A stretch of 64,000 nucleotides of DNA, from assembly GCF_024704835.1 (NCBI RefSeq), contig NZ_JAMXBE010000003.1, positions 310,001 through 374,000 on the forward strand, in the 5' to 3' direction. This stretch comes from Parapedobacter tibetensis (lineage in GTDB: Bacteria > Bacteroidota > Bacteroidia > Sphingobacteriales > Sphingobacteriaceae). Position numbers and translations under genes: made by a program. The first letter of the stretch is position 1; every line of letters starts with the position of its first letter. The notes beneath the pieces are model-generated. The model was not told the origin of the DNA, searched no databases, and was given only the letters and a program-made list of their open reading frames with translations. Below, piece by piece: positions 1 through 64,000 of this stretch.

Positions 1-660
1 GACCTCAATAGACTCCACATCATTCATATTTACACTGCTCATGCTTCCTCCCGGAAACCCATCGATCACAATCAAGGGATCATTACTGGCAGAAATCGAT
101 CCGGAGCCGCGTACTCGAATAATGGGTGCCGAACCGGGGTTGCTCCGGGTATTGGAAATGTTGACACCGGCCAATCGGCCTACCAATGCAAGCTCGGGAC
201 GCCCTACTGGAATTTGATCCAGTATTTTGTTATCCACCTTGGAAATCGCTGCGGTCACCGAGCTCTTCTTTTGCGTTCCATAGCCAACCACGATTACTTC
301 GTCAAGCCCCGCTACATCTTCCTCCATGACCACATCCACGGTAGACCTTCCCGACACGCCCATCTCCATCTCCTTATAGCCCATGCGTTTGAATACCAAT
401 ATGTCGCTAGGCTCAACCTGCTCAATTGTAAATTTGCCCGCTGTACTGGTAGCCGTACCCGATCCAGTTCGTTTTATTATGACACTCACGCCTTCCAACG
501 GTGTACCAGAGGCATCCTTCACCGTGCCCGATACGGCCTGCTGCATCCGAACACCAGCCATCGACAGCGAACTGCCTGCCCTCGCCGATGGGAGCGGACC
601 GGCGTGTACACCCCAAGCCGTTAAGCTTGAAAGCCAAAGAAAAAAAAGTTTTTTTTTCAT
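1..660 (-). CDS. SusC/RagA-family TonB-dependent outer-membrane receptor, N-terminal 220 aa (runs off the window)
   Basis: The reading frame opens with ATG at 660 and is unbroken to base 1. It has a Lys-rich signal peptide (MKKKLFFLWL...), then a carboxypeptidase-regulatory-like domain (about residues 35-115), then the start of the TonB plug with the family signatures DEVIVVGYGTQKK, RVRGSGSI and PLIVIDGFPGG. SusC proteins import glycans or peptides across the outer membrane together with a SusD lipoprotein, which is expected beyond the left edge. No secretin/STN domain precedes the carboxypeptidase-like domain, so this receptor does not look FecR-controlled. The substrate cannot be told from this part. 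Confidence 0.93.
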   Translation of the reverse strand, partial: MKKKLFFLWLSSLTAWGVHAGPLPSARAGSSLSMAGVRMQQAVSGTVKDASGTPLEGVSVIIKRTGSGTATSTAGKFTIEQVEPSDILVFKRMGYKEMEMGVSGRSTVDVVMEEDVAGLDEVIVVGYGTQKKSSVTAAISKVDNKILDQIPVGRPELALVGRLAGVNISNTRSNPGSAPIIRVRGSGSISASNDPLIVIDGFPGGSMSSVNMNDVESIEV

Positions 661-959
661 GCCTATATTGATTAGTTGTTTCTTTCTGTATAAGCACACT
701 GCGCAATGGCTTTTTTTAACTGCTCCATGTAAATCACGGGTACGTACACGCAAATTGCGCAAAACGTACAGCTAAATAAAGTCCTAAGCACCACGTGCAT
801 AAGCGCTCCCTCAAGATCGAGTACTAAGGGTTTTAATCGGTAACGTACCCGCTAATTACAGAAATATATTTTAAACTTCCAAATTTTTGGAAAATAGATC
901 AGGGATTTCGCTTAAATGCATTTGCCCTGTTCTGCAACTGACGCCCCCTCTTCAACGGT
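661..959. other. Intergenic gap upstream of the SusC gene
   Basis: About 300 bp between the start of the SusC gene and the stop of the ATPase gene, both on the minus strand. It should contain the SusC promoter, but I could not place a convincing TAnnTTTG box. No RNA gene or repeat was seen. Confidence 0.4.
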
Positions 960-2153
960 TTAATAGAGCATTCCGAAAAGCCAAAGCGGCACCTTATTGC
1001 CATTCCCGATTTCGATATCATCTGCAGCTATATACGCATCATGGATATCCGCTATTTGGCTGAAGTTTTTTCTGGCCCCGCCTACTTCGAAGATATACCG
1101 ATTATCTACGACAAAATCCCCTTTTTTGGCGAGGTCGATTTGGTAGCCTGCGTTTCGCAGCTGATTGACGAAGAAGCTCTCGCGTATGCTTCCGGCGTTT
1201 TTGGGTTGGGTAGAAATTGCATGAAATAGATTGGGGTTATCCAAAAGCAACTTTCCCGGCTTCTCCAACGGTCCCAGACCCTTACCCTCCAGATAGACCA
1301 ACTGGATCAGTTTGGCTTTTTCCAGGTAATGCAGGTACTGGATAAGTGTCGTCCTGCTCATACCAATGGTTTTTGCAAGCTCGGAGACATTAGGTTTAAA
1401 CGGTACCTGTGTAGCCAAGCTGGAAAGCAGTTGGTTGATCTTACGGACCTGTTGCTTGTCGATATCCTCGATAAAAGCGAGATCATAGGCAATCGTAAGG
1501 TTGACCACATTGGCAAGCTGACGGGGATAACTCGCTATATCTTCCTTGTAAAACGGATAGTATCCGTAGGTGGTGTACTGCCCGAATAGCTTGATGGGTT
1601 TCCAGTTATTCAGCTTGCTGGCCAGCGCCACGTGGTTTTCAAGCAAATCTTCCAACGCGACAGCCGGTTGCGCTATCCCGTGCTCAAAGGCAACGAATTC
1701 GCGGAAAGAAAAACCGGGGAGGTGATGCACATGGGCACGCCTGCTGAGATCAACCTCCAAGGACAACATCTCAACAATGGATGAACCCGTAAATACCACA
1801 TGAATGTCCCGGTAGAAATCGTATAGGTTTTTGAGTTCCCGCGCCCAGCCTTCATATTTATGTACCTCGTCTACAAACAGGTATTTGCCGCCCGATTTCC
1901 TGAACGTTTCGGCCGTTTCGGCCAACGTGTGCGTAGTGAAGTACAAGTCATCCAAGCTGATATAAAGCATTTCGTCCGTCGGTAGATCCAGCGTCTTCAT
2001 GCGTTGCAGCAATAACGTGGTTTTGCCGGCTCCTCTGGATCCGAGTACGCCGATGAGCCTATTTTCCCAGTTAATCTGGCGCAATAGTGTCCGTTGGAAG
2101 CCCATATCTACCTGGCTCAATAAGACCGCGGATTTTTCCTTTAAAATATCCAT
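960..2153 (-). CDS. AAA ATPase with C-terminal DUF4143-type domain
   Basis: This 397-aa protein has a Walker A motif GSRGAGKTT at residues 38-46 and a Walker B-like YLFVDEVHKY near residues 91-100, followed by the winged-helix and DUF4143 region typical of this family. The helix-turn-helix-like stretch SELAKTIGMSRTTLIQYL lies near residue 260. Such proteins are widespread in Bacteroidota, are often acquired, and have no firmly known cellular role. The ATG at 2153 is preceded on its own strand by a strong promoter and two perfect inverted-repeat boxes, so the gene is probably tightly regulated, perhaps by itself. It stands alone, with no operon partner. Confidence 0.9.
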   Translation of the reverse strand: MDILKEKSAVLLSQVDMGFQRTLLRQINWENRLIGVLGSRGAGKTTLLLQRMKTLDLPTDEMLYISLDDLYFTTHTLAETAETFRKSGGKYLFVDEVHKYEGWARELKNLYDFYRDIHVVFTGSSIVEMLSLEVDLSRRAHVHHLPGFSFREFVAFEHGIAQPAVALEDLLENHVALASKLNNWKPIKLFGQYTTYGYYPFYKEDIASYPRQLANVVNLTIAYDLAFIEDIDKQQVRKINQLLSSLATQVPFKPNVSELAKTIGMSRTTLIQYLHYLEKAKLIQLVYLEGKGLGPLEKPGKLLLDNPNLFHAISTQPKNAGSIRESFFVNQLRNAGYQIDLAKKGDFVVDNRYIFEVGGARKNFSQIADIHDAYIAADDIEIGNGNKVPLWLFGMLY

Positions 2154-2162
2154 CTTTTCAAA

Positions 2163-2182
2163 TTGTCTTCAGTAAAAGACAA
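2163..2182. promoter_or_regulatory. Operator box 1, TTGTCTT-N6-AAGACAA
   Basis: A perfect inverted repeat with 7-bp arms and a 6-bp centre. It lies about 10-30 bp upstream of the ATPase ATG and downstream of the predicted -7 element. Box 2 repeats the same core exactly 33 bp away. Confidence 0.6.
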
Positions 2183-2210
2183 AATTAGCTATAAAATGTC
2201 TTCAAACAAA
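2180..2210 (-). promoter_or_regulatory. Bacteroidota-type promoter of the ATPase gene
   Basis: Read on the minus strand there is TTTG (2210-2207), a 19-bp spacer, and TAATTTTG (2187-2180). This matches the known Bacteroidota sigma-ABfr consensus TTTG-N19/20-TAnnTTTG. The -33 element lies inside operator box 2 and the -7 element abuts box 1. Confidence 0.65.
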
Positions 2211-2215
2211 GACAT
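2196..2215. promoter_or_regulatory. Operator box 2, ATGTCTT-N6-AAGACAT
   Basis: A second perfect 7+6+7 inverted repeat with the core TGTCTT-N6-AAGACA. It covers the -33 promoter element. The 33-bp centre-to-centre spacing from box 1 is close to three helical turns, which would suit cooperative binding on one face of the DNA. Confidence 0.6.
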
Positions 2216-2267
2216 TTTTCCGCTATATTTGCATAACACGGCCCGCAATGGGCCGTGCCGATGCCCC

Positions 2268-2486
2268 TCACCCTCTTTCGTCGGGCCTCTTGCCTAAACA
2301 GACTTCTAGTATATTGGCAAGGTTGATTCCGGAATACTCGGAAAACTCCTCGTAGGTGACTACTTGATGGCTTTTTTTGCGTAGTTCTTTTAATACCTGC
2401 TGCCTGTAGCGTTGCGCTTGGCGGATACTAATGCCTAGGATGATGCTGATTTCATTGGCATTTATGACAAGTTTGGTTCTTTTCAT
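2268..2486 (-). CDS. Small helix-turn-helix-like protein, 72 aa
   Basis: The start is placed at the ATG giving MKRTKLVINANEISIILGIS, because the 16 residues of the longer frame look non-coding. The stretch ANEISIILGISIRQAQRYRQQVL resembles the helix-turn-helix of excisionase-like or MerR-like small DNA-binding proteins (the residues ISIRQAQRY would form the recognition helix). The C-terminus VTYEEFSEYSGIN is typical of small Bacteroidota proteins of this kind annotated as hypothetical. It may be a transcription or recombination accessory factor. No partner gene is adjacent. Confidence 0.6.
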   Translation of the reverse strand: MKRTKLVINANEISIILGISIRQAQRYRQQVLKELRKKSHQVVTYEEFSEYSGINLANILEVCLGKRPDERG

Positions 2487-2534
2487 GGTCAGAAATTTAC
2501 CGCCCCGGCACTTGGCCGAGGTGTCGTTAATCAA

Positions 2535-2888
2535 ATGCCGCGCCCGCGTTTAAGGTGCCTCCCACCTCCTTGTTTGCCGCTTCCTTTCCGCTTACGTATC
2601 GGTACCCTGTCACTTTTGCCACGTTTTAACGAATATATAGCGGCGCATATGCGGAGCAGGGGCGAATAGGAATCGGATAGGCTACGGCCAAGGGGGTGCT
2701 CATTCCCGAAACACGACGGTTTATTCAACCACAAATTTAATATCGGCCATCGAATGGAGCAAGCGACAAAAGCGACAATTAGGTTTTATTGCGACAATAA
2801 CGCCAATTGCGTCTTATGCGGCGCCAGGCGACATGCGCCAAATCCATAGTTCGGAACTTTGCTTCGTTGTTAAAAAAAAGTCATACTT
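2535..2888. other. Intergenic gap before the four-gene cassette
   Basis: About 350 bp that should carry the leader and promoter of the cassette at 2889. GCGACAA occurs three times between about 2763 and 2797, a short-repeat cluster that could be a binding site. No good TAnnTTTG box was found, and no RNA gene is recognisable. Confidence 0.35.
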
Positions 2889-3644
2889 ATGGCACAACAA
2901 GACAGTTTCTTAAAATTAAAAGGAAGAATCGGGGATTTGACCTTTTACAAAACCAAAAATGGGCATCAGGTACGCGAAAAGGGTGGCGTGAGCGCCCAAC
3001 GCATTGCCACGGATCCCAAGTACCAGCGCACGCGCGAAAACAATGCGGACTTCGCAACGGCCTCCTTGGCGGCCAAGCACTTGCGCGATGCATTGCGTCC
3101 GCTCATCCTGATGACGTACGATCCGCGTATGCCAAACCGGCTCGGAAGCCGGATGCTACGTGTGGTACGGGCTGATGCCGAACATGTGCGTGGTGAGCGG
3201 CAGGTATTGCCGCAGCATCTGGCCATCCTGCGGCGGTTCAATTTCAATGCGGCAGCCACATTGTCCAACACGCTGTTTGCTTCGGTCAGCGCCGTTGTGG
3301 ATGCCGTGGCCGGCACCGTGCAGGTAACCGTACCGGGTATCCAGCCTGCCACGAAGCTGGCCAAGCCACTGGAGGCTACCCACTTCCAGTTTGTGGCGGG
3401 GGCGGCCACCCTGGATTTCAGTGAGGAAGGCGAATCTACGCTATCCATGGCCCAATCGGCAGAGTTGGACGTGAAGCAGTTGACCACGGAAGAATCGACG
3501 CTTGCACTTCCGCTTCCCGCGGATGCGGGGCTACCCATCGTGGTGGTCTTCGGCGTCACCTTCTACATCGCCGACGGCGGGCGTAGCTACGGCCTCAACA
3601 ATGGCGCGTACAACCCCATGGCCATCATCAATATCACCGTTTGA
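2889..3644 (+). CDS. Conserved protein of unknown function, 251 aa, first gene of a four-gene cassette
   Basis: The protein opens with MAQQDSFLKLKGRIGDLTFYKT and has no signal peptide. The N-terminal half is basic (GHQVREKGGVSAQRI), and the C-terminal half reads as an Ig-like beta domain (alternating VTVPGIQPATKLAK and VVVFGVTFYIADGG). The next gene starts on the last base of its stop (TGATG), so the two are translationally coupled. Similar proteins occur next to DUF5675 genes in other Bacteroidota, to my recollection. Its association with DUF5675 and a holin-like protein suggests a phage- or contractile-particle-derived structural or lytic unit, but no function is proven. Confidence 0.75.
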   Translation: MAQQDSFLKLKGRIGDLTFYKTKNGHQVREKGGVSAQRIATDPKYQRTRENNADFATASLAAKHLRDALRPLILMTYDPRMPNRLGSRMLRVVRADAEHVRGERQVLPQHLAILRRFNFNAAATLSNTLFASVSAVVDAVAGTVQVTVPGIQPATKLAKPLEATHFQFVAGAATLDFSEEGESTLSMAQSAELDVKQLTTEESTLALPLPADAGLPIVVVFGVTFYIADGGRSYGLNNGAYNPMAIINITV

Positions 3645-4054
3645 TGACGGAGCTACATCTCATCCGGACGTACCATCCGGAAGGCACCAATGGGGTGCTC
3701 AAGCACCAGGGAAAGCCCGTATGCCAAACCATCGAGCTGCCTTGGCGCAACAATCGCCGTTGGGTGAGCTGCATTCCTGAGGGGCGTTACCGCCTTTTCC
3801 GGCGAATGCACTTCAAGCATGGCGACCAGCTCGCCGTGGCCAACGTGCCTGCCCGATCGAGCATCCTCATCCATCCGGCCAACTTCGCCGTCACGGAACT
3901 GCAAGGATGCATCGCTCCGGTAACCAAGTGCGTGGCTCCTGGCAAGGGGGTATTCAGCCGCTTAGCGCTGGATCGCATCAAGGCCATTACCTATCCTGCA
4001 TTGGAGGCCGGTGAAGCGGTATGGCTGGTCATTGTAGCGGAGGGCATATTATGA
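3644..4054 (+). CDS. DUF5675-family protein, 136 aa
   Basis: The sequence matches the DUF5675 pattern: an opening ELHLIRTYHPEGTNGVL, then TIELPWRNNRR, then the family core PEGRYRL, then SILIHPANF and LQGCIAP. Members are found in phages and in bacterial phage-like cassettes. Conserved His, Cys and Asn residues in the IHPAN/GCIAP region recall L,D-transpeptidase-type cell-wall enzymes, but that is an inference. The ATG at 3644 overlaps the upstream TGA by one base, and its own stop overlaps the next ATG by four bases. Confidence 0.8.
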   Translation: MTELHLIRTYHPEGTNGVLKHQGKPVCQTIELPWRNNRRWVSCIPEGRYRLFRRMHFKHGDQLAVANVPARSSILIHPANFAVTELQGCIAPVTKCVAPGKGVFSRLALDRIKAITYPALEAGEAVWLVIVAEGIL

Positions 4055-4254
4055 GCGAGAAGCCATCGCTTTACCAGCGGATCAAGCAAGGGCTTGCCAC
4101 GGCAGCTCGGGTGATTCTTGCGGCTCCGCTCAAGCTCCCACCCAAAGTGGTGGCTGGGGCGAAGTATGTGGCCCTCGCCATCGGGCTGTTGGAAGCGCTG
4201 GAAGCCAGTGAGCCCGACCCGCCTGAAACCAAGGAGGAAGAGGCCGATGAATAG
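4051..4254 (+). CDS. Small protein, 67 aa, third gene of the cassette
   Basis: The start ATG overlaps the DUF5675 stop (ATGA). The sequence has a basic N-terminus (SLYQRIKQGLATAARVI), a moderately hydrophobic middle (YVALAIGLLEALEAS) and a very acidic tail (PPETKEEEADE). One weak membrane helix is possible. I do not recognise the family. The coupling and position suggest it works with its neighbours. Confidence 0.6.
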   Translation: MSEKPSLYQRIKQGLATAARVILAAPLKLPPKVVAGAKYVALAIGLLEALEASEPDPPETKEEEADE

Positions 4255-4423
4255 CCACGCAAACCGGCTAGCCGGTATTGCCGGCGGCACATTGCTCGGC
4301 GTCTCGTACTTTCCACCTTGGGCGGATGTACTGCATACCGCCGTACTGGCGGCGGTAGGTGCCTCGGTGAGTTTTTTCACCGCATGGCTGATCCAGCGCC
4401 TCACTCGTAGGCGCAAGCGTTAG
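4247..4423 (+). CDS. Holin-like small membrane protein, 58 aa
   Basis: The ATG at 4247 overlaps the previous gene by 8 bp. The protein MNSHANRLAGIAGGTLLGVS has two hydrophobic segments (about residues 9-24 and 28-50) and a strongly basic tail LTRRRKR. A short protein with two membrane helices and a positive tail, last in a cassette with a possible cell-wall-acting DUF5675 protein, is what a phage-type holin looks like. No sequence family was recognised, so the call rests on shape and context. Confidence 0.55.
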   Translation: MNSHANRLAGIAGGTLLGVSYFPPWADVLHTAVLAAVGASVSFFTAWLIQRLTRRRKR

Positions 4424-4427
4424 CCCC

Positions 4428-5417
4428 TCAAGGCCGCTCCGAAACGGGGCGGCCTTTTTCACATGTTTCTTCATACCAGCTACGCACGCCACTGCTGATG
4501 TTTCTATGGAAAAGCAAGTACGTGCGCTCCTGTCCGTCTTCATGATTCATCCATACTTGCTTTTCCTTCCCCACCACAATGCCCAGCTTGAGGCGCAGCT
4601 TGCATCCTTTATCGCCTATGCCTTCAAGGTTATCCACACTATTATGGAGCAGGGCATAATGCTGCCCCAGCCACGTAAATCCGTGTGTTTCCACCAGTGC
4701 TTTCATTTGCGTGGATGGCATTGGCCATTCGTACAACTGCCCGTCCCAGGTGCTTACCGTGGTTTTTCCGTTGTGCCGGTCGATGATAGCTGCCGCATCG
4801 ATCGGCATTAGTATGGCCACTCTCCGCCTTTCTGGTTGCACCACCCAGATCGAGGGTTTTGCTTCTACAGGTTCGCCCATGGCGATATCATCCATGGCGG
4901 CCATCGGCGGGGGATTCCCAGCCGCCAGCTGATCATATTCCTCCTGTTCGCGTTGCTTGTTCCACAGGTAGCGGTGTTTGTTTTGCACGTAGTACAATAG
5001 CACCAGCAGCACGATGCCTAGCAAAACCAAAAACACCTCCCGACGGAAATACCCTCGGTCTAAGATATTTTGGCCGAATAAAGCAAAGTATGCCGTGATA
5101 ACGAGCAACACAAACGCCAGCGGTGGCAGGATATTCCACCGCAGCTGATGTATTAAGCGGTATTCCCAGCCATCGTCTATGCCATAGCGTTTGTTGAGCA
5201 TGTAATTGCTGGTGCGCAGATAAGCCATCACGAGGAGCCCGCATAGGTAACTGATCACCATGGGAATCTGGTAGCCCCGCATAACGATTAGCTCGCCGAT
5301 GGTCCGTCTGGAATACAGGGCCACCACGAGGTGGCAAAAAAGCGGGAGTAAAATCAAGGCGATGATGAGATCCAGCAAGTAAGGTTTTCGTGCATAATAA
5401 GTAAGCAATTTCTTCAT
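4428..5417 (-). CDS. Membrane-bound LytTR-like transcriptional regulator, 329 aa
   Basis: The N-terminal half has four hydrophobic segments (about residues 13-33, 48-65, 95-115 and 128-147), then a charged linker, then a C-terminal domain of about 110 residues. The C-terminal pattern (VAILMPIDAAAII, TTVSTWDGQLYEW, HGFTWLGQHYALLHNSVDNL) follows the strand order of LytTR DNA-binding domains, although it is divergent. Four-helix membrane LytTR proteins are common in Bacteroidota. A perfect tandem 20-bp repeat sits 42-81 bp upstream of the ATG, a possible autoregulatory site. A DUF-type membrane protein without DNA binding remains an alternative. Confidence 0.6.
   Translation of the reverse strand: MKKLLTYYARKPYLLDLIIALILLPLFCHLVVALYSRRTIGELIVMRGYQIPMVISYLCGLLVMAYLRTSNYMLNKRYGIDDGWEYRLIHQLRWNILPPLAFVLLVITAYFALFGQNILDRGYFRREVFLVLLGIVLLVLLYYVQNKHRYLWNKQREQEEYDQLAAGNPPPMAAMDDIAMGEPVEAKPSIWVVQPERRRVAILMPIDAAAIIDRHNGKTTVSTWDGQLYEWPMPSTQMKALVETHGFTWLGQHYALLHNSVDNLEGIGDKGCKLRLKLGIVVGKEKQVWMNHEDGQERTYLLFHRNISSGVRSWYEETCEKGRPVSERP
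4430..4459. terminator. Rho-independent terminator, shared by convergent genes
   Basis: The sequence AAGGCCGC-loop-GCGGCCTT followed by TTT forms a strong GC-rich hairpin just after the holin-like gene. It also covers the last codons of the opposing LytTR-like gene, which stops at 4428-4430. The run of A before the stem lets it act in both directions. Confidence 0.7.
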
Positions 5418-5458
5418 GGTGCATAGAATTTGGATAAATGATTGAAAGCATGTTCAAC

Positions 5459-5498
5459 AAAAACACTCACGAATCCGGAAAAACACTCACGAATCCGG
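5459..5498. repeat. Perfect tandem 20-bp direct repeat upstream of the LytTR-like gene
   Basis: The unit AAAAACACTCACGAATCCGG occurs twice head to tail without a mismatch. It lies in the divergent region between the LytTR-like gene (start 5417) and the gene at 5584. LytTR domains bind paired direct repeats about two helical turns apart, which fits this spacing. Confidence 0.75.
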
Positions 5499-5583
5499 CC
5501 TGAGGTACCGCGTAGTATTGTTGATTTGACGGTTTTGGGGCAATTTTATCAAAACTTTTATTAAAAACCAAAGTATTTGCATT

Positions 5584-5985
5584 ATGACAAAAGAACCATT
5601 GAATCCCACAGGAGTAAGCGAGGTCGTCTCGAAATTGTATGCGTTGCCGCATGAATTCCTCGTCATTGAGGCGGAAGAAATCGCTACCGATTTCCCGTTA
5701 TGGCTTACGAAGCACTTCGAGTTGACCCCACATCAGCAAGCCTTTATTGCGAGCGGGCTCCATGCATCGTTCATCGAATTCGTACAGTCGCGGATTCCGT
5801 TTTTCTTCCTGCATCGGCTACCTATCAGCTATGCCGTGATGGGCAAAGAGCCGGAAGACGACGACGAGGAATGGGGTAAGATCATCGAGGGCATCGACGG
5901 GGCCTCGCGGACCAGCAGTCCGCACAGATCCGGTGGCGATGCCTCGGGTACCTTCCAGTTTATTGCCCGGTATTACAGGAAGTAA
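5584..5985 (+). CDS. Hypothetical protein, 133 aa
   Basis: A cytoplasmic protein starting MTKEPLNPTGVSEVVSKLYA. The middle is helical with FELTPHQQAFIASGLHASFIEFV, and an acidic stretch EPEDDDEEW follows. The C-terminal part is low in complexity and rich in Ser/Gly. There is no signal peptide or membrane segment. It resembles small uncharacterised proteins found in Sphingobacteriaceae, and I do not recognise a function. It precedes a Crp/Fnr-like regulator on the same strand with a gap of 160 bp. Confidence 0.6.
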   Translation: MTKEPLNPTGVSEVVSKLYALPHEFLVIEAEEIATDFPLWLTKHFELTPHQQAFIASGLHASFIEFVQSRIPFFFLHRLPISYAVMGKEPEDDDEEWGKIIEGIDGASRTSSPHRSGGDASGTFQFIARYYRK

Positions 5986-6148
5986 TCGTGATTATGATCG
6001 TTGTTTCAATAGTGTCTACAATCCCGTCCGGTAATGGCGGCCCAGTGCCTCCGGCCTGTCTACCAGGTGGTGCCAAGTGGCGTGGGCCCCCATGGCTGGT
6101 GCCTTATACCACGGCACCATGCCTTTTGCTCACGATCAACAAACCGTT

Positions 6149-6730
6149 ATGCACACCTTCATCCAATTCTGGACCACCCATGTAGCCCACGTGCCCGATG
6201 TGGCCATCGCCTTTGTGCAGGCGTATGCCAAGGTCGTGGATTATTCGCTTGGCACGTACCTCGTGCGGGCGGGCGATTTCTGGCCGTACTGGAATCTCGT
6301 GCTGGAGGGTGCGGTGATGGCATTGTACTATGCCGAAGACGGTTCGGTGGCCGTGCCGTGGCTGGTCACGGCTGGCGGTTATTTCACCGGTACGGCACAT
6401 GCCTTTACCAAGCGGCGCGATGAGGTGTTTATCCAGGCACTTGACGATACCCGCGTGATGCAGCTGCCCAATGCGCGGTTGCAGCAGGCCCAGCAACAGT
6501 ATCATACCTTCAGCGAACTCATCAACATCCTCAAGCAGCGCCGTATCGAGCAGGATGCCCTGCTTGACCATGTGTTCCGGCAAACCGGTGGCGAGGCCCG
6601 CGTTGCCGCATTCTTCGAGGCTTACCCTAGGCTGGCCCCGCTATTGCCTATGCAGCAAGTATGCGCCATCCTGCAGATCAGCGAATCGACATACAAGCGA
6701 GGCAAGCGGGGGTATTACCGGAAGTGGTAG
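6149..6730 (+). CDS. Crp/Fnr-family transcriptional regulator, 193 aa
   Basis: The N-terminal 120 residues fit a cyclic-nucleotide-binding-type beta-roll (DYSLGTYLVRAGDFWPYWNL, VLEGAVMALYYAEDGS, FTGTAHAFTKRRDEV). The C-terminus RLAPLLPMQQVCAILQISE followed by STYKRGKRGYYRKW is the degenerate helix-turn-helix found in many Bacteroidota Crp-like proteins. The Arg and Glu residues that contact cAMP in true Crp are not evident, so the ligand is unknown. I chose the ATG at 6149, which gives the usual family length near 190 aa; ATG 6119 in the same frame is possible. Confidence 0.75.
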   Translation: MHTFIQFWTTHVAHVPDVAIAFVQAYAKVVDYSLGTYLVRAGDFWPYWNLVLEGAVMALYYAEDGSVAVPWLVTAGGYFTGTAHAFTKRRDEVFIQALDDTRVMQLPNARLQQAQQQYHTFSELINILKQRRIEQDALLDHVFRQTGGEARVAAFFEAYPRLAPLLPMQQVCAILQISESTYKRGKRGYYRKW

Positions 6731-7056
6731 GTGTAATGCATTTACTTTACCTATCAGCTTGCTGATTTGTAAGCAATGCAAATAGTTGGCTATTGATATT
6801 GTATGGAGGTTTTTCACACATGATAGTATCATATGAGGCTTTGGTAGCGGAGTACACCTCCCATACAAAAAATATTCGATATACAACGGGCCATTCTGGC
6901 CCATTTTCGGCCTGACCGCCACCCTACATTTGCCTATACCGGAAACGACAGGTAGGTGAGCCGATCGATAGGCAATGGTTTCGGTACAGGCCGGTCGGGG
7001 CGGTTTTCATTCCGCCCCACCCGCTTGGGAAAAAAGAAAAGGTAAAAACATAGCAG
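6731..7056. other. Intergenic gap after the Crp-like gene
   Basis: About 325 bp without a convincing gene; frames in it are short and poorly composed. No RNA gene is recognisable. Confidence 0.4.
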
Positions 7057-7197
7057 ATGAACAGCGAACACATAAACACAGCATACAACAGGTCGGGCTG
7101 GTTTTATTACGATACCCCAATAGGTGGTTTCATACCGGAAGAAGAAGTACAGTTTCTTCCGGCTAAACAGGAAGGGGGTACGGTGATGGATCCTTAA
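7057..7197 (+). CDS. Possible 46-aa small protein
   Basis: A frame of 47 codons beginning ATG at 7057 gives MNSEHINTAYNRSGWFYYDT and continues PIGGFIPEEEVQFLPAKQEG before TAA. The composition is protein-like, and A-rich sequence (GGAAAAAAGAAAAGG) precedes it. It lies 88 bp before a MauE/DoxX-type gene on the same strand. No homolog is recognised, and it could be a chance frame. Confidence 0.3.
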   Translation: MNSEHINTAYNRSGWFYYDTPIGGFIPEEEVQFLPAKQEGGTVMDP

Positions 7198-7284
7198 CAC
7201 CTCAAACGAATGGATAGGCCGATGCAAGGCATCCGCGTTATCCCACTAGGAGTGAACACAAGAATTTGCAAACCGCAACATACC

Positions 7285-7752
7285 ATGAACAAGAAAACCC
7301 CATACATCGATGCCGGCATCCGGCTCCTTTTCATAGCCCTATATACCTATACGGGCATGACGAAACTACTGGATTTTCCGGTATATCGCATCAAGATGCG
7401 GCGGCAGCCGTTTCCAGAACCGTTGAAGGAAGTGTTCGTTTGGGGCGTGCCGACTACTGAGTTACTCATGGCCATCGTTTTGGTGCCTCCTTACTTAATA
7501 GCAGCACCAAAATTAACCAGAGGTAGTTTGGCGGCAAACCTTCTGGTTATCGGCAGCTTTACGGTCTATACAGGTTTGGCGGCCACGGGGGCATTCGGAT
7601 ATGTACCCTGTTCGTGTGGCGGTTTTTTGGAAGGCATGGGGTGGTGGGTGCATTTTCTTTTCAACCTGGTGTTTACGCTAATCGCAGCCCTGGGCGTCTG
7701 GCTGCACCGAAGTAAAGAAGACGCCGAAGTATTACCATCGATTCGTGGCTGA
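7285..7752 (+). CDS. MauE/DoxX-like redox-associated membrane protein, 155 aa
   Basis: The protein MNKKTPYIDAGIRLLFIALY has four predicted membrane helices (near residues 10-27, 50-70, 80-100 and 120-140). It carries the DoxX/MauE-type signature YTGMTKLLDFP and a Cys pair in YVPCSCGGFLEGM, typical of MauE-related proteins thought to support thiol redox reactions in the periplasm. The ATG at 7285 is chosen because the 25 residues upstream lack membrane or family features. A small exported protein gene lies 190 bp downstream, a pairing common in Bacteroidota. Confidence 0.85.
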   Translation: MNKKTPYIDAGIRLLFIALYTYTGMTKLLDFPVYRIKMRRQPFPEPLKEVFVWGVPTTELLMAIVLVPPYLIAAPKLTRGSLAANLLVIGSFTVYTGLAATGAFGYVPCSCGGFLEGMGWWVHFLFNLVFTLIAALGVWLHRSKEDAEVLPSIRG

Positions 7753-7938
7753 TGCGCATAAAGAAAGAATGGTTCATTTGTTTTCATCATGGGGTGGTTA
7801 GTTAGCTTAGCCATAGCAAAATACGAAGAAGGGCGATAATAAGGCCCAAACTAACAAAGGCTATTTGCATGCTTATCGGCAATGGCGCTGCCAACATCCG
7901 GATGAAAGCACCACGGATTGATATAAAACCCAAGAATT

Positions 7939-8301
7939 ATGGTTTTTAAAAAAGTAATTGGTTTTTTAATGGTGGCGGTGATGCTGAGTACTACCCTTAT
8001 AACGGTAGCCAAGCATCGCGTCAGGAGCGCAGCGGCAGGTCTGCTGCAATCGCAGGAATGGGTTTATGACGATAGTGCTTCAGATCCCACCGATCCGGAG
8101 AACTACACGGCCAATACCAATCCGCAAAGTTTGGAGGATTTATGCCAGCAAGATGAAAATATCTGCGGCATCATCGCTCCTACCGATCCGAACAGTTCGC
8201 CAAGCGACCCCAAGCCGCTTATCGATGCTGGATTGCAGGATCGCATCGAACAGGAAAACACGGAAAACGGAGACGTTTTCCTGTTGCCCATGGTCGATTA
8301 A
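7939..8301 (+). CDS. Small exported protein, 120 aa (DUF6520-like)
   Basis: An N-terminal signal segment (VIGFLMVAVMLSTTLITVA) is followed by a Ser/Asp/Asn-rich mature part with two Cys residues (LEDLCQQDENICGIIAP). Small secreted proteins of this shape with a Cys pair often follow MauE-like membrane proteins in Bacteroidota; the family name DUF6520 is my best guess. A strong terminator follows directly, so this is the last gene of its unit. The role is unknown; a substrate or partner of the redox membrane protein is plausible. Confidence 0.6.
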   Translation: MVFKKVIGFLMVAVMLSTTLITVAKHRVRSAAAGLLQSQEWVYDDSASDPTDPENYTANTNPQSLEDLCQQDENICGIIAPTDPNSSPSDPKPLIDAGLQDRIEQENTENGDVFLLPMVD

Positions 8302-8305
8302 AAGT

Positions 8306-8341
8306 AAAGGGAGGCGCCATCCATCTGGCGCCTCCCTTTTT
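8306..8341 (+). terminator. Rho-independent terminator
   Basis: The hairpin has the arms AAAGGGAGGCGCC and GGCGCCTCCCTTT with a 7-nt loop and ends in a T run. It follows the small exported gene by 4 bp and sits before the stop of the convergent SusD gene, so it may serve both. Confidence 0.85.
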
Positions 8342-8352
8342 AATCCTTTGAT

Positions 8353-9726
8353 TTATCTACTGTTTTGCTCCATTCCGGTATGCGCAATCACGCTTTGCGG
8401 AATCAACAATGTATAACGCGGATCGTTGGGTTGCAGTTCATACATTTCGCCATCTATTGCCCTTTTGAGTTTATTTACAAAGCGGGTTTCTTTATTCAGG
8501 CGCCTGAGGTCACCCCAACGGATGCCGCCCCGAAAGGCCAACTCCTTATGCCGCTCAGTTACCACCAGTGCCAATACCTCGTCGGGGTCTTCGGCGGTGT
8601 ACGGACTGAACAGGTCGGCTTCCCATCTTGATGCCAATAACGTATTCAGTGTTTCCAACGCAGAAAAGGCATCACCCAGCCGGGCAAGGCATTCGGCCTT
8701 GGTAAGGTATACCTCATCTGTAGCCAAGCCGCAAAACGGAGTCGTTGCCGTCGTGCTGGTGCCATAGTCTCCAGTAAAGCGATAAGAGCCATCAGCATTT
8801 TGCTTAAAATAGATTTTCCGCCGTAGATCGCCTTCCGCATAGCTGGCATGGAGTTCCGGATTGACTTTCGCCCGGGTATTGGCGAATCCTCCACCACCAT
8901 TGGGTAGCTGCATATGCACCAATACTTCACTATTGAGCACCAGAATGGGCTTGTTGGCCGTGACGCTCAATTCGTTGAAATCCATGAGCGCCTCATTCAG
9001 GGCCAATGACGCTTCAGCTTGTTGTAGGCTGCTTTCATAATCGCCCATAATCAGGTACACCCTCGCCAATGCAGCATGCGCCGCAGCTTTTCCTGGCCGG
9101 GTGGCCACGGGCGTTGTGGCAGGCAACAGGGCCGCCGCGCTTTCCAGATCTTCAACGATCTGCTGGTACGTCTCCGTCAGTGATGTACGCACCGTCGGGG
9201 CTTCAATATTCGCGGTAAGCCGCACCGGTATGCCAAGTAGGCTACCTACGGTTGCAGGGTCGTACGGTGGGGCGAAGAGCTGCGCCAATTGGAAGAAGAG
9301 CCATCCGCGGAAGAACAACGCCGTACCTTTTATGTGATTCCGGTCTGACTCATTGAGGCTTCCCCGAGCAGCGTCATCCACCTCTCCCAATACCACATTG
9401 ACATCAAAAACCTTGGAATATGCACTTCGCCAATCTTGCTCTGCCACCGCTTCGGGGTGCCACATGTACAGGTTTCGGGCATCCTCGTTGCGTGCGTTGA
9501 AATCCGCATCGCTGAGGTAATAATAATCGCTTCCCACATCACCGGAAAAAAGATAATTCATGTTTCTCCCTGTCTCCCCGTCTAAGATGGCCCGGAGGTC
9601 TTTCAATGTGTTGGGGATGGCTAATGAGCGGTCGGGCTTTACATCGAGGTAATCTGCACAGCCCGCCAATAGCACAATACCTATCATGATGCCCATTGCT
9701 GGCAACGTATTCAATCTTTTATTCAT
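8353..9726 (-). CDS. SusD/RagB-family outer-membrane lipoprotein, 457 aa
   Basis: It has a lipoprotein signal with the lipobox LLAGC (Cys23) and then ADYLDVKPDRSLAIPNTLKD, the SusD N-terminal signature. The TPR-like middle contains ALFFRGWLFFQLAQLF and AAAHAALARVYLIMGDYESS, and the C-terminus has the family end RHKELAFRGGIRWGDLRRLN and PNDPRYTLLIPQ. SusD proteins bind the nutrient at the cell surface and hand it to SusC. The gene starts 4 bp after the SusC stop, so the two form an operon. The ligand cannot be deduced. Confidence 0.95.
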   Translation of the reverse strand: MNKRLNTLPAMGIMIGIVLLAGCADYLDVKPDRSLAIPNTLKDLRAILDGETGRNMNYLFSGDVGSDYYYLSDADFNARNEDARNLYMWHPEAVAEQDWRSAYSKVFDVNVVLGEVDDAARGSLNESDRNHIKGTALFFRGWLFFQLAQLFAPPYDPATVGSLLGIPVRLTANIEAPTVRTSLTETYQQIVEDLESAAALLPATTPVATRPGKAAAHAALARVYLIMGDYESSLQQAEASLALNEALMDFNELSVTANKPILVLNSEVLVHMQLPNGGGGFANTRAKVNPELHASYAEGDLRRKIYFKQNADGSYRFTGDYGTSTTATTPFCGLATDEVYLTKAECLARLGDAFSALETLNTLLASRWEADLFSPYTAEDPDEVLALVVTERHKELAFRGGIRWGDLRRLNKETRFVNKLKRAIDGEMYELQPNDPRYTLLIPQSVIAHTGMEQNSR

Positions 9727-9730
9727 GGCA

Positions 9731-12700
9731 CTAAAAATTCAAATTAAAACCTATTGAAACACTAAATGGTTCGGGCATTCTCCGGAAATCAGGGTCAGTA
9801 GCCGACTCGCCCGCCCGCCATAAGATGGGCAGATTCCGTGCGTAGAGTGTGACTGTGGCTGAATGCGCAGGAAGCGCCCGAAAAGAGGCTTTATCCACTC
9901 GATAACTCAGGTTGATGTCCTGCAGCCGGATGTGGTCCCCCTTTTCCACGGTTGCTTCCGAATCACGGTATATCTGATCCCTGCGGCTGTCTGTAGGGTA
10001 TATCATGGAAGGCACGGAAGTATTGACCTCGTCTCCCGGCTGCTGCCATCGCAGATAGTAGTCGGCATGGGCTACTACCCCATTGTTGAGCAGGCTCACA
10101 TAATCTACCGTGGGTCTACGGAAGTAGTATCCCGTACGATAGGTAATATTGGCCGAGAGCACCAAGCCTCGGTATGTCCACGTATTCCGCAAGGAGCCGA
10201 ATGCCCTCGGCATTGCCGAGCCGTGGAACACCAAATCGCCCATTGTCGCGTTGTTGATGATATGTGCGTAATCGGATGACAGTTCTCCGTTTACATATGC
10301 GCGCGGATTGCCATTTTCAGGGTCAAGGCCACCCCAACGGTAACTGACAACATTATAGGCATCGTACCCTTCTATGGGAAGTAGGCTCGCCCCGTTGCCT
10401 ACGTAGGTGCTGGCCCGGCTTCGTTCCACCAAGTATTTTTTGATATCCGTGCGGTTCAGGGAGAGGAAAAAATCCGAGTTCCACCCGAAGGCGCCCTGCA
10501 TGTTACGACTGCTCAGGCTGATATCCCACCCCGTGGTTTTTATTTCTGCCGCGTTACGCGTCAGGTTGTCAAATCCGGTGGTCAGGTCAGCCGGCACCTG
10601 CGAGATCAGGTCTGTGGCATATTTGCTAAAGTATTCGATGCTACCGGTGATCCCGTTGCCCTGCAATCCAAAATCGAGGCCCAGATTGGTTGTCGCCACA
10701 TTCTCCCAACGCAGATCCGCATTGGGCGGATTCACGATAAACGCGTATTGATTTCTTCCCAAGGGCGAAAGTCCGCGGTAGTCGATGGTGGTCACGGCGG
10801 CGATGGTATTATTCACGTTGCCGCTGTGGCCATAGGTAGCACGCATCGACAGCTCGGGCAGCCATTGCCACCCGTAGAAAGGTGCATCAGATAACTTCCA
10901 CTTATATCCGGCAGACCACAGCGGCTTCCATTTGTCGTTTGTGGCCACGCCGAAGAGGTTGGAGGCATCCCTCCGCGCACTTCCCGTAAATACGTGGTTT
11001 GACTTTAGGGTGTAAGACGCATTGGCAAAAACGGAGACAAACCGATTCATCAAACCCGAGAATGTAGGCGCCTGCCCCAACGGGCTATCGAAGCCCATGC
11101 CCCCATAAATGGGATACCGGCTAACCAAGTCGATGGGTTGCGCCAGCATCAGCTCATCGTCATACCCATAGGACGTGGAGGCGTAAGACAGGTTTTCCGC
11201 TTGCCGCACCTCCGCCCCCATCAGCGCGATTAAGCGATGGCTGTTTGCCCAGTCCTTGGAAAAATTCAGTTGGCCGCGTACATTGTGACTTCGGCGATTG
11301 CCTTCCGTCAATTGGAGTATACCACCCAAGGGAAATGGATGGTATGCATCGTCTCCCGAAATCTGGGTGAATCGATTGATCTGATTGCGTGTGTAGAATG
11401 TCTCTTCGCTGCGGTAGTTTCTATCGACGGTTTGCTGGTGCTGGTATTGGTACCGCACTTCGGCGTTTAGTGAGGGGATGATCTGGTATTTTGCTGATAG
11501 GTTCATCAATACATCACTTACCCGTATCGTATGGTCGGCCAAGTCGATTTCCGCCAACGGCCGGTAGTGCCAATCGAGCAATTTGCCCTGACCCACCGTA
11601 TCCACAAACCCCAACCGGTAATACTGCTCGATGATGGCCGGGCGCCCATCGTCATCCATTAAGCGGGCATACGGATATATGGTTCCGCTCGTTCCCGTCC
11701 GTAGGTCGCCCAATCCATTATTTTCCCTTAGGCTATTGGCATACACCATACCAGCCTGTATTTCGAGGTTCTTTACCGGTTTGAAGGTGCTTTGTGTCCG
11801 CAGGGTAATCCGTTGGTAGCCATCGCCTACCTGCTGTGCGATGGACTTATCCAGCCCACCGGAGATAAGGTAGCTCAATCGGTCGCTACCGCCATTCATG
11901 TTCAGCGCATACTGCTGCGCCACGGGCCGCTGATATATGTACTCCATCAGATCCCTGCGGATGTCCCGTGTGCGGAGTTCGGCCAGCATGCTTTCTGCCT
12001 GTCCTCCGGTGATGAGACCCTGCCGCTGACGCTCCATGATTTCCACGGCGGGCGTAATTACCGGCCACGTCACCGTGTTGCCTAGATCATTGTCAAAGGC
12101 CCCTTGGTCAAACAGGAAGCGTTCGATATCGATGAAATCTGCAGGAGCCATTTGAGGCAGGTAATAAAGGTCTGGACGATCCTGAATAGACACATTGGCG
12201 CTTGCAGCAATCGCAAACGGTTTATTCAGCATGCCTTTTTTGGTGGTGATGACTACCACACCATTTCCAGCACGCGCACCCCAAATAGAAGCCGCCGCAG
12301 CATCTTTGAGGAAAGTGATGCTTTCCACGTCGTTCGGGTTGATATTCAGGATATCGCCTTCATAAGGGAAATCGTCTACTATGATCAGCGGCTGGGCGAT
12401 GGTCGGTGAAATGGTGCTCAGCCCCCGGATGCTAAACGCCATGTTATTGCCTGCACGCTTATCGAAGAGCGTGCCCGGTACCAGCCCATCCAGCCTGCTG
12501 ATTACATCCTGGCTGATCTGCCGGTTGAACAGCTCGTTGGATACCACTTCAAATGAGCCGGTGAGCCGTTCCCTTGGCAGGGTCTGGTATCCGGTAGATA
12601 CCTGTACCTCCTCGATGGTATTTGCCTTTGGTGCCATCGCAATGGATAGCGACTGCCTTGGCGGGAGCGCGATGGTGGTGTCTACCGCATGGTATCCAAT

Positions 12701-12922
12701 ATGCGATATCAAGAGCGTCGCCTGCCCGCCGTCCTGTGAGATGATGGCAAAGCGGCCCTTTTCGTCGGTAACGGCGCCAACTTGGTCCTTGCTGAACTTG
12801 ATGGACACACCTTGTATGGGTGCGCTTGAATTTTTATCCATTACGGTGCCGGTGATGCGATATTGGGCATATAGCGATGCCTGAGCGAGCAGCATCAGCA
12901 CGATGAGTGTATGTTTCAGCAT
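9731..12922 (-). CDS. SusC/RagA-family TonB-dependent receptor, 1063 aa
   Basis: It has a signal peptide (MLKHTLIVLMLLAQASLYAQ), a carboxypeptidase-regulatory-like domain (about 22-105), and a plug (about 110-230) with the signatures FSIRGLSTISPTIAQPLIIV and ITFLKDAAAASIWGARAGNG. A 22-strand barrel fills the rest and ends FSVSIGFNLNF. The length is normal for the family. It lies between an upstream thioredoxin-like gene (3-bp gap) and SusD (4-bp gap). There is no STN domain on this receptor, but the C-terminus of the upstream protein carries a DUF3738/STN-like domain. Confidence 0.96.
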   Translation of the reverse strand: MLKHTLIVLMLLAQASLYAQYRITGTVMDKNSSAPIQGVSIKFSKDQVGAVTDEKGRFAIISQDGGQATLLISHIGYHAVDTTIALPPRQSLSIAMAPKANTIEEVQVSTGYQTLPRERLTGSFEVVSNELFNRQISQDVISRLDGLVPGTLFDKRAGNNMAFSIRGLSTISPTIAQPLIIVDDFPYEGDILNINPNDVESITFLKDAAAASIWGARAGNGVVVITTKKGMLNKPFAIAASANVSIQDRPDLYYLPQMAPADFIDIERFLFDQGAFDNDLGNTVTWPVITPAVEIMERQRQGLITGGQAESMLAELRTRDIRRDLMEYIYQRPVAQQYALNMNGGSDRLSYLISGGLDKSIAQQVGDGYQRITLRTQSTFKPVKNLEIQAGMVYANSLRENNGLGDLRTGTSGTIYPYARLMDDDGRPAIIEQYYRLGFVDTVGQGKLLDWHYRPLAEIDLADHTIRVSDVLMNLSAKYQIIPSLNAEVRYQYQHQQTVDRNYRSEETFYTRNQINRFTQISGDDAYHPFPLGGILQLTEGNRRSHNVRGQLNFSKDWANSHRLIALMGAEVRQAENLSYASTSYGYDDELMLAQPIDLVSRYPIYGGMGFDSPLGQAPTFSGLMNRFVSVFANASYTLKSNHVFTGSARRDASNLFGVATNDKWKPLWSAGYKWKLSDAPFYGWQWLPELSMRATYGHSGNVNNTIAAVTTIDYRGLSPLGRNQYAFIVNPPNADLRWENVATTNLGLDFGLQGNGITGSIEYFSKYATDLISQVPADLTTGFDNLTRNAAEIKTTGWDISLSSRNMQGAFGWNSDFFLSLNRTDIKKYLVERSRASTYVGNGASLLPIEGYDAYNVVSYRWGGLDPENGNPRAYVNGELSSDYAHIINNATMGDLVFHGSAMPRAFGSLRNTWTYRGLVLSANITYRTGYYFRRPTVDYVSLLNNGVVAHADYYLRWQQPGDEVNTSVPSMIYPTDSRRDQIYRDSEATVEKGDHIRLQDINLSYRVDKASFRALPAHSATVTLYARNLPILWRAGESATDPDFRRMPEPFSVSIGFNLNF

Positions 12923-12925
12923 GAT

Positions 12926-14488
12926 TTATTGGGTTTGGGTTGAAGAATATGTATATCCGATATCCGAAAGAGTCGGCGACTGCCCCTCATGCGGAAATCC
13001 GGTCTCCGTAAGCACGAACATGTCCATTTCGCGGTCTACCCACTGTAGTGCGAGCCCTTTGGCTTGCAGCATGGTATTGATGGCATCTAACGTAGCTCCA
13101 TGGGGTGTAGGAAAATCGAGGTTGAATCGGCCGTCGTATCCGGTTTCGTTCAGGATGACCGGAAGCGGCTCGGCCGTGATCCGATTGAGCAGCCCTACCA
13201 TGTCCGCAAACTTGCCGTTCCGTATATACGTATCCACGCCATTCGGCAACGCCCCCATTTGGCTTATTTTATCAAAAAAGCGGCTATCCATCTTGCCTTC
13301 CACCACGATTTGCCGCTCGCCTGTTTCGCGGGCGGCAAATTCGGTCGAGCCATTGGTTTTTACCAAGGCGAGGCATCTCACCGTCCTCGGCGCAATGCGG
13401 CCATTTAGGCCGAGGTAGGCGTCCAAGTCTATACGCATTTTGGCCAATTGGTCTTTTTTGGCCATACCGATTGGCATCACACACTCGTACGTATAGAAAT
13501 TCGACCGCCGTTGGTCAATATCCCAGTAGTGCTTCGCTACAAATACATACCGATGGGGCAAAGCGGCCTCTAGGATTCGGCGCTTGGGATCAAGCGGCAG
13601 TGGCGAGCCGAGTGCCGTGGTATATAGCTTCGCAACGGAGGTGTTCGTCACCGTGTAGTGCATGAGCCGTTGTGCGGAATCAACGGAGCGTTTCATCGTG
13701 TGGGTTATCCCATCGATAAAGCCACTGACGGCACTGTAGTAGACATTGCCATTTATCCTTGTGTCGCTATACGCACTGGCTACATCCATCAGCGGGCGGC
13801 TTAGTCCCTCACGCTTCAATGGTATATACACATCTTGGCTGCCGGCCGCCAGCTTGGCAATGAGTGAGTCGTTCAGGTATTCCGCTTGCGTGATGGTCCG
13901 TATCCTGCCATGCTGGTCTATCAACACGAGGTGAGGCAGCGTCTGCGTGGGGAAGGTGTGGCGAAGCGTTTGGTCTTGCACTATGGAGGATATGGAAAGC
14001 GTCTTTAGCCGTGCATTATTGTTGAGGAATCGGGCCACGTAATCGCGTTTTTCGGGCGTTACGGGGAGTACTGCCAATGCTCCGCCAGATTTATTTGCTA
14101 ACCCGTGGAGGTAGGGCATATTAAATATGCAGGTGGTGCAATACGTTCCCCAAAAATCCAGTATAATCAGCTTACCTCGGTAATCATTAAGCGTAATCGT
14201 CTCTTTCTTTTCCGGTTGGTTTACCACCTGTAAGGGCAAGTGCCAGAGGTATTCGGGGATGGTATCCCCAATTTGCAGGGGTTTGATGCTATCATTCAAA
14301 TCGCCCGCTAACGCAGGCCCCAAGGGATCGGGGCGCTGCGAGCGAGCTTCTGCACACATGATTGCTGTTGCGACTAATAGCAGCAGATTGCATGTTATTA
14401 GCCTTATGGGAGTTCGCGTAAAGCGAAATGTTCTTATTGCGTTTAGCCAGAGAAATGCCGGCAGCCACTGGTTGAGAGCTGCCAACAT
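12926..14488 (-). CDS. Thioredoxin-like protein with C-terminal DUF3738 (TIGR03435-type) domain, 520 aa
   Basis: The start ATG at 14488 gives MLAALNQWLPAFLWL and an N-terminal membrane/signal segment ending near residue 48. A TlpA-like thioredoxin fold follows (about 80-215) with GKLIILDFWGTYCTTCIFNM; the redox motif is CTTC. The C-terminal 90 residues (ADMVGLLNRITAEPLPVILN, ETGYDGRFNLDFPTP, ALQWVDREMDMFVL) match the DUF3738 pattern of TIGR03435 proteins. Members of this type precede SusC/SusD pairs in Sphingobacteriaceae, to my recollection. The cell location should be inner membrane/periplasm. A reductive or peptide-processing role in the nutrient pathway is inference. Confidence 0.85.
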   Translation of the reverse strand: MLAALNQWLPAFLWLNAIRTFRFTRTPIRLITCNLLLLVATAIMCAEARSQRPDPLGPALAGDLNDSIKPLQIGDTIPEYLWHLPLQVVNQPEKKETITLNDYRGKLIILDFWGTYCTTCIFNMPYLHGLANKSGGALAVLPVTPEKRDYVARFLNNNARLKTLSISSIVQDQTLRHTFPTQTLPHLVLIDQHGRIRTITQAEYLNDSLIAKLAAGSQDVYIPLKREGLSRPLMDVASAYSDTRINGNVYYSAVSGFIDGITHTMKRSVDSAQRLMHYTVTNTSVAKLYTTALGSPLPLDPKRRILEAALPHRYVFVAKHYWDIDQRRSNFYTYECVMPIGMAKKDQLAKMRIDLDAYLGLNGRIAPRTVRCLALVKTNGSTEFAARETGERQIVVEGKMDSRFFDKISQMGALPNGVDTYIRNGKFADMVGLLNRITAEPLPVILNETGYDGRFNLDFPTPHGATLDAINTMLQAKGLALQWVDREMDMFVLTETGFPHEGQSPTLSDIGYTYSSTQTQ

Positions 14489-15512
14489 CTTGTTGTATAC
14501 ACACAAATATAAAACGGATGATTGACATTTAAAAGCAAAAAAGTCAAAAAAACCAGATCGTTTGCGGTTCGTCTTTGTAATCCCCTCTGTTTTTACCGTG
14601 CTTTGGCAATTTTGGGATGGTATATTACCGGCACGGTTAAAAGTGGATACATAGGGATGTATTGGGCCCCAAGTAGGGGGCTTTCTATTGATTTTTGTTT
14701 GGTTTCTATGTTTGATTAGGGCATAGCCCTCCCCAAAGCGTAAAATTCGCTCCATTGGTAGTTGGTTACTAACGGTTTAAAAAACATTAATTTCATAAAC
14801 CGACCCCCGCGCCAACGGAAAAATCATCGAAAATTTGCAAATTAACAGAGAAGCATCTACCTTTAGGGTGTCAAGACCAATAAGTGATCATCTACTCCGA
14901 ACCTAAGCAAACAACGAAGTTTCCTTTGGCGGGGTCGGTGCTACCGGGTAGCGGCCGATAGCTTTTTTGCTATTGGCAAGCATGGCTTAGCGCCCATGCT
15001 TTTTGCTGCCCGATGTTTATCGGCTTGCCCTTATTCGGGGGCACATATGATATTTTTTGTAAGTGCCTTGAAAGTAACTATGCGCAGCCGTGAGGTTGAG
15101 CGCAATCGTGTAGTTCCGGCAACGGTGTTGCGGGGATAACGGATTTGGAAGTTTGGGATTTTCGTTTTCATAATTTTAGGTTTTGAAAACGAGTCGCGAG
15201 GGGAATTGGGCTCTAATTGATACGGAATTAGGCTCTACTCCCCACCCCAAGTGTCTAACGTTTGAACGTGGATCACGGCAAAGCCCAATATCCGCATCAA
15301 GCACAAAGATATACTTTATGCGAGATAAAGGGCATATTTTTACCGTCCCGAGTTCAAAAAAGCGTTAGACAGGGTCGAGACTCTTAAGCTTTCTATCGTA
15401 TTACGATGACATTTTAGCTTTCATAATTGACGATTAATATTATAACTATCTGCAAATATAGTAATTGTGTTTTAATGTGTAGTATTAAAAATACAATATA
15501 GTTTATAACTAA
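14489..15512. other. Long intergenic region (about 1 kb) at the left edge of the accessory region
   Basis: No gene with good support lies here; frames are short. It contains the promoter side of the thioredoxin gene and a hairpin at 14978-15004. The right half (from about 15400) becomes AT-rich, where the accessory genes begin. A structured RNA in 14880-15180 is possible because several GC-rich complementary stretches occur, but no RNA family was recognised. No tRNA-like attachment site was seen. Confidence 0.4.
14978..15004 (+). terminator. Possible terminator-like hairpin in the 1-kb gap
   Basis: AAGCATGG-loop-CCATGCTT followed by TTT makes an 8-bp stem with a T run. No gene ends just before it on the plus strand, so it may close an unrecognised small RNA. 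Confidence 0.35.
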
Positions 15513-16016
15513 TTGATAATAAGATATAAAAAATTGAAACCTGAAAACAAGAAAGGCCGAGAATTACATAAGTTTCTTCTAAAAATCGATAAAAATTATC
15601 AAAGCATCATTATTGCTGCTGGTCATTTGAATGAAGGCCAGGTCGCTGCAGTGATCAAGAAGGAGCGCTTGAAAATCTACGGGAAAGAGTTTTATTATTC
15701 TATAGTAGACGTCGAAGGCGAAATAGATGATGCGTGCCATCAGATTTTTGGGGACATTGAATTACCAAACTTCATAAAGCCGATTGGGAAAAGCCCTAAA
15801 AAGACAAGATTAGCAAATTATCTTGAGCAGTTTGTCGTCGAACAAAGAGATATAGCTGTGAGGATAGATACTGCCCCAAATAGTTTCAGCCACTTTGTTA
15901 GCGGGGAAAGGGAGATTTTTGCTTACAAGGTCTATCTTATCGCAAAGGCACATAACAGGAAACCGAGTGAGGCATTTGAATTTTTGTACGGCCCTAATGG
16001 GATTGGGAGGGTTTAA
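15513..16016 (+). CDS. Hypothetical protein with C-terminal helix-turn-helix-like region, 167 aa
   Basis: The frame opens with TTG at 15513 (no ATG nearby), so the exact start is uncertain. The N-terminal 90 residues (KKLKPENKKGRELHKFLLKI) are unknown. The C-terminal part RLANYLEQFVVEQRDIAVRI followed by NSFSHFVSGEREIFAYKVYL reads like an XRE-type helix-turn-helix. The gene sits 25 bp upstream of a DUF1016 nuclease gene, an arrangement seen for mobile-element or defence-associated pairs. It may be a regulator or an antitoxin-like factor. Confidence 0.55.
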   Translation: MIIRYKKLKPENKKGRELHKFLLKIDKNYQSIIIAAGHLNEGQVAAVIKKERLKIYGKEFYYSIVDVEGEIDDACHQIFGDIELPNFIKPIGKSPKKTRLANYLEQFVVEQRDIAVRIDTAPNSFSHFVSGEREIFAYKVYLIAKAHNRKPSEAFEFLYGPNGIGRV

Positions 16017-16041
16017 CGGAGCGTGTAGACTAATATAGCGT

Positions 16042-17085
16042 ATGGAAATCACAGTCGAATATAAAACCTGGATTGCCGAAGTCAAAACGAAAGTTCGATC
16101 GTCGCAGATTAAAGCTGCGTTGGCTGTCAATTCAGAATTGATAGGTTTCTATTGGGAGTTAGGGCGGATGATTACTGAAATGCAAGCCCGGTTTCAGTGG
16201 GGAGATAAGGTTATAGACCGAGCGTCTAACGATTTGAAAGAAGAATTTCCAGATATGAATGGCTTGTCCCCGCGCAACCTAAAATACTGTAGGCAATTTT
16301 ATCAATTTTATCATACGTCAATTGGGCAACAGGTTGTTGCCCAATTGTCCAACAACCTGTTGGATAAGACTCCATGGGGGCATAACATATTGATATTCAG
16401 CAAATCAAAAGATGTTGAGGAAGCTCGATTCTATTTACAACAGACGATAGAAAACAATTGGAGTAGGGATACGCTGGCATTGCAACTGAAGTCTAATTTG
16501 TACGAGCGAAATGGGAAGGCTATCACGAATTTCAAGTATACGCTACCCGAACCGGTATCCGATCTGGCCCAGCAGACCTTGAAAGATCCGTATGTGTTCG
16601 ATTTCATTACGATGGCTAAGTCCTATAAAGAAAGAGACATCGAAAACCAGCTTATCCAACACATCACAAAGTTCTTGTTGGAACTTGGCAAAGGTTTCGC
16701 GTTCATAGGGCGGCAGTACCATTTGGTCGTCGGTGAGAATGACTACTACCTCGACCTGTTGTTTTATCATACTAGGCTTAAATGCTATACAGTGGTGGAA
16801 ATTAAAAATACGGCCTTCATCCCCGAGTATGCGGGTAAGTTGAATTTTTATCTTTCGGCTGTGGATAGCCTAGTCAAGCTTCCGGACGACAATCCGACCA
16901 TCGGCATCTTACTGTGCCGTGACAAGAATAATATCGAAGCCGAATTTGCACTTCGCGATATCAATAAGCCGATGGGAGTGAGTGAGTTTCAACTCGCCGA
17001 AGTGCTCCCTGATAATTTGAAGTCTAGCTTACCTAGCGTTGAGGAACTGGAAGAACAGTTAAAAAAAATGGATGAAGAGGAATAA
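16042..17085 (+). CDS. DUF1016 (YhcG-type) PDDEXK nuclease-domain protein, 347 aa
   Basis: The N-terminal DUF1016 domain (about 5-150) has VNSELIGFYWELGRMITEMQ, GWGDK-like QWGDKVIDRASNDLKEEFP and GLSPRNLKYCRQFYQFY. The C-terminal YhcG nuclease domain has DYYLDLLFYHTRLKCYTVVE followed by IKNTAFIPEYAGKLNFYLSA; the catalytic pattern is D-L-L-F-Y-H and E-I-K. The family is widespread in mobile DNA, and its biological role is poorly known. The linker region holds an unusual 12-bp inverted repeat (16319-16347). Two remnants of the same family lie at 17110 and 35957. Confidence 0.92.
   Translation: MEITVEYKTWIAEVKTKVRSSQIKAALAVNSELIGFYWELGRMITEMQARFQWGDKVIDRASNDLKEEFPDMNGLSPRNLKYCRQFYQFYHTSIGQQVVAQLSNNLLDKTPWGHNILIFSKSKDVEEARFYLQQTIENNWSRDTLALQLKSNLYERNGKAITNFKYTLPEPVSDLAQQTLKDPYVFDFITMAKSYKERDIENQLIQHITKFLLELGKGFAFIGRQYHLVVGENDYYLDLLFYHTRLKCYTVVEIKNTAFIPEYAGKLNFYLSAVDSLVKLPDDNPTIGILLCRDKNNIEAEFALRDINKPMGVSEFQLAEVLPDNLKSSLPSVEELEEQLKKMDEEE
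16319..16347. repeat. Perfect inverted repeat inside the DUF1016 gene
   Basis: CAATTGGGCAAC, a 5-nt loop and GTTGCCCAATTG form a perfect hairpin. A second overlapping inversion (ACAGGTTGTT with AACAACCTGT) extends to about 16360. The encoded residues (IGQQVVAQLSNNLLDKT) lie before the conserved PWGHNI motif, a variable linker in this family. Confidence 0.7.
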
Positions 17086-17109
17086 CTAGTACATGACAGG
17101 AAAAAAACA

Positions 17110-17281
17110 GATGCGTAACGAAATTCTGCCGAACAAGCGGACAACCTATGGAAAACAGATTGTGTAGACAGTGTCTACACAATTAGAAAGTAGATACGGG
17201 CGGGATTTTGAAGGGAAAAACCTCAGACGGATGCTCCAATTTGCAGAACAATTCGTCGACGAGCAAATTGTCGTGACAGTG
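17110..17281 (+). pseudogene. DUF1016 N-terminal domain remnant with internal stop
   Basis: The frame from ATG 17110 reads MRNEILPNKRTTYGKQIV, stop, TVSTQLESRYGRDFEGKNLR, then RMLQFAEQFVDEQIVVTV. This matches the usual DUF1016 segment in which Lys-Arg, Tyr-Gly-Lys and LRRMLQFAE are conserved, but with a TAG in the middle and a TAA at the end. Only about 55 residues remain. The TAG lies within a perfect palindrome (17159-17183). Directly after it comes the remnant of an ORF6N gene. Confidence 0.8.
17159..17183. repeat. Perfect 11-bp-arm palindrome carrying a nonsense codon
   Basis: ATTGTGTAGAC, the loop AGT, and GTCTACACAAT are exact inverse complements. The left arm contains the TAG that breaks the DUF1016 remnant. 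Confidence 0.75.
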
Positions 17282-17289
17282 TAACGACA

Positions 17290-17478
17290 ATGCGGTTAGA
17301 GATTGCGGAGATCAAACATGTTATTGAGAAGATTAGTAAGAAGCAAGACGGCCAAGACAAGAATATCGAGTTAATATTCGAATATATAGACCGCTTGCAA
17401 GAGAAAGCTGAACATCCAGCTCTGAAACGGAAGGCAATAGGATTTAAGGTGGGGGATAGAGTAGTAAGTAACAAATGA
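17290..17478 (+). pseudogene. ORF6N-type protein, C-terminal remnant (62 aa)
   Basis: MRLEIAEIKHVIEKISKKQD and NIELIFEYIDRLQEKAEHP, ending in KRKAIGFKVGDRV, are the coiled-coil tail found at the C-terminus of Bacteroidota ORF6N-domain proteins. The DNA-binding ORF6N domain that should precede it is missing; the sequence upstream is instead the DUF1016 remnant. It is probably not functional, although the short frame is intact. Confidence 0.7.
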
Positions 17479-17503
17479 ACATGATGTTCCAAACGCAAAT
17501 ACT

Positions 17504-17791
17504 ATGAACCTGGAGAAACTTTTAAGCGCATTGAGTGAAGAAGAGCGAAGGGAGACGCTCCGGCTTTTACAAAGAGAGTTCTGCCACCCAGCCAATTTGA
17601 CGGCCGTTGGGAGTGACGAGGGGTTACAAACAGTTGAGAACTGGGTGAAGGAACACGAAAACATAATGTCGAGCCGACTCCGCAAAACCCTGCTTAAACG
17701 TCCGCAGCATTATATTGATGAGATTAGCAGGAAGCATAGGGGATTTGGTGTCACTACATATGCGGAGCTGGTGAAATTACGTGGGTACTAA
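17504..17791 (+). CDS. Hypothetical protein, 95 aa
   Basis: A charged, probably helical protein beginning MNLEKLLSALSEEERRETLR, followed by LLQREFCHPANLTAVGSDEG and ending HRGFGVTTYAELVKLRGY. It has no signal or membrane segment, and I do not recognise the family. It is located between two ORF6N-tail remnants, which suggests it arrived with, or was inserted into, that mobile cluster. Confidence 0.5.
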   Translation: MNLEKLLSALSEEERRETLRLLQREFCHPANLTAVGSDEGLQTVENWVKEHENIMSSRLRKTLLKRPQHYIDEISRKHRGFGVTTYAELVKLRGY

Positions 17792-17797
17792 ATTGAC

Positions 17798-17851
17798 GCG
17801 GAGTTGATATTGATATTCGAATATATGGGTCGCTCGCAAGACAAGAACTAA
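17798..17851 (+). pseudogene. Second ORF6N-tail remnant (17 codons)
   Basis: The frame reads AELILIFEYMGRSQDKN then TAA. It is clearly related to NIELIFEYIDRLQEK in the remnant at 17290, and the DNA is similar too (ATATTCGAATATAT is shared). It must be a decayed duplicate of the same 3' end. Confidence 0.65.
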
Positions 17852-17855
17852 GAAT

Positions 17856-18071
17856 ATGACATTACTTTTTTTGAACATGGGAATCACGGAACTTATCATT
17901 GTATTGCCGCTTTTGGCATTCATGTTTTACAGCCTCTTCCATGCGGCTACGAACATGGCGATACCCGGCACGCATCGTCTAATCTGGGGCTTGGTGATTC
18001 TAGCTATTCCGTTGCTTGGCAGTATTGCGTACTGGGTGGTGGGGAGGAAAAAACAAATTACAAACCGTTAA
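17856..18071 (+). CDS. PLDc_N-type small membrane protein, 71 aa
   Basis: The protein MTLLFLNMGITELIIVLPLL has two membrane helices and ends with LIWGLVILAIPLLGSIAYWV and VGRKK. This is the phospholipase-D-nuclease N-terminal (PLDc_N) motif, W-x6-P-x-G-x2-Y-x3-GR, normally an anchor and here a stand-alone protein. The role is unknown. Three paralogs lie at 19089, 42126 and 42420, so the family has multiplied in this accessory region. Confidence 0.8.
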   Translation: MTLLFLNMGITELIIVLPLLAFMFYSLFHAATNMAIPGTHRLIWGLVILAIPLLGSIAYWVVGRKKQITNR

Positions 18072-18083
18072 TAAACTAATAAT

Positions 18084-18359
18084 ATGGAAAGAGACCTCAG
18101 GGATATTCCGTTTCCGCAGCTTATTGAACTAATTGATTCCGAAACGGATGAAAAATTCCAACTAAACATATTTGGCATAACGGGGTTTGAGGTAATCGAG
18201 GAAGGAAAAGCGACAAAGCTAACCGCAATCGACAACCAGGTCGTTTTAGTAAAGGAGTCTCCTGAAGAAATCCTGGCAAAAATCTTTAAGTGGACAAGTT
18301 CAGTTACTAGGAAAAATTTGGCTATTAACCATGAAGAGCACGTCAGGAGGAACCTATGA
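18084..18359 (+). CDS. Hypothetical protein, 91 aa
   Basis: An acidic cytoplasmic protein starting MERDLRDIPFPQLIELIDSE, then KFQLNIFGITGFEVIEEGKA. It is 12 bp after the PLDc_N gene, and its stop overlaps the next ATG by 4 bp, so the three genes look like one transcript. I do not recognise the family. Confidence 0.55.
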   Translation: MERDLRDIPFPQLIELIDSETDEKFQLNIFGITGFEVIEEGKATKLTAIDNQVVLVKESPEEILAKIFKWTSSVTRKNLAINHEEHVRRNL

Positions 18360-18841
18360 AAAGTTGGAACTGCTTATTGTTGTTGTCGTTGATGGCGGGT
18401 TGGGCCTGCAAGAAAAATGAAGTCGATATCGTAGAGAAATTTGTCAGAGAGGTGAAAGCAGAAAGGTATGATGACTTTCAGGAGTTGCCCGCTTTCAGGA
18501 TAAAACATATTGACGCGCTATTGGGGCATGCTTCAGATGAGCAGTTGGTCAGCCGATTCCCTTGGGCATCGGTATTGTCTTACTATCCCGGCCAGAAAGA
18601 GGTGGGTCTGGTCATGCTTTATGCCATCGAAGTGATCCGTAATCCAGGTGATTATCCGGCAAGGGGTGTGCACGTCGTGGATGCCAACAATCGCGAAAGG
18701 AAAGTCACACTGAATGAGGTGCTACCACACTACGAAGCCTGGTGGGCACGGCACAAAGGGAAAAGCGCACTGCAGCTTGGGCAGCTGAACCCATTAGAGG
18801 GTACGGGATTGGTTTGGTTCGGCGCTGAAACATCGGAATGA
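18356..18841 (+). CDS. Putative lipoprotein of unknown function, 161 aa
   Basis: It has a lipoprotein signal peptide, MKSWNCLLLLSLMAGWAC, with the lipid-modified Cys at residue 18. The mature part has EKFVREVKAERYDDFQELPA and PAFRIKHIDALLGHASDEQL, then VNNRERKV-like DANNRERKVTLNEVLPHYEA. Sequences of this type in Bacteroidota are annotated as DUF4943-like lipoproteins; I hold that assignment loosely. It is translationally coupled to the gene at 18084 (ATGA overlap). Confidence 0.65.
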   Translation: MKSWNCLLLLSLMAGWACKKNEVDIVEKFVREVKAERYDDFQELPAFRIKHIDALLGHASDEQLVSRFPWASVLSYYPGQKEVGLVMLYAIEVIRNPGDYPARGVHVVDANNRERKVTLNEVLPHYEAWWARHKGKSALQLGQLNPLEGTGLVWFGAETSE

Positions 18842-18860
18842 CTATTTAAAGAAAAACGGA

Positions 18861-19049
18861 ATGGCGACGATACTCAGACTAGCAACAGTAAAAAAAGACG
18901 AACCCGTACGGGTGAATTTTGACAATGTGGCGTTTTACCGAGCAAAGGCAGCGCATACCGAAATCACATTCGTATCCCCAAGATTCCATGAGCACACGAT
19001 TACAGTAAAGGAATCACTGGAGGTGATTGATAAGTTATTGGGGGTTTGA
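18861..19049 (+). CDS. Small hypothetical protein, 62 aa
   Basis: The protein MATILRLATVKKDEPVRVNF continues with DNVAFYRAKAAHTEITFVSP. It alternates beta-strand-like segments and has no signal peptide. It follows the lipoprotein gene by 19 bp. The shape (small, all beta, with a TEITFVSPRFHEHTITVKES core) resembles a LytTR-like half domain, but this is weak. Confidence 0.45.
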   Translation: MATILRLATVKKDEPVRVNFDNVAFYRAKAAHTEITFVSPRFHEHTITVKESLEVIDKLLGV

Positions 19050-19088
19050 GGGGGCGAGCAACTGGAAAAGAATAATTAAAGCATAAAT

Positions 19089-19304
19089 ATGGAATTACTG
19101 TTTTTAAACATAGGTACTGCGGAGTTAATATTAATGCTTCCGGTATTTGCATTTGTGTTTTATAGTCTGTACCACTCCATTACGAATGAAAAATTGCCAA
19201 GTTTCCACCGCATGCTGTGGTTCTTGGTTATTCTTTGTTTGCAGTTGCTGGGTGGTATTGCTTATTGGGTGATTGGGAGGAAACCTGTAGGGGGGATTCT
19301 GTAA
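19089..19304 (+). CDS. PLDc_N-type small membrane protein, 71 aa (paralog)
   Basis: MELLFLNIGTAELILMLPVF and MLWFLVILCLQLLGGIAYWV followed by IGRKP follow the same pattern as the protein at 17856, including length and start. In the second helix the usual Pro is replaced by Gln (CLQLLGG). It is the last gene of the small-gene cluster before the AT-rich methyltransferase block. Confidence 0.78.
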   Translation: MELLFLNIGTAELILMLPVFAFVFYSLYHSITNEKLPSFHRMLWFLVILCLQLLGGIAYWVIGRKPVGGIL

Positions 19305-19435
19305 GTTTATGATCATAGCGGATATTCGATGAAATAATGGTGAATGGGACACATCACATTCAAGGTTATTAAATGACCCGTCAAACGGCAGGCGCTTTGT
19401 AGGATACGGGTAGGTCAATTACAAATCACTTTGAC

Positions 19436-19443
19436 TATATTTG
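19436..19443 (+). promoter_or_regulatory. -7 promoter element of the methyltransferase operon
   Basis: TATATTTG fits the Bacteroidota -7 consensus TAnnTTTG. No matching -33 TTTG was found at 19-20 bp. The position, 17 bp before ATG 19461, supports that ATG as the real start rather than the earlier in-frame TTG. Confidence 0.45.
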
Positions 19444-19460
19444 AAGATAAATTTACAGAA

Positions 19461-20369
19461 ATGTCAAAATACAAATACATATTAGGAGATTCGTTAAAAG
19501 CCATTAAGAAATTTAAAGACAACACATTCAAACTTATTATAACATCCCCTCCTTATAATGTTGGAAAAGAATATGAAACAAAAAAATCAATTGAATTATA
19601 TCTTGAAGAACAAAATGAAATAATTAAAGAATTAGTAAGGGTTTTACACACTAATGGCAGCATTTGTTGGCAAGTAGGAAATTTCGTAGATGACAAAGAA
19701 ATATTTCCTTTGGATATCTTCTATTATCAAATTTTTAAGGATAATGGTCTAAAACTAAGAAATAGAATAGTATGGCAATTTGGCCACGGCTTGCATTCTT
19801 CTAAAAGATTTTCAGGACGATACGAAACTATTTTATGGTTTACCAAAACTGAAGATTATACTTTCAATTTGGATTCAGTTCGCATACCTTCAAAATATCC
19901 AGGGAAAAGGCACCATAAAGGCCCAAAAAAAGGACAATATTCTAGTAATCCCAAAGGAAAAAACCCTTCTGATATATGGGAGGTATTATTGAACGACTGG
20001 GAAAAGGAGATATGGAATATTCCTAATGTGAAGTCTAACCACGTAGAAAAGACAGAACATCCTTGCCAATATCCTATTGAACTTGTTGAAAGATGTGTAT
20101 TGGCGTTAACAAATGAAAACGACTGGATTCTTGATCCTTTTGCGGGTGTCGGTTCCACAGTATTGGCAAGCTTGAAAAATGACAGGAATGTAATTGGGAT
20201 AGAAAAAGTCAAAAAATACAGAGACATTGGTGTAAAGCGCGTTAAAGAATTTGATGATGGTTCTCTACGATTTAGGTCTATTGGAACGCCAATTTATGAT
20301 CATACAAAATCCAAACTTTCTCAAATTCCGCTTGAGTTTAATAATAATGAAAGTCTGCGATCAATATAG
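19461..20369 (+). CDS. Site-specific DNA methyltransferase, beta-class amino-methyltransferase, 302 aa
   Basis: The catalytic motif IV, TSPPYNVGKEYE, is near residue 27. The S-adenosylmethionine-binding motif, DPFAGVGSTVLAS, is near residue 225. The order (catalytic motif, target-recognition region, then SAM motif) is that of beta-class N4-cytosine/N6-adenine methyltransferases, and the SPPY form favours N4-cytosine. It should methylate a short DNA site. The ATG at 19461 follows a -7 box. Its 3' end overlaps the next gene by 23 bp. Codon use and base composition are visibly more AT-rich than the flanks, indicating transfer. Confidence 0.9.
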   Translation: MSKYKYILGDSLKAIKKFKDNTFKLIITSPPYNVGKEYETKKSIELYLEEQNEIIKELVRVLHTNGSICWQVGNFVDDKEIFPLDIFYYQIFKDNGLKLRNRIVWQFGHGLHSSKRFSGRYETILWFTKTEDYTFNLDSVRIPSKYPGKRHHKGPKKGQYSSNPKGKNPSDIWEVLLNDWEKEIWNIPNVKSNHVEKTEHPCQYPIELVERCVLALTNENDWILDPFAGVGSTVLASLKNDRNVIGIEKVKKYRDIGVKRVKEFDDGSLRFRSIGTPIYDHTKSKLSQIPLEFNNNESLRSI

Positions 20370-20811
20370 TCATCAAAAGGGCTTAGAAACAATTCAGGCC
20401 AAAGGAAACCTATTGCATGAACTAATTAATATACTAACGTACAAAGGTTTATATTTCGGAAAGAATTTTTCAAAGGAAATAAAATCTAAGGTAAGCGAAA
20501 GATTTAATCAAAACGGATGGGCGGATAACGTGAAAGTAGGGAATTCAAATTTAACTATTAATTTTATGAAATCCAAAGTAGGTGTGTGCTTTCAAATCGG
20601 CAATGTTGCTCGAACTTATGCTGATATTTTGAAACTAAGTCTACTTAATAAAAATGGAATAATCGATGTTGGAATAATTATAGTTCCTCATAAACTTGAA
20701 TCGAAAATGATGGGCGCAAATTATGCTCAATTTGATCGCTTGGCAAAAGAACTTTATCAGTTTACTGATATTGTTCCCGTACCTATATTAATTTTTGGTT
20801 TATCAAACTAA
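20347..20811 (+). CDS. BglII/BstYI-like type II restriction endonuclease homolog with substituted active-site residues, 154 aa
   Basis: The start ATG at 20347 gives MKVCDQYSHQKGLETIQAKG, matching the opening of BglII-family enzymes (x-x-Y-S-H-x-x-G-x-E). The core INFMKSKVGVCFQIGNVART, then YADILKLSLLNKNGIIDVGI and IVP, aligns with the family motif in which D-x8-E-x-Q forms the catalytic site. Here the D position is Asn (20560-20562) and the E position is Cys (20587-20589), while Gln is kept. It is also shorter than BglII (about 220 aa). It overlaps the methyltransferase gene, as restriction partners often do. It may be inactive or have a changed role. Confidence 0.7.
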   Translation: MKVCDQYSHQKGLETIQAKGNLLHELINILTYKGLYFGKNFSKEIKSKVSERFNQNGWADNVKVGNSNLTINFMKSKVGVCFQIGNVARTYADILKLSLLNKNGIIDVGIIIVPHKLESKMMGANYAQFDRLAKELYQFTDIVPVPILIFGLSN

Positions 20812-20816
20812 ACAAT

Positions 20817-22085
20817 ATGAAGCCCAGAGCAGAACGTATTGAATATATCCGTAGAGTGACCAAGGTCGCAGAAGAAGATAATTCTAATAAAAATTATTAT
20901 GCTATAAAAAGCTGGAGAGATAAACCTCTACATCGAAAGATCGTGCACATCGATTCGGAATATTTAATGTTTCGAATTGAAAACTCACGCACAGAAATTC
21001 AACAATTAGCATATATCCGTAAAAATTCTTTAGGCAAAGAATTTTTTAATGACCCAGAATCTCCCGTTGTTCAGCAAACTCAACAGGAAATTTTGACAGA
21101 AATGGTAAAAGGAAAAGGTAGAGATTTATTGGATGATTTAAAAACCCGTAGACAGGAAGACCCTTGTATTATTACTTATGATGGATATATTGTAAATGGC
21201 AATAGAAGAACGGCTGGGCTAAAACATCTAGGAGTGAGGTATATAGATTGTGTCGTACTACCAGAAGATGCTTCTCCAAAAGACATTTATCTGTTAGAGC
21301 AGCTTTTGCAAATAGCTCAAGACTTTAGAGAAGATTATCATTGGATTAATGAACTGAGAAATATTAGAAAGGGAAAGGAAGATTCGCGACTAGAATTGAC
21401 AGATAAAGAATTAGCCGAAAACCTAAGATTAAGTACTCAGGAGCTTAAAATAAAGCTGCGTATGATAGACTTAATTGATGCTTTCTTAATATGGAGAAAC
21501 TTCCCAGGAGAGTATGATTATTCAAAGCTCGACGATACGGAAGAAATTTTCAGGCAATTAGAGAAAAGCAGTAGACTATATATAAAAGATAATATTAAAC
21601 AGGAAGCTTTGCGTAATGCAATATTTACAATAATTGAAGAGCGTCCCTCTAAGGGACGTTTATATGGTTACGTTATCGATCTCATTAGAACATTCGATCA
21701 GGTTTACGAAAAAATGCTACAAACGGTGTCTACGGACCCTCCTAATCATGAAGAAACAAAAGAATCCAATCCTAACGCAGAAGAACTTCTTGATAATCTG
21801 ATCGATAACGATCAAGGTTCAACAAACTTTTCATTTGATAGTCAGGAAAATGTATTAGAAAATTCAAGCAAAATAATCGAAGCAATTCTTGACGTTAAAG
21901 AAGTAAATAAAGAGAGAAAAGACGCCGAAGCTGTATATGAATCCGTTAGCGCAGCATTAAGAGAGCTCCAAGGGCTTGTCATTGATAACGACACTGCTAA
22001 GCTTGGAAGTGTCAGAAATAAACTTGAGCAAATTATTACAAATGCTGAGAGACTGCTGAGAGAGCTAAAGGAATATGATGAGTAA
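20817..22085 (+). CDS. ParB-like protein, 422 aa
   Basis: The N-terminal part contains KIVHIDSEYLMFRIENSRTE and then YDGYIVNGNRRTAGLKHLGV (near residue 121). The NGNRR box is the ParB/Srx-type nucleotide-binding signature. The middle (ELTDKELAENLRLSTQELKI) is a helix-turn-helix-like segment, and the tail (about 320-422) is acidic and coiled-coil-like. Proteins with this fold occur in DNA-modification systems as well as in partition. It starts 5 bp after the endonuclease-like gene and overlaps the helicase gene by 11 bp. Confidence 0.72.
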   Translation: MKPRAERIEYIRRVTKVAEEDNSNKNYYAIKSWRDKPLHRKIVHIDSEYLMFRIENSRTEIQQLAYIRKNSLGKEFFNDPESPVVQQTQQEILTEMVKGKGRDLLDDLKTRRQEDPCIITYDGYIVNGNRRTAGLKHLGVRYIDCVVLPEDASPKDIYLLEQLLQIAQDFREDYHWINELRNIRKGKEDSRLELTDKELAENLRLSTQELKIKLRMIDLIDAFLIWRNFPGEYDYSKLDDTEEIFRQLEKSSRLYIKDNIKQEALRNAIFTIIEERPSKGRLYGYVIDLIRTFDQVYEKMLQTVSTDPPNHEETKESNPNAEELLDNLIDNDQGSTNFSFDSQENVLENSSKIIEAILDVKEVNKERKDAEAVYESVSAALRELQGLVIDNDTAKLGSVRNKLEQIITNAERLLRELKEYDE

Positions 22086-23952
22086 TATTTTGGAAATTTC
22101 AGTCGATCGCCGATCGTTGGTCGCTACACTATATCTTACCAATAAAGACGAACGCGTTTTTAATGAACTGAAAATAATCTGTTCCTCTATTTCCGATAAC
22201 TATTCTTATAGTGATCTTGTTTTTAAGTTACCATGGTTTGAATTAAAAAGAGGATTAACAAGTATTGCGCACGTAAGAAAAAAATATAAGCTAGACATAA
22301 AATATGATGCTTTTGCCAAAAGGCTAGTCGAAGAAACAGTAAATGACCGTAAGAGTATAAAGGAAAAAAAATCCGCTGTTGATATCAATGAAGATATCTT
22401 AAACCAAATTCTTAAAAAAAACAATTTTAATAGAAAACTAAAAGCTGAACAAAAGAGGGATGTATTACACCTTCTAAGATTAAAACACGGAGCAAATTTC
22501 TCCGTTCCGGGTGCTGGCAAGACAACAACAATACTCGCGACCCATACAGTTTTAAAACAGCTTGGAATTGTGTCAAAACTATTTGTAATAGCTCCAATAA
22601 ATGCTTTTATTTCTTGGCAAGACGAAGTAGATGAAATATTTGGAAAAGGCGCCTTGATAATTAAACGCTTACAGCGAAATCACACTGAGAACTTTTCCCT
22701 AATAGAGCAATCTGATCTAGATATTATTCTAGTGAATTACGAGAAGTTAAGAAAAGACGTAAGCCAGCTTATTCCATTTTTTATTAACAATAAAGTGCAT
22801 CTAATACTTGATGAATCGCATCGAATTAAAAGCGGAACGAACAATATTAGCTACGGTCAGATTATTAAGCTGGCAGATTTGGCAAAGCGAAGGGATATTC
22901 TTTCGGGAACCCCTATGCCTCAGAGTTACACGGACTTGGAACCACAATTTGACTTTTTATGGCCCGGAGAAAATATAATACCGGAACATACGAGGTCGAA
23001 AGATGAAGATATATTACCCAAAGTCAATCAAGCAATCAATGGTCTTTTTGTAAGAACAACGAAGAACGAATTGGGGTTGGAAGATCCAATAATCGATTAT
23101 ACGTTAATTCCTATGGGGAAAATACAGGCGGAATTGTATCGATTATTTAAATCAGAAGCGGCAAGGGTAATTTCAGGAATGGATAAACCTTCAATTTACA
23201 ATTTCAGAAGAATAGGAAGAAGCGTTGTAAAGCTACTTCAAGCAGCAACAAACCCAATACTATTGACAGCTAAAGATGAATACGGAGAAGAAACGTTGTC
23301 AGTGCCTCAAAACAGAGAATTTTGGGAACTATTGGAAGACTTTCAGAAATACGAGAAACCAGTTAAAATTGAATATATTAAGATACGTGTAAAAAAAATC
23401 ATAGAAGAGAATCCAACAAATAAAATTTTGATTTGGTCATACTTTGTTCGTAATATCTTAATTCTTAAAAAATTACTCAAAGAGTATAATCCCGTCGTGA
23501 TTTATGGAGAGGTGCCATCAGGATCAGAGGAGGATGAAAAAACGAGGGAATATCAAATTCGAGAGTTTCATGAAAATCCAGAATGTAAAGTAATGATTGC
23601 CAATCCACAAGCATGTGGCGAGGGTATTAGTTTGCATAAAGTCTGTCATTATGCAATTTATCTTGATAGAAATTTTAATGCTGCGTTTTTTTTGCAATCA
23701 ATCGATAGAATACATCGGCTTGGCCTAGAAAAAGGGATAGTAACCAAAATTGAAATACTTATAACTGAAAACACAATTGATGAAGTCTTAATTGATAGGC
23801 TAAACGACAAAATTAAAGCCATGGGTAATGTGCTTGAAGATCCATATTTAAGCTCTTTAGCTTATGATCCTGCTGACATTTCAATCGAAGATGAAGTTGG
23901 TATAGATAGTGTGGATTTTGAGGTTATTAAGAAGCACATTATTCACGAATGA
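22075..23952 (+). CDS. SNF2-type helicase/translocase, 625 aa
   Basis: It has a Walker A-like motif NFSVPGAGKTTTILA near residue 145, motif II LILDESHRIKSG near 245, motif III LSGTPMPQSYTDLE, and the C-terminal helicase domain with FFLQSIDRIHRLGLEKG near 540. The motifs are those of SNF2 family double-stranded DNA translocases. The N-terminal 130 residues (LEISVDRRSLVATLYLTNKD) are specific and unknown. It is coupled by overlaps to both neighbours (11 bp and 4 bp), so it works with the ParB-like and DUF3883-like proteins. Confidence 0.88.
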   Translation: MMSNILEISVDRRSLVATLYLTNKDERVFNELKIICSSISDNYSYSDLVFKLPWFELKRGLTSIAHVRKKYKLDIKYDAFAKRLVEETVNDRKSIKEKKSAVDINEDILNQILKKNNFNRKLKAEQKRDVLHLLRLKHGANFSVPGAGKTTTILATHTVLKQLGIVSKLFVIAPINAFISWQDEVDEIFGKGALIIKRLQRNHTENFSLIEQSDLDIILVNYEKLRKDVSQLIPFFINNKVHLILDESHRIKSGTNNISYGQIIKLADLAKRRDILSGTPMPQSYTDLEPQFDFLWPGENIIPEHTRSKDEDILPKVNQAINGLFVRTTKNELGLEDPIIDYTLIPMGKIQAELYRLFKSEAARVISGMDKPSIYNFRRIGRSVVKLLQAATNPILLTAKDEYGEETLSVPQNREFWELLEDFQKYEKPVKIEYIKIRVKKIIEENPTNKILIWSYFVRNILILKKLLKEYNPVVIYGEVPSGSEEDEKTREYQIREFHENPECKVMIANPQACGEGISLHKVCHYAIYLDRNFNAAFFLQSIDRIHRLGLEKGIVTKIEILITENTIDEVLIDRLNDKIKAMGNVLEDPYLSSLAYDPADISIEDEVGIDSVDFEVIKKHIIHE

Positions 23953-24917
23953 AGAAAAAAATCAAATACTACTCTATATCATATGGTCATTTAGTGGCTT
24001 GTTGGCATATCGTTTATTTGACAAATGAACATAGGGGAATGACCCCTAAAGACGCAATAAATATTGTAGAGAAATCTGGGAAGCTTGGCGGAACAGTTCC
24101 TGCAAAAGCTGGTCTTAAGATATGTTTAGATTATGGCTTTCTTACTGTTCATTCCTCTCAATTATATATTACAGATATTACAACAACATCATTATTGCCC
24201 GAATGTAATCAAGAGGACATAAATATATCGGCACTTAGAAAAGTTTTATTACACATCTTATCATATCACAATTTTGAATGGCTGATTTTTTATGACTCAG
24301 ACCCGGAGATTTTTAGGGAATCCTTAATTGCCAATGATCCAGAGTGGGTTAATTTATTGGACAATGCTTTTCTCTTTGACTTTGAAAAAGAAGAGGTAAA
24401 CATCTGGTGGGATAATATATTGTCAAAATATGAAGATTATAAGGAAGAGCTAAAGAAGGCAATTGGAGACGTAGGAGAAAAGATAACTTACCGATATGAA
24501 TTGGATAGGATAACTAATGATGGATTTACACCAGCCAGATCATTTGTAAAGTGGGCGTCCCGAATAAGTGATCGATTTGGATTTGATGTCCTCTCAATTA
24601 GAGGCAAATATTTTTTATCAACGTATAGTGAGAGGGATAAAATACAAATTGAAGTGAAATCTTCCGATACGACCAATCTTGGTAGATTCCGTTTTTATAT
24701 TTCAAAACCAGAATGGAATAAGGCGTTAGAAGATGTTGAGTCTTACTTTTTTTTCTGTTGGGCAGGTATTAATCTGGAAACAGAATCAGCCGAGTATGGG
24801 CCGTTTATTATTCCTGCCACCGAACTTGTTGAACATATGCCAACCGATAATAGTGATATGTTACAATGGTCTGAGTGTCGTTGTGTAATGGATGTTTCGA
24901 AATATCAAATGATTTAA
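23949..24917 (+). CDS. DUF3883-like protein, putative PD-(D/E)xK nuclease, 322 aa
   Basis: The C-terminal domain has RISDRFGFDVLSIRGKYFLS, then IQIEVKSSD (near residue 232), then FYISKPEWNKALEDVESYFF. This is the DUF3883 (NO VEIN C-terminal) pattern, whose x-D-V...E-V-K residues fit a PD-(D/E)xK nuclease site. The N-terminus SYGHLVACWHIVYLTNEHRG is a winged-helix-like region. It is the last gene of the five-gene unit and overlaps the helicase by 4 bp. I infer it to be the effector or DNA-cutting partner. Confidence 0.7.
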   Translation: MKKKIKYYSISYGHLVACWHIVYLTNEHRGMTPKDAINIVEKSGKLGGTVPAKAGLKICLDYGFLTVHSSQLYITDITTTSLLPECNQEDINISALRKVLLHILSYHNFEWLIFYDSDPEIFRESLIANDPEWVNLLDNAFLFDFEKEEVNIWWDNILSKYEDYKEELKKAIGDVGEKITYRYELDRITNDGFTPARSFVKWASRISDRFGFDVLSIRGKYFLSTYSERDKIQIEVKSSDTTNLGRFRFYISKPEWNKALEDVESYFFFCWAGINLETESAEYGPFIIPATELVEHMPTDNSDMLQWSECRCVMDVSKYQMI

Positions 24918-24998
24918 GATTTCCAGACCCCTCACTGGTAAAATATATATCAGCTAATAAAATGCAATAGAAATATTAATCGAGTTGTTTCGAATGAA

Positions 24999-25310
24999 AT
25001 GAATGGTCTTTACCTCAACCGAGTTTTACAAATAAATGCTGCTCACTCATTATACCGAGCTGATGGTAAGTGGTATCATAACTTAAAGAGATTTCCAGAT
25101 ATATTGTTTGATGATAATGGCTATATCATTTTCCCAACCGAAGAGTCCTATACCTGTTGTCACCCTAAATTGCAACGAAAGAAAGATTTGCATATAGTGG
25201 ATGGGATTTCGAGCTTGATTGAGTATGTGCGCTGTACTCAAGAGCAGCGCTTGCTCATGGGTGATACGATAGGACTGGTCAGAACCCGTTCGCGCAACTC
25301 GTTTGCGTGA
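24999..25310 (+). CDS. Hypothetical protein, 103 aa, possibly truncated
   Basis: MNGLYLNRVLQINAAHSLYR continues ADGKWYHNLKRFPDILFDDN and GYIIFPTEESYTCC. A segment of this kind (Y-x3-G-x-WYH-x-L-x-x-FP-x-x-LFD) is, to my memory, a module in larger HNH or restriction-type proteins of Bacteroidota. The isolated short form and the odd tail (VRTRSRNSFA) suggest a fragment. It converges with the HNH endonuclease gene, leaving 11 bp. Confidence 0.4.
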   Translation: MNGLYLNRVLQINAAHSLYRADGKWYHNLKRFPDILFDDNGYIIFPTEESYTCCHPKLQRKKDLHIVDGISSLIEYVRCTQEQRLLMGDTIGLVRTRSRNSFA

Positions 25311-25321
25311 GTGGACCGCTG

Positions 25322-26281
25322 TTATGCCTTAAAAATATGTTCGCGGTGCCAATTCAGTTTATCGAGCTGAGGAAAGTATCTGGTTGACTGAGGCCCATTA
25401 ATTCTCCTGCCCTTTAGTTTTCGTATACTGTATTCGTGGGTTTCATCCTCCGTGAAATGCGGCGATACGATAATCCGGTAATCTTTATCTATACTGAGCA
25501 AGCCGCGGTCAAACGCACGGTGCATATTGGGACATAACGCGATACCGTTGCCGATCCTGTCATCATGGCTCACGCTGAACGGTACGATATGGCAGGCATC
25601 CACAAAACTATGGCCATGCCGTGATACCAAACACATGCCGGTAAAGGCACAGGTGCTTTGGTAAAGCTGAATGATATGTCGTTTGAAAAGCCCGTTGCGT
25701 ACAAAGACTTCTTCTTCGGTATCAATGTGGACGGTTTTGTATTTGGACTCAGGCTCTTGGAGAATATAAGCCTCTACTTCGTGTAAGTAACCCTCACCAC
25801 TGTGCTTGGCTGCAAGGAAGTAAGCTTTGCGATCGGGGAAATAGGTGCCCAGTAGGGCAGTCTGCAAGACCGTACGGCTCACCGAATCTTGGATAAGTGC
25901 AAAGAGGTCTACACGTAATTCCCCATGATCTAGTACCTCGGCCAGCGTATTTACGCTTTTGATGTGCGCATTGATCGTGCAGCCTGGCTTTGGGACTAAG
26001 TACCAAAAAGGCGCACCATTAGCCTTATCGCTTTGCAAATAATAGAATGGTTGCGTGAAATCCGCTTGGTGCGGTGTGGCGACGAGCAGTTGCCAATTTT
26101 CCAGAAAATGCCCTACTAGATCGGCATTGGCCTCGAAGCGATTATTCGTAACTATACCTTTCTCCACCAATTCCATTAAGGTAAGTACCAACATGGGTTT
26201 GTGAGGTGCGATGCCGTACCTCGTACCGCCTCGTTTGAGGTGGGTGAGGGCATGGAGGTAGGTTTGGAGTGTGTGTGGCAT
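25322..26281 (-). CDS. HNH endonuclease, 319 aa
   Basis: The C-terminal half has STCAFTGMCLVSRHGHSFVD, then ACHIVPFSVSHDDRIGNGIA, then LCPNMHRAFDRGLLSID, an HNH (H-x2-P ... N-G-x2-L-C-x3-H-x2-F-D) site. The N-terminus HLKRGGTRYGIAPHKPMLVL is the usual recognition part of such restriction-type enzymes. It is likely a stand-alone or modification-dependent restriction nuclease. A decayed copy of its 3' end lies at 31272-31400. Confidence 0.9.
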   Translation of the reverse strand: MPHTLQTYLHALTHLKRGGTRYGIAPHKPMLVLTLMELVEKGIVTNNRFEANADLVGHFLENWQLLVATPHQADFTQPFYYLQSDKANGAPFWYLVPKPGCTINAHIKSVNTLAEVLDHGELRVDLFALIQDSVSRTVLQTALLGTYFPDRKAYFLAAKHSGEGYLHEVEAYILQEPESKYKTVHIDTEEEVFVRNGLFKRHIIQLYQSTCAFTGMCLVSRHGHSFVDACHIVPFSVSHDDRIGNGIALCPNMHRAFDRGLLSIDKDYRIIVSPHFTEDETHEYSIRKLKGRRINGPQSTRYFPQLDKLNWHREHIFKA

Positions 26282-26306
26282 GGGGTAAAGTTAGTGATTT
26301 TGTGCA

Positions 26307-26340
26307 GTTCGTCCCTCTGGGTGTTCGTTCGTCCCAGAGG
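26307..26340. repeat. Two-unit array with 20-bp period containing an inverted repeat
   Basis: GTTCGTCCC starts at 26307 and again at 26327. Within the pair CCTCTGGG (26314-26321) and CCCAGAGG (26333-26340) form a perfect inverted repeat. It lies in the divergent gap between the HNH gene and the outer-membrane protein gene, and a related longer array precedes the truncated copy of that gene at 38 kb. Confidence 0.6.
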
Positions 26341-26397
26341 GCTTGTGCAACAAACCCATTTTACATATCTTAGCTCAAACGCAACTGACGACAATTA

Positions 26398-27045
26398 ATG
26401 ACAACAAAACCTGCCCCATCAACCAAAATGCTTGCTTTGGTGCTATTGGTGACCATACCCACATTAAAGCTCGCCGCACAAACCATTCCACCGGGCGTAA
26501 AGATTTTTACCAATGCCGCCAGGAACATCAGTGTATTACATCCCAGCGCGAATATAGGTGTCGAATTCGCGGTAAGCGAGAGGATAGCACTTTCTACCGA
26601 TATAGGCGTGTATTACTATCACTACGTGTTGGACGAACCGACAGATGGCCTTAGTCTGGCGGCGGAAGGCCGTTATTTCTTCCGCCGAAAATGGTGGTTC
26701 GGTGCAGGTATTAGCGGTTCTAAGATAAATTACACGTCGTACGACGCTCTTGTGCACGAGGACGGGGAAACAGGAACCAGCCAATCGTATTCCGTGAATA
26801 AAGGGTTATTGTTGGCATACGGCCTTTTTGGTTACCGGAAATATGTAGGAAAACGGTTTTTCTTCGGCCCACAGCTAGGGCTCGGATTGGGATTCATGGA
26901 TAGAAAAATCGTTGGCCGAGCGTCACCTGAGGATCGGTCAGTGCCGATCGACTTAAACATTAAAGGCGTAAGGGGTGATGAATGGGATAACATTGTTCCG
27001 GCAGTAAAACCGGGCTTTATCTTTGGATATAGGTTTTCAAAATGA
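26398..27045 (+). CDS. Outer-membrane beta-barrel-like exported protein, 215 aa
   Basis: It has a signal peptide in MLALVLLVTIPTLKLAAQ (an ATG at 26428 is an alternative start). The mature protein alternates strands such as ISVLHPSANIGVEFAVSERI, WWFGAGISGSKINYTSYDA and FFFGPQLGLGLGFMDRK, and ends in an aromatic-rich strand (GFIFGYRFSK), as barrel proteins do. It resembles the DUF3575-like barrel family. The promoter and first 24 codons are duplicated at 38254-38386. Confidence 0.75.
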   Translation: MTTKPAPSTKMLALVLLVTIPTLKLAAQTIPPGVKIFTNAARNISVLHPSANIGVEFAVSERIALSTDIGVYYYHYVLDEPTDGLSLAAEGRYFFRRKWWFGAGISGSKINYTSYDALVHEDGETGTSQSYSVNKGLLLAYGLFGYRKYVGKRFFFGPQLGLGLGFMDRKIVGRASPEDRSVPIDLNIKGVRGDEWDNIVPAVKPGFIFGYRFSK

Positions 27046-27083
27046 TGTGTACCTTAACCTAGTCTGCGTCCACATACGTCATT

Positions 27084-27150
27084 TGCGTTACACCCATGAA
27101 TCAAGCGCTTCGAACTTTTCGTTCCTCGAGAGAGGTGTTTTATTCCTCCA
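27084..27150. repeat. Segment repeated at 38063-38150
   Basis: About 65 bp including GCGCTTCGAACTTTTC and GGTGTTTTATTCCTC are shared with the array at 38 kb. It lies just after the outer-membrane protein gene, in the convergent gap before the lipoprotein gene. Confidence 0.65.
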
Positions 27151-27248
27151 TAATGGGTGTTGAGCGCTTGTTAGTAAGGTTGGCATTGTTCTCATCAATA
27201 AACGAGACGGTGCCGATCTCGACATACTGCTTTTCGAAGTTTACCAAC

Positions 27249-27623
27249 TTAATCCGCGTATTCTTCCAAAACATACACGCCTACGTACCAAGGCACATGT
27301 GCGAGGCAGAAAGGGACTTCTTCGTCTGTAAATTTCCGGATCTTCAATGTAACGGTTTGCCCTTCGCGATAGGCCCCTTTCAGATTGACGGCCGATATAA
27401 CCCTTTGGTCGCCAAATCCTTCACTGAATTCTACATGAACAAACCGCTCTAACCGATCGATATCATTTTTTCCAAAACGGACTAAAGGTCCGCTAGGACA
27501 ACCATTCCCTTCTCCCAAGAATGTAACGCGGAAAACGTCTTCTTCAAGCCGTTCAGCTTTATCGCATGCCAGTAATCCGAATAAAAGAGATAGGATAATT
27601 AATTTCAATAAAATTGCTTTCAT
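27249..27623 (-). CDS. Small lipoprotein of unknown function, 124 aa
   Basis: It has a lipoprotein signal with the lipobox LLACDK (Cys20). The mature part EEDVFRVTFLGEGNGCPSGP is followed by LVRFGKNDIDRL and ends WYVGVYVLEEYAD. It is clearly paralogous to the protein at 42786 (shared EEDVFRVTFL, GCP-GPLV-F, ISAVNL). No family was recognised. It is 10 bp downstream of the gene at 27634 on the same strand, so the two may be cotranscribed. Confidence 0.75.
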   Translation of the reverse strand: MKAILLKLIILSLLFGLLACDKAERLEEDVFRVTFLGEGNGCPSGPLVRFGKNDIDRLERFVHVEFSEGFGDQRVISAVNLKGAYREGQTVTLKIRKFTDEEVPFCLAHVPWYVGVYVLEEYAD

Positions 27624-27633
27624 AACTGGCTAT

Positions 27634-29088
27634 TTATTCCGGTAGGCCTGTAATTCCATCCCCCATAATCCGTTTGATAAGGTTCTTTCGCCTGATGTGA
27701 TCATCTACTGATTCCAAAACCAGTTTTTCAACATATGGCCTGATTCTTTTATTAAGTTGGTCGGTTATGAAATCAAACCACCCAAATGATGGATATTTAA
27801 TCAGTGGCCTCAACAGCTTGTGGTATTGCAGCGCCGCCCCGAGGTCATGCTTTCGGTGTAAGAAATAATCAAACATCACGAAACAAAAAATCGTAACCTC
27901 GTCTGTTGTAAAAACAGTGCGGTGTGGAAATACCTGATTCGGTGTCAGCTTTTCATGGTAAATATTCCGGTACACCCATTCCGTATTCCTTTCCTTCGCA
28001 GGATAAGTAAACAGCTTCGTGTGTAGAAAGTCTGGGTAGCGGTCGCGCAGAAGGTTATTTATGTCCGCAATCTTGGTAGAACGACAAAAAGACTTATAAA
28101 CATCTTTTTTCAACAAAACGAAATAGGGATTGTCCGGCCATTTTCGTTGACACCTAGTGATGCTGCCAATTAGTTTACGGCACTCATCCGCCGTGCCATC
28201 CTTAACCGTCTGCCTAAAGGCCTGTAGCGTTTCCCTTTCCGCTGTTTCCATCGGATAATCCAGATCGTCATCCAATTCATCCGTGATCCGATACGCTTTC
28301 GAAAAATCAAGCAACTCCTGTTTTACCCGCTCTTCTGATTGGCTAGGAGTCCACAGCTTTTCATAGATATACTCCAATGGATCCGGCTCGTCTGCCATGA
28401 CGTATTCTACGGGATACTCAGCGATCCTACGTTCTTCAACAAAAGTTTCAAAATATGTTTCCCATTCCGGCTCGCGCCATTTTTTAAAATAGTCGGTCAT
28501 ATCGACCAAACTTTCCTCATATGGAGGCAATGTGGCATAAAAATGACTCCAGTCGTGTAGTCGAATTTGGTATTGGATGAGCTCCGTTTCCAATAAATCC
28601 CAGCAGACACTGCTAATGGTGTTGGCCAAAACCAGATCTCGCCCTCGATGAGCTTCCATAAGCTGCTTCCCCAAAAAATACTGTGTGAAGGCAAAATTGC
28701 GATGTGATTCACATCCGTCCATCTTTCCGAACCAATAGGCATCCAACAAAAAAGCGGCCACCTCATCTGGCTTTTTAATCTTCGCATTCCTATTGCTAAC
28801 ACCTTCAAAAAACCGGTGCCCCCAAAACCAGTAGTCTTCCGCCCGTTTATTGAGAAAGTACGTGGTTTTTGTGATCCCTTCAAAGGGTAATGACACTTCG
28901 AAATAAGCCAGATGATAGGCTGAATCGTTACGGTATGTCATACCGACCCACGCGAACTCATTCGAGACATACATCTTAGCCTCTCGGTAATGGTTTTTTC
29001 CTTTCTCTCCCCAGAATGCGAATTCTTGAAGTAAACGCGTGTCATCTTCCGACGGCTCGGGCATTGGCGCATCAAAAATTTTGTGCAT
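27634..29088 (-). CDS. Hypothetical protein, 484 aa
   Basis: The start is set at ATG 29088 (MHKIFDAPMPEPSEDDTRLL), because the 28 residues of the longer frame look non-coding. The protein is rich in aromatic and charged residues and mainly helical (for example AFWGEKGKNHYREAKMYVSN and HRNFAFTQYFLGKQLMEAHR), with no signal peptide or membrane segment. A tetratricopeptide-like alpha-solenoid is possible. I do not recognise the family. The coding sequence is intact. Confidence 0.65.
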   Translation of the reverse strand: MHKIFDAPMPEPSEDDTRLLQEFAFWGEKGKNHYREAKMYVSNEFAWVGMTYRNDSAYHLAYFEVSLPFEGITKTTYFLNKRAEDYWFWGHRFFEGVSNRNAKIKKPDEVAAFLLDAYWFGKMDGCESHRNFAFTQYFLGKQLMEAHRGRDLVLANTISSVCWDLLETELIQYQIRLHDWSHFYATLPPYEESLVDMTDYFKKWREPEWETYFETFVEERRIAEYPVEYVMADEPDPLEYIYEKLWTPSQSEERVKQELLDFSKAYRITDELDDDLDYPMETAERETLQAFRQTVKDGTADECRKLIGSITRCQRKWPDNPYFVLLKKDVYKSFCRSTKIADINNLLRDRYPDFLHTKLFTYPAKERNTEWVYRNIYHEKLTPNQVFPHRTVFTTDEVTIFCFVMFDYFLHRKHDLGAALQYHKLLRPLIKYPSFGWFDFITDQLNKRIRPYVEKLVLESVDDHIRRKNLIKRIMGDGITGLPE

Positions 29089-29266
29089 GGTAAATTCGTT
29101 TCTGGTTTTCGCAGGTAAAATTAATAAAACGAAACGAATACGCACACGTTGGACTCCCGCAGACCTGCCCATTATAGCACAGCTGAAGGCCGGAGGCCTA
29201 TCGAATTAAGAATTACGTCCAAGTCGCATAGCCGCTTGGCAGCTTTAAGCAGATGGCGATGGGGCA

Positions 29267-29611
29267 ATGACGTCTTGGTCATTTACCGCAGGTGTCCAAA
29301 ATCCGACCTTTTGTAAAGAGAGGCCGATCGAGCGTTTTTCATCGTTGATTTGCGTATTCCTATTTGCGCCGGCACTAAAGGTGATAGCTAAAGGCAACCT
29401 GGCAGTCATACCGGATACGATTAGTCTATTGAATTTCATCGGCTTATTATACTGCATAAATCTAATCCGAAAGGGGCTTAATGAATGGGAAGCCGAATTA
29501 GGATTGTTTGCTTCGTCAAAGGTTGCCGACTTCATTATGATTTGGATACTGCCTATAGGCATCTGGTTCATGCAACCGCGGATACAGCGGGTTTTGAAAA
29601 CTTCGGCATGA
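29267..29611 (+). CDS. Small membrane protein, 114 aa, unknown function
   Basis: It has three hydrophobic segments (about 27-45, 50-66 and 86-103), with SSLICVFLFAPALKVIAKGN, then ISLLNFIGLLYCINLIRKGL and FIMIWILPIGIWFMQPRIQR. The regular helix spacing and the Trp-Pro-rich last helix look like a real protein. The start is uncertain. Directly after it is a decayed DUF4325 3' end. Confidence 0.5.
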   Translation: MTSWSFTAGVQNPTFCKERPIERFSSLICVFLFAPALKVIAKGNLAVIPDTISLLNFIGLLYCINLIRKGLNEWEAELGLFASSKVADFIMIWILPIGIWFMQPRIQRVLKTSA

Positions 29612-29679
29612 TTGTGATCAAAAATGTGGCTGCTTCCATCGTACAGATGCTGGAAGCCTTGATTAGCGCGAATACATAG
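29602..29679 (+). pseudogene. DUF4325 (STAS-like) 3'-end remnant
   Basis: The frame FGMIVIKNVAASIVQMLEAL, followed by ISANT and a stop, is related to EIVIKNADASIIRMLDAV in the intact gene at 30915. The DNA is also similar (ATTGTGATCAAAAATG is shared). Only 26 codons remain. Confidence 0.7.
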
Positions 29680-29825
29680 GAATTCTGTACATTAAGCGCT
29701 TTCCGGAGATTTTATGTCCCAGCTTTGTGTTGATACCTTTCAAAACTTGATCTTCCAAATTGGAACTTCAAGTTGAGGCGACAGTAATTTATTTTGAAAG
29801 CCCTTGAGTTCGTTTTGCTAAAAAT

Positions 29826-29857
29826 ATTTGCTTTTCGTTTGGCAAGATGTATCTTTG
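29826..29857 (+). promoter_or_regulatory. Promoter of the KilA-N module
   Basis: TTTG (29826-29829), a 20-bp spacer and TATCTTTG (29850-29857) fit the Bacteroidota consensus. The distance to ATG 29884 is 26 bp. The same promoter is preserved in the degenerate copy at 36280-36310. Confidence 0.65.
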
Positions 29858-29883
29858 CCATATAACCAAATAACAACCTATCC

Positions 29884-30717
29884 ATGGCAAAAAACACGAA
29901 ATTAGAGGTAAAGGGAACGGAGATAACCATCTTTCAAGAGAATACCAGTGATTTTATATCCTTGACGGATATTGCAAGACACCGTGATTCTGAACGTAGT
30001 GATTACATTCTGCAGAACTGGATGAGGAACCGGAGCACCATTGAATTCATTGGTCTCTGGGAACAATTTAATAATCCCGCTTTTAATTCCATCGAATTCG
30101 ATGGAATTAAAAATCAGTCGGGATCAAACAGTTTTTCTCTTACCCCGAAAAGATGGATTGAAACAACTAACGCTATCGGTATTCTCTCAAGGACTGGAAG
30201 ATACGGCGGCACATTTGCACACAAGGATATTGCTTTCGAGTTTGCTACTTGGTTAAGTGCAGAGTTCAAGTTTTATTTGATTAAGGAATTCCAACGGTTG
30301 AAGGAAGAGGAAAGCAACAGGCTTAAATCTAACTGGGATTTCCAGCGCACACTTGCCAAGGTAAACTACCACATCCATACGGATGCCATCAAGGAAAACC
30401 TGATTCCCGAGACATTGTCAAAAGCTCAGGTTTCTTTCGTGTATGCGAATGAAGCTGATGTGCTAAATATGGCATTGTTTGGAAAGACAGCCAAGCAATG
30501 GCGCGATGAGAATCCGAACAAGAAGGGCAACGTTCGGGACTATGCGTCTATCGAGCAACTGGTGGTATTGTCAAACATGGAAAGTACGAATGCGTTGCTT
30601 ATTCACCAAGGACTGGCCCAATCAGAGCGATTGGTCCAGCTGAACCGAATGGCAATCATACAATTGCGTTCATTGGTGGTGCATAGCAAATCGGTGGGAA
30701 AACTGAAGAATAGCTAG
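29884..30717 (+). CDS. KilA-N domain protein, 277 aa
   Basis: The N-terminus VKGTEITIFQENTSDFISLT, the middle DYILQNWMRNRSTIEFIGLW and GRYGGTFAHKDIAFEFATWL (near residue 107) form the KilA-N DNA-binding domain of phages and mobile DNA. A helical C-terminal part includes FGKTAKQWRDENPNKKGNVR. The role is unknown; such genes occur as single mobile or antirepressor-like genes in Bacteroidota. The next gene starts 5 bp after its stop. Confidence 0.9.
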   Translation: MAKNTKLEVKGTEITIFQENTSDFISLTDIARHRDSERSDYILQNWMRNRSTIEFIGLWEQFNNPAFNSIEFDGIKNQSGSNSFSLTPKRWIETTNAIGILSRTGRYGGTFAHKDIAFEFATWLSAEFKFYLIKEFQRLKEEESNRLKSNWDFQRTLAKVNYHIHTDAIKENLIPETLSKAQVSFVYANEADVLNMALFGKTAKQWRDENPNKKGNVRDYASIEQLVVLSNMESTNALLIHQGLAQSERLVQLNRMAIIQLRSLVVHSKSVGKLKNS

Positions 30718-30722
30718 GGACA

Positions 30723-30902
30723 ATGACTGATAAAGATTTTAAGGCGTTAATGGAGCTAGCTGCGAGAAAACTGGAAGAAGCTAAGACTATGTCTAAGAAA
30801 GAGGCTATATTGTCACTTAATAGCGCTGGTATTCTTACAAAGAAAGGTAAGTTCATGAAACCGTATGCCGAATTGGAAAAGCTGGTACCTCCTAAACAAT
30901 AA
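30723..30902 (+). CDS. Small protein, 59 aa, antitoxin-like family
   Basis: MTDKDFKALMELAARKLEEA continues KTMSKKEAILSLNSAGILTK. The short family is defined here by K-E-A-I-x-S-L-x-x-A-G-I-x-x-K-x-x-K-F-x-x-P-Y-x-x-L. A relative at 37156 precedes an ADP-ribosyltransferase-like gene, and another is fused to the pseudogene at 36334. This one stands without that partner, between KilA-N and DUF4325. It is too short for standard gene calls but has the same promoter-linked context in both copies. Confidence 0.65.
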   Translation: MTDKDFKALMELAARKLEEAKTMSKKEAILSLNSAGILTKKGKFMKPYAELEKLVPPKQ

Positions 30903-30914
30903 AGAATCTATACG

Positions 30915-31268
30915 ATGATGCCTGAATTGAAACTTGTCAGCCTATTGCCCACTACACTGGACTCTCGTGAGGCGGCTACTCGGCTTGCTGATATAGTGAG
31001 GGAATATAGCGACAAAAAGCAAATAGAATTGGACTTTTCAGGCATAGAGTTTATGTCGCGCTCTTTTGCAGATCAGTTTCACAAAGAGTTGTATCTTCGT
31101 GATAGTGATATTTTTGAGATTGTGATCAAAAATGCTGATGCTTCCATCATACGCATGTTGGATGCTGTATCCAAGACGCAGACCAAACGCAAGGCTGTAA
31201 AGAAAACCCACCAAGTAGCTTCGTACAATGATTTGAAGCAAATGGAAAGCTTTGTGATGAGCTGGTAG
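30915..31268 (+). CDS. DUF4325 STAS-like protein, 117 aa
   Basis: The pattern REAATRLADIVREYSDKKQI followed by ELDFSGIEFMSRSFADQFHK matches the DUF4325 (STAS-like) domain. Family members are often next to ATPases of the histidine-kinase type in defence or signalling loci, but none is adjacent here. It is 12 bp after the small gene. Truncated relatives are at 29602 and 36879. Confidence 0.85.
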   Translation: MMPELKLVSLLPTTLDSREAATRLADIVREYSDKKQIELDFSGIEFMSRSFADQFHKELYLRDSDIFEIVIKNADASIIRMLDAVSKTQTKRKAVKKTHQVASYNDLKQMESFVMSW

Positions 31269-31271
31269 GTT

Positions 31272-31400
31272 GTGGTGCCAATTCAGCTTTTTTTACCGAA
31301 AGTATTTGGCTGATTGCGGTCCATTGGTTCGCCCTGTAGTTTCCGTAAACTATAATCATGGCCCCCATCCCCTGTGAAGTGCAGCGACACAAGCCGCGGT
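31272..31400 (-). pseudogene. HNH endonuclease 3'-end remnant
   Basis: On the minus strand the frame VSLHFTGDGGHDYSLRKLQG then EPMDRN corresponds to VSPHFTEDETHEYSIRKLKG in the HNH protein at 25322. The DNA matches over about 130 bp, with substitutions and small gaps. The rest of the gene is missing, replaced by the MvaI/BcnI-type gene to the right. Confidence 0.8.
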
Positions 31401-31418
31401 AAAACACTAGACACCCCA

Positions 31419-32615
31419 CTATACCAACAAGTCATAAGATAGACTTGGCGGAAATAATAAGCTGAGCGCTCTTGGATGGATTTTAAAGAGCGGTCCGTGT
31501 TCTTTTACTTTACCATCATCATGACGAGAGATAAGATGGTCGAGCGTTATTAACCCCTGCTCAAGCAAAATGTCAAATTGTGAGGTGATAGGTTTGCGTG
31601 TATGTGCTGCATTCTTATAATGGAGATATTCCTGTCCATTTTCATGGATGGAATCCGCCGCAATCCAGAAAGTTTCGTTGTGTTTACTAAGAAGGGTCTG
31701 GTGTAGGGAGTCTATTGCCCAAGTGGCAAAATCTCCGATTTCTGCGCGCGCCGAGTTTTCAACCAAGCGCCCCAAGGATCCATTGAGTTTCAATTGCAGG
31801 CCCTGTGAATTGCACCCTAATGTGCTGACAGTACAATTGAGCCTAAATTTACCGTTTCGCATATAACCGAATGCATCCAGTATCTGCGCTGAGCTTTTGA
31901 ATTTGCTGAACTGCCAATCTGGTACTTGGGCAAATAGTGTCTTACGATTGTTTGTTTTTTTGGCTCCTTTAGTGGCCCTAAAGGATTTAAGCTCGATACC
32001 TTTGTAATCTGGAGCACGACGTGAATTGATGGGGATGTCCAATAACGTTTCCAATGTACGGCCCACGGCAGTATCTGCTTGCAGCAATGCGGCCACAGGA
32101 CCCATGGCGGCAATACCTCTCAGGCGAAAGAGCAATTCGTTTGCTATCGCATTGGCATCCCGATTGATTTGCGATACTAATTCCTTGATGGGATTATGCA
32201 ATTCACCCTGAATCAGTTGGCGCAAATCTAATTGGGCGACGTTGATTACATACAATGTGCCTTCAAAATGGATAATCCCAAGGATATCGTTTGCCTCCAC
32301 ATACCTTTTTAAACCGGTAAACCAAATGCGCGGATCTCCCTTCTTCGTAATGGGCCGGTAGAGCGAGACGGTTGAATGGCTTTCACTAAAAGCGCCTAGC
32401 AGTTTGGCCTGTACTAGCAATTTATGCTCTTGGCCTTGCGCTTGGAGGTTGAAGTCGTGTACGCCTTGTGTTTTGAGATAAGTACGAACCGGTCCGGTTG
32501 CGTCCATAATGGATTTGGTAAGCCCTGTGGCCGTGGGCTCAATCAGCGTAAACTCAACGTTGTGTTCTGTGAGCAATTGAAGTCGGTCCAGTTCGATTTG
32601 TCTAAGCTGCCTCAT
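31419..32615 (-). CDS. MvaI/BcnI-family type II restriction endonuclease, 398 aa
   Basis: The catalytic site is visible as PDYKGIELKSFR: D203, E208 and K210 (D-x4-E-x-K). The N-terminus EFTLIEPTATGLTKSIMDAT and the middle SQILDAF-like region fit the family, whose known members cut CCWGG or CCSGG. It ends convergently near the HNH remnant and starts 2 bp after the stop of the C5-methyltransferase, so both are cotranscribed. Vsr nearby completes a modification-restriction-repair set. Confidence 0.85.
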   Translation of the reverse strand: MRQLRQIELDRLQLLTEHNVEFTLIEPTATGLTKSIMDATGPVRTYLKTQGVHDFNLQAQGQEHKLLVQAKLLGAFSESHSTVSLYRPITKKGDPRIWFTGLKRYVEANDILGIIHFEGTLYVINVAQLDLRQLIQGELHNPIKELVSQINRDANAIANELLFRLRGIAAMGPVAALLQADTAVGRTLETLLDIPINSRRAPDYKGIELKSFRATKGAKKTNNRKTLFAQVPDWQFSKFKSSAQILDAFGYMRNGKFRLNCTVSTLGCNSQGLQLKLNGSLGRLVENSARAEIGDFATWAIDSLHQTLLSKHNETFWIAADSIHENGQEYLHYKNAAHTRKPITSQFDILLEQGLITLDHLISRHDDGKVKEHGPLFKIHPRALSLLFPPSLSYDLLV

Positions 32616-32617
32616 CG

Positions 32618-34825
32618 TTAGTCGATATGTTGTAAGATCTCCATAGCCACGGCTCTGGCCAACAATGGTGGCACGGCATTGCCTACCAGGGTATATTGCG
32701 GCACCTCGGACTTGCGCTTATCGCCTCCTGTGGAGCGCTTGCCTTGGAACACGAAGGAATCGTCAAACGATTGGAGCCGAGCCATCTCGCGTACGGTAAG
32801 GGCCCGCGGTGCACGATAATGCACGTAATCATCCGGTATCGTCATCACGGTTGGGCTTTGGCCATCGGGCTTGAGTACGCTGTAATTTCGCTTATCCGAG
32901 GATAGGCCAGCTTTTTCTAATTTCTTTTGCGCCAATTTGTAATCGCCTTCTCTAAGGATAATCTTCAGGCGCTTGATGACATCCACATTCTGCTTGCTGG
33001 TCTTATGATTGTGCAGGGCATCGAATTTTTTCTCACCCCGATCAAGAGCGTGCACATCACGCACATAGAATGGGGGGGAATAGTGAAAGCGACCGTTCAA
33101 CCGCCCTTCTTTGCTCCATTGGGCATAGGTGCGGTGCTCCGCAGAAACTTTCCCATCCACATGTCGCCCCCTTAATAGCGACTGCATGTAATCTGAAGTG
33201 CCATTGTATTGCTTCTTGATATCCACCGGCTCATAATGGAAGGCTTCGGTATCATTGTCTACAAAATCCAGGTCATACAGTGCCTCGAATACGCTGACTT
33301 TTTCCGCCGCGGATACGGTGGGTGGTATGGTGGAGATGAATGCTTGGTCTTTTCGGCATCCGATAAACAATACGCGCTCACGGTTTTGGGGTACGCCATA
33401 GTCTGATGCGTTGGCTACGAATGGGGCCTCGATGCGATAGAGCCGTATGCTCTGCATGATGTACGCGAGTTGCTCTTTCTGCTTCGGGGCGCAAAATTGA
33501 CCGATGAGCCTTACGCAGTCTTCAAGCGAATAGGTGTATATGGTGAGCGCCTGCAGGATGTCATGGCAATCGCGTTGATACGTGTCTGACACGGATAGGT
33601 CTTCAAAAGCTTGCCGCACCTTGGCAATGGTTTCCTCCGCGTCCAACTGGGTGATGAATGTATTGAACCCATCTACAAAGTAATCGTTGTCTACGTTGCA
33701 TTGGTCTTTTTCCTTGATGATGGTCCTACGTAGGGTTTCGATTTCCTTGGCCCGTAGTAGCATCCGCAAGCCGTGTCGGATGGTGCTTATCCTCGTGTCT
33801 GTCTTGCTTTCTTTATAATTGCCCTGTTTGGTGGTAAATTGTTTAAACTTAGCTTCCACGGCCTTGAGATAGGTTTCTCGTTGTTCGGCGATTTTGCTAT
33901 CGTGTACCTGCTCCATGGCAATGCGCTTGGTGAGGCAATCGAGGATAAAGGAGTCGTCTTGTGCAGTTTTGCGCAATTCTTTGATGAATTGGAGCAGCTT
34001 GGGCACTTCGTTGAGGTCTACAATGGAGTTGATCTCATCGAGTATGAGTTGCCTAACCTTGCCGCCCTCCTTTGTGAGTATGCCTTTTACATTTTCCATC
34101 ACAAAGTACTTAGGCTGCAACACCTTGATGACTTCTAAATAGTGGGAGAAAAGATCATCTTTCTTGTCAAACTTGCGTCGTTTGCCGGCAAGGCTGAAGC
34201 TTTGGCAGGGTGGCCCCCCACAGATCACGTCTACCGGCTTGCCATTGAGCCGCTGGAGCAGGTTGTCTAAAAAATCTGGTTCGGTTATATCTTGCCTTAG
34301 GAAAGCTGTATCAAGGTTGAGCTGGTGATTATATCGTACCACATGCGTAAGCTCACAATTTTCATTGATATCACTGGCCAATAGAAAATCGAAGAATTTG
34401 TCATCTACTTGGGCTTGCAGGAATCCCTCGCTGAACCCTCCCGCACCGGCAAAAAGATCTACGAACGTATATGAACGCCCGTATAGGTATAGTTGGTCTC
34501 TATATATATTTACTTGGCTTTCGGCTTTATAGGCCTCCGCTATGTCATTGAGTTTTTCTTTGATTTCTTTATCAGTAAATGACTTTTTTGGCGAATTGTT
34601 GAGCAATTCCTCTGCTCGCTCTTTCAAGTGATGAAGGTAGTGGTTGATAGCGGTATGGCTTTCGCCTGAAGGCAGTACGACCTGCTTTTCCTTGTCAAAA
34701 TCATCCGCCTTGATTTTTTCACCTGTCGCGACCTTTATCTGGCGGCCGCTGCAATTGATTCGAAGGTGTATAGGGCAGTAACCCTTTTTATCTGCTTTAT
34801 CTAAGTAGTAATTGATGGTAGCCAT
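32618..34825 (-). CDS. C5-cytosine DNA methyltransferase with N-terminal arm-type DNA-binding domain, 735 aa
   Basis: The MTase core has motif I FVDLFAGAGGFSEGF (121-135), motif IV GGPPCQSFSLAG (catalytic Cys207), motif VI MENVKG (243-248), a long target-recognition insertion, and motif X YTLVGNAVPPLLA at the C-terminus. The first 100 residues (MATINYYLDKADKKGYCPIH, LRINCSGRQIKVATGEKI) look like the arm-DNA-binding domain of Bacteroidota tyrosine integrases. Two tandem 19-bp repeats lie directly before the ATG. It methylates the site cut by the adjacent MvaI/BcnI-like enzyme. Confidence 0.9.
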   Translation of the reverse strand: MATINYYLDKADKKGYCPIHLRINCSGRQIKVATGEKIKADDFDKEKQVVLPSGESHTAINHYLHHLKERAEELLNNSPKKSFTDKEIKEKLNDIAEAYKAESQVNIYRDQLYLYGRSYTFVDLFAGAGGFSEGFLQAQVDDKFFDFLLASDINENCELTHVVRYNHQLNLDTAFLRQDITEPDFLDNLLQRLNGKPVDVICGGPPCQSFSLAGKRRKFDKKDDLFSHYLEVIKVLQPKYFVMENVKGILTKEGGKVRQLILDEINSIVDLNEVPKLLQFIKELRKTAQDDSFILDCLTKRIAMEQVHDSKIAEQRETYLKAVEAKFKQFTTKQGNYKESKTDTRISTIRHGLRMLLRAKEIETLRRTIIKEKDQCNVDNDYFVDGFNTFITQLDAEETIAKVRQAFEDLSVSDTYQRDCHDILQALTIYTYSLEDCVRLIGQFCAPKQKEQLAYIMQSIRLYRIEAPFVANASDYGVPQNRERVLFIGCRKDQAFISTIPPTVSAAEKVSVFEALYDLDFVDNDTEAFHYEPVDIKKQYNGTSDYMQSLLRGRHVDGKVSAEHRTYAQWSKEGRLNGRFHYSPPFYVRDVHALDRGEKKFDALHNHKTSKQNVDVIKRLKIILREGDYKLAQKKLEKAGLSSDKRNYSVLKPDGQSPTVMTIPDDYVHYRAPRALTVREMARLQSFDDSFVFQGKRSTGGDKRKSEVPQYTLVGNAVPPLLARAVAMEILQHID

Positions 34826-34830
34826 TGTTT

Positions 34831-34868
34831 ACGGACAAATTTACGGACACGGACAAATCTACGGACAG
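34831..34868. repeat. Tandem direct repeat just upstream of the C5-methyltransferase ATG
   Basis: ACGGACAAATTTACGGACA and CGGACAAATCTACGGACAG follow each other with a 19-bp period. The inner motif ACGGACA occurs four times. The repeat is 5 bp from the start codon, where a bound protein would block translation or transcription. Confidence 0.7.
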
Positions 34869-35126
34869 AAACGCTACGGTGATAAAATTTATAGCAAAAA
34901 AGTTATCCACAATTGTTGGCATAATGACGTGTCGGTACTGAATCAATATCAATCGGAGAGCGGCTGATTACCACCAAGCCCATATCCTTTAAAGGTGGGG
35001 CCGCAAGGTCTTTTTGATGGAGTACGCGGTTTTATGCGCGATAGAACGGTGTCATAGGTGATTTTTATTGCTTCAAATTTAACTTGGGTATTGTGCATTG
35101 GCAAAACAGGTATTTGAAAATTATAT

Positions 35127-35158
35127 TTTGACTTATACTATATTTTTTAGTAATTTTG
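35127..35158 (+). promoter_or_regulatory. Promoter of the 93-aa gene
   Basis: TTTG (35127-35130), a 20-bp spacer and TAATTTTG (35151-35158) fit the Bacteroidota consensus well. It implies that translation starts at ATG 35184 rather than at ATG 35166, which lies only 8 bp after the -7 box. Confidence 0.65.
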
Positions 35159-35183
35159 GTCTATCATGTTAACAATACTACTT

Positions 35184-35465
35184 ATGGATCTCCTAATAGA
35201 AACGAAGCGGAATAGCGACGTTCATTACAAGGTAATGGCCTTGCCGGAAGATGAACTGCTAACCGAAGTACGGGCGATGAGCCGAGAGCAATTGATTGAC
35301 TGGCTAAGCTGGAACGACAGGAACGGTATATACAAGGATGTAGATTCAATGGCGGAATTCGGTAACGTCATGACAAAGGAAGAAGGGGAGGAAATCATGT
35401 TTCGGCAGATCATGTCTGAGCGGGAGGGCTGGGATGGCAGGATGGACGGTAAGCTGATTTATTGA
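35184..35465 (+). CDS. Hypothetical acidic protein, 93 aa
   Basis: MDLLIETKRNSDVHYKVMAL continues PEDELLTEVRAMSREQLIDW and is strongly acidic and helical, with no signal peptide. It lies on the opposite strand between the C5-methyltransferase and Vsr genes, with a good promoter of its own. I do not recognise the family. It may be a regulator or anti-restriction partner, but nothing in the sequence shows it. Confidence 0.55.
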   Translation: MDLLIETKRNSDVHYKVMALPEDELLTEVRAMSREQLIDWLSWNDRNGIYKDVDSMAEFGNVMTKEEGEEIMFRQIMSEREGWDGRMDGKLIY

Positions 35466-35475
35466 ATTATCGGCG

Positions 35476-35925
35476 CTAATAATCTGCCGGATAGGGCACT
35501 CTTCCCTCTCCGGCTGCTTCGATGTAAAGTTGGATCTGATTGACACATTGCCTAAGGTTCTTTCGTATATCCTCACCCCAAAACCTGAAAACGGTATAGC
35601 CCATAGCGATGAGGGCCTCGTTATTTTCCTTATCGCGTGCCATATTACGTTCGATCTTGGCCACCCAGAAGTCCTTGTTGCTGCGAATGCGTCCTTTGGT
35701 TTTCTCCCACTGGTGGCCGTGCCAAAATTCTCCATCTATAAAGATGGCCAACCTGTATTTCTTGATAACGACATCGGGCCTGCCGGGCAAATCTTTGCTA
35801 TGCGTGCGGTAACGGATACCCTGTGCCCATAGCGCCTTGCGCAGGAGCAGCTCGGGCTTAGTATCCTTGCTCCGGATGCGGCTCATGATATAACTCCGCT
35901 GCGGCGATGGGGGAACGCGTGGCAT
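35476..35925 (-). CDS. vsr: Very short patch repair endonuclease (Vsr), 149 aa
   Basis: SYIMSRIRSKDTKPELLLRK and LPGRPDVVIKKYRLAIFIDG followed by EFWHGHQ are the Vsr signatures; D51 corresponds to the metal-binding Asp of the E. coli enzyme and the W-H-G-H motif is kept. The Cys usual in D-G-C-F-W is Glu here (D-G-E-F-W). Vsr nicks next to T:G mismatches made by deamination of 5-methylcytosine, so it protects the site of the C5-methyltransferase at 32618. It is separated from the MTase by the gene at 35184. Confidence 0.92.
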   Translation of the reverse strand: MPRVPPSPQRSYIMSRIRSKDTKPELLLRKALWAQGIRYRTHSKDLPGRPDVVIKKYRLAIFIDGEFWHGHQWEKTKGRIRSNKDFWVAKIERNMARDKENNEALIAMGYTVFRFWGEDIRKNLRQCVNQIQLYIEAAGEGRVPYPADY

Positions 35926-35956
35926 GATGCAAAGATAGGGAATGTGAGAGGAAGTA

Positions 35957-36229
35957 AACTATCAACGGATTTTGGTTGACGACTTGGAACGGAAAGAAGG
36001 TGACAACCCCACGATCGGTATCCTACTGTGTACAGAAACGGATCGAACCATTGCTAAGTACTCGATATTGAACGAGAGTAAGCAATTATTTGCCAGCAAG
36101 TACTTGCCCTATCTTCCTACGGAAGAGGAGTTGGTGGCAGAAATTGAAAGGGAGAAGCAGGTGTTTAGGGAACAGGCGGTGGTGTATGGTAAAGAGGAAT
36201 ATACAAACAACTCATCAGCACCATGCTGA
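35957..36229 (+). pseudogene. DUF1016 C-terminal (YhcG nuclease) remnant
   Basis: The frame NYQRILVDDLERKEGDNPTI followed by GILLCTETDRTIAKYSILNE and SKQLFASKYLPYLPTEEELV is the end of a DUF1016 protein; the intact protein at 16042 reads DDNPTIGILLCRDKNNIEAE at the same place. No start codon or catalytic domain precedes it. The 5' part was lost, with the break close to the Vsr gene. Confidence 0.8.
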
Positions 36230-36279
36230 ATAGTTGATTGGTAGCATTAGAACTCCGCGAGTCTATTTTGCTAAAAATA

Positions 36280-36310
36280 TTTGCTTTTTGCTTTGCAAAA
36301 CATACCTTTG
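36280..36310 (+). promoter_or_regulatory. Promoter copy of the degenerate KilA-N module
   Basis: TTTG (36280-36283), a 19-bp spacer and TACCTTTG (36303-36310) correspond to the promoter at 29826. It could still drive the downstream small gene and the truncated DUF4325 gene. Confidence 0.55.
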
Positions 36311-36333
36311 CCATATAGCCAAATAACCTGCCC

Positions 36334-36862
36334 ATGGCAAAAACAAGAAATTAGAGGTAAAGGGAACGGAGATTACTATTATTTCAGCAGAAGCGGACGA
36401 TTTTATCTCACTCACGGACATGTTGAATGCGAAAGACGGTGACTTCTTTATCTCGGATTGGCTGAGGAATAGAAATACTGTCGAGTTCTTGGGAATATGG
36501 GAGTCTGTTAATAATCCCGATTTTAATTATGGCGAATTCGCCGTAATTAAAAATCAAGCAGGATTGAACGGTTATAAAATAAGCGTAAAAGAGTGAGTAG
36601 AAAAGACAAAAGCAAGCACCACGCACTGCTTATTCACCAAGGACTGGCCCAATCTGAGCGATTAGTCCAGCTGAACCGAATGGCGATCATGCAATTGCGT
36701 TCATTGGTGGTGCATAGCAAATCGGTGGGAAAACTGGAAGAAGCTAAGGTTATGTTTAAAAAAGAGGCTATCCAATCGCTTAATAGTGCAGGCATCCTGA
36801 CGAAAAAAGGAAAATTCACGAAACCTTACGCCGAATTGGAAAAGCTGGTTGCTGCTAAATAA
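36334..36862 (+). pseudogene. Degenerate KilA-N gene fused to the small-protein gene
   Basis: ATGGCAAAAACAAGAAATTAG has lost bases relative to the intact copy and stops after six codons. In the shifted frame the domain is still readable (LEVKGTEITIISAEADDFIS, then FFISDWLRNRNTVEFLGIWE) up to SVKE, where a Trp codon has become TGA. A large internal deletion follows. The rest (ALLIHQGLAQSERLVQLNRM, then SKSVGKLEEAKVMFKKEAIQ) joins the KilA-N C-terminus to the small protein through a 68-bp deletion. Confidence 0.85.
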
Positions 36863-36878
36863 TTAAAGAAGTTATGCG

Positions 36879-37130
36879 ATGATGCCTGAATTGAAACTTA
36901 TCAACCTATTGCCCGCTACACTGGACTCTCGTGAGGCGGCTACTCGGCTTGCCAATATGGTGAAGGAATATACTGGCGACAAGCAAATTGAATTAGATTT
37001 TTCAGGCATAGAATTCATGTCGCACTCGTTTGCAGATCAGTTTTACAAAGAGCTTTATCTCCGTGATAAGGATTCAATTGAGCGCTTTTCGCGGGCGAAT
37101 AGTGAGATGGCCTGTCATAATTTATCATAG
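36879..37130 (+). pseudogene. Truncated DUF4325 (STAS-like) gene
   Basis: MMPELKLINLLPATLDSREA continues to FMSHSFADQFYKELYLRDKD and is nearly the same as the intact protein at 30915 up to that point. After it the sequence departs (SIERFSRANSEMACHNLS), and the last third of the domain is missing. The frame is open but the protein is 83 instead of 117 aa. Confidence 0.7.
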
Positions 37131-37155
37131 ATTGTATACCTTTACAATCAAATCC

Positions 37156-37332
37156 ATGATCATGAGTTCTAAAGATTTTAAAAATTTAGAGGCATTGGCA
37201 AAAAAGGAACGTAGTCGTAAGATGACGAAGGAAGAGGCCATCCAGTCTTTGGTTGACGCAGGTATTATCAACAAGGATAAGAAATTCATGCCCCCTTATA
37301 AAAATCTGGAACGCATTGTAATCAGAAAATAG
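37156..37332 (+). CDS. Small antitoxin-like protein, 58 aa
   Basis: MIMSSKDFKNLEALAKKERS continues KMTKEEAIQSLVDAGIINKD and KKFMPPYKNLERIVIRK. It belongs to the same small family as the gene at 30723. It precedes the ADP-ribosyltransferase-like gene by 10 bp, an arrangement expected for an antitoxin-toxin pair. The protein is basic and helical, with no known DNA-binding motif. Confidence 0.7.
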   Translation: MIMSSKDFKNLEALAKKERSRKMTKEEAIQSLVDAGIINKDKKFMPPYKNLERIVIRK

Positions 37333-37342
37333 GCCTATGTAA

Positions 37343-37975
37343 ATGTATGATATAAGACCAAACCTACTCATCGGATTCCACGGTTGCGACGCCGCTGTAT
37401 GTCATGAATTAATCAATAAACCAGATAAAGTCAAACTGAACAAAGAGCCTTTTGATTGGTTAGGGCATGGCATTTATTTCTGGGAGAATAATTACGAACG
37501 TGCTCTACAGTGGGCGAAAGACAAACACAAGCGTGGGCGGATTAAAGAACCAGCCGTTGTTGGCGCCGTTTTACAGTTGGGGCTTTGCTGTGATTTCCTG
37601 GATAGTAAATACATCAAAATCTTACAGGATTATTATGCTTCCATGGAAGAAAGCTATCGCCTTTCCGACTTGCCACTCCCTAAAAATAGAGATCTACCAA
37701 ATGACGAACATAAAGACCGCATATTGCGTGAACTAGATTGTGCTGCAATTGAATATATGCATGCACGTATAGACCAAACCATACAACGTGACATGCAGAC
37801 GAAAGGATTTTCTGATTATAGAAAGTTCGATTCTACCCGAGGTGTATTTACAGAGGGCGGCCCAGCATTTAGTGGGGCCGGCATATTTGAGAAAAGCCAT
37901 ATACAGGTTTGCGTCCGCAATGTGAATTGTATTAAAGGGTTTTTCCTGCCAAGAAAAGAAATCGATTTTAAATAA
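37343..37975 (+). CDS. ADP-ribosyltransferase-like (DUF3990-like) putative toxin, 210 aa
   Basis: The N-terminal third has NLLIGFHGCDAAVCHELINK, then FDWLGHGIYFWENNYERALQ followed by WAKDK. The pattern H-G ... G-x-G-I-Y-F-x ... R-A-x-x-W-A resembles the NAD-binding site of ART/DUF3990-type proteins (H in strand 1, Y in the GIYF strand, then an A-x-x-W-A helix). The C-terminus VFTEGGPAFSGAGIFEKSHI with QVCVRN contains an Glu-Lys-x-H stretch typical of this uncharacterised family. It lies 10 bp downstream of a small antitoxin-like gene. I infer a type II toxin; no enzyme activity is proven. Confidence 0.6.
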   Translation: MYDIRPNLLIGFHGCDAAVCHELINKPDKVKLNKEPFDWLGHGIYFWENNYERALQWAKDKHKRGRIKEPAVVGAVLQLGLCCDFLDSKYIKILQDYYASMEESYRLSDLPLPKNRDLPNDEHKDRILRELDCAAIEYMHARIDQTIQRDMQTKGFSDYRKFDSTRGVFTEGGPAFSGAGIFEKSHIQVCVRNVNCIKGFFLPRKEIDFK

Positions 37976-38024
37976 TCCCCGACCGGCCGAACTTGGGCTC
38001 TTGCTTGAGGATGCGAATTTAACC

Positions 38025-38250
38025 GTTCAACACAAATACACGTCGTTCATCACCTATACGTGTCGTTCGTCACACCCATCGATCACGCGCTTCGAACTTT
38101 TCATTCCCCGAGAAGGGTGTTTTATTCCTCTGCATCCGTGTTTATTCCGGGAAGGTGTCGTTCATCATAAATACGTGTTGTTCATCCAAGGATTCCGCAC
38201 TTCATCACAGAAAACGAGGCTTTCATCACAAAAGGGAACCGTTCTTCACA
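38025..38250. repeat. Direct-repeat array with about 20-bp period
   Basis: Units with the core GTTCATCAC start at 38025, 38045, 38065, then 38160, 38180, 38200, 38221 and 38241. Between them weaker units (TTTCATTCC, TTTTATTCC, GTTTATTCC near 38099, 38120 and 38140) keep the period. The core is conserved and the rest of each unit varies. It ends exactly where the duplicated outer-membrane gene promoter begins. Confidence 0.75.
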
Positions 38251-38253
38251 AAC

Positions 38254-38448
38254 GGCTTGTACAACAAACCCATTTTACTTATATCTTAGCGCAAACGCAA
38301 CTGACGACAATTAATGACAACAAAACCTACCTCATCAACCAAAATGCTTGCTTTGATACTATTGGTGACCATACCCTCATTAAAATGCTCATCAATTATC
38401 AGTGTAGTTTGCCATACTAAACGCAAGCATTGTAACGTTATAAACTAA
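38254..38448 (+). pseudogene. Duplicated promoter and 5' end of the outer-membrane protein gene
   Basis: 38254-38386 is nearly identical to 26341-26470 (for example CGCAACTGACGACAATTAAT and the start ATGACAACAAAACC). The frame from 38314 reads MTTKPTSSTKMLALILLVTI then PSLKCSSIISVVCHTKRKHC and stops at 38448. It keeps only the signal peptide; the barrel is gone. Confidence 0.85.
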
Positions 38449-38493
38449 ATGAATAGTTTTAAAAGACTTGCCTTATTATAACCTTATAACAAG

Positions 38494-39630
38494 ATGAAAA
38501 GAAACGTCACCTCCGTTTTATTGACTGCCTCGTTTTTACTGTTTTTAAAGTTGGATTGCCGGGCCCAATCGGACAGTACGTTTATCATCAAAGGGGTAAT
38601 TGATACGGTGCCCCACGCCACCTATTTTGTGACTTATCAACAACGAGGCAACTGGGTCAACGACACAATTTCGTTGAATGCGGATAGGCGGTTTGAATAT
38701 GTGGGAATTATTGGAGAGCCAACCAGATTTAGCCTGACGGTAAAAAATGACATAAATCCGAATTTAGCTGGCAATTTATACTTGTATTCGTTTTGGGTTG
38801 AGCCGGGCAAGTCTTTATTTTTTGAAGGAAAGGCAAATTGGCTCTTTGAGGGGGTGTATGGCCCAGTGCCTCGTTCGGGTAATTTTATCCTTGAAAATTC
38901 GGATATGGAAATTACCGCTAGCAGATATTCGGAAAGTCGGCGGGTGGCACGGCAGAAACGGGAGGAAGCTGCCGGACGCTCCTTGACAAAAACGGAAGGC
39001 GCGCAGCTTGCCGACAGTTTGCGGTTTGATTTCATCAAACGGAATCCGGATAATTACTTTTCGCTAAACTTGCTGTACGGACAACTAAGAGGCTCGAATC
39101 CGAATTATACGCTTGCGGAGGAATTGATGGATGCGTTTACAACACAACTGAAAAGCACTTACTTGGCTAAAGAGCTGGAACAACGCATACTCGTAGACAA
39201 GCTAACTGGAATAGGCCGCGTGATGCCTGATTTTAGCCAGCGCGATACAGCGGGTAACCTGTTTAACTTATCGGATTTCCGTGGAAAATATGTTTTGGTA
39301 GACTTCTGGGCGAGCTGGTGCGGGCCATGCCGGGCTGAAAACCCAAATCTCGTTAAAGCATATAAGGCCTATAGCTCAAAAGGGTTTGATATTTTGGGGA
39401 TTTCGCTAGATGAATCCAAAGCACAGTGGTTGAAAGCCATTGGAAACGATGGCCTTACTTGGACGCACTTGTCTGATCTGAAAGGTTTTGACAATGAAGT
39501 GGCTAAAAAATTCTTTATCCATGCCATACCGGAGAATTTCCTATTAGATCCCAATGGGGTCATCATTGCCAAGAATGTGAAAGGTGTTGCGTTGATGAAA
39601 AAACTGGAGAATATATTCGCGCAAAATTAA
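38494..39630 (+). CDS. TlpA-family thiol-disulfide oxidoreductase with N-terminal DUF4369-like domain, 378 aa
   Basis: It has a signal peptide ([20 protein letters not shown]). The DUF4369-like domain (about 25-130) includes [21 protein letters not shown] thioredoxin fold fills the C-terminus with [20 protein letters not shown] (active site WCGPC), [20 protein letters not shown] and the cis-Pro loop [11 protein letters not shown]. It is a periplasmic reductase of the kind used in Bacteroidota for cytochrome or nutrient-protein maturation. It is complete and has normal length. A remnant of cdsA converges on its 3' end. Confidence 0.92.
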
Positions 39631-39655
39631 CTCATACTGACGCTTTAGTTTTCCC

Positions 39656-39860
39656 CTACAAATAGAACAGCCAAAATACCGCCCCTGTAAAATATAGCTA
39701 TCATACCGGTCTAATATGCCTCCATAGCCCGGAATCAGGTTGCTGTAATCCTTCAGGCCACACCTGCGTTTATACCATGAGGCCAACGCATCGCCCATAA
39801 ATGCCCCCGTACAGATCAGCACAATGTCAACTACCTGCATTACCTGAACAATGGACAATT
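39656..39860 (-). pseudogene. cdsA: cdsA (phosphatidate cytidylyltransferase) C-terminal remnant
   Basis: On the minus strand [20 protein letters not shown] followed by [15 protein letters not shown] is the CdsA signature (G-D ... S-x-x-K-R-x-x-x-x-K-D ... P-G-H-G-G-x-x-D-R-x-D-S). His of P-G-H-G-G is Tyr here. A lost T at about 39687 then shifts the frame; the original continuation [11 protein letters not shown] plus TAG at 39656-39658 is still readable. Only about 65 residues remain, so this is a dead fragment. Confidence 0.75.
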
Positions 39861-39995
39861 CATGGAAACCGCACAACGGGTTGTACATATGTCCCCCATT
39901 GGTACTGTCGCATTTAACCCCTATGATTGTCGCATATATATTGCAAGTGGCATGGTATTATTGCCGAGATTTGTATTGTAACAAAACCGCACGAT

Positions 39996-40934
39996 ATGAA
40001 TAAGCATATGATAATCAGTCTCTCGGTTGCTAGTATTGTGGCTGTATTGGCATCCTGCCAACCGCATTCGAAGGATGGACAAAATGGTTCAGTTGAACCA
40101 AAAGAAACGGTTGCCAGCCAGGACATAAAGCCCGCTGAAAGTGGCTATGCAGACGTAAACGGACTAGAAATGTATTATGAGATTTACGGAAAAGGTAAAC
40201 CCATCGTACTTCTGCATGGTTCCTATATGAATATACCCATGAATTGGTCGCATATCATACCCTTATTGGCCAAAGACCGGAAAGTAATCGTAACGGAAAT
40301 GCAAGGCCACGGCCGCACAAGGGATATATCCCGCGAATTGAGTTACGAAGGTATGGCAGACGATGTGTCCGGCTTGCTCAAGCACCTCGAAATAGATAGT
40401 GCAGACATTTTAGGGTATAGCATGGGAGGCGGGGTAGCCTTTCAGGTAGCCGTGCGCCATCCTGAACAGGTACGCAGGCTCGTGGTGGTGGCAGGTACCT
40501 ATACGCATGACGGGTGGTGGCCCGATGTGGAGGCCAGTTATGCTACGTTCACCGCAGATATGTTCAAAGGCACACCTATAGAAAAACAATACGACAGTCT
40601 TGGAAACGATCCGGACCATTTCCCGGAATTTGTGAAGAAGGTTATCAGTATAGACCTGAAGCCTTATGATTGGTCCGAGGAGGTAAAAAACATAAAGGCT
40701 CCGATATTCATGGCCATTGGCGATGCCGACGGCGTACGATATGAGCATGCACTGGAGCTGTTTCGCGCCAAAGGCGGTGGAAAAATGGGGGATATACACG
40801 GGCTGCCAAAATCTCGCCTGGCCATTATACCGGGCACAACCCATATAGGCATGATCCAGCGGACGGATTGGCTGATACCCATGATCACTGATTTCTTGGA
40901 TTCTGACCTCAATATGGCGCCTCCTACATTTTAG
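39996..40934 (+). CDS. Alpha/beta-hydrolase lipoprotein, 312 aa
   Basis: The start at ATG 39996 gives a lipoprotein signal MNKHMIISLSVASIVAVLAS with Cys21. The hydrolase core has the oxyanion loop IVLLHGSYMN, the nucleophile elbow LGYSMGGGVAF, the acid in AIGDADGVRYEH and the catalytic His in PGTTHIGM. It is a periplasmic or surface-anchored esterase-like enzyme; the substrate is unknown. It is monocistronic and complete. Confidence 0.9.
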   Translation: MNKHMIISLSVASIVAVLASCQPHSKDGQNGSVEPKETVASQDIKPAESGYADVNGLEMYYEIYGKGKPIVLLHGSYMNIPMNWSHIIPLLAKDRKVIVTEMQGHGRTRDISRELSYEGMADDVSGLLKHLEIDSADILGYSMGGGVAFQVAVRHPEQVRRLVVVAGTYTHDGWWPDVEASYATFTADMFKGTPIEKQYDSLGNDPDHFPEFVKKVISIDLKPYDWSEEVKNIKAPIFMAIGDADGVRYEHALELFRAKGGGKMGDIHGLPKSRLAIIPGTTHIGMIQRTDWLIPMITDFLDSDLNMAPPTF

Positions 40935-40980
40935 AAACGCTACTCAAGGCTCCTAGAATACAAAATGGCGGTAGACAGGA

Positions 40981-41017
40981 TTTGGCCAAAGTATCACAGT
41001 AAAGCGGGATTCGTCAC
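40981..41017. repeat. Two-unit repeat related to the array at 41885
   Basis: TTTGGCCAAAGTATCACAGT is followed by GGGATTCGTCACC; TCAC occurs at 40994 and 41014, a 20-bp period. The same first segment occurs at 41892-41911 downstream of the next gene. Confidence 0.6.
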
Positions 41018-41184
41018 CAAGATGATTGAAAATTGGGAAAATAATATAGGGGGTGGTGGGAATATATAAGTGAAAAATAGTCCTATGGGAACGCTTTTAA
41101 AATCCAGAAAAACTACTAAATTGACCTGCTCCTAGACCGTCTACTTCAAAGGCGCTATAGGCCGGATAATCTTATACGAACAAT

Positions 41185-41811
41185 ATGAAACAAAGGCTGT
41201 TTTTAGTCGTAATGGCGCTGCTAGGTAGTGTTTATACATTATATGCACAAAATCAATTTGGCATAAAAGCGGGTGTTAATCTAAACTTCAATGAGACCTA
41301 TGAGAGTTATGATTCGTTTAGTCAGCGTTCCACTACGTTTGGCGAGGGAACGGTCGCCCGATTTATAGGCGGGGTATACGCAAGTTTTAATATGACTGGC
41401 AAATTTTACATACAGCCCGAATTACTGTATTCGCAGCACTATAACATCATCGAGAAAAGCGGCGACAACTGGCGATCCCTCCGCGAAGCCAAGGTGGATT
41501 ATTTGAATATACCTGTACTCATACAGTATGAGGCTGCTTCGGGGTTGAAATTAGAGGCAGGCCCCCAGGTTGGCTTTCCAATTTATTCGCCAGAGATCGT
41601 GGAGGGAGGACCTAATGTCATTGAATCCATGCGCATATTTAATATCGGTGTGGCTGGAGGCATCAGCTACCAAATTCCTAATGTGGGGATCGGTGTCTTT
41701 GCTCGCTATACCGAAGGCTTGTCCAATATAACCAAGGAAGAGGTCGGCAGGGATAAGGACAGGTTCTGTTCTTTCGGGCTAAGCTATGCGGTGAGCGCGC
41801 TGTGGCGGTAA
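41185..41811 (+). CDS. Outer-membrane beta-barrel protein, porin/PorT-like, 208 aa
   Basis: It has a signal peptide MKQRLFLVVMALLGSVYTLY followed by AQNQFGIKAGVNLNFNETYE, the usual opening of the OmpW/PorT-type barrels. Strands FYIQPELLYSQHYNIIEKSG, VDYLNIPVLIQYEAASGLKL followed by EAGPQVGFPIYS, and an aromatic C-terminus (SYAVSALWR) support an eight-strand barrel. The function is unknown. It is flanked on both sides by copies of the 20-bp-period repeat. Confidence 0.85.
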   Translation: MKQRLFLVVMALLGSVYTLYAQNQFGIKAGVNLNFNETYESYDSFSQRSTTFGEGTVARFIGGVYASFNMTGKFYIQPELLYSQHYNIIEKSGDNWRSLREAKVDYLNIPVLIQYEAASGLKLEAGPQVGFPIYSPEIVEGGPNVIESMRIFNIGVAGGISYQIPNVGIGVFARYTEGLSNITKEEVGRDKDRFCSFGLSYAVSALWR

Positions 41812-42125
41812 GCGCAGGATGTGGTGTGATGGTAAATGAATAAGACCACATGGAGGCGGGAAACTACAGCAAGTGGTAAAAGCATCACCGGATTTGGCCA
41901 AAGTATCACAGTAAAATGGGGATATGTCACAAAAATGGCGGGAAGGAAAACCAGCGGCTTCCAACGGGCGGAAGACAGCTATGTGGTACCTACATATATG
42001 GTATAGGAATATCTACCACCAGTATCGATTTTTATGTTGTGTTTGTCAAGAATATACCTTACTTTTAATCTTTATAGGCGCATATCAAAATCAAAGAGAA
42101 CCCTATTAACATTAAACCAAATTAT
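41812..42125. other. Intergenic gap with a repeat array
   Basis: About 310 bp. It holds the TCAC repeat at 41881-41930 and otherwise no gene; the remaining sequence is AT-rich and leads to the PLDc_N gene. Confidence 0.4.
41881..41930. repeat. Three-unit direct repeat with 21-bp period
   Basis: TCAC cores occur at 41885, 41906 and 41927 in GCATCACC, GTATCACA and ATGTCACA. The segment GGATTTGGCCAAAGTATCAC is shared exactly with 40979-40997, upstream of the barrel gene. Confidence 0.6.
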
Positions 42126-42353
42126 ATGATACCACTATTTTCAAACATTGGATTGCAAGAGATTGTCTTATTGCTTTTTTTTATACTCCCCACCCTAGTC
42201 GTGTATTTTTACTGTTTATTTCACGCAGCTATCAATAGAAATATACCGGGATGGCATCGCTTGCTTTGGTTTTTCGTCATACTGAGCCTACCTCTTCTGG
42301 GGAGTATTGCCTACTGGATGATTGGGAGGAAAGCAACGAAAGTAGTAGCTTAG
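42126..42353 (+). CDS. PLDc_N-type small membrane protein, 75 aa (paralog)
   Basis: MIPLFSNIGLQEIVLLLFFI continues to LLWFFVILSLPLLGSIAYWM and IGRKATK. The family motif is complete (W-x6-P-L-L-G-S-I-A-Y-W-x-x-G-R). It is similar to the proteins at 17856 and 19089, 23 kb away, and precedes another paralog at 42420. Confidence 0.8.
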   Translation: MIPLFSNIGLQEIVLLLFFILPTLVVYFYCLFHAAINRNIPGWHRLLWFFVILSLPLLGSIAYWMIGRKATKVVA

Positions 42354-42419
42354 GTTCTGAGAGCTGAGCGTTATGAGGAAATGACGCTGCTCGCTTTTTG
42401 GGCTGCAACAAAAAAGACT

Positions 42420-42641
42420 ATGATAACACTATTTCTAGGCACACAGGAAATTATCCTATTAGGGCCAATCTTGCTCACCGCAGTGTTGTACCTCTATTGC
42501 ATCGTCCATTGCATAACGAACAATAAGCTACAGGGCAACAGCAAGCTGCTTTGGCTGATCATCATACTTGTGGCTCCGTTTATTGGCAGCCTCATTTACC
42601 TGATTGTGGGGAGGAAAGGCAGTCGGGAAGGAGTGACGTAG
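42420..42641 (+). CDS. PLDc_N-like small membrane protein, 73 aa (divergent paralog)
   Basis: The ATG at 42420 (MITLFLGTQEIILLGPILLT) is chosen over 42381 by comparison with its paralogs. The second helix LLWLIIILVAPFIGSLIYLI ends in VGRKGSR and keeps the P-x-x-G-x3-Y-x3-GR pattern. It lies 66 bp after the previous paralog, so this is a tandem duplication with divergence. Confidence 0.72.
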   Translation: MITLFLGTQEIILLGPILLTAVLYLYCIVHCITNNKLQGNSKLLWLIIILVAPFIGSLIYLIVGRKGSREGVT

Positions 42642-42785
42642 GTAAAAGGGACATAAAAAACCTCCTTATCAACAGGTAACTAATTAGAAACCCGAAATGG
42701 CGTAGGGATGAAGTGGTGTTTGTTCATATTGGCCCTGCTATTGATTGGTACGATCTCGCATTTGCGGCCCATGGTAAAATATCGC

Positions 42786-43148
42786 CTATTCTGCATGCGC
42801 TTCCAAAACATGAATACCTGCGTACCATGCTATATCTGCTGTACAAAAATGAATTTCATCATCTGTGCGCCGTCGGATCTTTATTACAATGATTTGTTCG
42901 GGGCTGTATGTATCTTCCAAATTGACCGCTGATATCAACCCATTGCCGCTATACCCATCTGGGAGAAAACGCGTCAAACGGTGGATGTCTTTTTTCTCGA
43001 ATTGGACCAAAGGCCCTGCTGGACAACCGTCCCCCTTACGTAAAAAAGTAACCCGGAAAACATCTTCTTCGAAATTGTCACTTTTCTCACAAGACTGCAA
43101 TCCAACGAATAGTATGGATATGATAGCAAATAGTAATTTTCTTTTCAT
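42786..43148 (-). CDS. Small lipoprotein, 120 aa (paralog of 27249)
   Basis: The start at ATG 43148 gives MKRKLLFAIISILFVGLQSC with the lipid Cys at residue 20. The mature part FEEDVFRVTFLRKGDGCPAG continues PLVQFEKKDIHRLTRFLPDG and matches the lipoprotein at 27249 almost throughout (EEDVFRVTFL, GCPxGPLVxF, ISAVNL, WYxGxxVLExxAx). The repeat of this gene together with PLDc_N and barrel genes shows that segments of the region were duplicated. Confidence 0.78.
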   Translation of the reverse strand: MKRKLLFAIISILFVGLQSCEKSDNFEEDVFRVTFLRKGDGCPAGPLVQFEKKDIHRLTRFLPDGYSGNGLISAVNLEDTYSPEQIIVIKIRRRTDDEIHFCTADIAWYAGIHVLEAHAE

Positions 43149-43303
43149 AATCAGTCGGCTTTGGTATGGATAACGTTTAATGCCGCACAAATGCTACACA
43201 TTCTTCGCATACTCGCTTCATCATTAAGAAGGCTATGCACGTGATATATGAAGTATAATGGGGTATTTGCAAATTCTTTTGTATTTTTAGCACTGGACAT
43301 AAC

Positions 43304-44389
43304 ATGATGGTAGGAAGGAAAGTAATCATATTTATAGCGTTAGGTGTTCTTTTTGGGCGGGTTGTTAGTGCGCAGGAATCGGTAAGCCCCGATTGGATTC
43401 GTCCAGATCACGCTAGTGCGGATGCCGTTTGGGGCATAAAAAATGGCATCGTATTTAGCCTATGGCCCTATGGCCTGGAAAATAAGGAACATCGATATGG
43501 AGGCGGGCCGTGAGGGCTGATCCGCGTAGGGTATGAAAGTGAAGGTGCTATTTATATGATAAACTTCCTGGCAATAGAGCCGGTTGTAGATGGAAAGATA
43601 GAGTTCAGCGAGATTTCTCCTTCCGCAGTAGATGGCTTATGGGGAAAGCTCTTATGGGCTGGTGACGGACCGACCCCGGGATTCTATCACCCTTCAGCGA
43701 AAACCCGGGGGGTTGTTAGCCACATCGGTGAGGGTGACCTAGCGGCCAAGGAGCTTGCTGTCTTTGTTTTTATGGAGCGCTTTGCCAACGGTGCCGCTCC
43801 CTACCTAAGGCTCTCCATCCGTAGCGACAGGCCGGAAGAATTATGCGTACAGGTGTTTAATCATGATAATAGTGCACCCATGGAGCGCTGCGCAATCACT
43901 GCCACCATGGGTAACTACCCCCGGCTAAGACGGCTTTACTTGAAAAACCGTGTTGTTCAGTCTGAACAGCTATATGCAGGATTCGACGGAATTAACTTTA
44001 TTGAAAAGGAAAGCTACCCCAGCCAGGACATGCTGGAAGACCAGGAGGGAAACCTGTGGGTATTCGCCACGGGCAACGAATCCATAGAACAGCTCCTGAC
44101 TTGGCCGGATGATTCACTGGCCAAAACGAAGTTGAACTGGAAGTATCGGCCGCCATTCAAACTTACCCAGTACTGGAAAAAGGAAAAAAGGGAAGCCGAT
44201 CCTTCGTTGGTGGTGCGGGTAAACGGTAGGGCCCGGTATTGGAGTGGAGGGAGCGGGGATGTGTCGCACTATATGCGAATTCCGGGAGGTCCATCATTCG
44301 AAAATTTTGAGCTGCGGGAAAAATATAACCCTGGCCAGAGGTTTTATTACGGCTTGACAAAGAAAACTCCGGAGGAGATAATCGATTGA
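43304..44389 (+). pseudogene. Exported protein gene interrupted by an in-frame TGA
   Basis: The gene opens MMVGRKVIIFIALGVLFGRV (signal peptide) and reads to HRYGGGP, where TGA (43511-43513) stops it. The same frame continues GLIRVGYESEGAIYMINFLA and stays open to 44389 with normal protein composition (for example VDGKIEFSEISPSAVDGLWG). The site looks like CGA (Arg) changed to TGA. An intact product would be 361 aa, exported, of a Bacteroidota family with unknown function. Translation from ATG 43556 would give a 277-aa protein without signal peptide. Confidence 0.8.
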
Positions 44390-44447
44390 GGTAGTGATGA
44401 TAGCCTACCAAGAGCACGCTATACGGTTTAAGAAATAAAACATATTC

Positions 44448-45779
44448 TTAAATAAGCATCCCTTGGATGATCTCCACGATTTTCTCATTGTTGATGATTA
44501 TCATACCGTGACGATCATCGCTGATACCCCGTTGCAATAAGTAGGTATATTTCGGTTTCCCATCCTCCATATAAGTAGGCATATACGCGAAACGAAAACC
44601 TGCCTCGCTTTGCTGGAGAACCTGGCCAGCTTCGGTAATATGGGTAGATATGATGAAACAACACCTGCGATAACGTGAAAAGGCGCGCGTCACAGCCACC
44701 GTGGCGTCATAGGCGTCTTTTACATTAGTCCCTTTAAACAGCTCGTCGAACACCACCAGCAGTCTTTTCCCTGCTGCCACTTCCTGAGCGACATGCTTCA
44801 CCCGTAGCACTTCAGCATAGAAATGGCTATACCCCAGATTAAGGTTGTCTGAAACATTGATGGACGTATACATACCGTCAAAAGGAGTAAATCTCATTCG
44901 CGCCGCCGGCACCGGAAACCCCATATGCGCCAAATAAACGACAACGCCAAACGCCTTCATCAAGGTGGATTTGCCGGCCATATTCGCTCCTGTGAGGAAA
45001 AGCACATTGCTTTCCCTATCCAATGATACAGCGTTGGCGATGGCGTCGGTTATCCATGGATGATAAAAACCGTCTACATCGAGGTTTGCGATATCTGTCG
45101 ATGCCGAAGCAAAGGCAAAACCTCGCTGTGCGGCAATATTCCCCACCGCACAATAGACATCCAGCTGCAAGACGAGATCGATTAGCTTGGCCAGCTGATT
45201 GCCGTATATCAACTGGAGCAGTCGATCAAATCGAACTATTTCGGCGAATCCCAGCCGCCGTGCATGGGCCTTCTTGTATCCTATTTTCAATGCCTCGCTC
45301 TGGAGTACCGTATCAGCTTCCTTAAGTTGTTGCCAAAAATCCTGTGGGACATCGCGTTTCAGGAGCGCGGATATAAAGCTGCTCAACACATGGAGGTACC
45401 TGAGGGTCGCCTCAACATCCGCTTGCAAGGCTTCATAACCCAGGCCCGTGCCTAGTGATTGCCCTATTTTTTTTCCGGCCACATAGAGAAACGACGTTAA
45501 GAGATTGTGCTTCGTAGCGCGGTGCAGGTAATCCGTTACCTGATCATGCTGCTCAGAACTTATCGGCAAGGTTACCTCCTCCTTGCTAAAGAACGCGATG
45601 ACAGCCGATCGATTGTTGATCTCCTCCACCGTTGTCAACGGCTTTCTGAACATCGATTCCAGGAGACGTTCACCGCCCCGGGTCCGGGTTTGATTGAGAA
45701 GTGAAAAGATGCTCTGGTGTTTAAACTTGCCTAGCAAGTTTAGATCATCAAGTGTTTGTTTGTCTGCCTCAAACGCCAT
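44448..45779 (-). CDS. MutS-like ATPase (core and ATPase domains only), 443 aa
   Basis: It has the MutS ATPase with Walker A LTGANMAGKSTLMK (near 262-275), Walker B/motif LLVVFDELFKGTNVKDAYDA, and the signature ISTHITEA. The N-terminal 250 residues match the MutS lever/core, starting RTRGGERLLESMF. The mismatch-recognition domains (I and II) are missing, so it is not a normal mismatch-repair MutS. It is the second of two paralogs; its ATG overlaps the previous TAA by one base. They are the last genes of the large minus-strand locus. Confidence 0.85.
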   Translation of the reverse strand: MAFEADKQTLDDLNLLGKFKHQSIFSLLNQTRTRGGERLLESMFRKPLTTVEEINNRSAVIAFFSKEEVTLPISSEQHDQVTDYLHRATKHNLLTSFLYVAGKKIGQSLGTGLGYEALQADVEATLRYLHVLSSFISALLKRDVPQDFWQQLKEADTVLQSEALKIGYKKAHARRLGFAEIVRFDRLLQLIYGNQLAKLIDLVLQLDVYCAVGNIAAQRGFAFASASTDIANLDVDGFYHPWITDAIANAVSLDRESNVLFLTGANMAGKSTLMKAFGVVVYLAHMGFPVPAARMRFTPFDGMYTSINVSDNLNLGYSHFYAEVLRVKHVAQEVAAGKRLLVVFDELFKGTNVKDAYDATVAVTRAFSRYRRCCFIISTHITEAGQVLQQSEAGFRFAYMPTYMEDGKPKYTYLLQRGISDDRHGMIIINNEKIVEIIQGMLI

Positions 45780-47113
45780 TATCCTTCATGTTTTCCTGAT
45801 TCCAAAATGGCGATGATGCCTTCGTTTTTGACGATCATCATCCCGTGTCTATCTGCGGTAATCCCTTCCTTTAATCGGTAGGTGTAGTGTGGCCGCTCTC
45901 CATGCATTTCTGTGGGTAAGTATTTGAACACGATATTCTGACACCGCTCCCCTAACACGGCGCCTGCTTCGATAATGTGTGTGGAAACCACAAAAAAACC
46001 GGTATTTGTGGAGGCAAAGGCTTCCGTGACGGCAATGGTGCCATCATATGCATCCTTCACGTTGGTGCCCCTAAACAGTTCGTCTACGACGACCAGCAGG
46101 CGCTTGCCCTTCCCTAGATATTGAGCCACAGTCTTGATGCGTAGCACCTCAGCGTAGAAATGACTATACCCCATGCTGATGTCATCTGCGAGGTTGATGG
46201 TTGTAAACATCCCGTCCAGCACAGAAAAAGTCATATCAGAAGCGGGCACGGGAAAACCCATATGGGCGAGGAAGACAGTTATCCCTAGGGTTTTCATCAG
46301 CGTGGATTTGCCAGCCATATTGGCACCGGTGAGTAAGAGTACATTGTGCGAAGCATCCATCGTCACAGTATTGGGTACCGCAGCGTCGACTGCCGGATGG
46401 AACATATCGATAATGGATAATGTATTCCCGCCATCTAAAGCGGTGGCAAATGCAAACCGCTGGGTTTTGCCCACCTTCGCCACGGTAATGTAAACATCGA
46501 GATGGTAGATCATCGCCAACAGTTGTTGGAGCTGTTCATGGAGTTGAAAGCGAAAAAGGCGGTCGTAGTGTACGTTCCGCTCGTGAACCAGCTTCCGCTT
46601 CCTGTTATCTTCGACAATTGACGACCTATTGAACTTCTCCAGGAGCTGTTGGATGCGCTGTAAGTCATTCCAATATGCGGGTTCGGCGTCCTCCGCTACC
46701 GCATCTACGAAATTATAGAGTGCATCCAGCAGGGCGATGCAAGCCCGTATACCGTGGGCAATCTGCTGATAGTCCGTATCTGCAGCGGTATAGCTTTTCA
46801 GCTTCTGCAGCATGGTGCTGTCCATAGCGGATAGCTGGGTGCGAGCATCGCGATTTGCCAGAAAATGCTCAATGGCATCAAACCACTCTGATTGAAAGGG
46901 AAACGGCATATCCCGTTGCTGGAAGTAGCGGATTATGCCGCTCCGCCTACTGATGCTGGCCAAGTCGGAAAAGGGTTGCTTGAACATCGCTTCCAACACC
47001 TCCGTTCCGCCCCGTGTATGGGTTCGATTAAATCGGTCGAAGACCGATTGTGGCCGCCCGGTTCCGAACACCTGTAGATCTGCCAAGGTCTGTTTGTCAA
47101 TAAGAAAAGCCAT
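45779..47113 (-). CDS. MutS-like ATPase (core and ATPase domains only), 444 aa
   Basis: The layout is the same as in the paralog at 44448: RTHTRGG-type core opening, Walker A LTGANMAGKSTLMKT near 261-275, Walker B LLVVVDELFRGTNVKDAYDG, and VSTHIIEA. Length and domain content are the same, while the sequence differs at many sites, so the duplication is old. It begins 8 bp after the GldG-like gene stop. A tandem pair of such proteins downstream of a GldFG-type transporter is a recurrent Bacteroidota arrangement, as I recall. Confidence 0.85.
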   Translation of the reverse strand: MAFLIDKQTLADLQVFGTGRPQSVFDRFNRTHTRGGTEVLEAMFKQPFSDLASISRRSGIIRYFQQRDMPFPFQSEWFDAIEHFLANRDARTQLSAMDSTMLQKLKSYTAADTDYQQIAHGIRACIALLDALYNFVDAVAEDAEPAYWNDLQRIQQLLEKFNRSSIVEDNRKRKLVHERNVHYDRLFRFQLHEQLQQLLAMIYHLDVYITVAKVGKTQRFAFATALDGGNTLSIIDMFHPAVDAAVPNTVTMDASHNVLLLTGANMAGKSTLMKTLGITVFLAHMGFPVPASDMTFSVLDGMFTTINLADDISMGYSHFYAEVLRIKTVAQYLGKGKRLLVVVDELFRGTNVKDAYDGTIAVTEAFASTNTGFFVVSTHIIEAGAVLGERCQNIVFKYLPTEMHGERPHYTYRLKEGITADRHGMMIVKNEGIIAILESGKHEG

Positions 47114-47121
47114 AGATATGC

Positions 47122-49440
47122 TTATTTTGCCCGGCGTCTAAACCAAACCAACAAATAGCCGAGTGCTGCCAGCAACGGGATCACTCCGGTGGCTATCCAT
47201 TTTGTAGCCTTAAATCCCCACTTTGCAATCCAGATGTCATTGTCAGTAAAGGGGGGGCGAGCGATATCCAGCGGCACTTCATCATCGGACATCCAATAAA
47301 ACGACCCCACGATTACGGTATGGTTTGCTGCTGGGATATCTTTACGACTCCGATTAAGCTCGCCATTGCTGATACAATCGGCATCGCCGAGGACGATGAT
47401 TTTCTGTGTTTTTCCACCGATGCTACGCTGCAGTGCCACCGCGGTGGGCAAAGCTGCGGTTTCTACCTCGCCCGCGGCGGGATTTATCGTCACATGATCA
47501 TCAACGAAATCTTGAGTTTCTAACTCGTTCCACACCCCTGAAGAGTCGGCCTCTAATAGCGGTATGGCGGTATATCCCAGTTCGCGTGCGCCAGAGAAAT
47601 CGATCCCGGCTACGGCAGGCATCACGACCACCTGCTTACGCTCACGTACCCGTGAGAAATGCCGGGCCAGCTGACCCGATGCCTTTGAAGGTATGGCGAA
47701 AATCATATCGGCTTGGTAATTTTCACTTGGTTTAACGAGTCTTCCTTCCATCAGGTGCACGCCAAAAAGCGCAGTCACGGGGCCCATGCTTTCCTGTCTT
47801 CCGGGTTCGGCAGCAATCAGCAGGTTGCCTCCACGATCAATGTATTTTCTCAAGTGCTCCATCTGGCTCTCCGGCATGGCGGTTTTCATATCGGCAATAA
47901 CGAGGATATTGATATTATTTGGCACCTCCTTATCGAGCGTCAGCTGCTGGAAGTCAAATCCTTGGTTAATGAGCGAGTATCGAAATGTCTTTTCTTGCGC
48001 AAAGCGATTGTAATCTCGATCACCCGTTTTGATACAGTCGCGTTCGCCATGTCCTTCCACGAATCCAACTTTGGGCAACGTGTCTACCAATCGTTTGAAA
48101 GCAACGCTGATTTCGCCCTCTGAGGGGAGGAGCATGGGGTCGTCAAAGACACGCAGCACGGTCTGTTGTCCACTGTCGCGTTCCAATACCTTCGTGTAAC
48201 GGTAATTTTCGCCGGCAAGTGTCTGCTGAATGGCTCCGAGCTGGTTTGCCGGCATAAAGACGGTCGAGTCTACGCCATAGCTGCGGGCGACCTTCCCCAT
48301 GCGTTGCTCATCATTCAATGTGGGGTAACGATGGTTCAACGATTCCTCGTTATTGCCCTTGGCGTAGTAGCGCACGTATTTCATCTTGATCTCAGGCTTA
48401 AACCGCAGGTACTCTTTGAGCCGTTTCATGTCTTCCAACTCTGCCCTAGGCATCCCCATCCAGAGTAGGCGGTCTTGATCAAGGGCATTGGCATAGGTGG
48501 TGATGGTGAGTCCGCCTTTCACCTGGTCTACAATCTCTTGACTGGCCGGTGTCAGTGTACGCAGTTTCGTACGTGTGGCATCATAAAAATACATCATGGC
48601 GGGGCGCGAGCTCACGTAGCCAATCAACACGGCTAAGCCCACGGCCAGCAGATAGCGCCCCAAGGATACGGTAAAGCGTATTTTTTGCCGTACTGCTTTA
48701 AACCGCAGGATTGATAGGCTCAAGAAAAGGCCGATCACCGTGATGAAGTAAATCACATCTTCACTACTGATGATGCCGCCGATGAATTCATTTGTCCGAC
48801 CACCAATAGACAGCCAAAACATGATATCGCGCACAAAGTCTACATCTTGCCAGAGCTGGCTTACGTAGTTCAGCACGGCAAATACGGCAAAGGTGCCCAT
48901 AGCCGCCACCACTTGATAAGATGTCATGCTCGACATGAAGAGGCCTACGGCGCCATAGCCGCATATCAGCAAAAATATACCCAATATGCCGGGAAGGGTG
49001 GCCAGGAAGTCGAAGTTCTCGATGACGAACACACCGTAGAGGTCAAAGGCAAACACGACCCCTGTCATCATCAGTGCATAACAGACAATGGCTAAAAATT
49101 TGCCGAAAATAATCTGGGCATCGCTGATAGGCGACGCATACAGCAAATTGATGGAGCCGCTGCTCAATTCACGGCTCATCATTCCCATGGTCAGCAATGG
49201 GGTATAGAAATACAGGTATCCCAGCAATTTGGAAAAGAACCCGCGCCATGGGTCAGTATATAAGTTAAGGGTGACACCGTTCAGTTCAAAGCCAAGCTCC
49301 TTCGAATTGACGAAGTTGCCCAGTGCATCGGTAAAGACGATGCTGGCCTGAATCGTAAAAACAATAAGGATAAGCCAAGCAATCGGTGAATAAAATAGCA
49401 ATTGTAATTCGGTGCGTGCTATTCTCGTAATCTGTCTCAT
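47122..49440 (-). CDS. Fused GldF/GldG-like ABC transporter permease and auxiliary protein, 772 aa
   Basis: The N-terminal 270 residues form an ABC-2 permease (six helices; SRELSSGSINLLYASPISDA is the usual loop). After it comes a helix and a large periplasmic domain of the GldG type (LTPASQEIVDQVKGGLTITT, then VGFVEGHGERDC, PNNINILVIADMKT and GGNLLIAAEPGRQE). It ends in a membrane helix (VIPLLAALGYLLVWFRRRAK). In gliding bacteria GldF and GldG are separate; here they are one chain. The ATPase partner is the gene 8 bp upstream. The substrate is unknown. Confidence 0.85.
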   Translation of the reverse strand: MRQITRIARTELQLLFYSPIAWLILIVFTIQASIVFTDALGNFVNSKELGFELNGVTLNLYTDPWRGFFSKLLGYLYFYTPLLTMGMMSRELSSGSINLLYASPISDAQIIFGKFLAIVCYALMMTGVVFAFDLYGVFVIENFDFLATLPGILGIFLLICGYGAVGLFMSSMTSYQVVAAMGTFAVFAVLNYVSQLWQDVDFVRDIMFWLSIGGRTNEFIGGIISSEDVIYFITVIGLFLSLSILRFKAVRQKIRFTVSLGRYLLAVGLAVLIGYVSSRPAMMYFYDATRTKLRTLTPASQEIVDQVKGGLTITTYANALDQDRLLWMGMPRAELEDMKRLKEYLRFKPEIKMKYVRYYAKGNNEESLNHRYPTLNDEQRMGKVARSYGVDSTVFMPANQLGAIQQTLAGENYRYTKVLERDSGQQTVLRVFDDPMLLPSEGEISVAFKRLVDTLPKVGFVEGHGERDCIKTGDRDYNRFAQEKTFRYSLINQGFDFQQLTLDKEVPNNINILVIADMKTAMPESQMEHLRKYIDRGGNLLIAAEPGRQESMGPVTALFGVHLMEGRLVKPSENYQADMIFAIPSKASGQLARHFSRVRERKQVVVMPAVAGIDFSGARELGYTAIPLLEADSSGVWNELETQDFVDDHVTINPAAGEVETAALPTAVALQRSIGGKTQKIIVLGDADCISNGELNRSRKDIPAANHTVIVGSFYWMSDDEVPLDIARPPFTDNDIWIAKWGFKATKWIATGVIPLLAALGYLLVWFRRRAK

Positions 49441-49448
49441 TTTTCTAG

Positions 49449-50381
49449 TTAATCAGTTGTTGGTGCATTTTTTTTTGAGAGTTCGGCAAAGATGGTTTCC
49501 ATGCTGTTCGTTTCCGCGGTAATTCCCCGGAGGCGCCAACCCTGCCGAACACTGTGTTGTACAATCGCTTCCAGCATCTCGTCTACGTCGGTCACTTTCA
49601 CACGGTAGCGCGTGCCTCCCAGAGGTTCTACCTCCAAGATCCCCTGCAAGTGTGATAGCCCTTCGGCAGCATGAGGTTCCAGCACAGACACCACAATGGT
49701 GTTTGGCACCAGATAGCTGTCAAACTCATCCACACCTCCGGAAAAGACCACACGGCCTTCAGCAAGCATCAGGATGTGATTGCATGCCGCCTGCACTTCG
49801 GAAAGTATGTGCGTAGAGAGGATCACCGTACGATCTTGGGCTATGGTTTTGATCAGGTTCCGGATTTCCAAAATTTGGTTGGGATCCAGACCGTTTGTCG
49901 GTTCATCAAGCACCACCAATTCGGGGTTGTGTATGATGGCTTGAGCAATGCCTACGCGCTGCTGGTATCCCCCAGAAAGATTGCGTATCAGCCGTTTACG
50001 GAAATGGACAATCCCACATTTTTCGAGTACTTCATCTACAGCCTTCCGTTGACTACCGCGGGGAATGAGCCGCAGGCCGGCACAATGGCGCAGGTACTCC
50101 TCGATGGTCAAGTCGATATGTAACGGCGGACGTTGGGGGAGGAAGCCCATCAGTCGTTTTGCCATCACTGGATCGTCCTTGGTATTGATGCCCTTGATGT
50201 ATACATCGCCCATGGTGGGTTTCAGCACCCCACAAAGGATATTCATCAAGGTAGATTTTCCGGACCCATTGGCTCCCAGGAGCCCGTAGATTCCCTGTTG
50301 TGGGATTTCGAAATCAATATCTCGGATGGCCCAATGCACGGCATAGCGGTGCGATAGCTGTTTTACGTTTACAATTGGCAT
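49449..50381 (-). CDS. ABC transporter ATP-binding protein, GldA-like, 310 aa
   Basis: Walker A GLLGANGSGKSTLMN (near 33-47), signature NLSGGYQQRVGIAQA (near 134), Walker B LVVLDEPTNGLDP and the H-loop STHIL are all present. The C-terminal extension (VSVLEPHAAEGLSHLQGILE, ending ITAETNSMETIFAELSKKN) is that of GldA/CcmA-type ATPases. It powers the permease encoded just downstream. It is part of the sigma/FecR-linked locus. Confidence 0.9.
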   Translation of the reverse strand: MPIVNVKQLSHRYAVHWAIRDIDFEIPQQGIYGLLGANGSGKSTLMNILCGVLKPTMGDVYIKGINTKDDPVMAKRLMGFLPQRPPLHIDLTIEEYLRHCAGLRLIPRGSQRKAVDEVLEKCGIVHFRKRLIRNLSGGYQQRVGIAQAIIHNPELVVLDEPTNGLDPNQILEIRNLIKTIAQDRTVILSTHILSEVQAACNHILMLAEGRVVFSGGVDEFDSYLVPNTIVVSVLEPHAAEGLSHLQGILEVEPLGGTRYRVKVTDVDEMLEAIVQHSVRQGWRLRGITAETNSMETIFAELSKKNAPTTD

Positions 50382-50425
50382 ATGTTGTTTTTGTTCCTTA
50401 TTATTTGCATTTTTTGTTTGTCGTT

Positions 50426-51955
50426 TTACAATTGCGTATAGCCGAAACCGACCTTATACATGCTACTCACTGGTACCCCCTGATCCAGTTCAATGCGCTT
50501 GATCAAGCGTGCAGCAGGGTTGGCCATCTGTTCGGAAAGAATGCCGAGCACGTATGTATCGCCATTTTCCAAACCCACAAGCAATTGGTCGTGTGTAGTA
50601 ACACCCATCACCGAGTTTTGCCTTGCGGCAATGGTTTTGATGGGCGCGTCAAAAGTGAAATAGGCGGAGCTCTGTGCTTGGCTGTGTTCATAGAGGTAAA
50701 GTGTATTGTTGTTTGTCCCGCCGGAGTAAAACAGGTAGTTTTCTATCCGCTGTAGCTGGCAGAAGATGCTTTGCGGTGTAGCGGTACCAACACCGAAAGG
50801 CTTTTCGGAAAAGAATAGCGCGGCGCAGGTATAATATTGATCCATCACCTGAATTTTCTGCACGTAATGTTGCCCAGTATCATCGCGAAAGAACAGGAAG
50901 TAGGAGGAGGTAAACCGGCCTTGCTGCAATTTACCCACATAGGCTAATTCTTTATCCATGGCATGGATAAGCGTAGTACCCGGCGGGATGGGCGGTCCGG
51001 ACATGTAGTTGATTGGCAGTACGAATCCATGATCGGTACCGAGGTAAAGGCTGCCGTTCGTTTGGTCGTAAAAGATAGTCTGCCCGCTGAGGTGGGTGCC
51101 ACTCCATCCTTTGTGGAATTTGACCCCGCTTGGAATGAACATGGGTTTATTGGGATAAACACCTGATTGGGCGTAGGCGTTATTTTCGTGCTTCCGTGTA
51201 TACACGTTGCCATTGTCATCGAGCATGAAACTATAATCCCACATGTAAAATTCGCCCCGGGGTCGAAAATCATCCGGCAGCACATTGCCGAGGAAAAAAT
51301 TATTGGTATTATAAATGGGGCCAAGGTTGGTGCCGTCTAGCTCGATATTTCCCGCAGGGTCATTACGGACAATCAGGATATTACCGGTATTGGTCAGTCC
51401 GCCGCCAGCCATCCAATGTTCTTTAACCGCTATGGCGTTTGGGCCAAGTTCCTCCTGCGCGATGGTGGTGTAGAAGTCGGCCGTAACCACGTATGTGTCC
51501 GGGTCGATAAAGGAGATGATGCCTCGGTTTTCCTTTTTGGTGAGAACCACCCACCCCGTTTGGTATTCGGGCACGGCATCCACATAGAATCCGGCAAGGA
51601 AGGTCGATTCGTCGGCTTTGTTGATGACTTTCAGTTTGACGTAAGGACGTTTCCCTGTCAGCTCGCGTACCGCATAAACCAGTTGGGGATTGCGGCTGAT
51701 CTCCTCACCATTGCAGTACCAAATAAAGGTAAAGGTTTCACTAACATGGGTCGCCAGCGTCGTGTCTCCACGGTAAATCAATAGCGGATTAATATGGAGG
51801 GTATCACTCGTTTTGGGCCCAAGGAAACCATTGTTGCCCAAGTCGATTACCACTTTATTGACGTCTGCATAATCATAGAGGCCCTTATCCTGATGGCAGG
51901 CGCACGCCATGAGTGCCAGACCGAAAATCATGTGAAGAAATATAAACTGTTTCAT
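50426..51955 (-). CDS. PKD-like domain lipoprotein, 509 aa
   Basis: It has a lipoprotein signal with Cys18/Cys20 (MKQFIFLHMIFGLALMACAC), then DKGLYDYADVNKVVIDLGNN. The PKD-like fold is suggested by HVSETFTFIWYCNGEEISRN, and the rest (about 140-509) reads as a beta-propeller-like domain (TGWVVLTKKENRGIISFIDP). Such PKD-like lipoproteins are regularly encoded after SusC/SusD/DUF4843 in Bacteroidota and sit on the cell surface. The ligand is unknown. Confidence 0.8.
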   Translation of the reverse strand: MKQFIFLHMIFGLALMACACHQDKGLYDYADVNKVVIDLGNNGFLGPKTSDTLHINPLLIYRGDTTLATHVSETFTFIWYCNGEEISRNPQLVYAVRELTGKRPYVKLKVINKADESTFLAGFYVDAVPEYQTGWVVLTKKENRGIISFIDPDTYVVTADFYTTIAQEELGPNAIAVKEHWMAGGGLTNTGNILIVRNDPAGNIELDGTNLGPIYNTNNFFLGNVLPDDFRPRGEFYMWDYSFMLDDNGNVYTRKHENNAYAQSGVYPNKPMFIPSGVKFHKGWSGTHLSGQTIFYDQTNGSLYLGTDHGFVLPINYMSGPPIPPGTTLIHAMDKELAYVGKLQQGRFTSSYFLFFRDDTGQHYVQKIQVMDQYYTCAALFFSEKPFGVGTATPQSIFCQLQRIENYLFYSGGTNNNTLYLYEHSQAQSSAYFTFDAPIKTIAARQNSVMGVTTHDQLLVGLENGDTYVLGILSEQMANPAARLIKRIELDQGVPVSSMYKVGFGYTQL

Positions 51956-51990
51956 TGTTGGTTTTCCGTTTAATGGTTAGTGCTTAAGCA

Positions 51991-52698
51991 TTATGTCAAA
52001 TTTGGCGATACATTGATGAGGCCATGCTCATCTTCATATATCTCGCCCTGTTCGCGTCCCCGCGCGAGGAAGTCGCGGAAGATGACGGCATAAGCGCGTT
52101 GTTCGTTTTCAGAGAGATCGCCCATGTCTGCAATGCCGGTAGCTTCGATAAATAGCCTGTATTTGGTGTCGGAATACGCCCCTAGGAAGTTGGTAGTTAC
52201 GGTGTTGTTCCACCAAGCGGGCCGAGCAATCATATCTGAAAAGTGGATATCGATGTATCGATTTGTCAGCGGACCTAGCTTGAAGTGCTCATTTTCATGG
52301 ATAGTGAGTCTCAATGTGCGCTTTTCCTGTTGCAAACCTTCAGAATGATGCAGCACCAGCGCAAGCGTATCGACAGCCAATCCCGCCCGGAACACGAGCG
52401 GATGTGGCAGCTCAAAATCGCCTTCGAGTGCGGTGGTGTTTTCGGCATCTACGGTTAGCGCAATGGGCCGATTGACGGGGCTTTGGTTACCCACCAACTT
52501 CACGAACACGGGGATGGTATCGTGCACCGCCCCCGGATTGAAGGCGAAGGAATATTCAATGATATCGGTGCTGCCAATGACATCGGGGGTGCTATCTGCA
52601 AAACAGAGATAGTCGGTGTTGCCATAAAGGTCAATTTCATCTTTGGTGCATCTCGCTAAGCAGAGTAGCGCCAATCCCAAGGTAAATACATGTTTCAT
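51991..52698 (-). CDS. DUF4843-family lipoprotein, 235 aa
   Basis: It has a signal peptide with Cys17 in LARCTKDEIDLY, then a mature domain IEYSFAFNPGAVHDTIPVFV followed by KLVGNQSPVNRPIALTVDAE, typical of DUF4843 (Calx-beta-like strands). The C-terminus LRLTIHENEHFKLGPLTNRY is also family-like. It is encoded between SusD (11 bp upstream) and the PKD-like gene (35 bp downstream), the standard order for this type of locus. It is likely a surface accessory protein. Confidence 0.85.
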   Translation of the reverse strand: MKHVFTLGLALLCLARCTKDEIDLYGNTDYLCFADSTPDVIGSTDIIEYSFAFNPGAVHDTIPVFVKLVGNQSPVNRPIALTVDAENTTALEGDFELPHPLVFRAGLAVDTLALVLHHSEGLQQEKRTLRLTIHENEHFKLGPLTNRYIDIHFSDMIARPAWWNNTVTTNFLGAYSDTKYRLFIEATGIADMGDLSENEQRAYAVIFRDFLARGREQGEIYEDEHGLINVSPNLT

Positions 52699-52709
52699 GG
52701 TTAAAAAGG

Positions 52710-54140
52710 TTAGTTATCCAATGAAATTTCTCGTTCGGGTATAGGAAGCACAAACTTATCAGTCAACGTTTGGTTTCCCCCCGTTTCATCCAGTATTGTT
52801 TTATTTAGCCGTTTATAGAGGAAAAATAGCTGGCCTTCGCCAACGTATTCCCTCCGGGCATCATTAATGATGGCATCCAGCAACCCATCTTTGGTCGCCA
52901 CGGCTGGCAAGGGGATGGTGCATCCGCGTTTTGCCCGCAAAGTGTTGAGCAGGCCGAGGGCCGCATCTGTATCGATATCATACGTAGTTTCGGCAGCGAT
53001 GTAGTACATTTCGCTGAGGCGTATCATAGCAATAGCTGATGTGATGTCGCCCTCTCGATCTAGGCTAACGTCAAACTTTAGGAGCTGGCGGCCATCGGCG
53101 GTCATGTAACATTTCTTCCGATAGTCCGAGTTGAGATCAGCGCCGAATATCTGCACAGTATTGGGTAAGAGGAAAGTCACCTTGTTGAACTGTTTTTCAT
53201 AATCGCGTCTGTATACTGCGAAGATGATGTCGTCAGACAGTAGCCGATCGTATTCGTCAACATCCACTACTGTTGCCGATGTCAGTTCCACGGTGGGCTC
53301 ATCGTCGGCTGTGCGGCTGTTGATGAGTTCCATGGCATTGTCAAGCGCCAGTTGGTTGTCTTGGGCATAGCTGGCTACTCGGGCCAACAATGCCGTGGTG
53401 GCATAGTAGCCTGCACGAAACCCCCTGCGCCCGATGCCATAGAAGCCTGGGTCAAAGGTAAACCTCGCGGCCTGAAAGCGCTGTTTGGCTTCGGTGGACG
53501 TGTCGAACCCTCGCTGGATTTCCTTGCTGCGTTTGAGATCTGCGATGATGAACTGCAAGATTTCACTGGTGCTGCGATAGGGCATGGGCGTATTGGAAAG
53601 TTCCCCATAGTAGGGTATGGCGGCCTCGTCTGCCACAGCCGGTGCGGGTGCAAAGAGTCGAAGCAGGTCAAAGTAGAGCATGGCGCGGATACTACGTGTT
53701 TCGCCTTCCAGCATGTTGCGTTCATGCTGAGCAAAGAAAGTGCTTCCCTTTTTTTCCAACTGACCAAGCAGCGCATTGCAGTTTGCGATGGTATTGTAGG
53801 CTAGACCCCACATTTCGCTGATCTTCTGGTCCATACCGTCGCTTACATAATCATAGTTTTTCAATCCGTCATACAACGTCTTTTTCAAGTCATAACATCG
53901 CGCCAACACATCCACAAAGGCAAACTTCCAGTCGCTCCCATAGAGTGTGGGCGAGGAAACATTGGTGTAGATTCCATTGAGGGCGATGCTGAACCCTTCG
54001 GGTGTTTCAAACAACACATCTGCGGCCACTTCAGATTTGGGTTCCAATTCGAGCCAATCTGAGCAACCAAGTGGCATGGCCATTGCACCAACAAGGAGGT
54101 AGTAATAGATTTTTCGTGCCATAGTATCGTTATTTTTCAC
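52710..54140 (-). CDS. SusD/RagB-family outer-membrane lipoprotein, 476 aa
   Basis: It has a lipobox MPLGC (Cys26) followed by SDWLELEPKSEVAADVLFET, the SusD start signature. The TPR-like helices include TRSIRAMLYFDLLRLFAPAP, and the C-terminus has DARREYVGEGQLFFLYKRLN, the common SusD ending. Its ATG shares one base with the SusC stop region, so the two are coupled. It captures the nutrient for the SusC at 54140-57472. Confidence 0.95.
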   Translation of the reverse strand: MKNNDTMARKIYYYLLVGAMAMPLGCSDWLELEPKSEVAADVLFETPEGFSIALNGIYTNVSSPTLYGSDWKFAFVDVLARCYDLKKTLYDGLKNYDYVSDGMDQKISEMWGLAYNTIANCNALLGQLEKKGSTFFAQHERNMLEGETRSIRAMLYFDLLRLFAPAPAVADEAAIPYYGELSNTPMPYRSTSEILQFIIADLKRSKEIQRGFDTSTEAKQRFQAARFTFDPGFYGIGRRGFRAGYYATTALLARVASYAQDNQLALDNAMELINSRTADDEPTVELTSATVVDVDEYDRLLSDDIIFAVYRRDYEKQFNKVTFLLPNTVQIFGADLNSDYRKKCYMTADGRQLLKFDVSLDREGDITSAIAMIRLSEMYYIAAETTYDIDTDAALGLLNTLRAKRGCTIPLPAVATKDGLLDAIINDARREYVGEGQLFFLYKRLNKTILDETGGNQTLTDKFVLPIPEREISLDN

Positions 54141-57100
54141 TAAAAACTTACGTTTAGGGTCATGTTTACGGTCCGTGCGTAGGGGTAAGTGGTACCACGT
54201 TCGGTATCGATGGTTGAGATACGCCCGAGGTCGTTGGCCGTGAGCTGCACCTTACACATAGACAACCTCCATTTGTGAACCAACTGTTGGGGCAGGGAAT
54301 ACCCTAGGGTCACGGAATTAAAATCCACATAATTGTTTTTCTGCACAAACCGAGAAGAAACTTGGGTTACCTCATTCCACTCGCTCACGTCTTTCAGGTG
54401 GGTGATGTCCCCAGGCTGCCTCCATCGATCGGTAAACACGCGATGATCCACGTTTTTGAAAATACTAGCATTCTCTACCTTATTCACTAGGGTGGCATTG
54501 TACATTTCACCACCATATTCATAGATGAAGCCGGCAAAAATAAAGAATGATTTATAGCTGAAGTTCAAACCAAAAGACCCTCTGAAATCTGGTTCAGTGT
54601 CGCCTACGACTATGTGTTCAGTTTGGTGCCATTCATAGGTAGGTACACCATCGCGCATGAGGAATACCTCCTTACCGTCGGCAGGATTGATACCCAGTGA
54701 GTTCATTGCGTATATGGCCGTTTGAGATGCCCCTTCGTAGTATTTATTAAGCGGTTTATTCACTACGCTGTGGCTCCGGTAATATTCTTCCACCCGCAGG
54801 TTATATTCTTGTAGGGCATTATCTATTTTTAGGAACCTATTGGTATTGTGCGCCAGTGTGGCATAGACATTCAGGCTGAGGCTGCGGGTAGCCAACGCCT
54901 GATATTGTGTGCTTACTTCGAATCCCTCATTCAGGATTTCTCCCAAGTTGCTTTTGAATGCCGAAAATCCTGTTGAAAGTGGCAGTGTGATGTCTCCGAT
55001 CAGGTCTATTGTTTTCTTGTGGTAATAGTTGGCTGTGAAATTCAGCTTGTTGAATACCGCCAGATCAAACCCCGCGTCAAACATCTTGGTTTTTTCCCAT
55101 TCCAGGTTTGGGTTAGCGAGGGAGATGATGCTAGCTCCGATGCCAGACACGTACCATTGATCAAAGTTGTAGCGGTATGTGCTTTTGGAGACACTTTGGG
55201 AGAAACCAGCCTTACCCACTTGGCCATAGTTAGTGCGCAGCTTGAAATTGGTCAGCCAAGGGAAACGATCTCGCATTCCCTTGTAATTATGCACGTTGAC
55301 CCCAGCACCGACAGACCAAAAGGGGGCAAACCGCACATTGGAACCGAATTGAGAAGCTCCGTCATAACGGCCGGAAAAATCGAGCAGGTAGATGTTGTTG
55401 AAGGTATAGTTGGCCGATGCCAAGAATCCCAGCAGCCTTGATTTCTCGCTATCGCCGGTGGGCTTGTTGAGGATATCAGCCGCGAAGTTGACATCATCTG
55501 TGTTTCCGGAGAGAAATCCCCTTACCGTATATCCAGATCGGTTTTGGTCCTTTTCGGTAGCGTTGGCACCCAAGGTCATATTCACATGATGTTTGCCCAA
55601 AGATTGGCCGTAGAGCAATAGTGTATTGAAATCCCAGGTATTCAGTTGGTCGTCTAAGATGCGTTTGGTTCCCTTTTGGTCGAAGTCTAGCTGGTCAAAC
55701 GTGGAAGAAGCTGGATCTTTGAAATCCTGGAGCTGGCTTTTCCGTTGAGCGAGGGCAAACCGCGTATCGAGTCTGAGGTTATCCAGTATGGTCCACCTAA
55801 GGTTGAAGTTGTTGATAAACTCATTTTGGTTTGTTTGGTTATAACTTTTGAGGTGGGCATCATACAGCGGATTTCCGTTTATTCCGCGATGGTCAAACCA
55901 TTGGGTCATCGTCTTCCGATAATTGCCCTCCTCATCCAAAAATGTATCATAAGGATTTTTCTCGGCGTAGGTAGCGAAGGCGCCGAAGGGCGATTCGTTG
56001 GACTGCGTGTTATTCCATTGGATGTAGTTTCTAAACATCAGCCTATTTTTCCGATATGACAGGGAGAAGCCGATTGCATTGGTATTCCTGGCAGAGCCTT
56101 TCATCACGCCATCGGTGCGTGCAAAATTGAGGTCTGTGCCGAAGATAAACTCCTTGGAACCCCCTTCCAGCAAGATATTGTGCCGGTGGTTCAAAGCCGT
56201 TTGCAGCGGCTGAGATAGCCAGTCCGTTTCCACGCCGCGGTTGATTTCGGCCAGCTTATCGTAGTAGCTCTGTTCGCGATCGAGGGCCAAGTTCGGGTTT
56301 TCGTTGGCGCGCGGGACAAACAGGCCCGCGATGCGTTCAAGCTCAAGCTTGTCTCTTGCGTTTAACAAATGGTAACCGGAAAGATCCGGGGCCGACACAC
56401 TTCCGTTGAGCGAATAATGAATACGCAACCTCCCGTCTACAGGTTTCACGGTTTCGATCACCACCACGCCGTTTGCTGCCCTTGAACCGTATATGGCGGT
56501 AGATGCCGCATCCTTCAAGATGGATATGGATTCCACTCGGGTAGGATCCAAGTCGAATACTCGCTGCACCGGCACCTCATAGCCATCGATGATAAATGTA
56601 GGCAGGTTTGGGTCGTTACGCAACTGCGTTTCAGACAATGCGGCCTCATCATCGGGCAGCGCTACATCACTGATGCCAGAGCGCCCCCTGATGTACACGG
56701 AGTTGATGTTGTTGGGGTCGGATCCGAGCTCATTGTTGTCGAGCATCTTAAACGAAGGATCGAAGATCTGGAGGCTGCGAAGGATGTTGGTGGGTGATAC
56801 CTTCAGCAATTCCTCGCGGGTAATGGTGACCGCCGATCCGGTAAAATTGCTTTTATCGATATAGTTGTATCCGGTGACGATGATGTCATCAAGCGATTGC
56901 ACATCCACCGTCATGTGGATATCGAGTGGTGTGGCAGGCGACTGAATCTCCACCTCTTCGCGTTTGTAACCGAGTATAGATGCCACTAAGGTAAATGGAG
57001 GTTGCTGTTGTACTTGCAAGGTAAAACGCCCTTGGGCATCGCTGGACACTCCTTGCAGTGCATTTTTCAACGCCACGGTGACGCCAGGTATGGGAGCTCC

Positions 57101-57472
57101 TTTTTCGTCATAGATGACGCCACTCACTCGCACACTCGGTTGCCCTGAATCCCTTTGCGTCCGTTTGATCACGACCGCATTATCTTGGAAATCAAATGTG
57201 AGTCCCGTATTGATCAGTACACTCCGCAATACCTGTTCCATCGGTTCGTTCACTGCCGAGACAGACACCCGGCCAACATTGCGGAGTAGGGCAGCATTGT
57301 AGAGGAAGCTCACGTTGGTCTGCCGCTTAATGGCATCGATCACCTGTTCCAACGGGACGTCTTGCAGGGTCAGTGTCACCTGATACTGCTGGGCCGATGC
57401 CCTGATTGGGCAACAGGTCAGCATCAACAGTGTGGCCCATACCCACATGGTGGAAAGTAGCGGTATTTTCAT
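54140..57472 (-). CDS. SusC/RagA-family TonB-dependent transducer with STN domain, 1110 aa
   Basis: The order is: signal peptide (ending near residue 28), secretin/TonB short (STN) domain (about 29-105, VPLEQVIDAIKRQTNVSFLY), carboxypeptidase-regulatory-like domain (about 113-200), plug with SVYIRGRSGISD and SISILKDAASTAIYGSRAAN, and a barrel to NMTLNVSF. The STN domain is the part that talks to a FecR anti-sigma protein, and FecR plus sigma genes lie just upstream. The receptor therefore both imports and signals. Confidence 0.96.
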   Translation of the reverse strand: MKIPLLSTMWVWATLLMLTCCPIRASAQQYQVTLTLQDVPLEQVIDAIKRQTNVSFLYNAALLRNVGRVSVSAVNEPMEQVLRSVLINTGLTFDFQDNAVVIKRTQRDSGQPSVRVSGVIYDEKGAPIPGVTVALKNALQGVSSDAQGRFTLQVQQQPPFTLVASILGYKREEVEIQSPATPLDIHMTVDVQSLDDIIVTGYNYIDKSNFTGSAVTITREELLKVSPTNILRSLQIFDPSFKMLDNNELGSDPNNINSVYIRGRSGISDVALPDDEAALSETQLRNDPNLPTFIIDGYEVPVQRVFDLDPTRVESISILKDAASTAIYGSRAANGVVVIETVKPVDGRLRIHYSLNGSVSAPDLSGYHLLNARDKLELERIAGLFVPRANENPNLALDREQSYYDKLAEINRGVETDWLSQPLQTALNHRHNILLEGGSKEFIFGTDLNFARTDGVMKGSARNTNAIGFSLSYRKNRLMFRNYIQWNNTQSNESPFGAFATYAEKNPYDTFLDEEGNYRKTMTQWFDHRGINGNPLYDAHLKSYNQTNQNEFINNFNLRWTILDNLRLDTRFALAQRKSQLQDFKDPASSTFDQLDFDQKGTKRILDDQLNTWDFNTLLLYGQSLGKHHVNMTLGANATEKDQNRSGYTVRGFLSGNTDDVNFAADILNKPTGDSEKSRLLGFLASANYTFNNIYLLDFSGRYDGASQFGSNVRFAPFWSVGAGVNVHNYKGMRDRFPWLTNFKLRTNYGQVGKAGFSQSVSKSTYRYNFDQWYVSGIGASIISLANPNLEWEKTKMFDAGFDLAVFNKLNFTANYYHKKTIDLIGDITLPLSTGFSAFKSNLGEILNEGFEVSTQYQALATRSLSLNVYATLAHNTNRFLKIDNALQEYNLRVEEYYRSHSVVNKPLNKYYEGASQTAIYAMNSLGINPADGKEVFLMRDGVPTYEWHQTEHIVVGDTEPDFRGSFGLNFSYKSFFIFAGFIYEYGGEMYNATLVNKVENASIFKNVDHRVFTDRWRQPGDITHLKDVSEWNEVTQVSSRFVQKNNYVDFNSVTLGYSLPQQLVHKWRLSMCKVQLTANDLGRISTIDTERGTTYPYARTVNMTLNVSF

Positions 57473-57500
57473 AAATTCACTAGTTTATAGTCGTTTAAAC

Positions 57501-57525
57501 TTAAGTTGATCCGTTTAAGTTGATC
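57501..57525. repeat. Direct repeat between FecR and SusC
   Basis: TTAAGTTGATC occurs at 57501-57511 and 57515-57525 (14-bp period), 29-53 bp before the SusC ATG. It could be a recognition site, but the period is not two helical turns. Confidence 0.4.
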
Positions 57526-57555
57526 AGTCTTTGACAGCTTCCCTTTAGGCGCTTC

Positions 57556-58722
57556 CTACTTGCTAAACAAGATTAGCTGCATTCCTTCAATCCGGTAGCT
57601 GACTTCCCCGGTACGCTGCAGCAGCCTCAGAAACGCCGTGATGGAATCGTATCGAAGCAGATCGCCTGTAAAGGCAATATCTTTTACGTGTTCATCTTGA
57701 TAGTAGACCTCCACGTCGTACCACCGAGCGAGCTCGCGCATGATATCTTCCAGACGGCGTTCGCGAAACACATAGCGTCCATTACGCCATCCGATCTGTC
57801 TATTCGGGTCCGTTTTTCGTTTCTCCACATGGCCAGAAGCATCGGCCACGGCCAACTCGCCGGGGTTCATCATCACGGTCATACGCATGGTTGCAAATGC
57901 AACTTTTCCGGTCACCAAGGTGGTTTGTACTAGATACTCATCAGGATAAGCTTTGACATTAAATGCGGTTCCATAAACATTTACCTCGCCAAGGTCGGTT
58001 ACCACAGCAAAAGGTCGTTCATCATGATCTACTTCGAAATAAGCCTCGCCACTCAGTTGTACTACCCGATCTTTTCTATCAAATTCCAACGGGTACCGCA
58101 ACGTCGATTCGGCATTGAGCCAAATCTCGGTGCCATCCTGGAGGATCACATGGTATTCACCGCCCTTTGGTGTTTGCAAGACTAGGTGACTTGCCATGGC
58201 GCCCTGGAAATGGAATCCCTGTTTAGCACTGTCAACATCCGTGTTGCCTGCATTGACCACGTCAGACCCATCAGTGTACGTAATACCGTCATCAATCACG
58301 ATACCGGTTTGGTCTGCGCTTAGTTCGATCGTTTGGCCATCTTCAAGAGTAAGTGTTGCTCTTTTGCCGCCTGGTGAGATATCCGGCTCAGCGCTGCTTT
58401 GTGCGATCATGTTGCCCGCTTGCCGCCGCTCCTCGATTTTCCATAAGCCATAGCCTACACCAAGCGCAAGCACCAATACCGCGGCCGCTGCCCACCGGTA
58501 CCAATGCCTTTTTCTTCCACCATCGCTTTGCGCCACATGATTGTATATCACCTGTTTCATCTGCCTTCCGGCATCTTGTATCTGTCGTTCACTCGGCATG
58601 TCTTTCCTACCACGCAGGTAGTGCAAAAAGGCGATTTCGAGCAGCGCGATTTCTTCTGGCGAGCAGGTGCCGTTGACGTATTTCTGATATAGGGCTTGAG
58701 CTTCCTTCTTGTCCATTTTCAA
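57556..58722 (-). CDS. FecR-family anti-sigma factor, 388 aa
   Basis: The N-terminus is cytoplasmic (QALYQKYVNGTCSPEEIALL), a single membrane helix is near 74-91 (WAAAAVLVLALGVGYGLW), and the periplasmic FecR domain contains LQTPKGGEYHVILQDGTEIW, LNAESTLRYPLEFD and EAYFEVDHDERPFAVVTDLG. The C-terminal DUF4974-like part has EDIMRELARWYDVEVYYQDE. It holds the ECF sigma inactive until the SusC STN domain signals. ATG 58716 is an alternative start. Confidence 0.93.
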   Translation of the reverse strand: MKMDKKEAQALYQKYVNGTCSPEEIALLEIAFLHYLRGRKDMPSERQIQDAGRQMKQVIYNHVAQSDGGRKRHWYRWAAAAVLVLALGVGYGLWKIEERRQAGNMIAQSSAEPDISPGGKRATLTLEDGQTIELSADQTGIVIDDGITYTDGSDVVNAGNTDVDSAKQGFHFQGAMASHLVLQTPKGGEYHVILQDGTEIWLNAESTLRYPLEFDRKDRVVQLSGEAYFEVDHDERPFAVVTDLGEVNVYGTAFNVKAYPDEYLVQTTLVTGKVAFATMRMTVMMNPGELAVADASGHVEKRKTDPNRQIGWRNGRYVFRERRLEDIMRELARWYDVEVYYQDEHVKDIAFTGDLLRYDSITAFLRLLQRTGEVSYRIEGMQLILFSK

Positions 58723-58852
58723 TCTGTGCTGTCTGTCTATAAGAGCAGGCTAGCGGAAAAATGTCCCGAAAAAAATGAAAAAAATAATAAAAGGCTTCGT
58801 TAGTGCGAAAAATGCTCCTCTAGAATGCAAAAAGCAACCACAAATACGCCGT

Positions 58853-59479
58853 TTAATCAAAAAAACGATCCAGCCAAACCGAAACCAGAGGCACTGTGGT
58901 CAGCAGTTTGTCGTTGTTGCGCAACGGCTTCAGTTTTTCGCGCATTTTTTTTCCTGCTTGGCTCAGCTGGTTGCGCACTGTTTTTTCAGATAGCTCCAAC
59001 GCATCGGCAATTTCCTGATTAGATAGCTTTTCTAGGCGGCTCATGATGAAAATCTGACCCATGTTGCCGGGCAGTTGTTCGGCAATACGGGCCACCAATA
59101 CAAGAAGTTCACGATGGAACATAGCCGCATCGGTAGTGGGGCTCACGGTATTGACCGCTTGAAGCAGCGCTTCAGCTAGGTCATGGCGAAGCCTATCCGT
59201 GGCTGCCAGTCGGTAAAAGCGATAGCGTACAGCCGAATAAAGGTAAGCCGATACTGAATGAGTAATCGAAATCCGTTCCCTGCTATCCCACAAGGTCATG
59301 AAGGTTTCCTGTACGATGTCTTGGGTCTGCATGTCATCAGCGGTTAATTTGAAGGCATAGGCATACAGCAATGCTTGGTAGCGGCGGTATAGCTCGTTGA
59401 AGGCCTTTTGGTTACCGTCTCGCATGACTTCGAGCAACTGTTCATCTGTAAGCTGAGGGTAAGGAACCGTCATGTCCAC
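58853..59479 (-). CDS. ECF RNA polymerase sigma-70 factor, 208 aa
   Basis: Region 2 is visible as FNELYRRYQALLYAYAFKLT, then DIVQETFMTLWDSRERI. Region 4 is LEKLSNQEIADALELSEKTV followed by RNQLSQAGKKMREKL. It is a typical Bacteroidota ECF sigma factor paired with FecR. Transcription of the SusC/SusD locus downstream should depend on it. The ATG at 59479 (MDMTVPYPQL) or the second Met two codons later may be used. A 130-bp gap separates it from FecR. Confidence 0.94.
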   Translation of the reverse strand: MDMTVPYPQLTDEQLLEVMRDGNQKAFNELYRRYQALLYAYAFKLTADDMQTQDIVQETFMTLWDSRERISITHSVSAYLYSAVRYRFYRLAATDRLRHDLAEALLQAVNTVSPTTDAAMFHRELLVLVARIAEQLPGNMGQIFIMSRLEKLSNQEIADALELSEKTVRNQLSQAGKKMREKLKPLRNNDKLLTTVPLVSVWLDRFFD

Positions 59480-59859
59480 AAATTAATGCATTTTATAGGA
59501 GATTGCCAATAACTTAGCGACCTGATTTCGATTAATAATTTGGCATAAGTTACGGAAAACCAGTGTGTAACTCCATGTTTAAGATCGTATTGATCAAAAA
59601 CCGCCGTCGATCTGAAGGTTTTTCTTGACAAAAAAACATGCTCCAAAAGCTCGAATCTTAAATTTGGGAAGTTCCCTTAGTGAACAGAATCCACCCTTTT
59701 GAAACAAGTTTGGAAATACTAAACCTTAATTGCTATCTTTATAAAACCAATATAATTTGGGATAGCACCGTACGATTTATTGCGTGCATAGTTAATTAAG
59801 AAAGAGCAGATTATTGAAATATTATCATTGAAATTGAAAACTAACCGATAAAGAAAATC
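59480..59859. other. Divergent intergenic region between sigma and RDD genes
   Basis: About 380 AT-rich bp that must hold promoters for the ECF sigma gene (minus) and the RDD gene (plus). I could not place a full TTTG/TAnnTTTG pair for either. No RNA gene or repeat was seen. Confidence 0.4.
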
Positions 59860-60294
59860 ATGAACAATAGCGTAGAAGAGTACCCATCACTTGTTGACCG
59901 GATAAAGTCAACGTTTATCGATACGGTTGTAATAATCGTAGCGATGTTTATTTGTTCACATGCATTGGATGGATTGCCGGACGCTGCTGGATGGATGAGA
60001 GCCGTCTGTTTTGTGGCCGTGTTTCTATTGTATGATCCCCTATGTACCGCCTTCGGCTGCACGGTAGGAAACTATTTCATGAAAATACGGGTAAGACAAA
60101 ATGAAGACCATAACAAACGCATTAACTTCTCTTCTGCGCTGATAAGGTATATCGTAAAGGCGCTGCTAGGATGGGTTTCTTTTCTAACCATCCATTCCAA
60201 TGCTGAAAAAAGAGCTGTACACGATATGGCGGCGGGAAGTATCATGGTGAATTTGACAACTAACACCATTGCATTACAAACAAGCAATAATTAA
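59860..60294 (+). CDS. RDD-family membrane protein, 144 aa
   Basis: It has the family opening YPSLVDRIKSTFIDTVVIIV (R-x-x-x-x-x-D) and ends with MAAGSIMVN after NAEKRAVHDM, the conserved RDD-type H-D-x-x-x-x-T/S end. Three hydrophobic segments (about 18-36, 46-62, and 105-120) and a basic loop TVGNYFMKIRVRQ, the usual G-x-x-x-x-x-I-x-V pattern, are visible. The function is unknown; some RDD proteins are Na+/H+ antiporters. Confidence 0.85.
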   Translation: MNNSVEEYPSLVDRIKSTFIDTVVIIVAMFICSHALDGLPDAAGWMRAVCFVAVFLLYDPLCTAFGCTVGNYFMKIRVRQNEDHNKRINFSSALIRYIVKALLGWVSFLTIHSNAEKRAVHDMAAGSIMVNLTTNTIALQTSNN

Positions 60295-60357
60295 ACATAA
60301 GATAACTACCAGATGCTGAAACTGATAAATATATAAGGCAAAAACATCAAAAGTTGT

Positions 60358-60387
60358 TTTGGTTTACTACGTTTTTTAGTATTTTTG
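60358..60387 (+). promoter_or_regulatory. Promoter of the 73-aa gene
   Basis: TTTG (60358-60361), an 18-bp spacer and TATTTTTG (60380-60387) approximate the Bacteroidota promoter. It places the transcription start near 60394 and supports translation from ATG 60414. Confidence 0.5.
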
Positions 60388-60413
60388 TGGCTGTAATCGT
60401 AATCTATTTAGCC

Positions 60414-60635
60414 ATGGAAAAACAACTGAAAAGAGGAGACATTGTTCGCTACCACACCCCGTATCCGGATGAAGTGGGAATACAATACATCGTGTTGAAT
60501 GCTTTTTATGACATGCCTAAACCAAGGGTAGAAATACAAACATTGAGTACAGGGTTGCATTTTGCTCCGCGCTATACGAGCTTTGCCGAAGAGTTGGAGA
60601 TGGTATGGGATGCACGGAGTCTCCATCTGATCTGA
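60414..60635 (+). CDS. Small hypothetical protein, 73 aa
   Basis: MEKQLKRGDIVRYHTPYPDE continues VGIQYIVLNAFYDMPKPRVE. It is a small all-beta protein with an SH3-like look (KRGDIVRY is the first strand of many such domains). The ATG at 60414 is preferred over 60354 because a promoter lies between them. No family was recognised. It is probably cytoplasmic. Confidence 0.6.
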   Translation: MEKQLKRGDIVRYHTPYPDEVGIQYIVLNAFYDMPKPRVEIQTLSTGLHFAPRYTSFAEELEMVWDARSLHLI

Positions 60636-60842
60636 TGATAAACGAAAACTGGATATTTGTGGCATCAAGCGGAAAAGCCCTTGTTTTCAGGAATTTGCAA
60701 AGCCTCCGCAATTGTATAACTTTGCATAAAAGCATCAAATTTGAAACCTTCAATTTATAGCGCCCTGTAATATGTTGTTAGGCTTGGCGTATTTGGGAGA
60801 ACGGTGACGTGATAAAGGACGGTTTTAGAAAATTAGACAGAC

Positions 60843-61547
60843 ATGAAACAACGATTCTCTTTCTTTATTTTTTTGACCTTACTCATGGCCTGCAACGCAA
60901 AGGGTACACGAAATACCACTTCAAGTGAGCAAAGCAGTTTATTGGATACGGCATTGATGGTTGAACTTGCTAGAATGGTAGAGATTGATCAGATAGCAGC
61001 CATGGTGCCAAAGGGAAAATATAAAGCGTATAGCAACGAGGGATGGCAGCGCTTCCAGGACAGTGTGTTTACCACACATCAAAAGCGCTTGGCGGAGATT
61101 TTCAGCCAGCGGGGATTTCCGGGGTATGATGCGATAGGTGAGGAAGGATCCAGGAATTTCTGGCTGATGGTGCAACATTCGGATTTTGATCCTGCATTTC
61201 AGGAAACGGTATTAGATGCGATGAAGGTACAGGTAGACAAGGCGAACGCAAGCCCCAGTGACTATGCGATGTTAGTAGACCGTGTAAGTCTGAATACAGG
61301 GAAGCCTCAGGTGTATGGTACACAAGTAACCTATAATGTAGAAATCTGCCAAGTCATACCTAAATCGCCACTGATGGATAGTATCCATGTGAATGAAAGG
61401 CGTGCGGACGTAGGGCTCGAACCATTGGAAAACTACCTCAACATGATGTCGGAAATGCATTTTGAAATGAACAGGGCCAATTATGAAAAGCAAGGGATTA
61501 CGCAACCTGTACTGTATCCTACAGCCTCAACTAAATCTGATAACTAA
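60843..61547 (+). CDS. DUF6624-domain lipoprotein, 234 aa
   Basis: It has a lipoprotein signal MKQRFSFFIFLTLLMAC with Cys17. The core GEEGSRNFWLMVQHSDFDPA then FQETVLDAMKVQVDKANASP, followed by YAMLVDRVSLNTGKPQVYGT, is the DUF6624 pattern (W-L-x-V-Q-H-x-D ... D-R-V ... G-x-x-Q-x-Y-G-T-Q). The function is unknown. It is monocistronic. Confidence 0.82.
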   Translation: MKQRFSFFIFLTLLMACNAKGTRNTTSSEQSSLLDTALMVELARMVEIDQIAAMVPKGKYKAYSNEGWQRFQDSVFTTHQKRLAEIFSQRGFPGYDAIGEEGSRNFWLMVQHSDFDPAFQETVLDAMKVQVDKANASPSDYAMLVDRVSLNTGKPQVYGTQVTYNVEICQVIPKSPLMDSIHVNERRADVGLEPLENYLNMMSEMHFEMNRANYEKQGITQPVLYPTASTKSDN

Positions 61548-61581
61548 CGGTGAGCCGAACGGACTGGAAAAAAGACATTCA

Positions 61582-62496
61582 TCAACGTAACTCCGGCGAT
61601 ACGCGCTCTTTTGGTTTCTTTTGGATTAAATATACCCCCAGCAGTATAAGCGCCCCGCCTGCCGCGTGTGCCCATACCAACCGCTCGCCATCCAACACCC
61701 CCCACATCACAGCCACCAAGGGCATCAGGTAGGTAACCATGGAGGCAAATATGGCCGAAGTGCTTTGCAACAACTTATAGAACAATATCATAGCCAACGC
61801 TGTACCCACCAGCCCGAGGATGGCTACGTATCCCAAGCCGCTCCATTGTGCTGCTGTACCTTCAAACGTGGTAAAAAAACCGGTGAATCCCAAAATAAGC
61901 AATGCCGGACCAAACCACATGGTAAACACCACGGATGAAAGCTTAAAGGAAGGTATGCCAGACAAGTACTTGCTGATGATCAGCCCATTTAACCCATAAA
62001 AGGCCGTGGCCAACACAATGAGGGATGAGTGGAACACATCGCTCTTTCCCCCATTGCCATCATCACCCATGAGAATGGCTGCCCCGATGAACCCGATGAC
62101 TGCCCCGATGATCTGCACCACCCTGCTTCTGATGCCAAAAAATAAATAGCCAAACAACAGGATGAATAGAGGCACTAAAGAATCTAAAATGCCGGCCATG
62201 GAGCTGCTCACTTTTTCTTGCGCGAGCGGAAACAAAAACATTGGAATGAAATTTCCCATCGCACCTCCAATAATAACCCAAGGCATCAGTTTTTTAGGAA
62301 TATGCTTGAAATTTTGGACGCCGAAAATAACCAATACCAACCCCGCAGCACATAATCGTAATGCACCAACCTGCATGGGTGTGTATACAGCGATGCTCTG
62401 CTTAATCAAGATAAAGGAACTGCCCCATGTGAGGGTAAGCACCCCCAACAATAGCCATTTTTGATATGCTGGATACAAGGATAGAATTTTGCTCAA
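61582..62496 (-). CDS. DMT-superfamily EamA transporter, 304 aa
   Basis: It has ten predicted helices in two EamA repeats. The first begins LLLGVLTLTWGSSFILIKQS, and the second is near residue 155 with LATAFYGLNGLIISKYLSGI. The family glycines and LMPLVAVMWGVLDGERL are in place. It is an inner-membrane exporter of metabolites or drugs of unknown specificity. It is complete and stands alone. Confidence 0.93.
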   Translation of the reverse strand: MSKILSLYPAYQKWLLLGVLTLTWGSSFILIKQSIAVYTPMQVGALRLCAAGLVLVIFGVQNFKHIPKKLMPWVIIGGAMGNFIPMFLFPLAQEKVSSSMAGILDSLVPLFILLFGYLFFGIRSRVVQIIGAVIGFIGAAILMGDDGNGGKSDVFHSSLIVLATAFYGLNGLIISKYLSGIPSFKLSSVVFTMWFGPALLILGFTGFFTTFEGTAAQWSGLGYVAILGLVGTALAMILFYKLLQSTSAIFASMVTYLMPLVAVMWGVLDGERLVWAHAAGGALILLGVYLIQKKPKERVSPELR

Positions 62497-62707
62497 ATGT
62501 CTGGTTTTTTAACCGTAGTTGGAAATTAAATAGGCTTCAGTTCGACGAATTATAAACATTGCCTTTGGCTATATCTCGCTCAATAAGCCGTCTTACGCAT
62601 AATCAATGGCACACCAACCGGATGAACACGCAACTTATTCACACCGGTGTCATAATCAACCACCCACATTGTCGCATCTGCCCCGCACTGACGGCTAAAT
62701 TTCTCAG

Positions 62708-62715
62708 TAATTTTG
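62708..62715 (+). promoter_or_regulatory. -7 promoter element of the YdeI/DUF1905 gene
   Basis: TAATTTTG matches TAnnTTTG, 19-26 bp before the start codons. No TTTG was seen at the expected -33 distance. Confidence 0.4.
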
Positions 62716-62740
62716 GTTCAACAAATTAATCCGAATGATT

Positions 62741-63196
62741 ATGGCTAATGAAGTAGTATTTAACACCACGATTTTGCAAGAAGGCAACAACACAGGCATC
62801 CAAGTTCCTGAAGATGCCGTAGAAAAATTGGCTGCGGGGAAACGCCCTCCGGTGAAGGTGACCTTGAACGGCTTTACCTACCGCAGTACCATCGCTGTCA
62901 TGGGCGGCAGGTTTCTCATCCCGCTCAGTGCCGAACGTAGGACAAAAGCGAATGTAAAAGGTGGGGACCAACTGGATATTACCTTGGCACTCGACACCGA
63001 ACCGCGGGAGGTGGAACTTCCTAACGACTTTAAAGCGGCGTTGAATAAGAATAAAAAAGCCCTTACTTTCTTCGAAGGGCTGTCTTATAGCGCCAAATTA
63101 AGGTACGTGCTTCCCATCACACAGGCGAAGACGGAAGAAACGCGGCAACTCAGGATTGAAAAGGCGATAACTGACTTAGTGGCAGGCAAGAAATAG
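62741..63196 (+). CDS. YdeI/OmpD-associated family protein with DUF1905 domain, 151 aa
   Basis: The N-terminal DUF1905 domain (about 5-90) has VKVTLNGFTYRSTIAVMGGR followed by FLIPLSAERR and KANVKGGDQLDITLALD. The C-terminal YdeI-like part has FFEGLSYSAKLRYVLPITQA then KTEETRQLRIEKAITDL. It is a cytoplasmic protein of unknown function. ATG 62735 (MIMANE) is an alternative start two codons upstream. Confidence 0.88.
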   Translation: MANEVVFNTTILQEGNNTGIQVPEDAVEKLAAGKRPPVKVTLNGFTYRSTIAVMGGRFLIPLSAERRTKANVKGGDQLDITLALDTEPREVELPNDFKAALNKNKKALTFFEGLSYSAKLRYVLPITQAKTEETRQLRIEKAITDLVAGKK

Positions 63197-63212
63197 CAAA
63201 GCCGATAATGAG

Positions 63213-63819
63213 CTAGGGCAAGGCTTTCCTAAGGTAGATATTGCCATAGGATGCGCTAATGACATAGCTGGGGCCCTTGCCTGGTGTCGCCGTAATGGAT
63301 GTATAGAAATCACGATCTTCCTTCTCGGTAAGCGTTAATGGTAAATCAGTATAGATTTTCCCAAAGCGGTTGGTCAATTTGATTTCCCCTATTCTGCGTT
63401 CATCCAGACTAGCATCTATGCCTCCATATTTTGCTTCCACGCTGATGGGGGCATCAAAATTGACGAGCTCCACCATGCCATATACCGAGGTCAAACCGTT
63501 TCTTTTCTCCATTTTCTTCTACATAATACACTTCAGGAATAGCTCCCATATTAATGTCATTGCGGATGCGGAGCACACCCGCTACATGCTCTTCCTCAAG
63601 GCTAAAGACGTCATTGAGTTGTCCACTGTTTATGTCAACGCTAGCATCTACCGCTACTGTATCTTTATCCCAAGTGCTTACGCGGATCAATTTGGGATAA
63701 TCAAAATGCAGTTCTAATTTCTCTCCGCTCTTGATGGGATAGGTCTTGCTGATCTTAGTCTGCGCTAGGGCTGGGCACGCCAGTATTGGCATAAACAACC
63801 AAATCACCAAATGTTTCAT
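63213..63819 (-). pseudogene. Exported DUF4097-like (putative adhesin) gene with a frameshift
   Basis: The first frame begins MKHLVIWLFMPILACPALAQ (signal peptide) and continues KLIRVSTWDKDTVAVDASVD to GEKKRFDL. There the frame shifts by one extra base in GACCTCGG; the other frame goes on SVYGMVELVNFDAPISVEAK and then YGGIDASLDERRIGEIKLTN to the stop at 63213. Removing one base joins them into one 201-aa protein. A sequencing error cannot be ruled out. The downstream partner at 63864 is a paralog. Confidence 0.75.
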
Positions 63820-63863
63820 GATCTAATTAATTATAACTGTTTTACAATATGACCCTGGCCATG

Positions 63864-64000
63864 TTATCTGGTGCGCAGATAGACATTTTTGTAGTTTGAT
63901 TTAAAAATCAGATCAACCCCTCCACCATTGATGGTACCTTTGATATTTTCCCGTTCACTACCCCGGTACACGAATCCCAGCGTGCGATCCTCTACTACGG
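63864..64000 (-). CDS. C-terminal end of a DUF4097-like exported protein (partial)
   Basis: The frame RTLGFVYRGSERENIKGTIN then GGGVDLIFKSNYKNVYLRTR ends at TAA (63866-63864). The end resembles ISASYGNIYLRKALP of the neighbouring gene, so the two are paralogs in tandem, both read leftwards. The rest lies beyond the right edge. Confidence 0.65.
   Translation of the reverse strand, partial: VVEDRTLGFVYRGSERENIKGTINGGGVDLIFKSNYKNVYLRTR

Follow-up and report, generated by a model that had tools for sequence, protein, structure and literature searches.

What does a protein of a restriction enzyme family do in an operon that also encodes a ParB-like protein, a SNF2-family motor and a second, putative nuclease? 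The question is raised by a block of five genes, referred to here as M, R, P, S and N, which lies in a 64,000-nt stretch of DNA (the window, taken at its full length) and consists of the following features:

19461..20369, + strand: M, beta-class DNA methyltransferase (302 aa; PF01555, 8.9e-55)
20347..20811, + strand: R, protein with the predicted BglII/BstYI/BamHI fold, catalytically dead as judged from its residues (154 aa; PF09195, 1e-13)
20817..22085, + strand: P, protein with a predicted ParB/Noc/KorB fold (422 aa; AlphaFold2 model and Foldseek)
22075..23952, + strand: S, SNF2-family motor (625 aa; PF00176, 3.2e-16; PF00271, 8.6e-08)
23949..24917, + strand: N, protein with a C-terminal NOV_C (DUF3883) domain, the proposed nuclease (322 aa; PF13020, 5.3e-07)

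Gene order, composition and recurrence of the block

The preliminary description of this DNA had presented the five genes as a co-directional, AT-rich unit, and most of this was borne out. All five are on the + strand, and the junctions are as claimed, with overlaps of 23 bp (M/R), 11 bp (P/S) and 4 bp (S/N) and a gap of 5 bp (R/P). The GC content of positions 19461–24917 is 34.1%, whereas the remainder of the window has 47.5%, and values between 43.0 and 53.5% were obtained for 97 overlapping window stretches of equal length taken entirely outside the block. The coordinates given there also hold, except for a start at 19436 which is outside the frame of M (this frame can be read from a TTG at 19431 onwards, and homologues begin at the ATG at 19461). 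The suggestion that the genes move as a unit agrees with our finding of the same M-R-P-S-N order in other phyla.

We examined 93 loci, in which the genome loci are the best 80 of at least 563 confirmed ones and the frequencies reported here hold for that sample. P adjoins S in 90 of these loci, and was not found in the other three (L048, L053 and L101). A methyltransferase is present within the examined stretch in 86/93 loci, so that the ParB-like, SNF2 and DUF3883 genes were not seen to be unlinked to a methyltransferase elsewhere, an outcome which would have spoken against the original proposal, and these nearby methyltransferases belong to several unrelated classes.

R retains a predicted restriction enzyme fold and lacks the catalytic acids

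The model of R (pLDDT 94) was matched by Foldseek with a probability of 1.00 to BstYI, BamHI, BglII and OkrAI, with TM-scores (by query) of 0.75–0.85 to the first three of these. Alignments to BstYI and BamHI place N72, C81 and Q83 of R where BstYI has D119, E128 and Q130, and by these residues R is catalytically dead, which is a new result of this work. Fourteen residues are invariant in 11 R sequences from across phyla, and this conservation argues against decay. R is probably a protein that only reads the target sequence, and we propose it as the target-recognition subunit of the system. The assignment of M and R as parts of a type II system fits in terms of families and kinship, but R cannot be regarded as the cutting half, as both acids are gone in 12/12 R proteins of this type directly upstream of P. 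The same loss makes R a more likely sequence reader than P, to which that role had first been given.

Nuclease families directly upstream of P

A nuclease-family protein is encoded directly upstream of P in 69/93 loci. Besides the BglII-like type (R11), this slot is filled by two PD-(D/E)xK types (R5 and R10), an HNH type (R6) and a BanI-like type, the last in nine further distinct cases (L020, which is one of the 93 loci, plus eight viral contigs). We compared linked proteins, encoded directly upstream of P, with unlinked relatives found elsewhere. The R genes were called with profiles; longest-ORF calling misses R in high-GC loci.

Both catalytic acids are absent from 12/12 linked R11 proteins, whereas the unlinked relatives with the site covered keep the D in 24/24 cases and have E (23) or D (1) as the second acid. 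These controls are what is left of 27 matches after removal of two linked proteins (from the window and G251) and one truncated sequence (L130); one control, L127, has an internal stop and is represented by its ORF piece alone, and the flanks of the controls were covered for at most about 1.5 kb. Similarly, D and E are absent from 22/22 linked R5 proteins (two rows are identical), whereas D...(E/D)LK is kept in 9/9 unlinked ones. The R5 controls were drawn from 18 plasmid records, of which H11–H15, H17 and H20–H22 were taken and H16, H18, H19 and H23–H25 left out (H10 is the same as L019, and H26 and H27 are linked loci); one of those taken, from Kozakia (L140), is split into two ORFs and was listed apart, and the remaining eight plus L019 make nine. 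By profile, P, S and N are absent from the 3.2–7.5 kb covered for each of the control loci L134–L144.

The other three families have fewer controls. The motif is lost in 10/10 linked R10 proteins and PD...ExK is kept in 3/3 unlinked ones, and H and N are absent from 25/25 linked R6 proteins and kept in 3/3 unlinked ones, two of these three being nearly identical. It should be noted that a NaeI-family enzyme is encoded next to the Rhodococcus R6 control, and the main nuclease of that system may therefore not be the HNH protein. In the BanI-like family, D is replaced by S and E by D (the latter a conservative change) in 9/9 linked proteins, whereas D and E are kept in 5/5 unlinked ones, two of which (L181 and L182) are under the Pfam cut-off; relatives of this protein were not found in our plasmid searches, and these controls therefore come from the window's phylum, of which 296 genomes were searched. 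In L019 (R5), L033 and L045 (R10), and L092 and L093 (R6), the unlinked protein shares its locus with a linked copy.

Sequence searches of the PDB returned noise only (TAL repeats, antibodies and similar) for the BanI-like, R5 and R10 proteins, and the family assignments of R5, R10, R6 and the BanI-like proteins hence come from HMM libraries and not from structures. As the HMM matches are weak for R10 (PF20472, E 0.043) and R6 (phrog HNH families, from E 0.009 upwards), these two assignments are carried by the intact motif in the unlinked relatives. The rows of each comparison are related to one another, and the effective sample is about five families and not the number of rows; Fisher tests, which take no account of this kinship, do not enter our argument. 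Across these families, the same exchange of a cutter for a reader seems to have been repeated in five unrelated types of nuclease.

R and methyltransferase classes are paired

M carries the motifs TSPPY (residues 28–32) and DPFAGVGST (225–233), and is predicted to modify N4-cytosine or N6-adenine. It matches type II models better than a type III methyltransferase model (PADLOC profiles), and it is the best match, at 58–67% identity, of methyltransferases beside intact BstYI-like enzymes (L121, L122, L124 and L125).

The classes of R and M match wherever both are present: R11 is found with beta-class methyltransferases (12/12), R10 with DUF1156 (10/10), R5 with C5 (18/18, and four more without M on the stretch) and R6 with C5 (24/24, and one more without). 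In the two best-compared classes, sequence comparison also places the methyltransferase close to that found next to the intact enzyme. Ten of the 24 intact BglII-family enzymes adjoin an M that is 58–69% identical to one from the dead-R11 systems, and the beta-class methyltransferase is remote in two R11 loci (L070 and L082; 23–27% identity to the M of the window). All eight methyltransferases beside unlinked R5 proteins match one from a dead-R5 locus at 62–75% identity (481–598 bits), compared with only 42–60 bits for their matches to the methyltransferases of R6 loci. Taken from the other side, only 9/18 R5-locus methyltransferases are close (56–75%) to the unlinked-R5 ones; the other nine, which are actinobacterial, share 34–38% with them.

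P, S and N

P has no Pfam match up to E 1. Its AlphaFold2 model (pLDDT 85) was matched by Foldseek with a probability of 1.00 to nucleotide-bound ParB, Noc and KorB, at TM-scores by query of only 0.17–0.34, and in profile alignments both the match with an HTH protein (E 0.0029) and that with Spo0J (E 0.038) are weak. The protein carries a weakly supported HTH-like region and long C-terminal helices. It is predicted to share the N-domain fold of the ParB CTPase clamps, but does not have GERR, the nucleotide-binding motif of ParB; the sequence at that position is NGNRR (127–131). GERR was found in 0/90 P proteins and [NDS]GNRR in 42/90, and N129 and R131 are kept in 36/36 alignment rows.

The motor motifs of S are intact (Walker A PGAGKT, 145–150; DESH, 246–249; QSIDRIHR, 541–548), and the three are present in 86, 87 and 87, respectively, of the 87 S proteins longer than 560 aa. 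Its ResIII superfamily match (2.7e-09) is weaker than the SNF2 match, and no endonuclease domain was found in S with Pfam (rows L021, L022, L025 and L067 were left out of the S tree).

N consists of an N-terminal part without a recognised fold and the C-terminal NOV_C domain, which has a PD-(D/E)xK-type motif. N of the window keeps E177, D213, E235 and K237, and E, D, E and K are each retained in the 65/65 N proteins found downstream of S among the 93 loci, consistent with a protein that may cut DNA. No N was found within 1.6 kb of S in 28/93 loci, of which 21 are among the 25 R6 loci, and N is thus not a universal effector.

Comparison with known systems

The block had been thought to match no named system, and this was upheld by PADLOC, which has no model for P (no match up to E 1) and in which S matches only SNF2-type proteins of other systems. 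In the open-access literature, a scope which leaves most subscription papers outside, we found no paper on ParB-SNF2-DUF3883 genes with dead restriction enzymes.

An ordinary type II system was ruled out because R is dead. Like the BstYI, BglII and BamHI systems, the block has a methyltransferase, close to those beside intact BstYI-like enzymes, and a type II enzyme-family protein with the same predicted fold, but here R is without catalytic acids and so without an active site of its own, and ParB-like, SNF2 and NOV_C genes follow in one operon.

The type I (HsdR/M/S) and type III (Mod/Res) systems have separate reader, methyltransferase, motor and nuclease functions. The division of functions proposed here is alike, but the candidate reader has a predicted type II enzyme fold, and the five proteins have no Pfam or NCBIfam match to HsdS, HsdR, Mod or Res beyond the superfamily level, which leaves neither the HsdS and HsdR of type I nor the Mod and Res of type III.

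Membership of BREX, DISARM, Dpd or Zorya was rejected, as the likeness is at the level of the motor only. S matches the ZorD, DpdE, DrmD and BrxH profiles through its motor part, with NCBIfam scores far under the cut-offs, and no other component of these systems is among the PADLOC matches listed for M (25 of 69), R, P and N; those listed are methyltransferase models for M and type II enzyme models for R, and N matches PD-T4-1 and PDC-S36 through its C-terminal part.

The CglI and NgoAVII systems also comprise a methyltransferase, an R protein distinct from it and a helicase-like ATPase, and their cleavage requires NTP hydrolysis (PMC5737866; PMC4267653). As described in the available parts of these papers, R is an endonuclease, the motor is of the DEAD family and no ParB-like protein is mentioned, whereas here R is dead, the best Pfam match of the motor is SNF2 and the nuclease is probably the separate NOV_C protein; the endonuclease R and DEAD-family motor of those systems are thus both missing from the block. 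DUF3883 has been put forward as a new REase domain with links to SNF2 and restriction-modification components, in operons that encode an SNF2-DUF3883 fusion next to a HEPN-AAA+ protein (PMC3710099); neither a ParB-SNF2-DUF3883 trio nor dead type II enzymes are mentioned in the parts of that paper available to us.

A proposed mechanism and its alternatives

We think it probable that the block is a modular ATP-dependent restriction system which uses decommissioned type II enzymes as putative target readers. M would methylate a short site of the host genome, in keeping with the earlier idea of methylation as self-marking, which fits the gene content, and by kinship to the BstYI systems this site is perhaps RGATCY (the recognition site of BstYI). 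R, with the fold kept and the active site lost, would bind the same site when unmethylated, and bound R would then load or switch P, which would act as a DNA clamp of the ParB type, perhaps gated by a nucleotide. P would bring in the SNF2 motor S, and ATP-driven movement or remodelling would activate the NOV_C nuclease N to cut foreign DNA, with a presumed anti-phage or anti-plasmid function. P-S, often with N, would be a constant effector that accepts varied pairs of methyltransferase and dead enzyme as its targeting module.

A bolder reading, which we offer tentatively and hold at slightly below even chances, is that this is a distinct class of restriction outside types I–IV, with a ParB-type clamp and SNF2 motor as a general effector that is directed to its sites by type II restriction enzymes which are catalytically dead. 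Loss of activity and recruitment as a target reader would have taken place independently in five unrelated nuclease families, each with a separate class or lineage of methyltransferase, and ParB-style loading and sliding would serve immunity, with a restriction enzyme fold replacing parS recognition. If so, the products of some genes that annotation would take for type II restriction enzymes are not nucleases and instead give an ATP-dependent machine its address, with type II specificities as a plug-in library, and the five families are a natural experiment on the conversion of a cutter to a reader. ParB-type clamps would gain a role beyond chromosome segregation, and the active-site state of such enzymes should predict P and S as genome neighbours.

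Retention of the fold without the catalytic residues would also suit a regulator, with R binding an unmethylated site in its own operon and controlling expression until methylation is complete, and P, S and N finding their own target. Control proteins are common in restriction-modification operons, and P has its own possible HTH-like region, but we consider this unlikely given that five unrelated nuclease families occupy the slot upstream of P, and a regulator accompanying an unchanging P-S would have no need to follow the class of the methyltransferase so regularly.

It is quite improbable that P-S-N is a self-contained defence module travelling with restriction-modification systems, and R a fossil or hitchhiker. 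Consistent with this, 24/93 loci are without the four classes R5, R6, R10 and R11 upstream of P (one of these, L020, has the BanI-like gene) yet all have S and 21 have P; the loci without an R class include C5, D12, Eco57I, DUF1156 and beta-class methyltransferases, and dead enzymes are hence not the sole route to targeting. P-S also adjoins type III Res-like genes, with P directly after a Res-like protein of about 990 aa in four viral contigs, which suggests that P-S may be a more general helper. These observations also weigh against our preferred mechanism. However, close relatives of the R of the window are kept at 50–67% identity among Bacteroidota, Ignavibacteriota and Calditrichota, R agrees with the M class wherever both are found and a same-lineage M is kept, and in L019 and L033 the locus also contains a copy with the intact motif.

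Retained nuclease activity of R through a migrated or unusual active site, which would make the block a type II system plus an ATP-dependent accessory module, is very improbable: R5 retains the ExK lysine, the BglII-like R a glutamine and the BanI-like family an acid (E to D), but by alignment 12/12 BglII-like R proteins have no carboxylate at the three positions, the losses differ in kind by family, and the HNH class is without its histidine and asparagine.

We note some further proteins which are outside these counts. In L094 and L106, the gene beside P points the other way and encodes an R6-like protein that is also without H and N; neither was included among the linked proteins. The residues are likewise missing from the viral copies of R, namely R5 in L145 and R11 in L146–L148 and L160 (L154 is identical to L148, and L156 to L155, and these duplicates were not counted). 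The C5 methyltransferases of L023, L025 and L026 carry an extra C-terminal part.

Distribution of the gene set and loss of catalytic residues in R

The preliminary description of five genes on one strand, joined by short overlaps and more AT-rich than their flanks, held when we re-examined the window, and comparison with relatives placed the start of the beta-class methyltransferase gene M at 19461, with R, the BglII/BstYI-like gene, starting at 20347. M, R, the SNF2 motor S and the putative NOV_C/DUF3883 nuclease N have Pfam matches; P has no family match in Pfam and its predicted structure is ParB-like. We found no Pfam, NCBIfam or PADLOC model for this set of genes.

The predicted structure of R (pLDDT 94) matches BstYI, BamHI, BglII and OkrAI with probability 1.00. 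Alignment places R residues N72, C81 and Q83 at BstYI D119, E128 and Q130, and C81, Q83 and N86 at BamHI E111, E113 and N116. Both catalytic acids are missing in all 12 linked R11 proteins, i.e. BglII-like proteins encoded directly upstream of P beside P–S. Our control set consisted of PF09195 proteins from 395 genomes, and in the unlinked ones with this region covered the D is kept in 24/24 and the second acid is E in 23 and D in one; neither P nor S was found in the flanks (up to ~1.5 kb) of any of the 25 unlinked loci.

Among genomes of the phylum, the P query matched 7 of 395 and the P profile 10 of 296 (two weakly), the genome of the window being counted in both cases. P–S–DUF3883 sets were also recovered from alphaproteobacterial plasmids and a Streptococcus prophage by plasmid and phage searches, and the complete M–R–P–S–N order recurs on a Paracoccus plasmid and, with S split between two ORFs, in a genome from another family of the phylum (G251). 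A scan of a genome collection with an SNF2 alignment brought the loci for comparison to 93: the window, 12 earlier loci, and from the scan the best 80 of at least 563 confirmed. P adjoins S in 90 of these and was not found in L048, L053 and L101; 86 have a methyltransferase, belonging to one of five classes, within the stretch examined. The S proteins closest to that of the window in the tree are from Ignavibacteriota, Bacteroidota and Calditrichota; Bacillota, Pseudomonadota and Nitrospinota join them in the wider R11 group, which has moderate support. This pattern points to transfer between phyla.

Other nuclease families upstream of P

The gene directly upstream of P is R11 in 12 of the 93 loci, R5 in 22, R10 in 10 and R6 in 25, with none of these in the remaining 24. 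For R5 there is a PADLOC match to a type II restriction-enzyme model (1.4e-18), one unlinked R10 protein weakly matches a PD-(D/E)xK model, and R6 gives weak matches to HNH models, one relative being annotated as an HNH endonuclease. Catalytic residues are missing in 57/57 linked R5, R10 and R6 proteins and kept in the unlinked relatives compared (R5 9/9, R10 3/3, R6 3/3). A fifth, BanI-like family (5.4e-08) occupies this position in the Streptococcus prophage and viral contigs, where D is replaced by S and E by D in 9/9 distinct linked proteins; both are kept in 5/5 unlinked proteins. L019 and L033 each carry a dead copy and an intact-motif copy within the same locus.

We note that on a Kozakia plasmid (L018/L140) a dead R5 with P–S occurs together with a C5 methyltransferase and a second R5, intact in motif but in a gene split into two ORFs, and that the Rhodococcus R6 control has a NaeI neighbour. 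At three loci, a C5 methyltransferase directly before P has a C-terminal extension where other loci carry the dead enzyme (~200 aa past the Pfam match in L026):

L023, 6320–8047, C5 methyltransferase with extended C-terminus
L025, 8286–9992, C5 methyltransferase with extended C-terminus
L026, 5878–7593, C5 methyltransferase with extended C-terminus

Methyltransferase pairing

The class of M agrees with that of R at all loci showing both. Methyltransferases of unlinked R5 match one from a dead-R5 locus in 8/8 cases (62–75% identity, 481–598 bits), compared with 42–60 bits against those of R6 loci. The dead-R5 side is mixed, with 9/18 methyltransferases at 56–75% identity to the unlinked-R5 ones and nine actinobacterial ones at 34–38% (184–226 bits, well above the R6 score of about 46–58). 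R6 has a single unlinked methyltransferase for comparison (Rhodococcus), which shares 60% identity with one from a dead-R6 locus. For the BglII family, 10/24 intact enzymes adjoin a methyltransferase 58–69% identical to one of the dead-R11 systems, M of the window being the best match for four of the ten; the beta methyltransferase is remote in R11 loci L070 and L082. On balance, these comparisons suggest that the site protected by M is the one read by the dead enzyme.

A possible mechanism and known systems

In the most likely sequence of steps, M would mark self DNA, R would read the bare site, P would be loaded and work as a clamp, S would move or remodel, and N would cut. The first and last steps draw on family knowledge and the middle ones on fold and gene order; we think it probable that, in a system of this kind, R is the protein that reads the target. 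The E, D, E and K residues of N are kept in 65/65 proteins and the motor motifs of S in 86–87 of 87, and GERR is found in 0/90 P proteins, though P is ParB-like.

Three observations count against a picture this simple. No N was found in the vicinity of S in 28/93 loci (in L025 it lies further away). Of these, 21 belong to the 25 R6 loci (within L069–L105), and there P–S is mostly accompanied by a C5 methyltransferase and a Vsr-type gene. In four viral contigs (L162, L163, L167 and L169, with S interrupted in L167), P directly follows a ~990-aa type III Res-like protein and precedes S; the L162 protein, the one checked for Pfam domains, has an endonuclease domain. Finally, the four R classes are all absent from 24 loci.

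The closest functional kin known to us is CglI/NgoAVII. The abstract of PMC5737866 describes this as ATP-dependent with cutting done by the R protein itself, whereas R of the block lacks both catalytic acids. Passages of PMC3710099 count DUF3883 among restriction-enzyme domains and place it, fused to SNF2, in R-M operons. This gene set is not described in the sections consulted of PMC4260502, PMC12839542, PMC3459991, PMC10853773, PMC12458937, PMC10609329 and PMC6098607.

Neighbouring genes

The window also contains these defence-like genes:

16042–17085, + strand, YhcG/DUF1016 nuclease (PADLOC PDC-S02)
25322–26281, − strand, HNH protein, kin of phosphorothioate-DNA restriction enzymes (NCBIfam score below cut-off)
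29884–30717, + strand, KilA-N protein (PDC-S22)
31419–32615, − strand, MvaI/BcnI-family restriction enzyme (1.4e-63)

As the first three flank the block, it seems to lie in a defence island. A 735-aa ORF at 32618–34825 adjoins the MvaI/BcnI-family gene.
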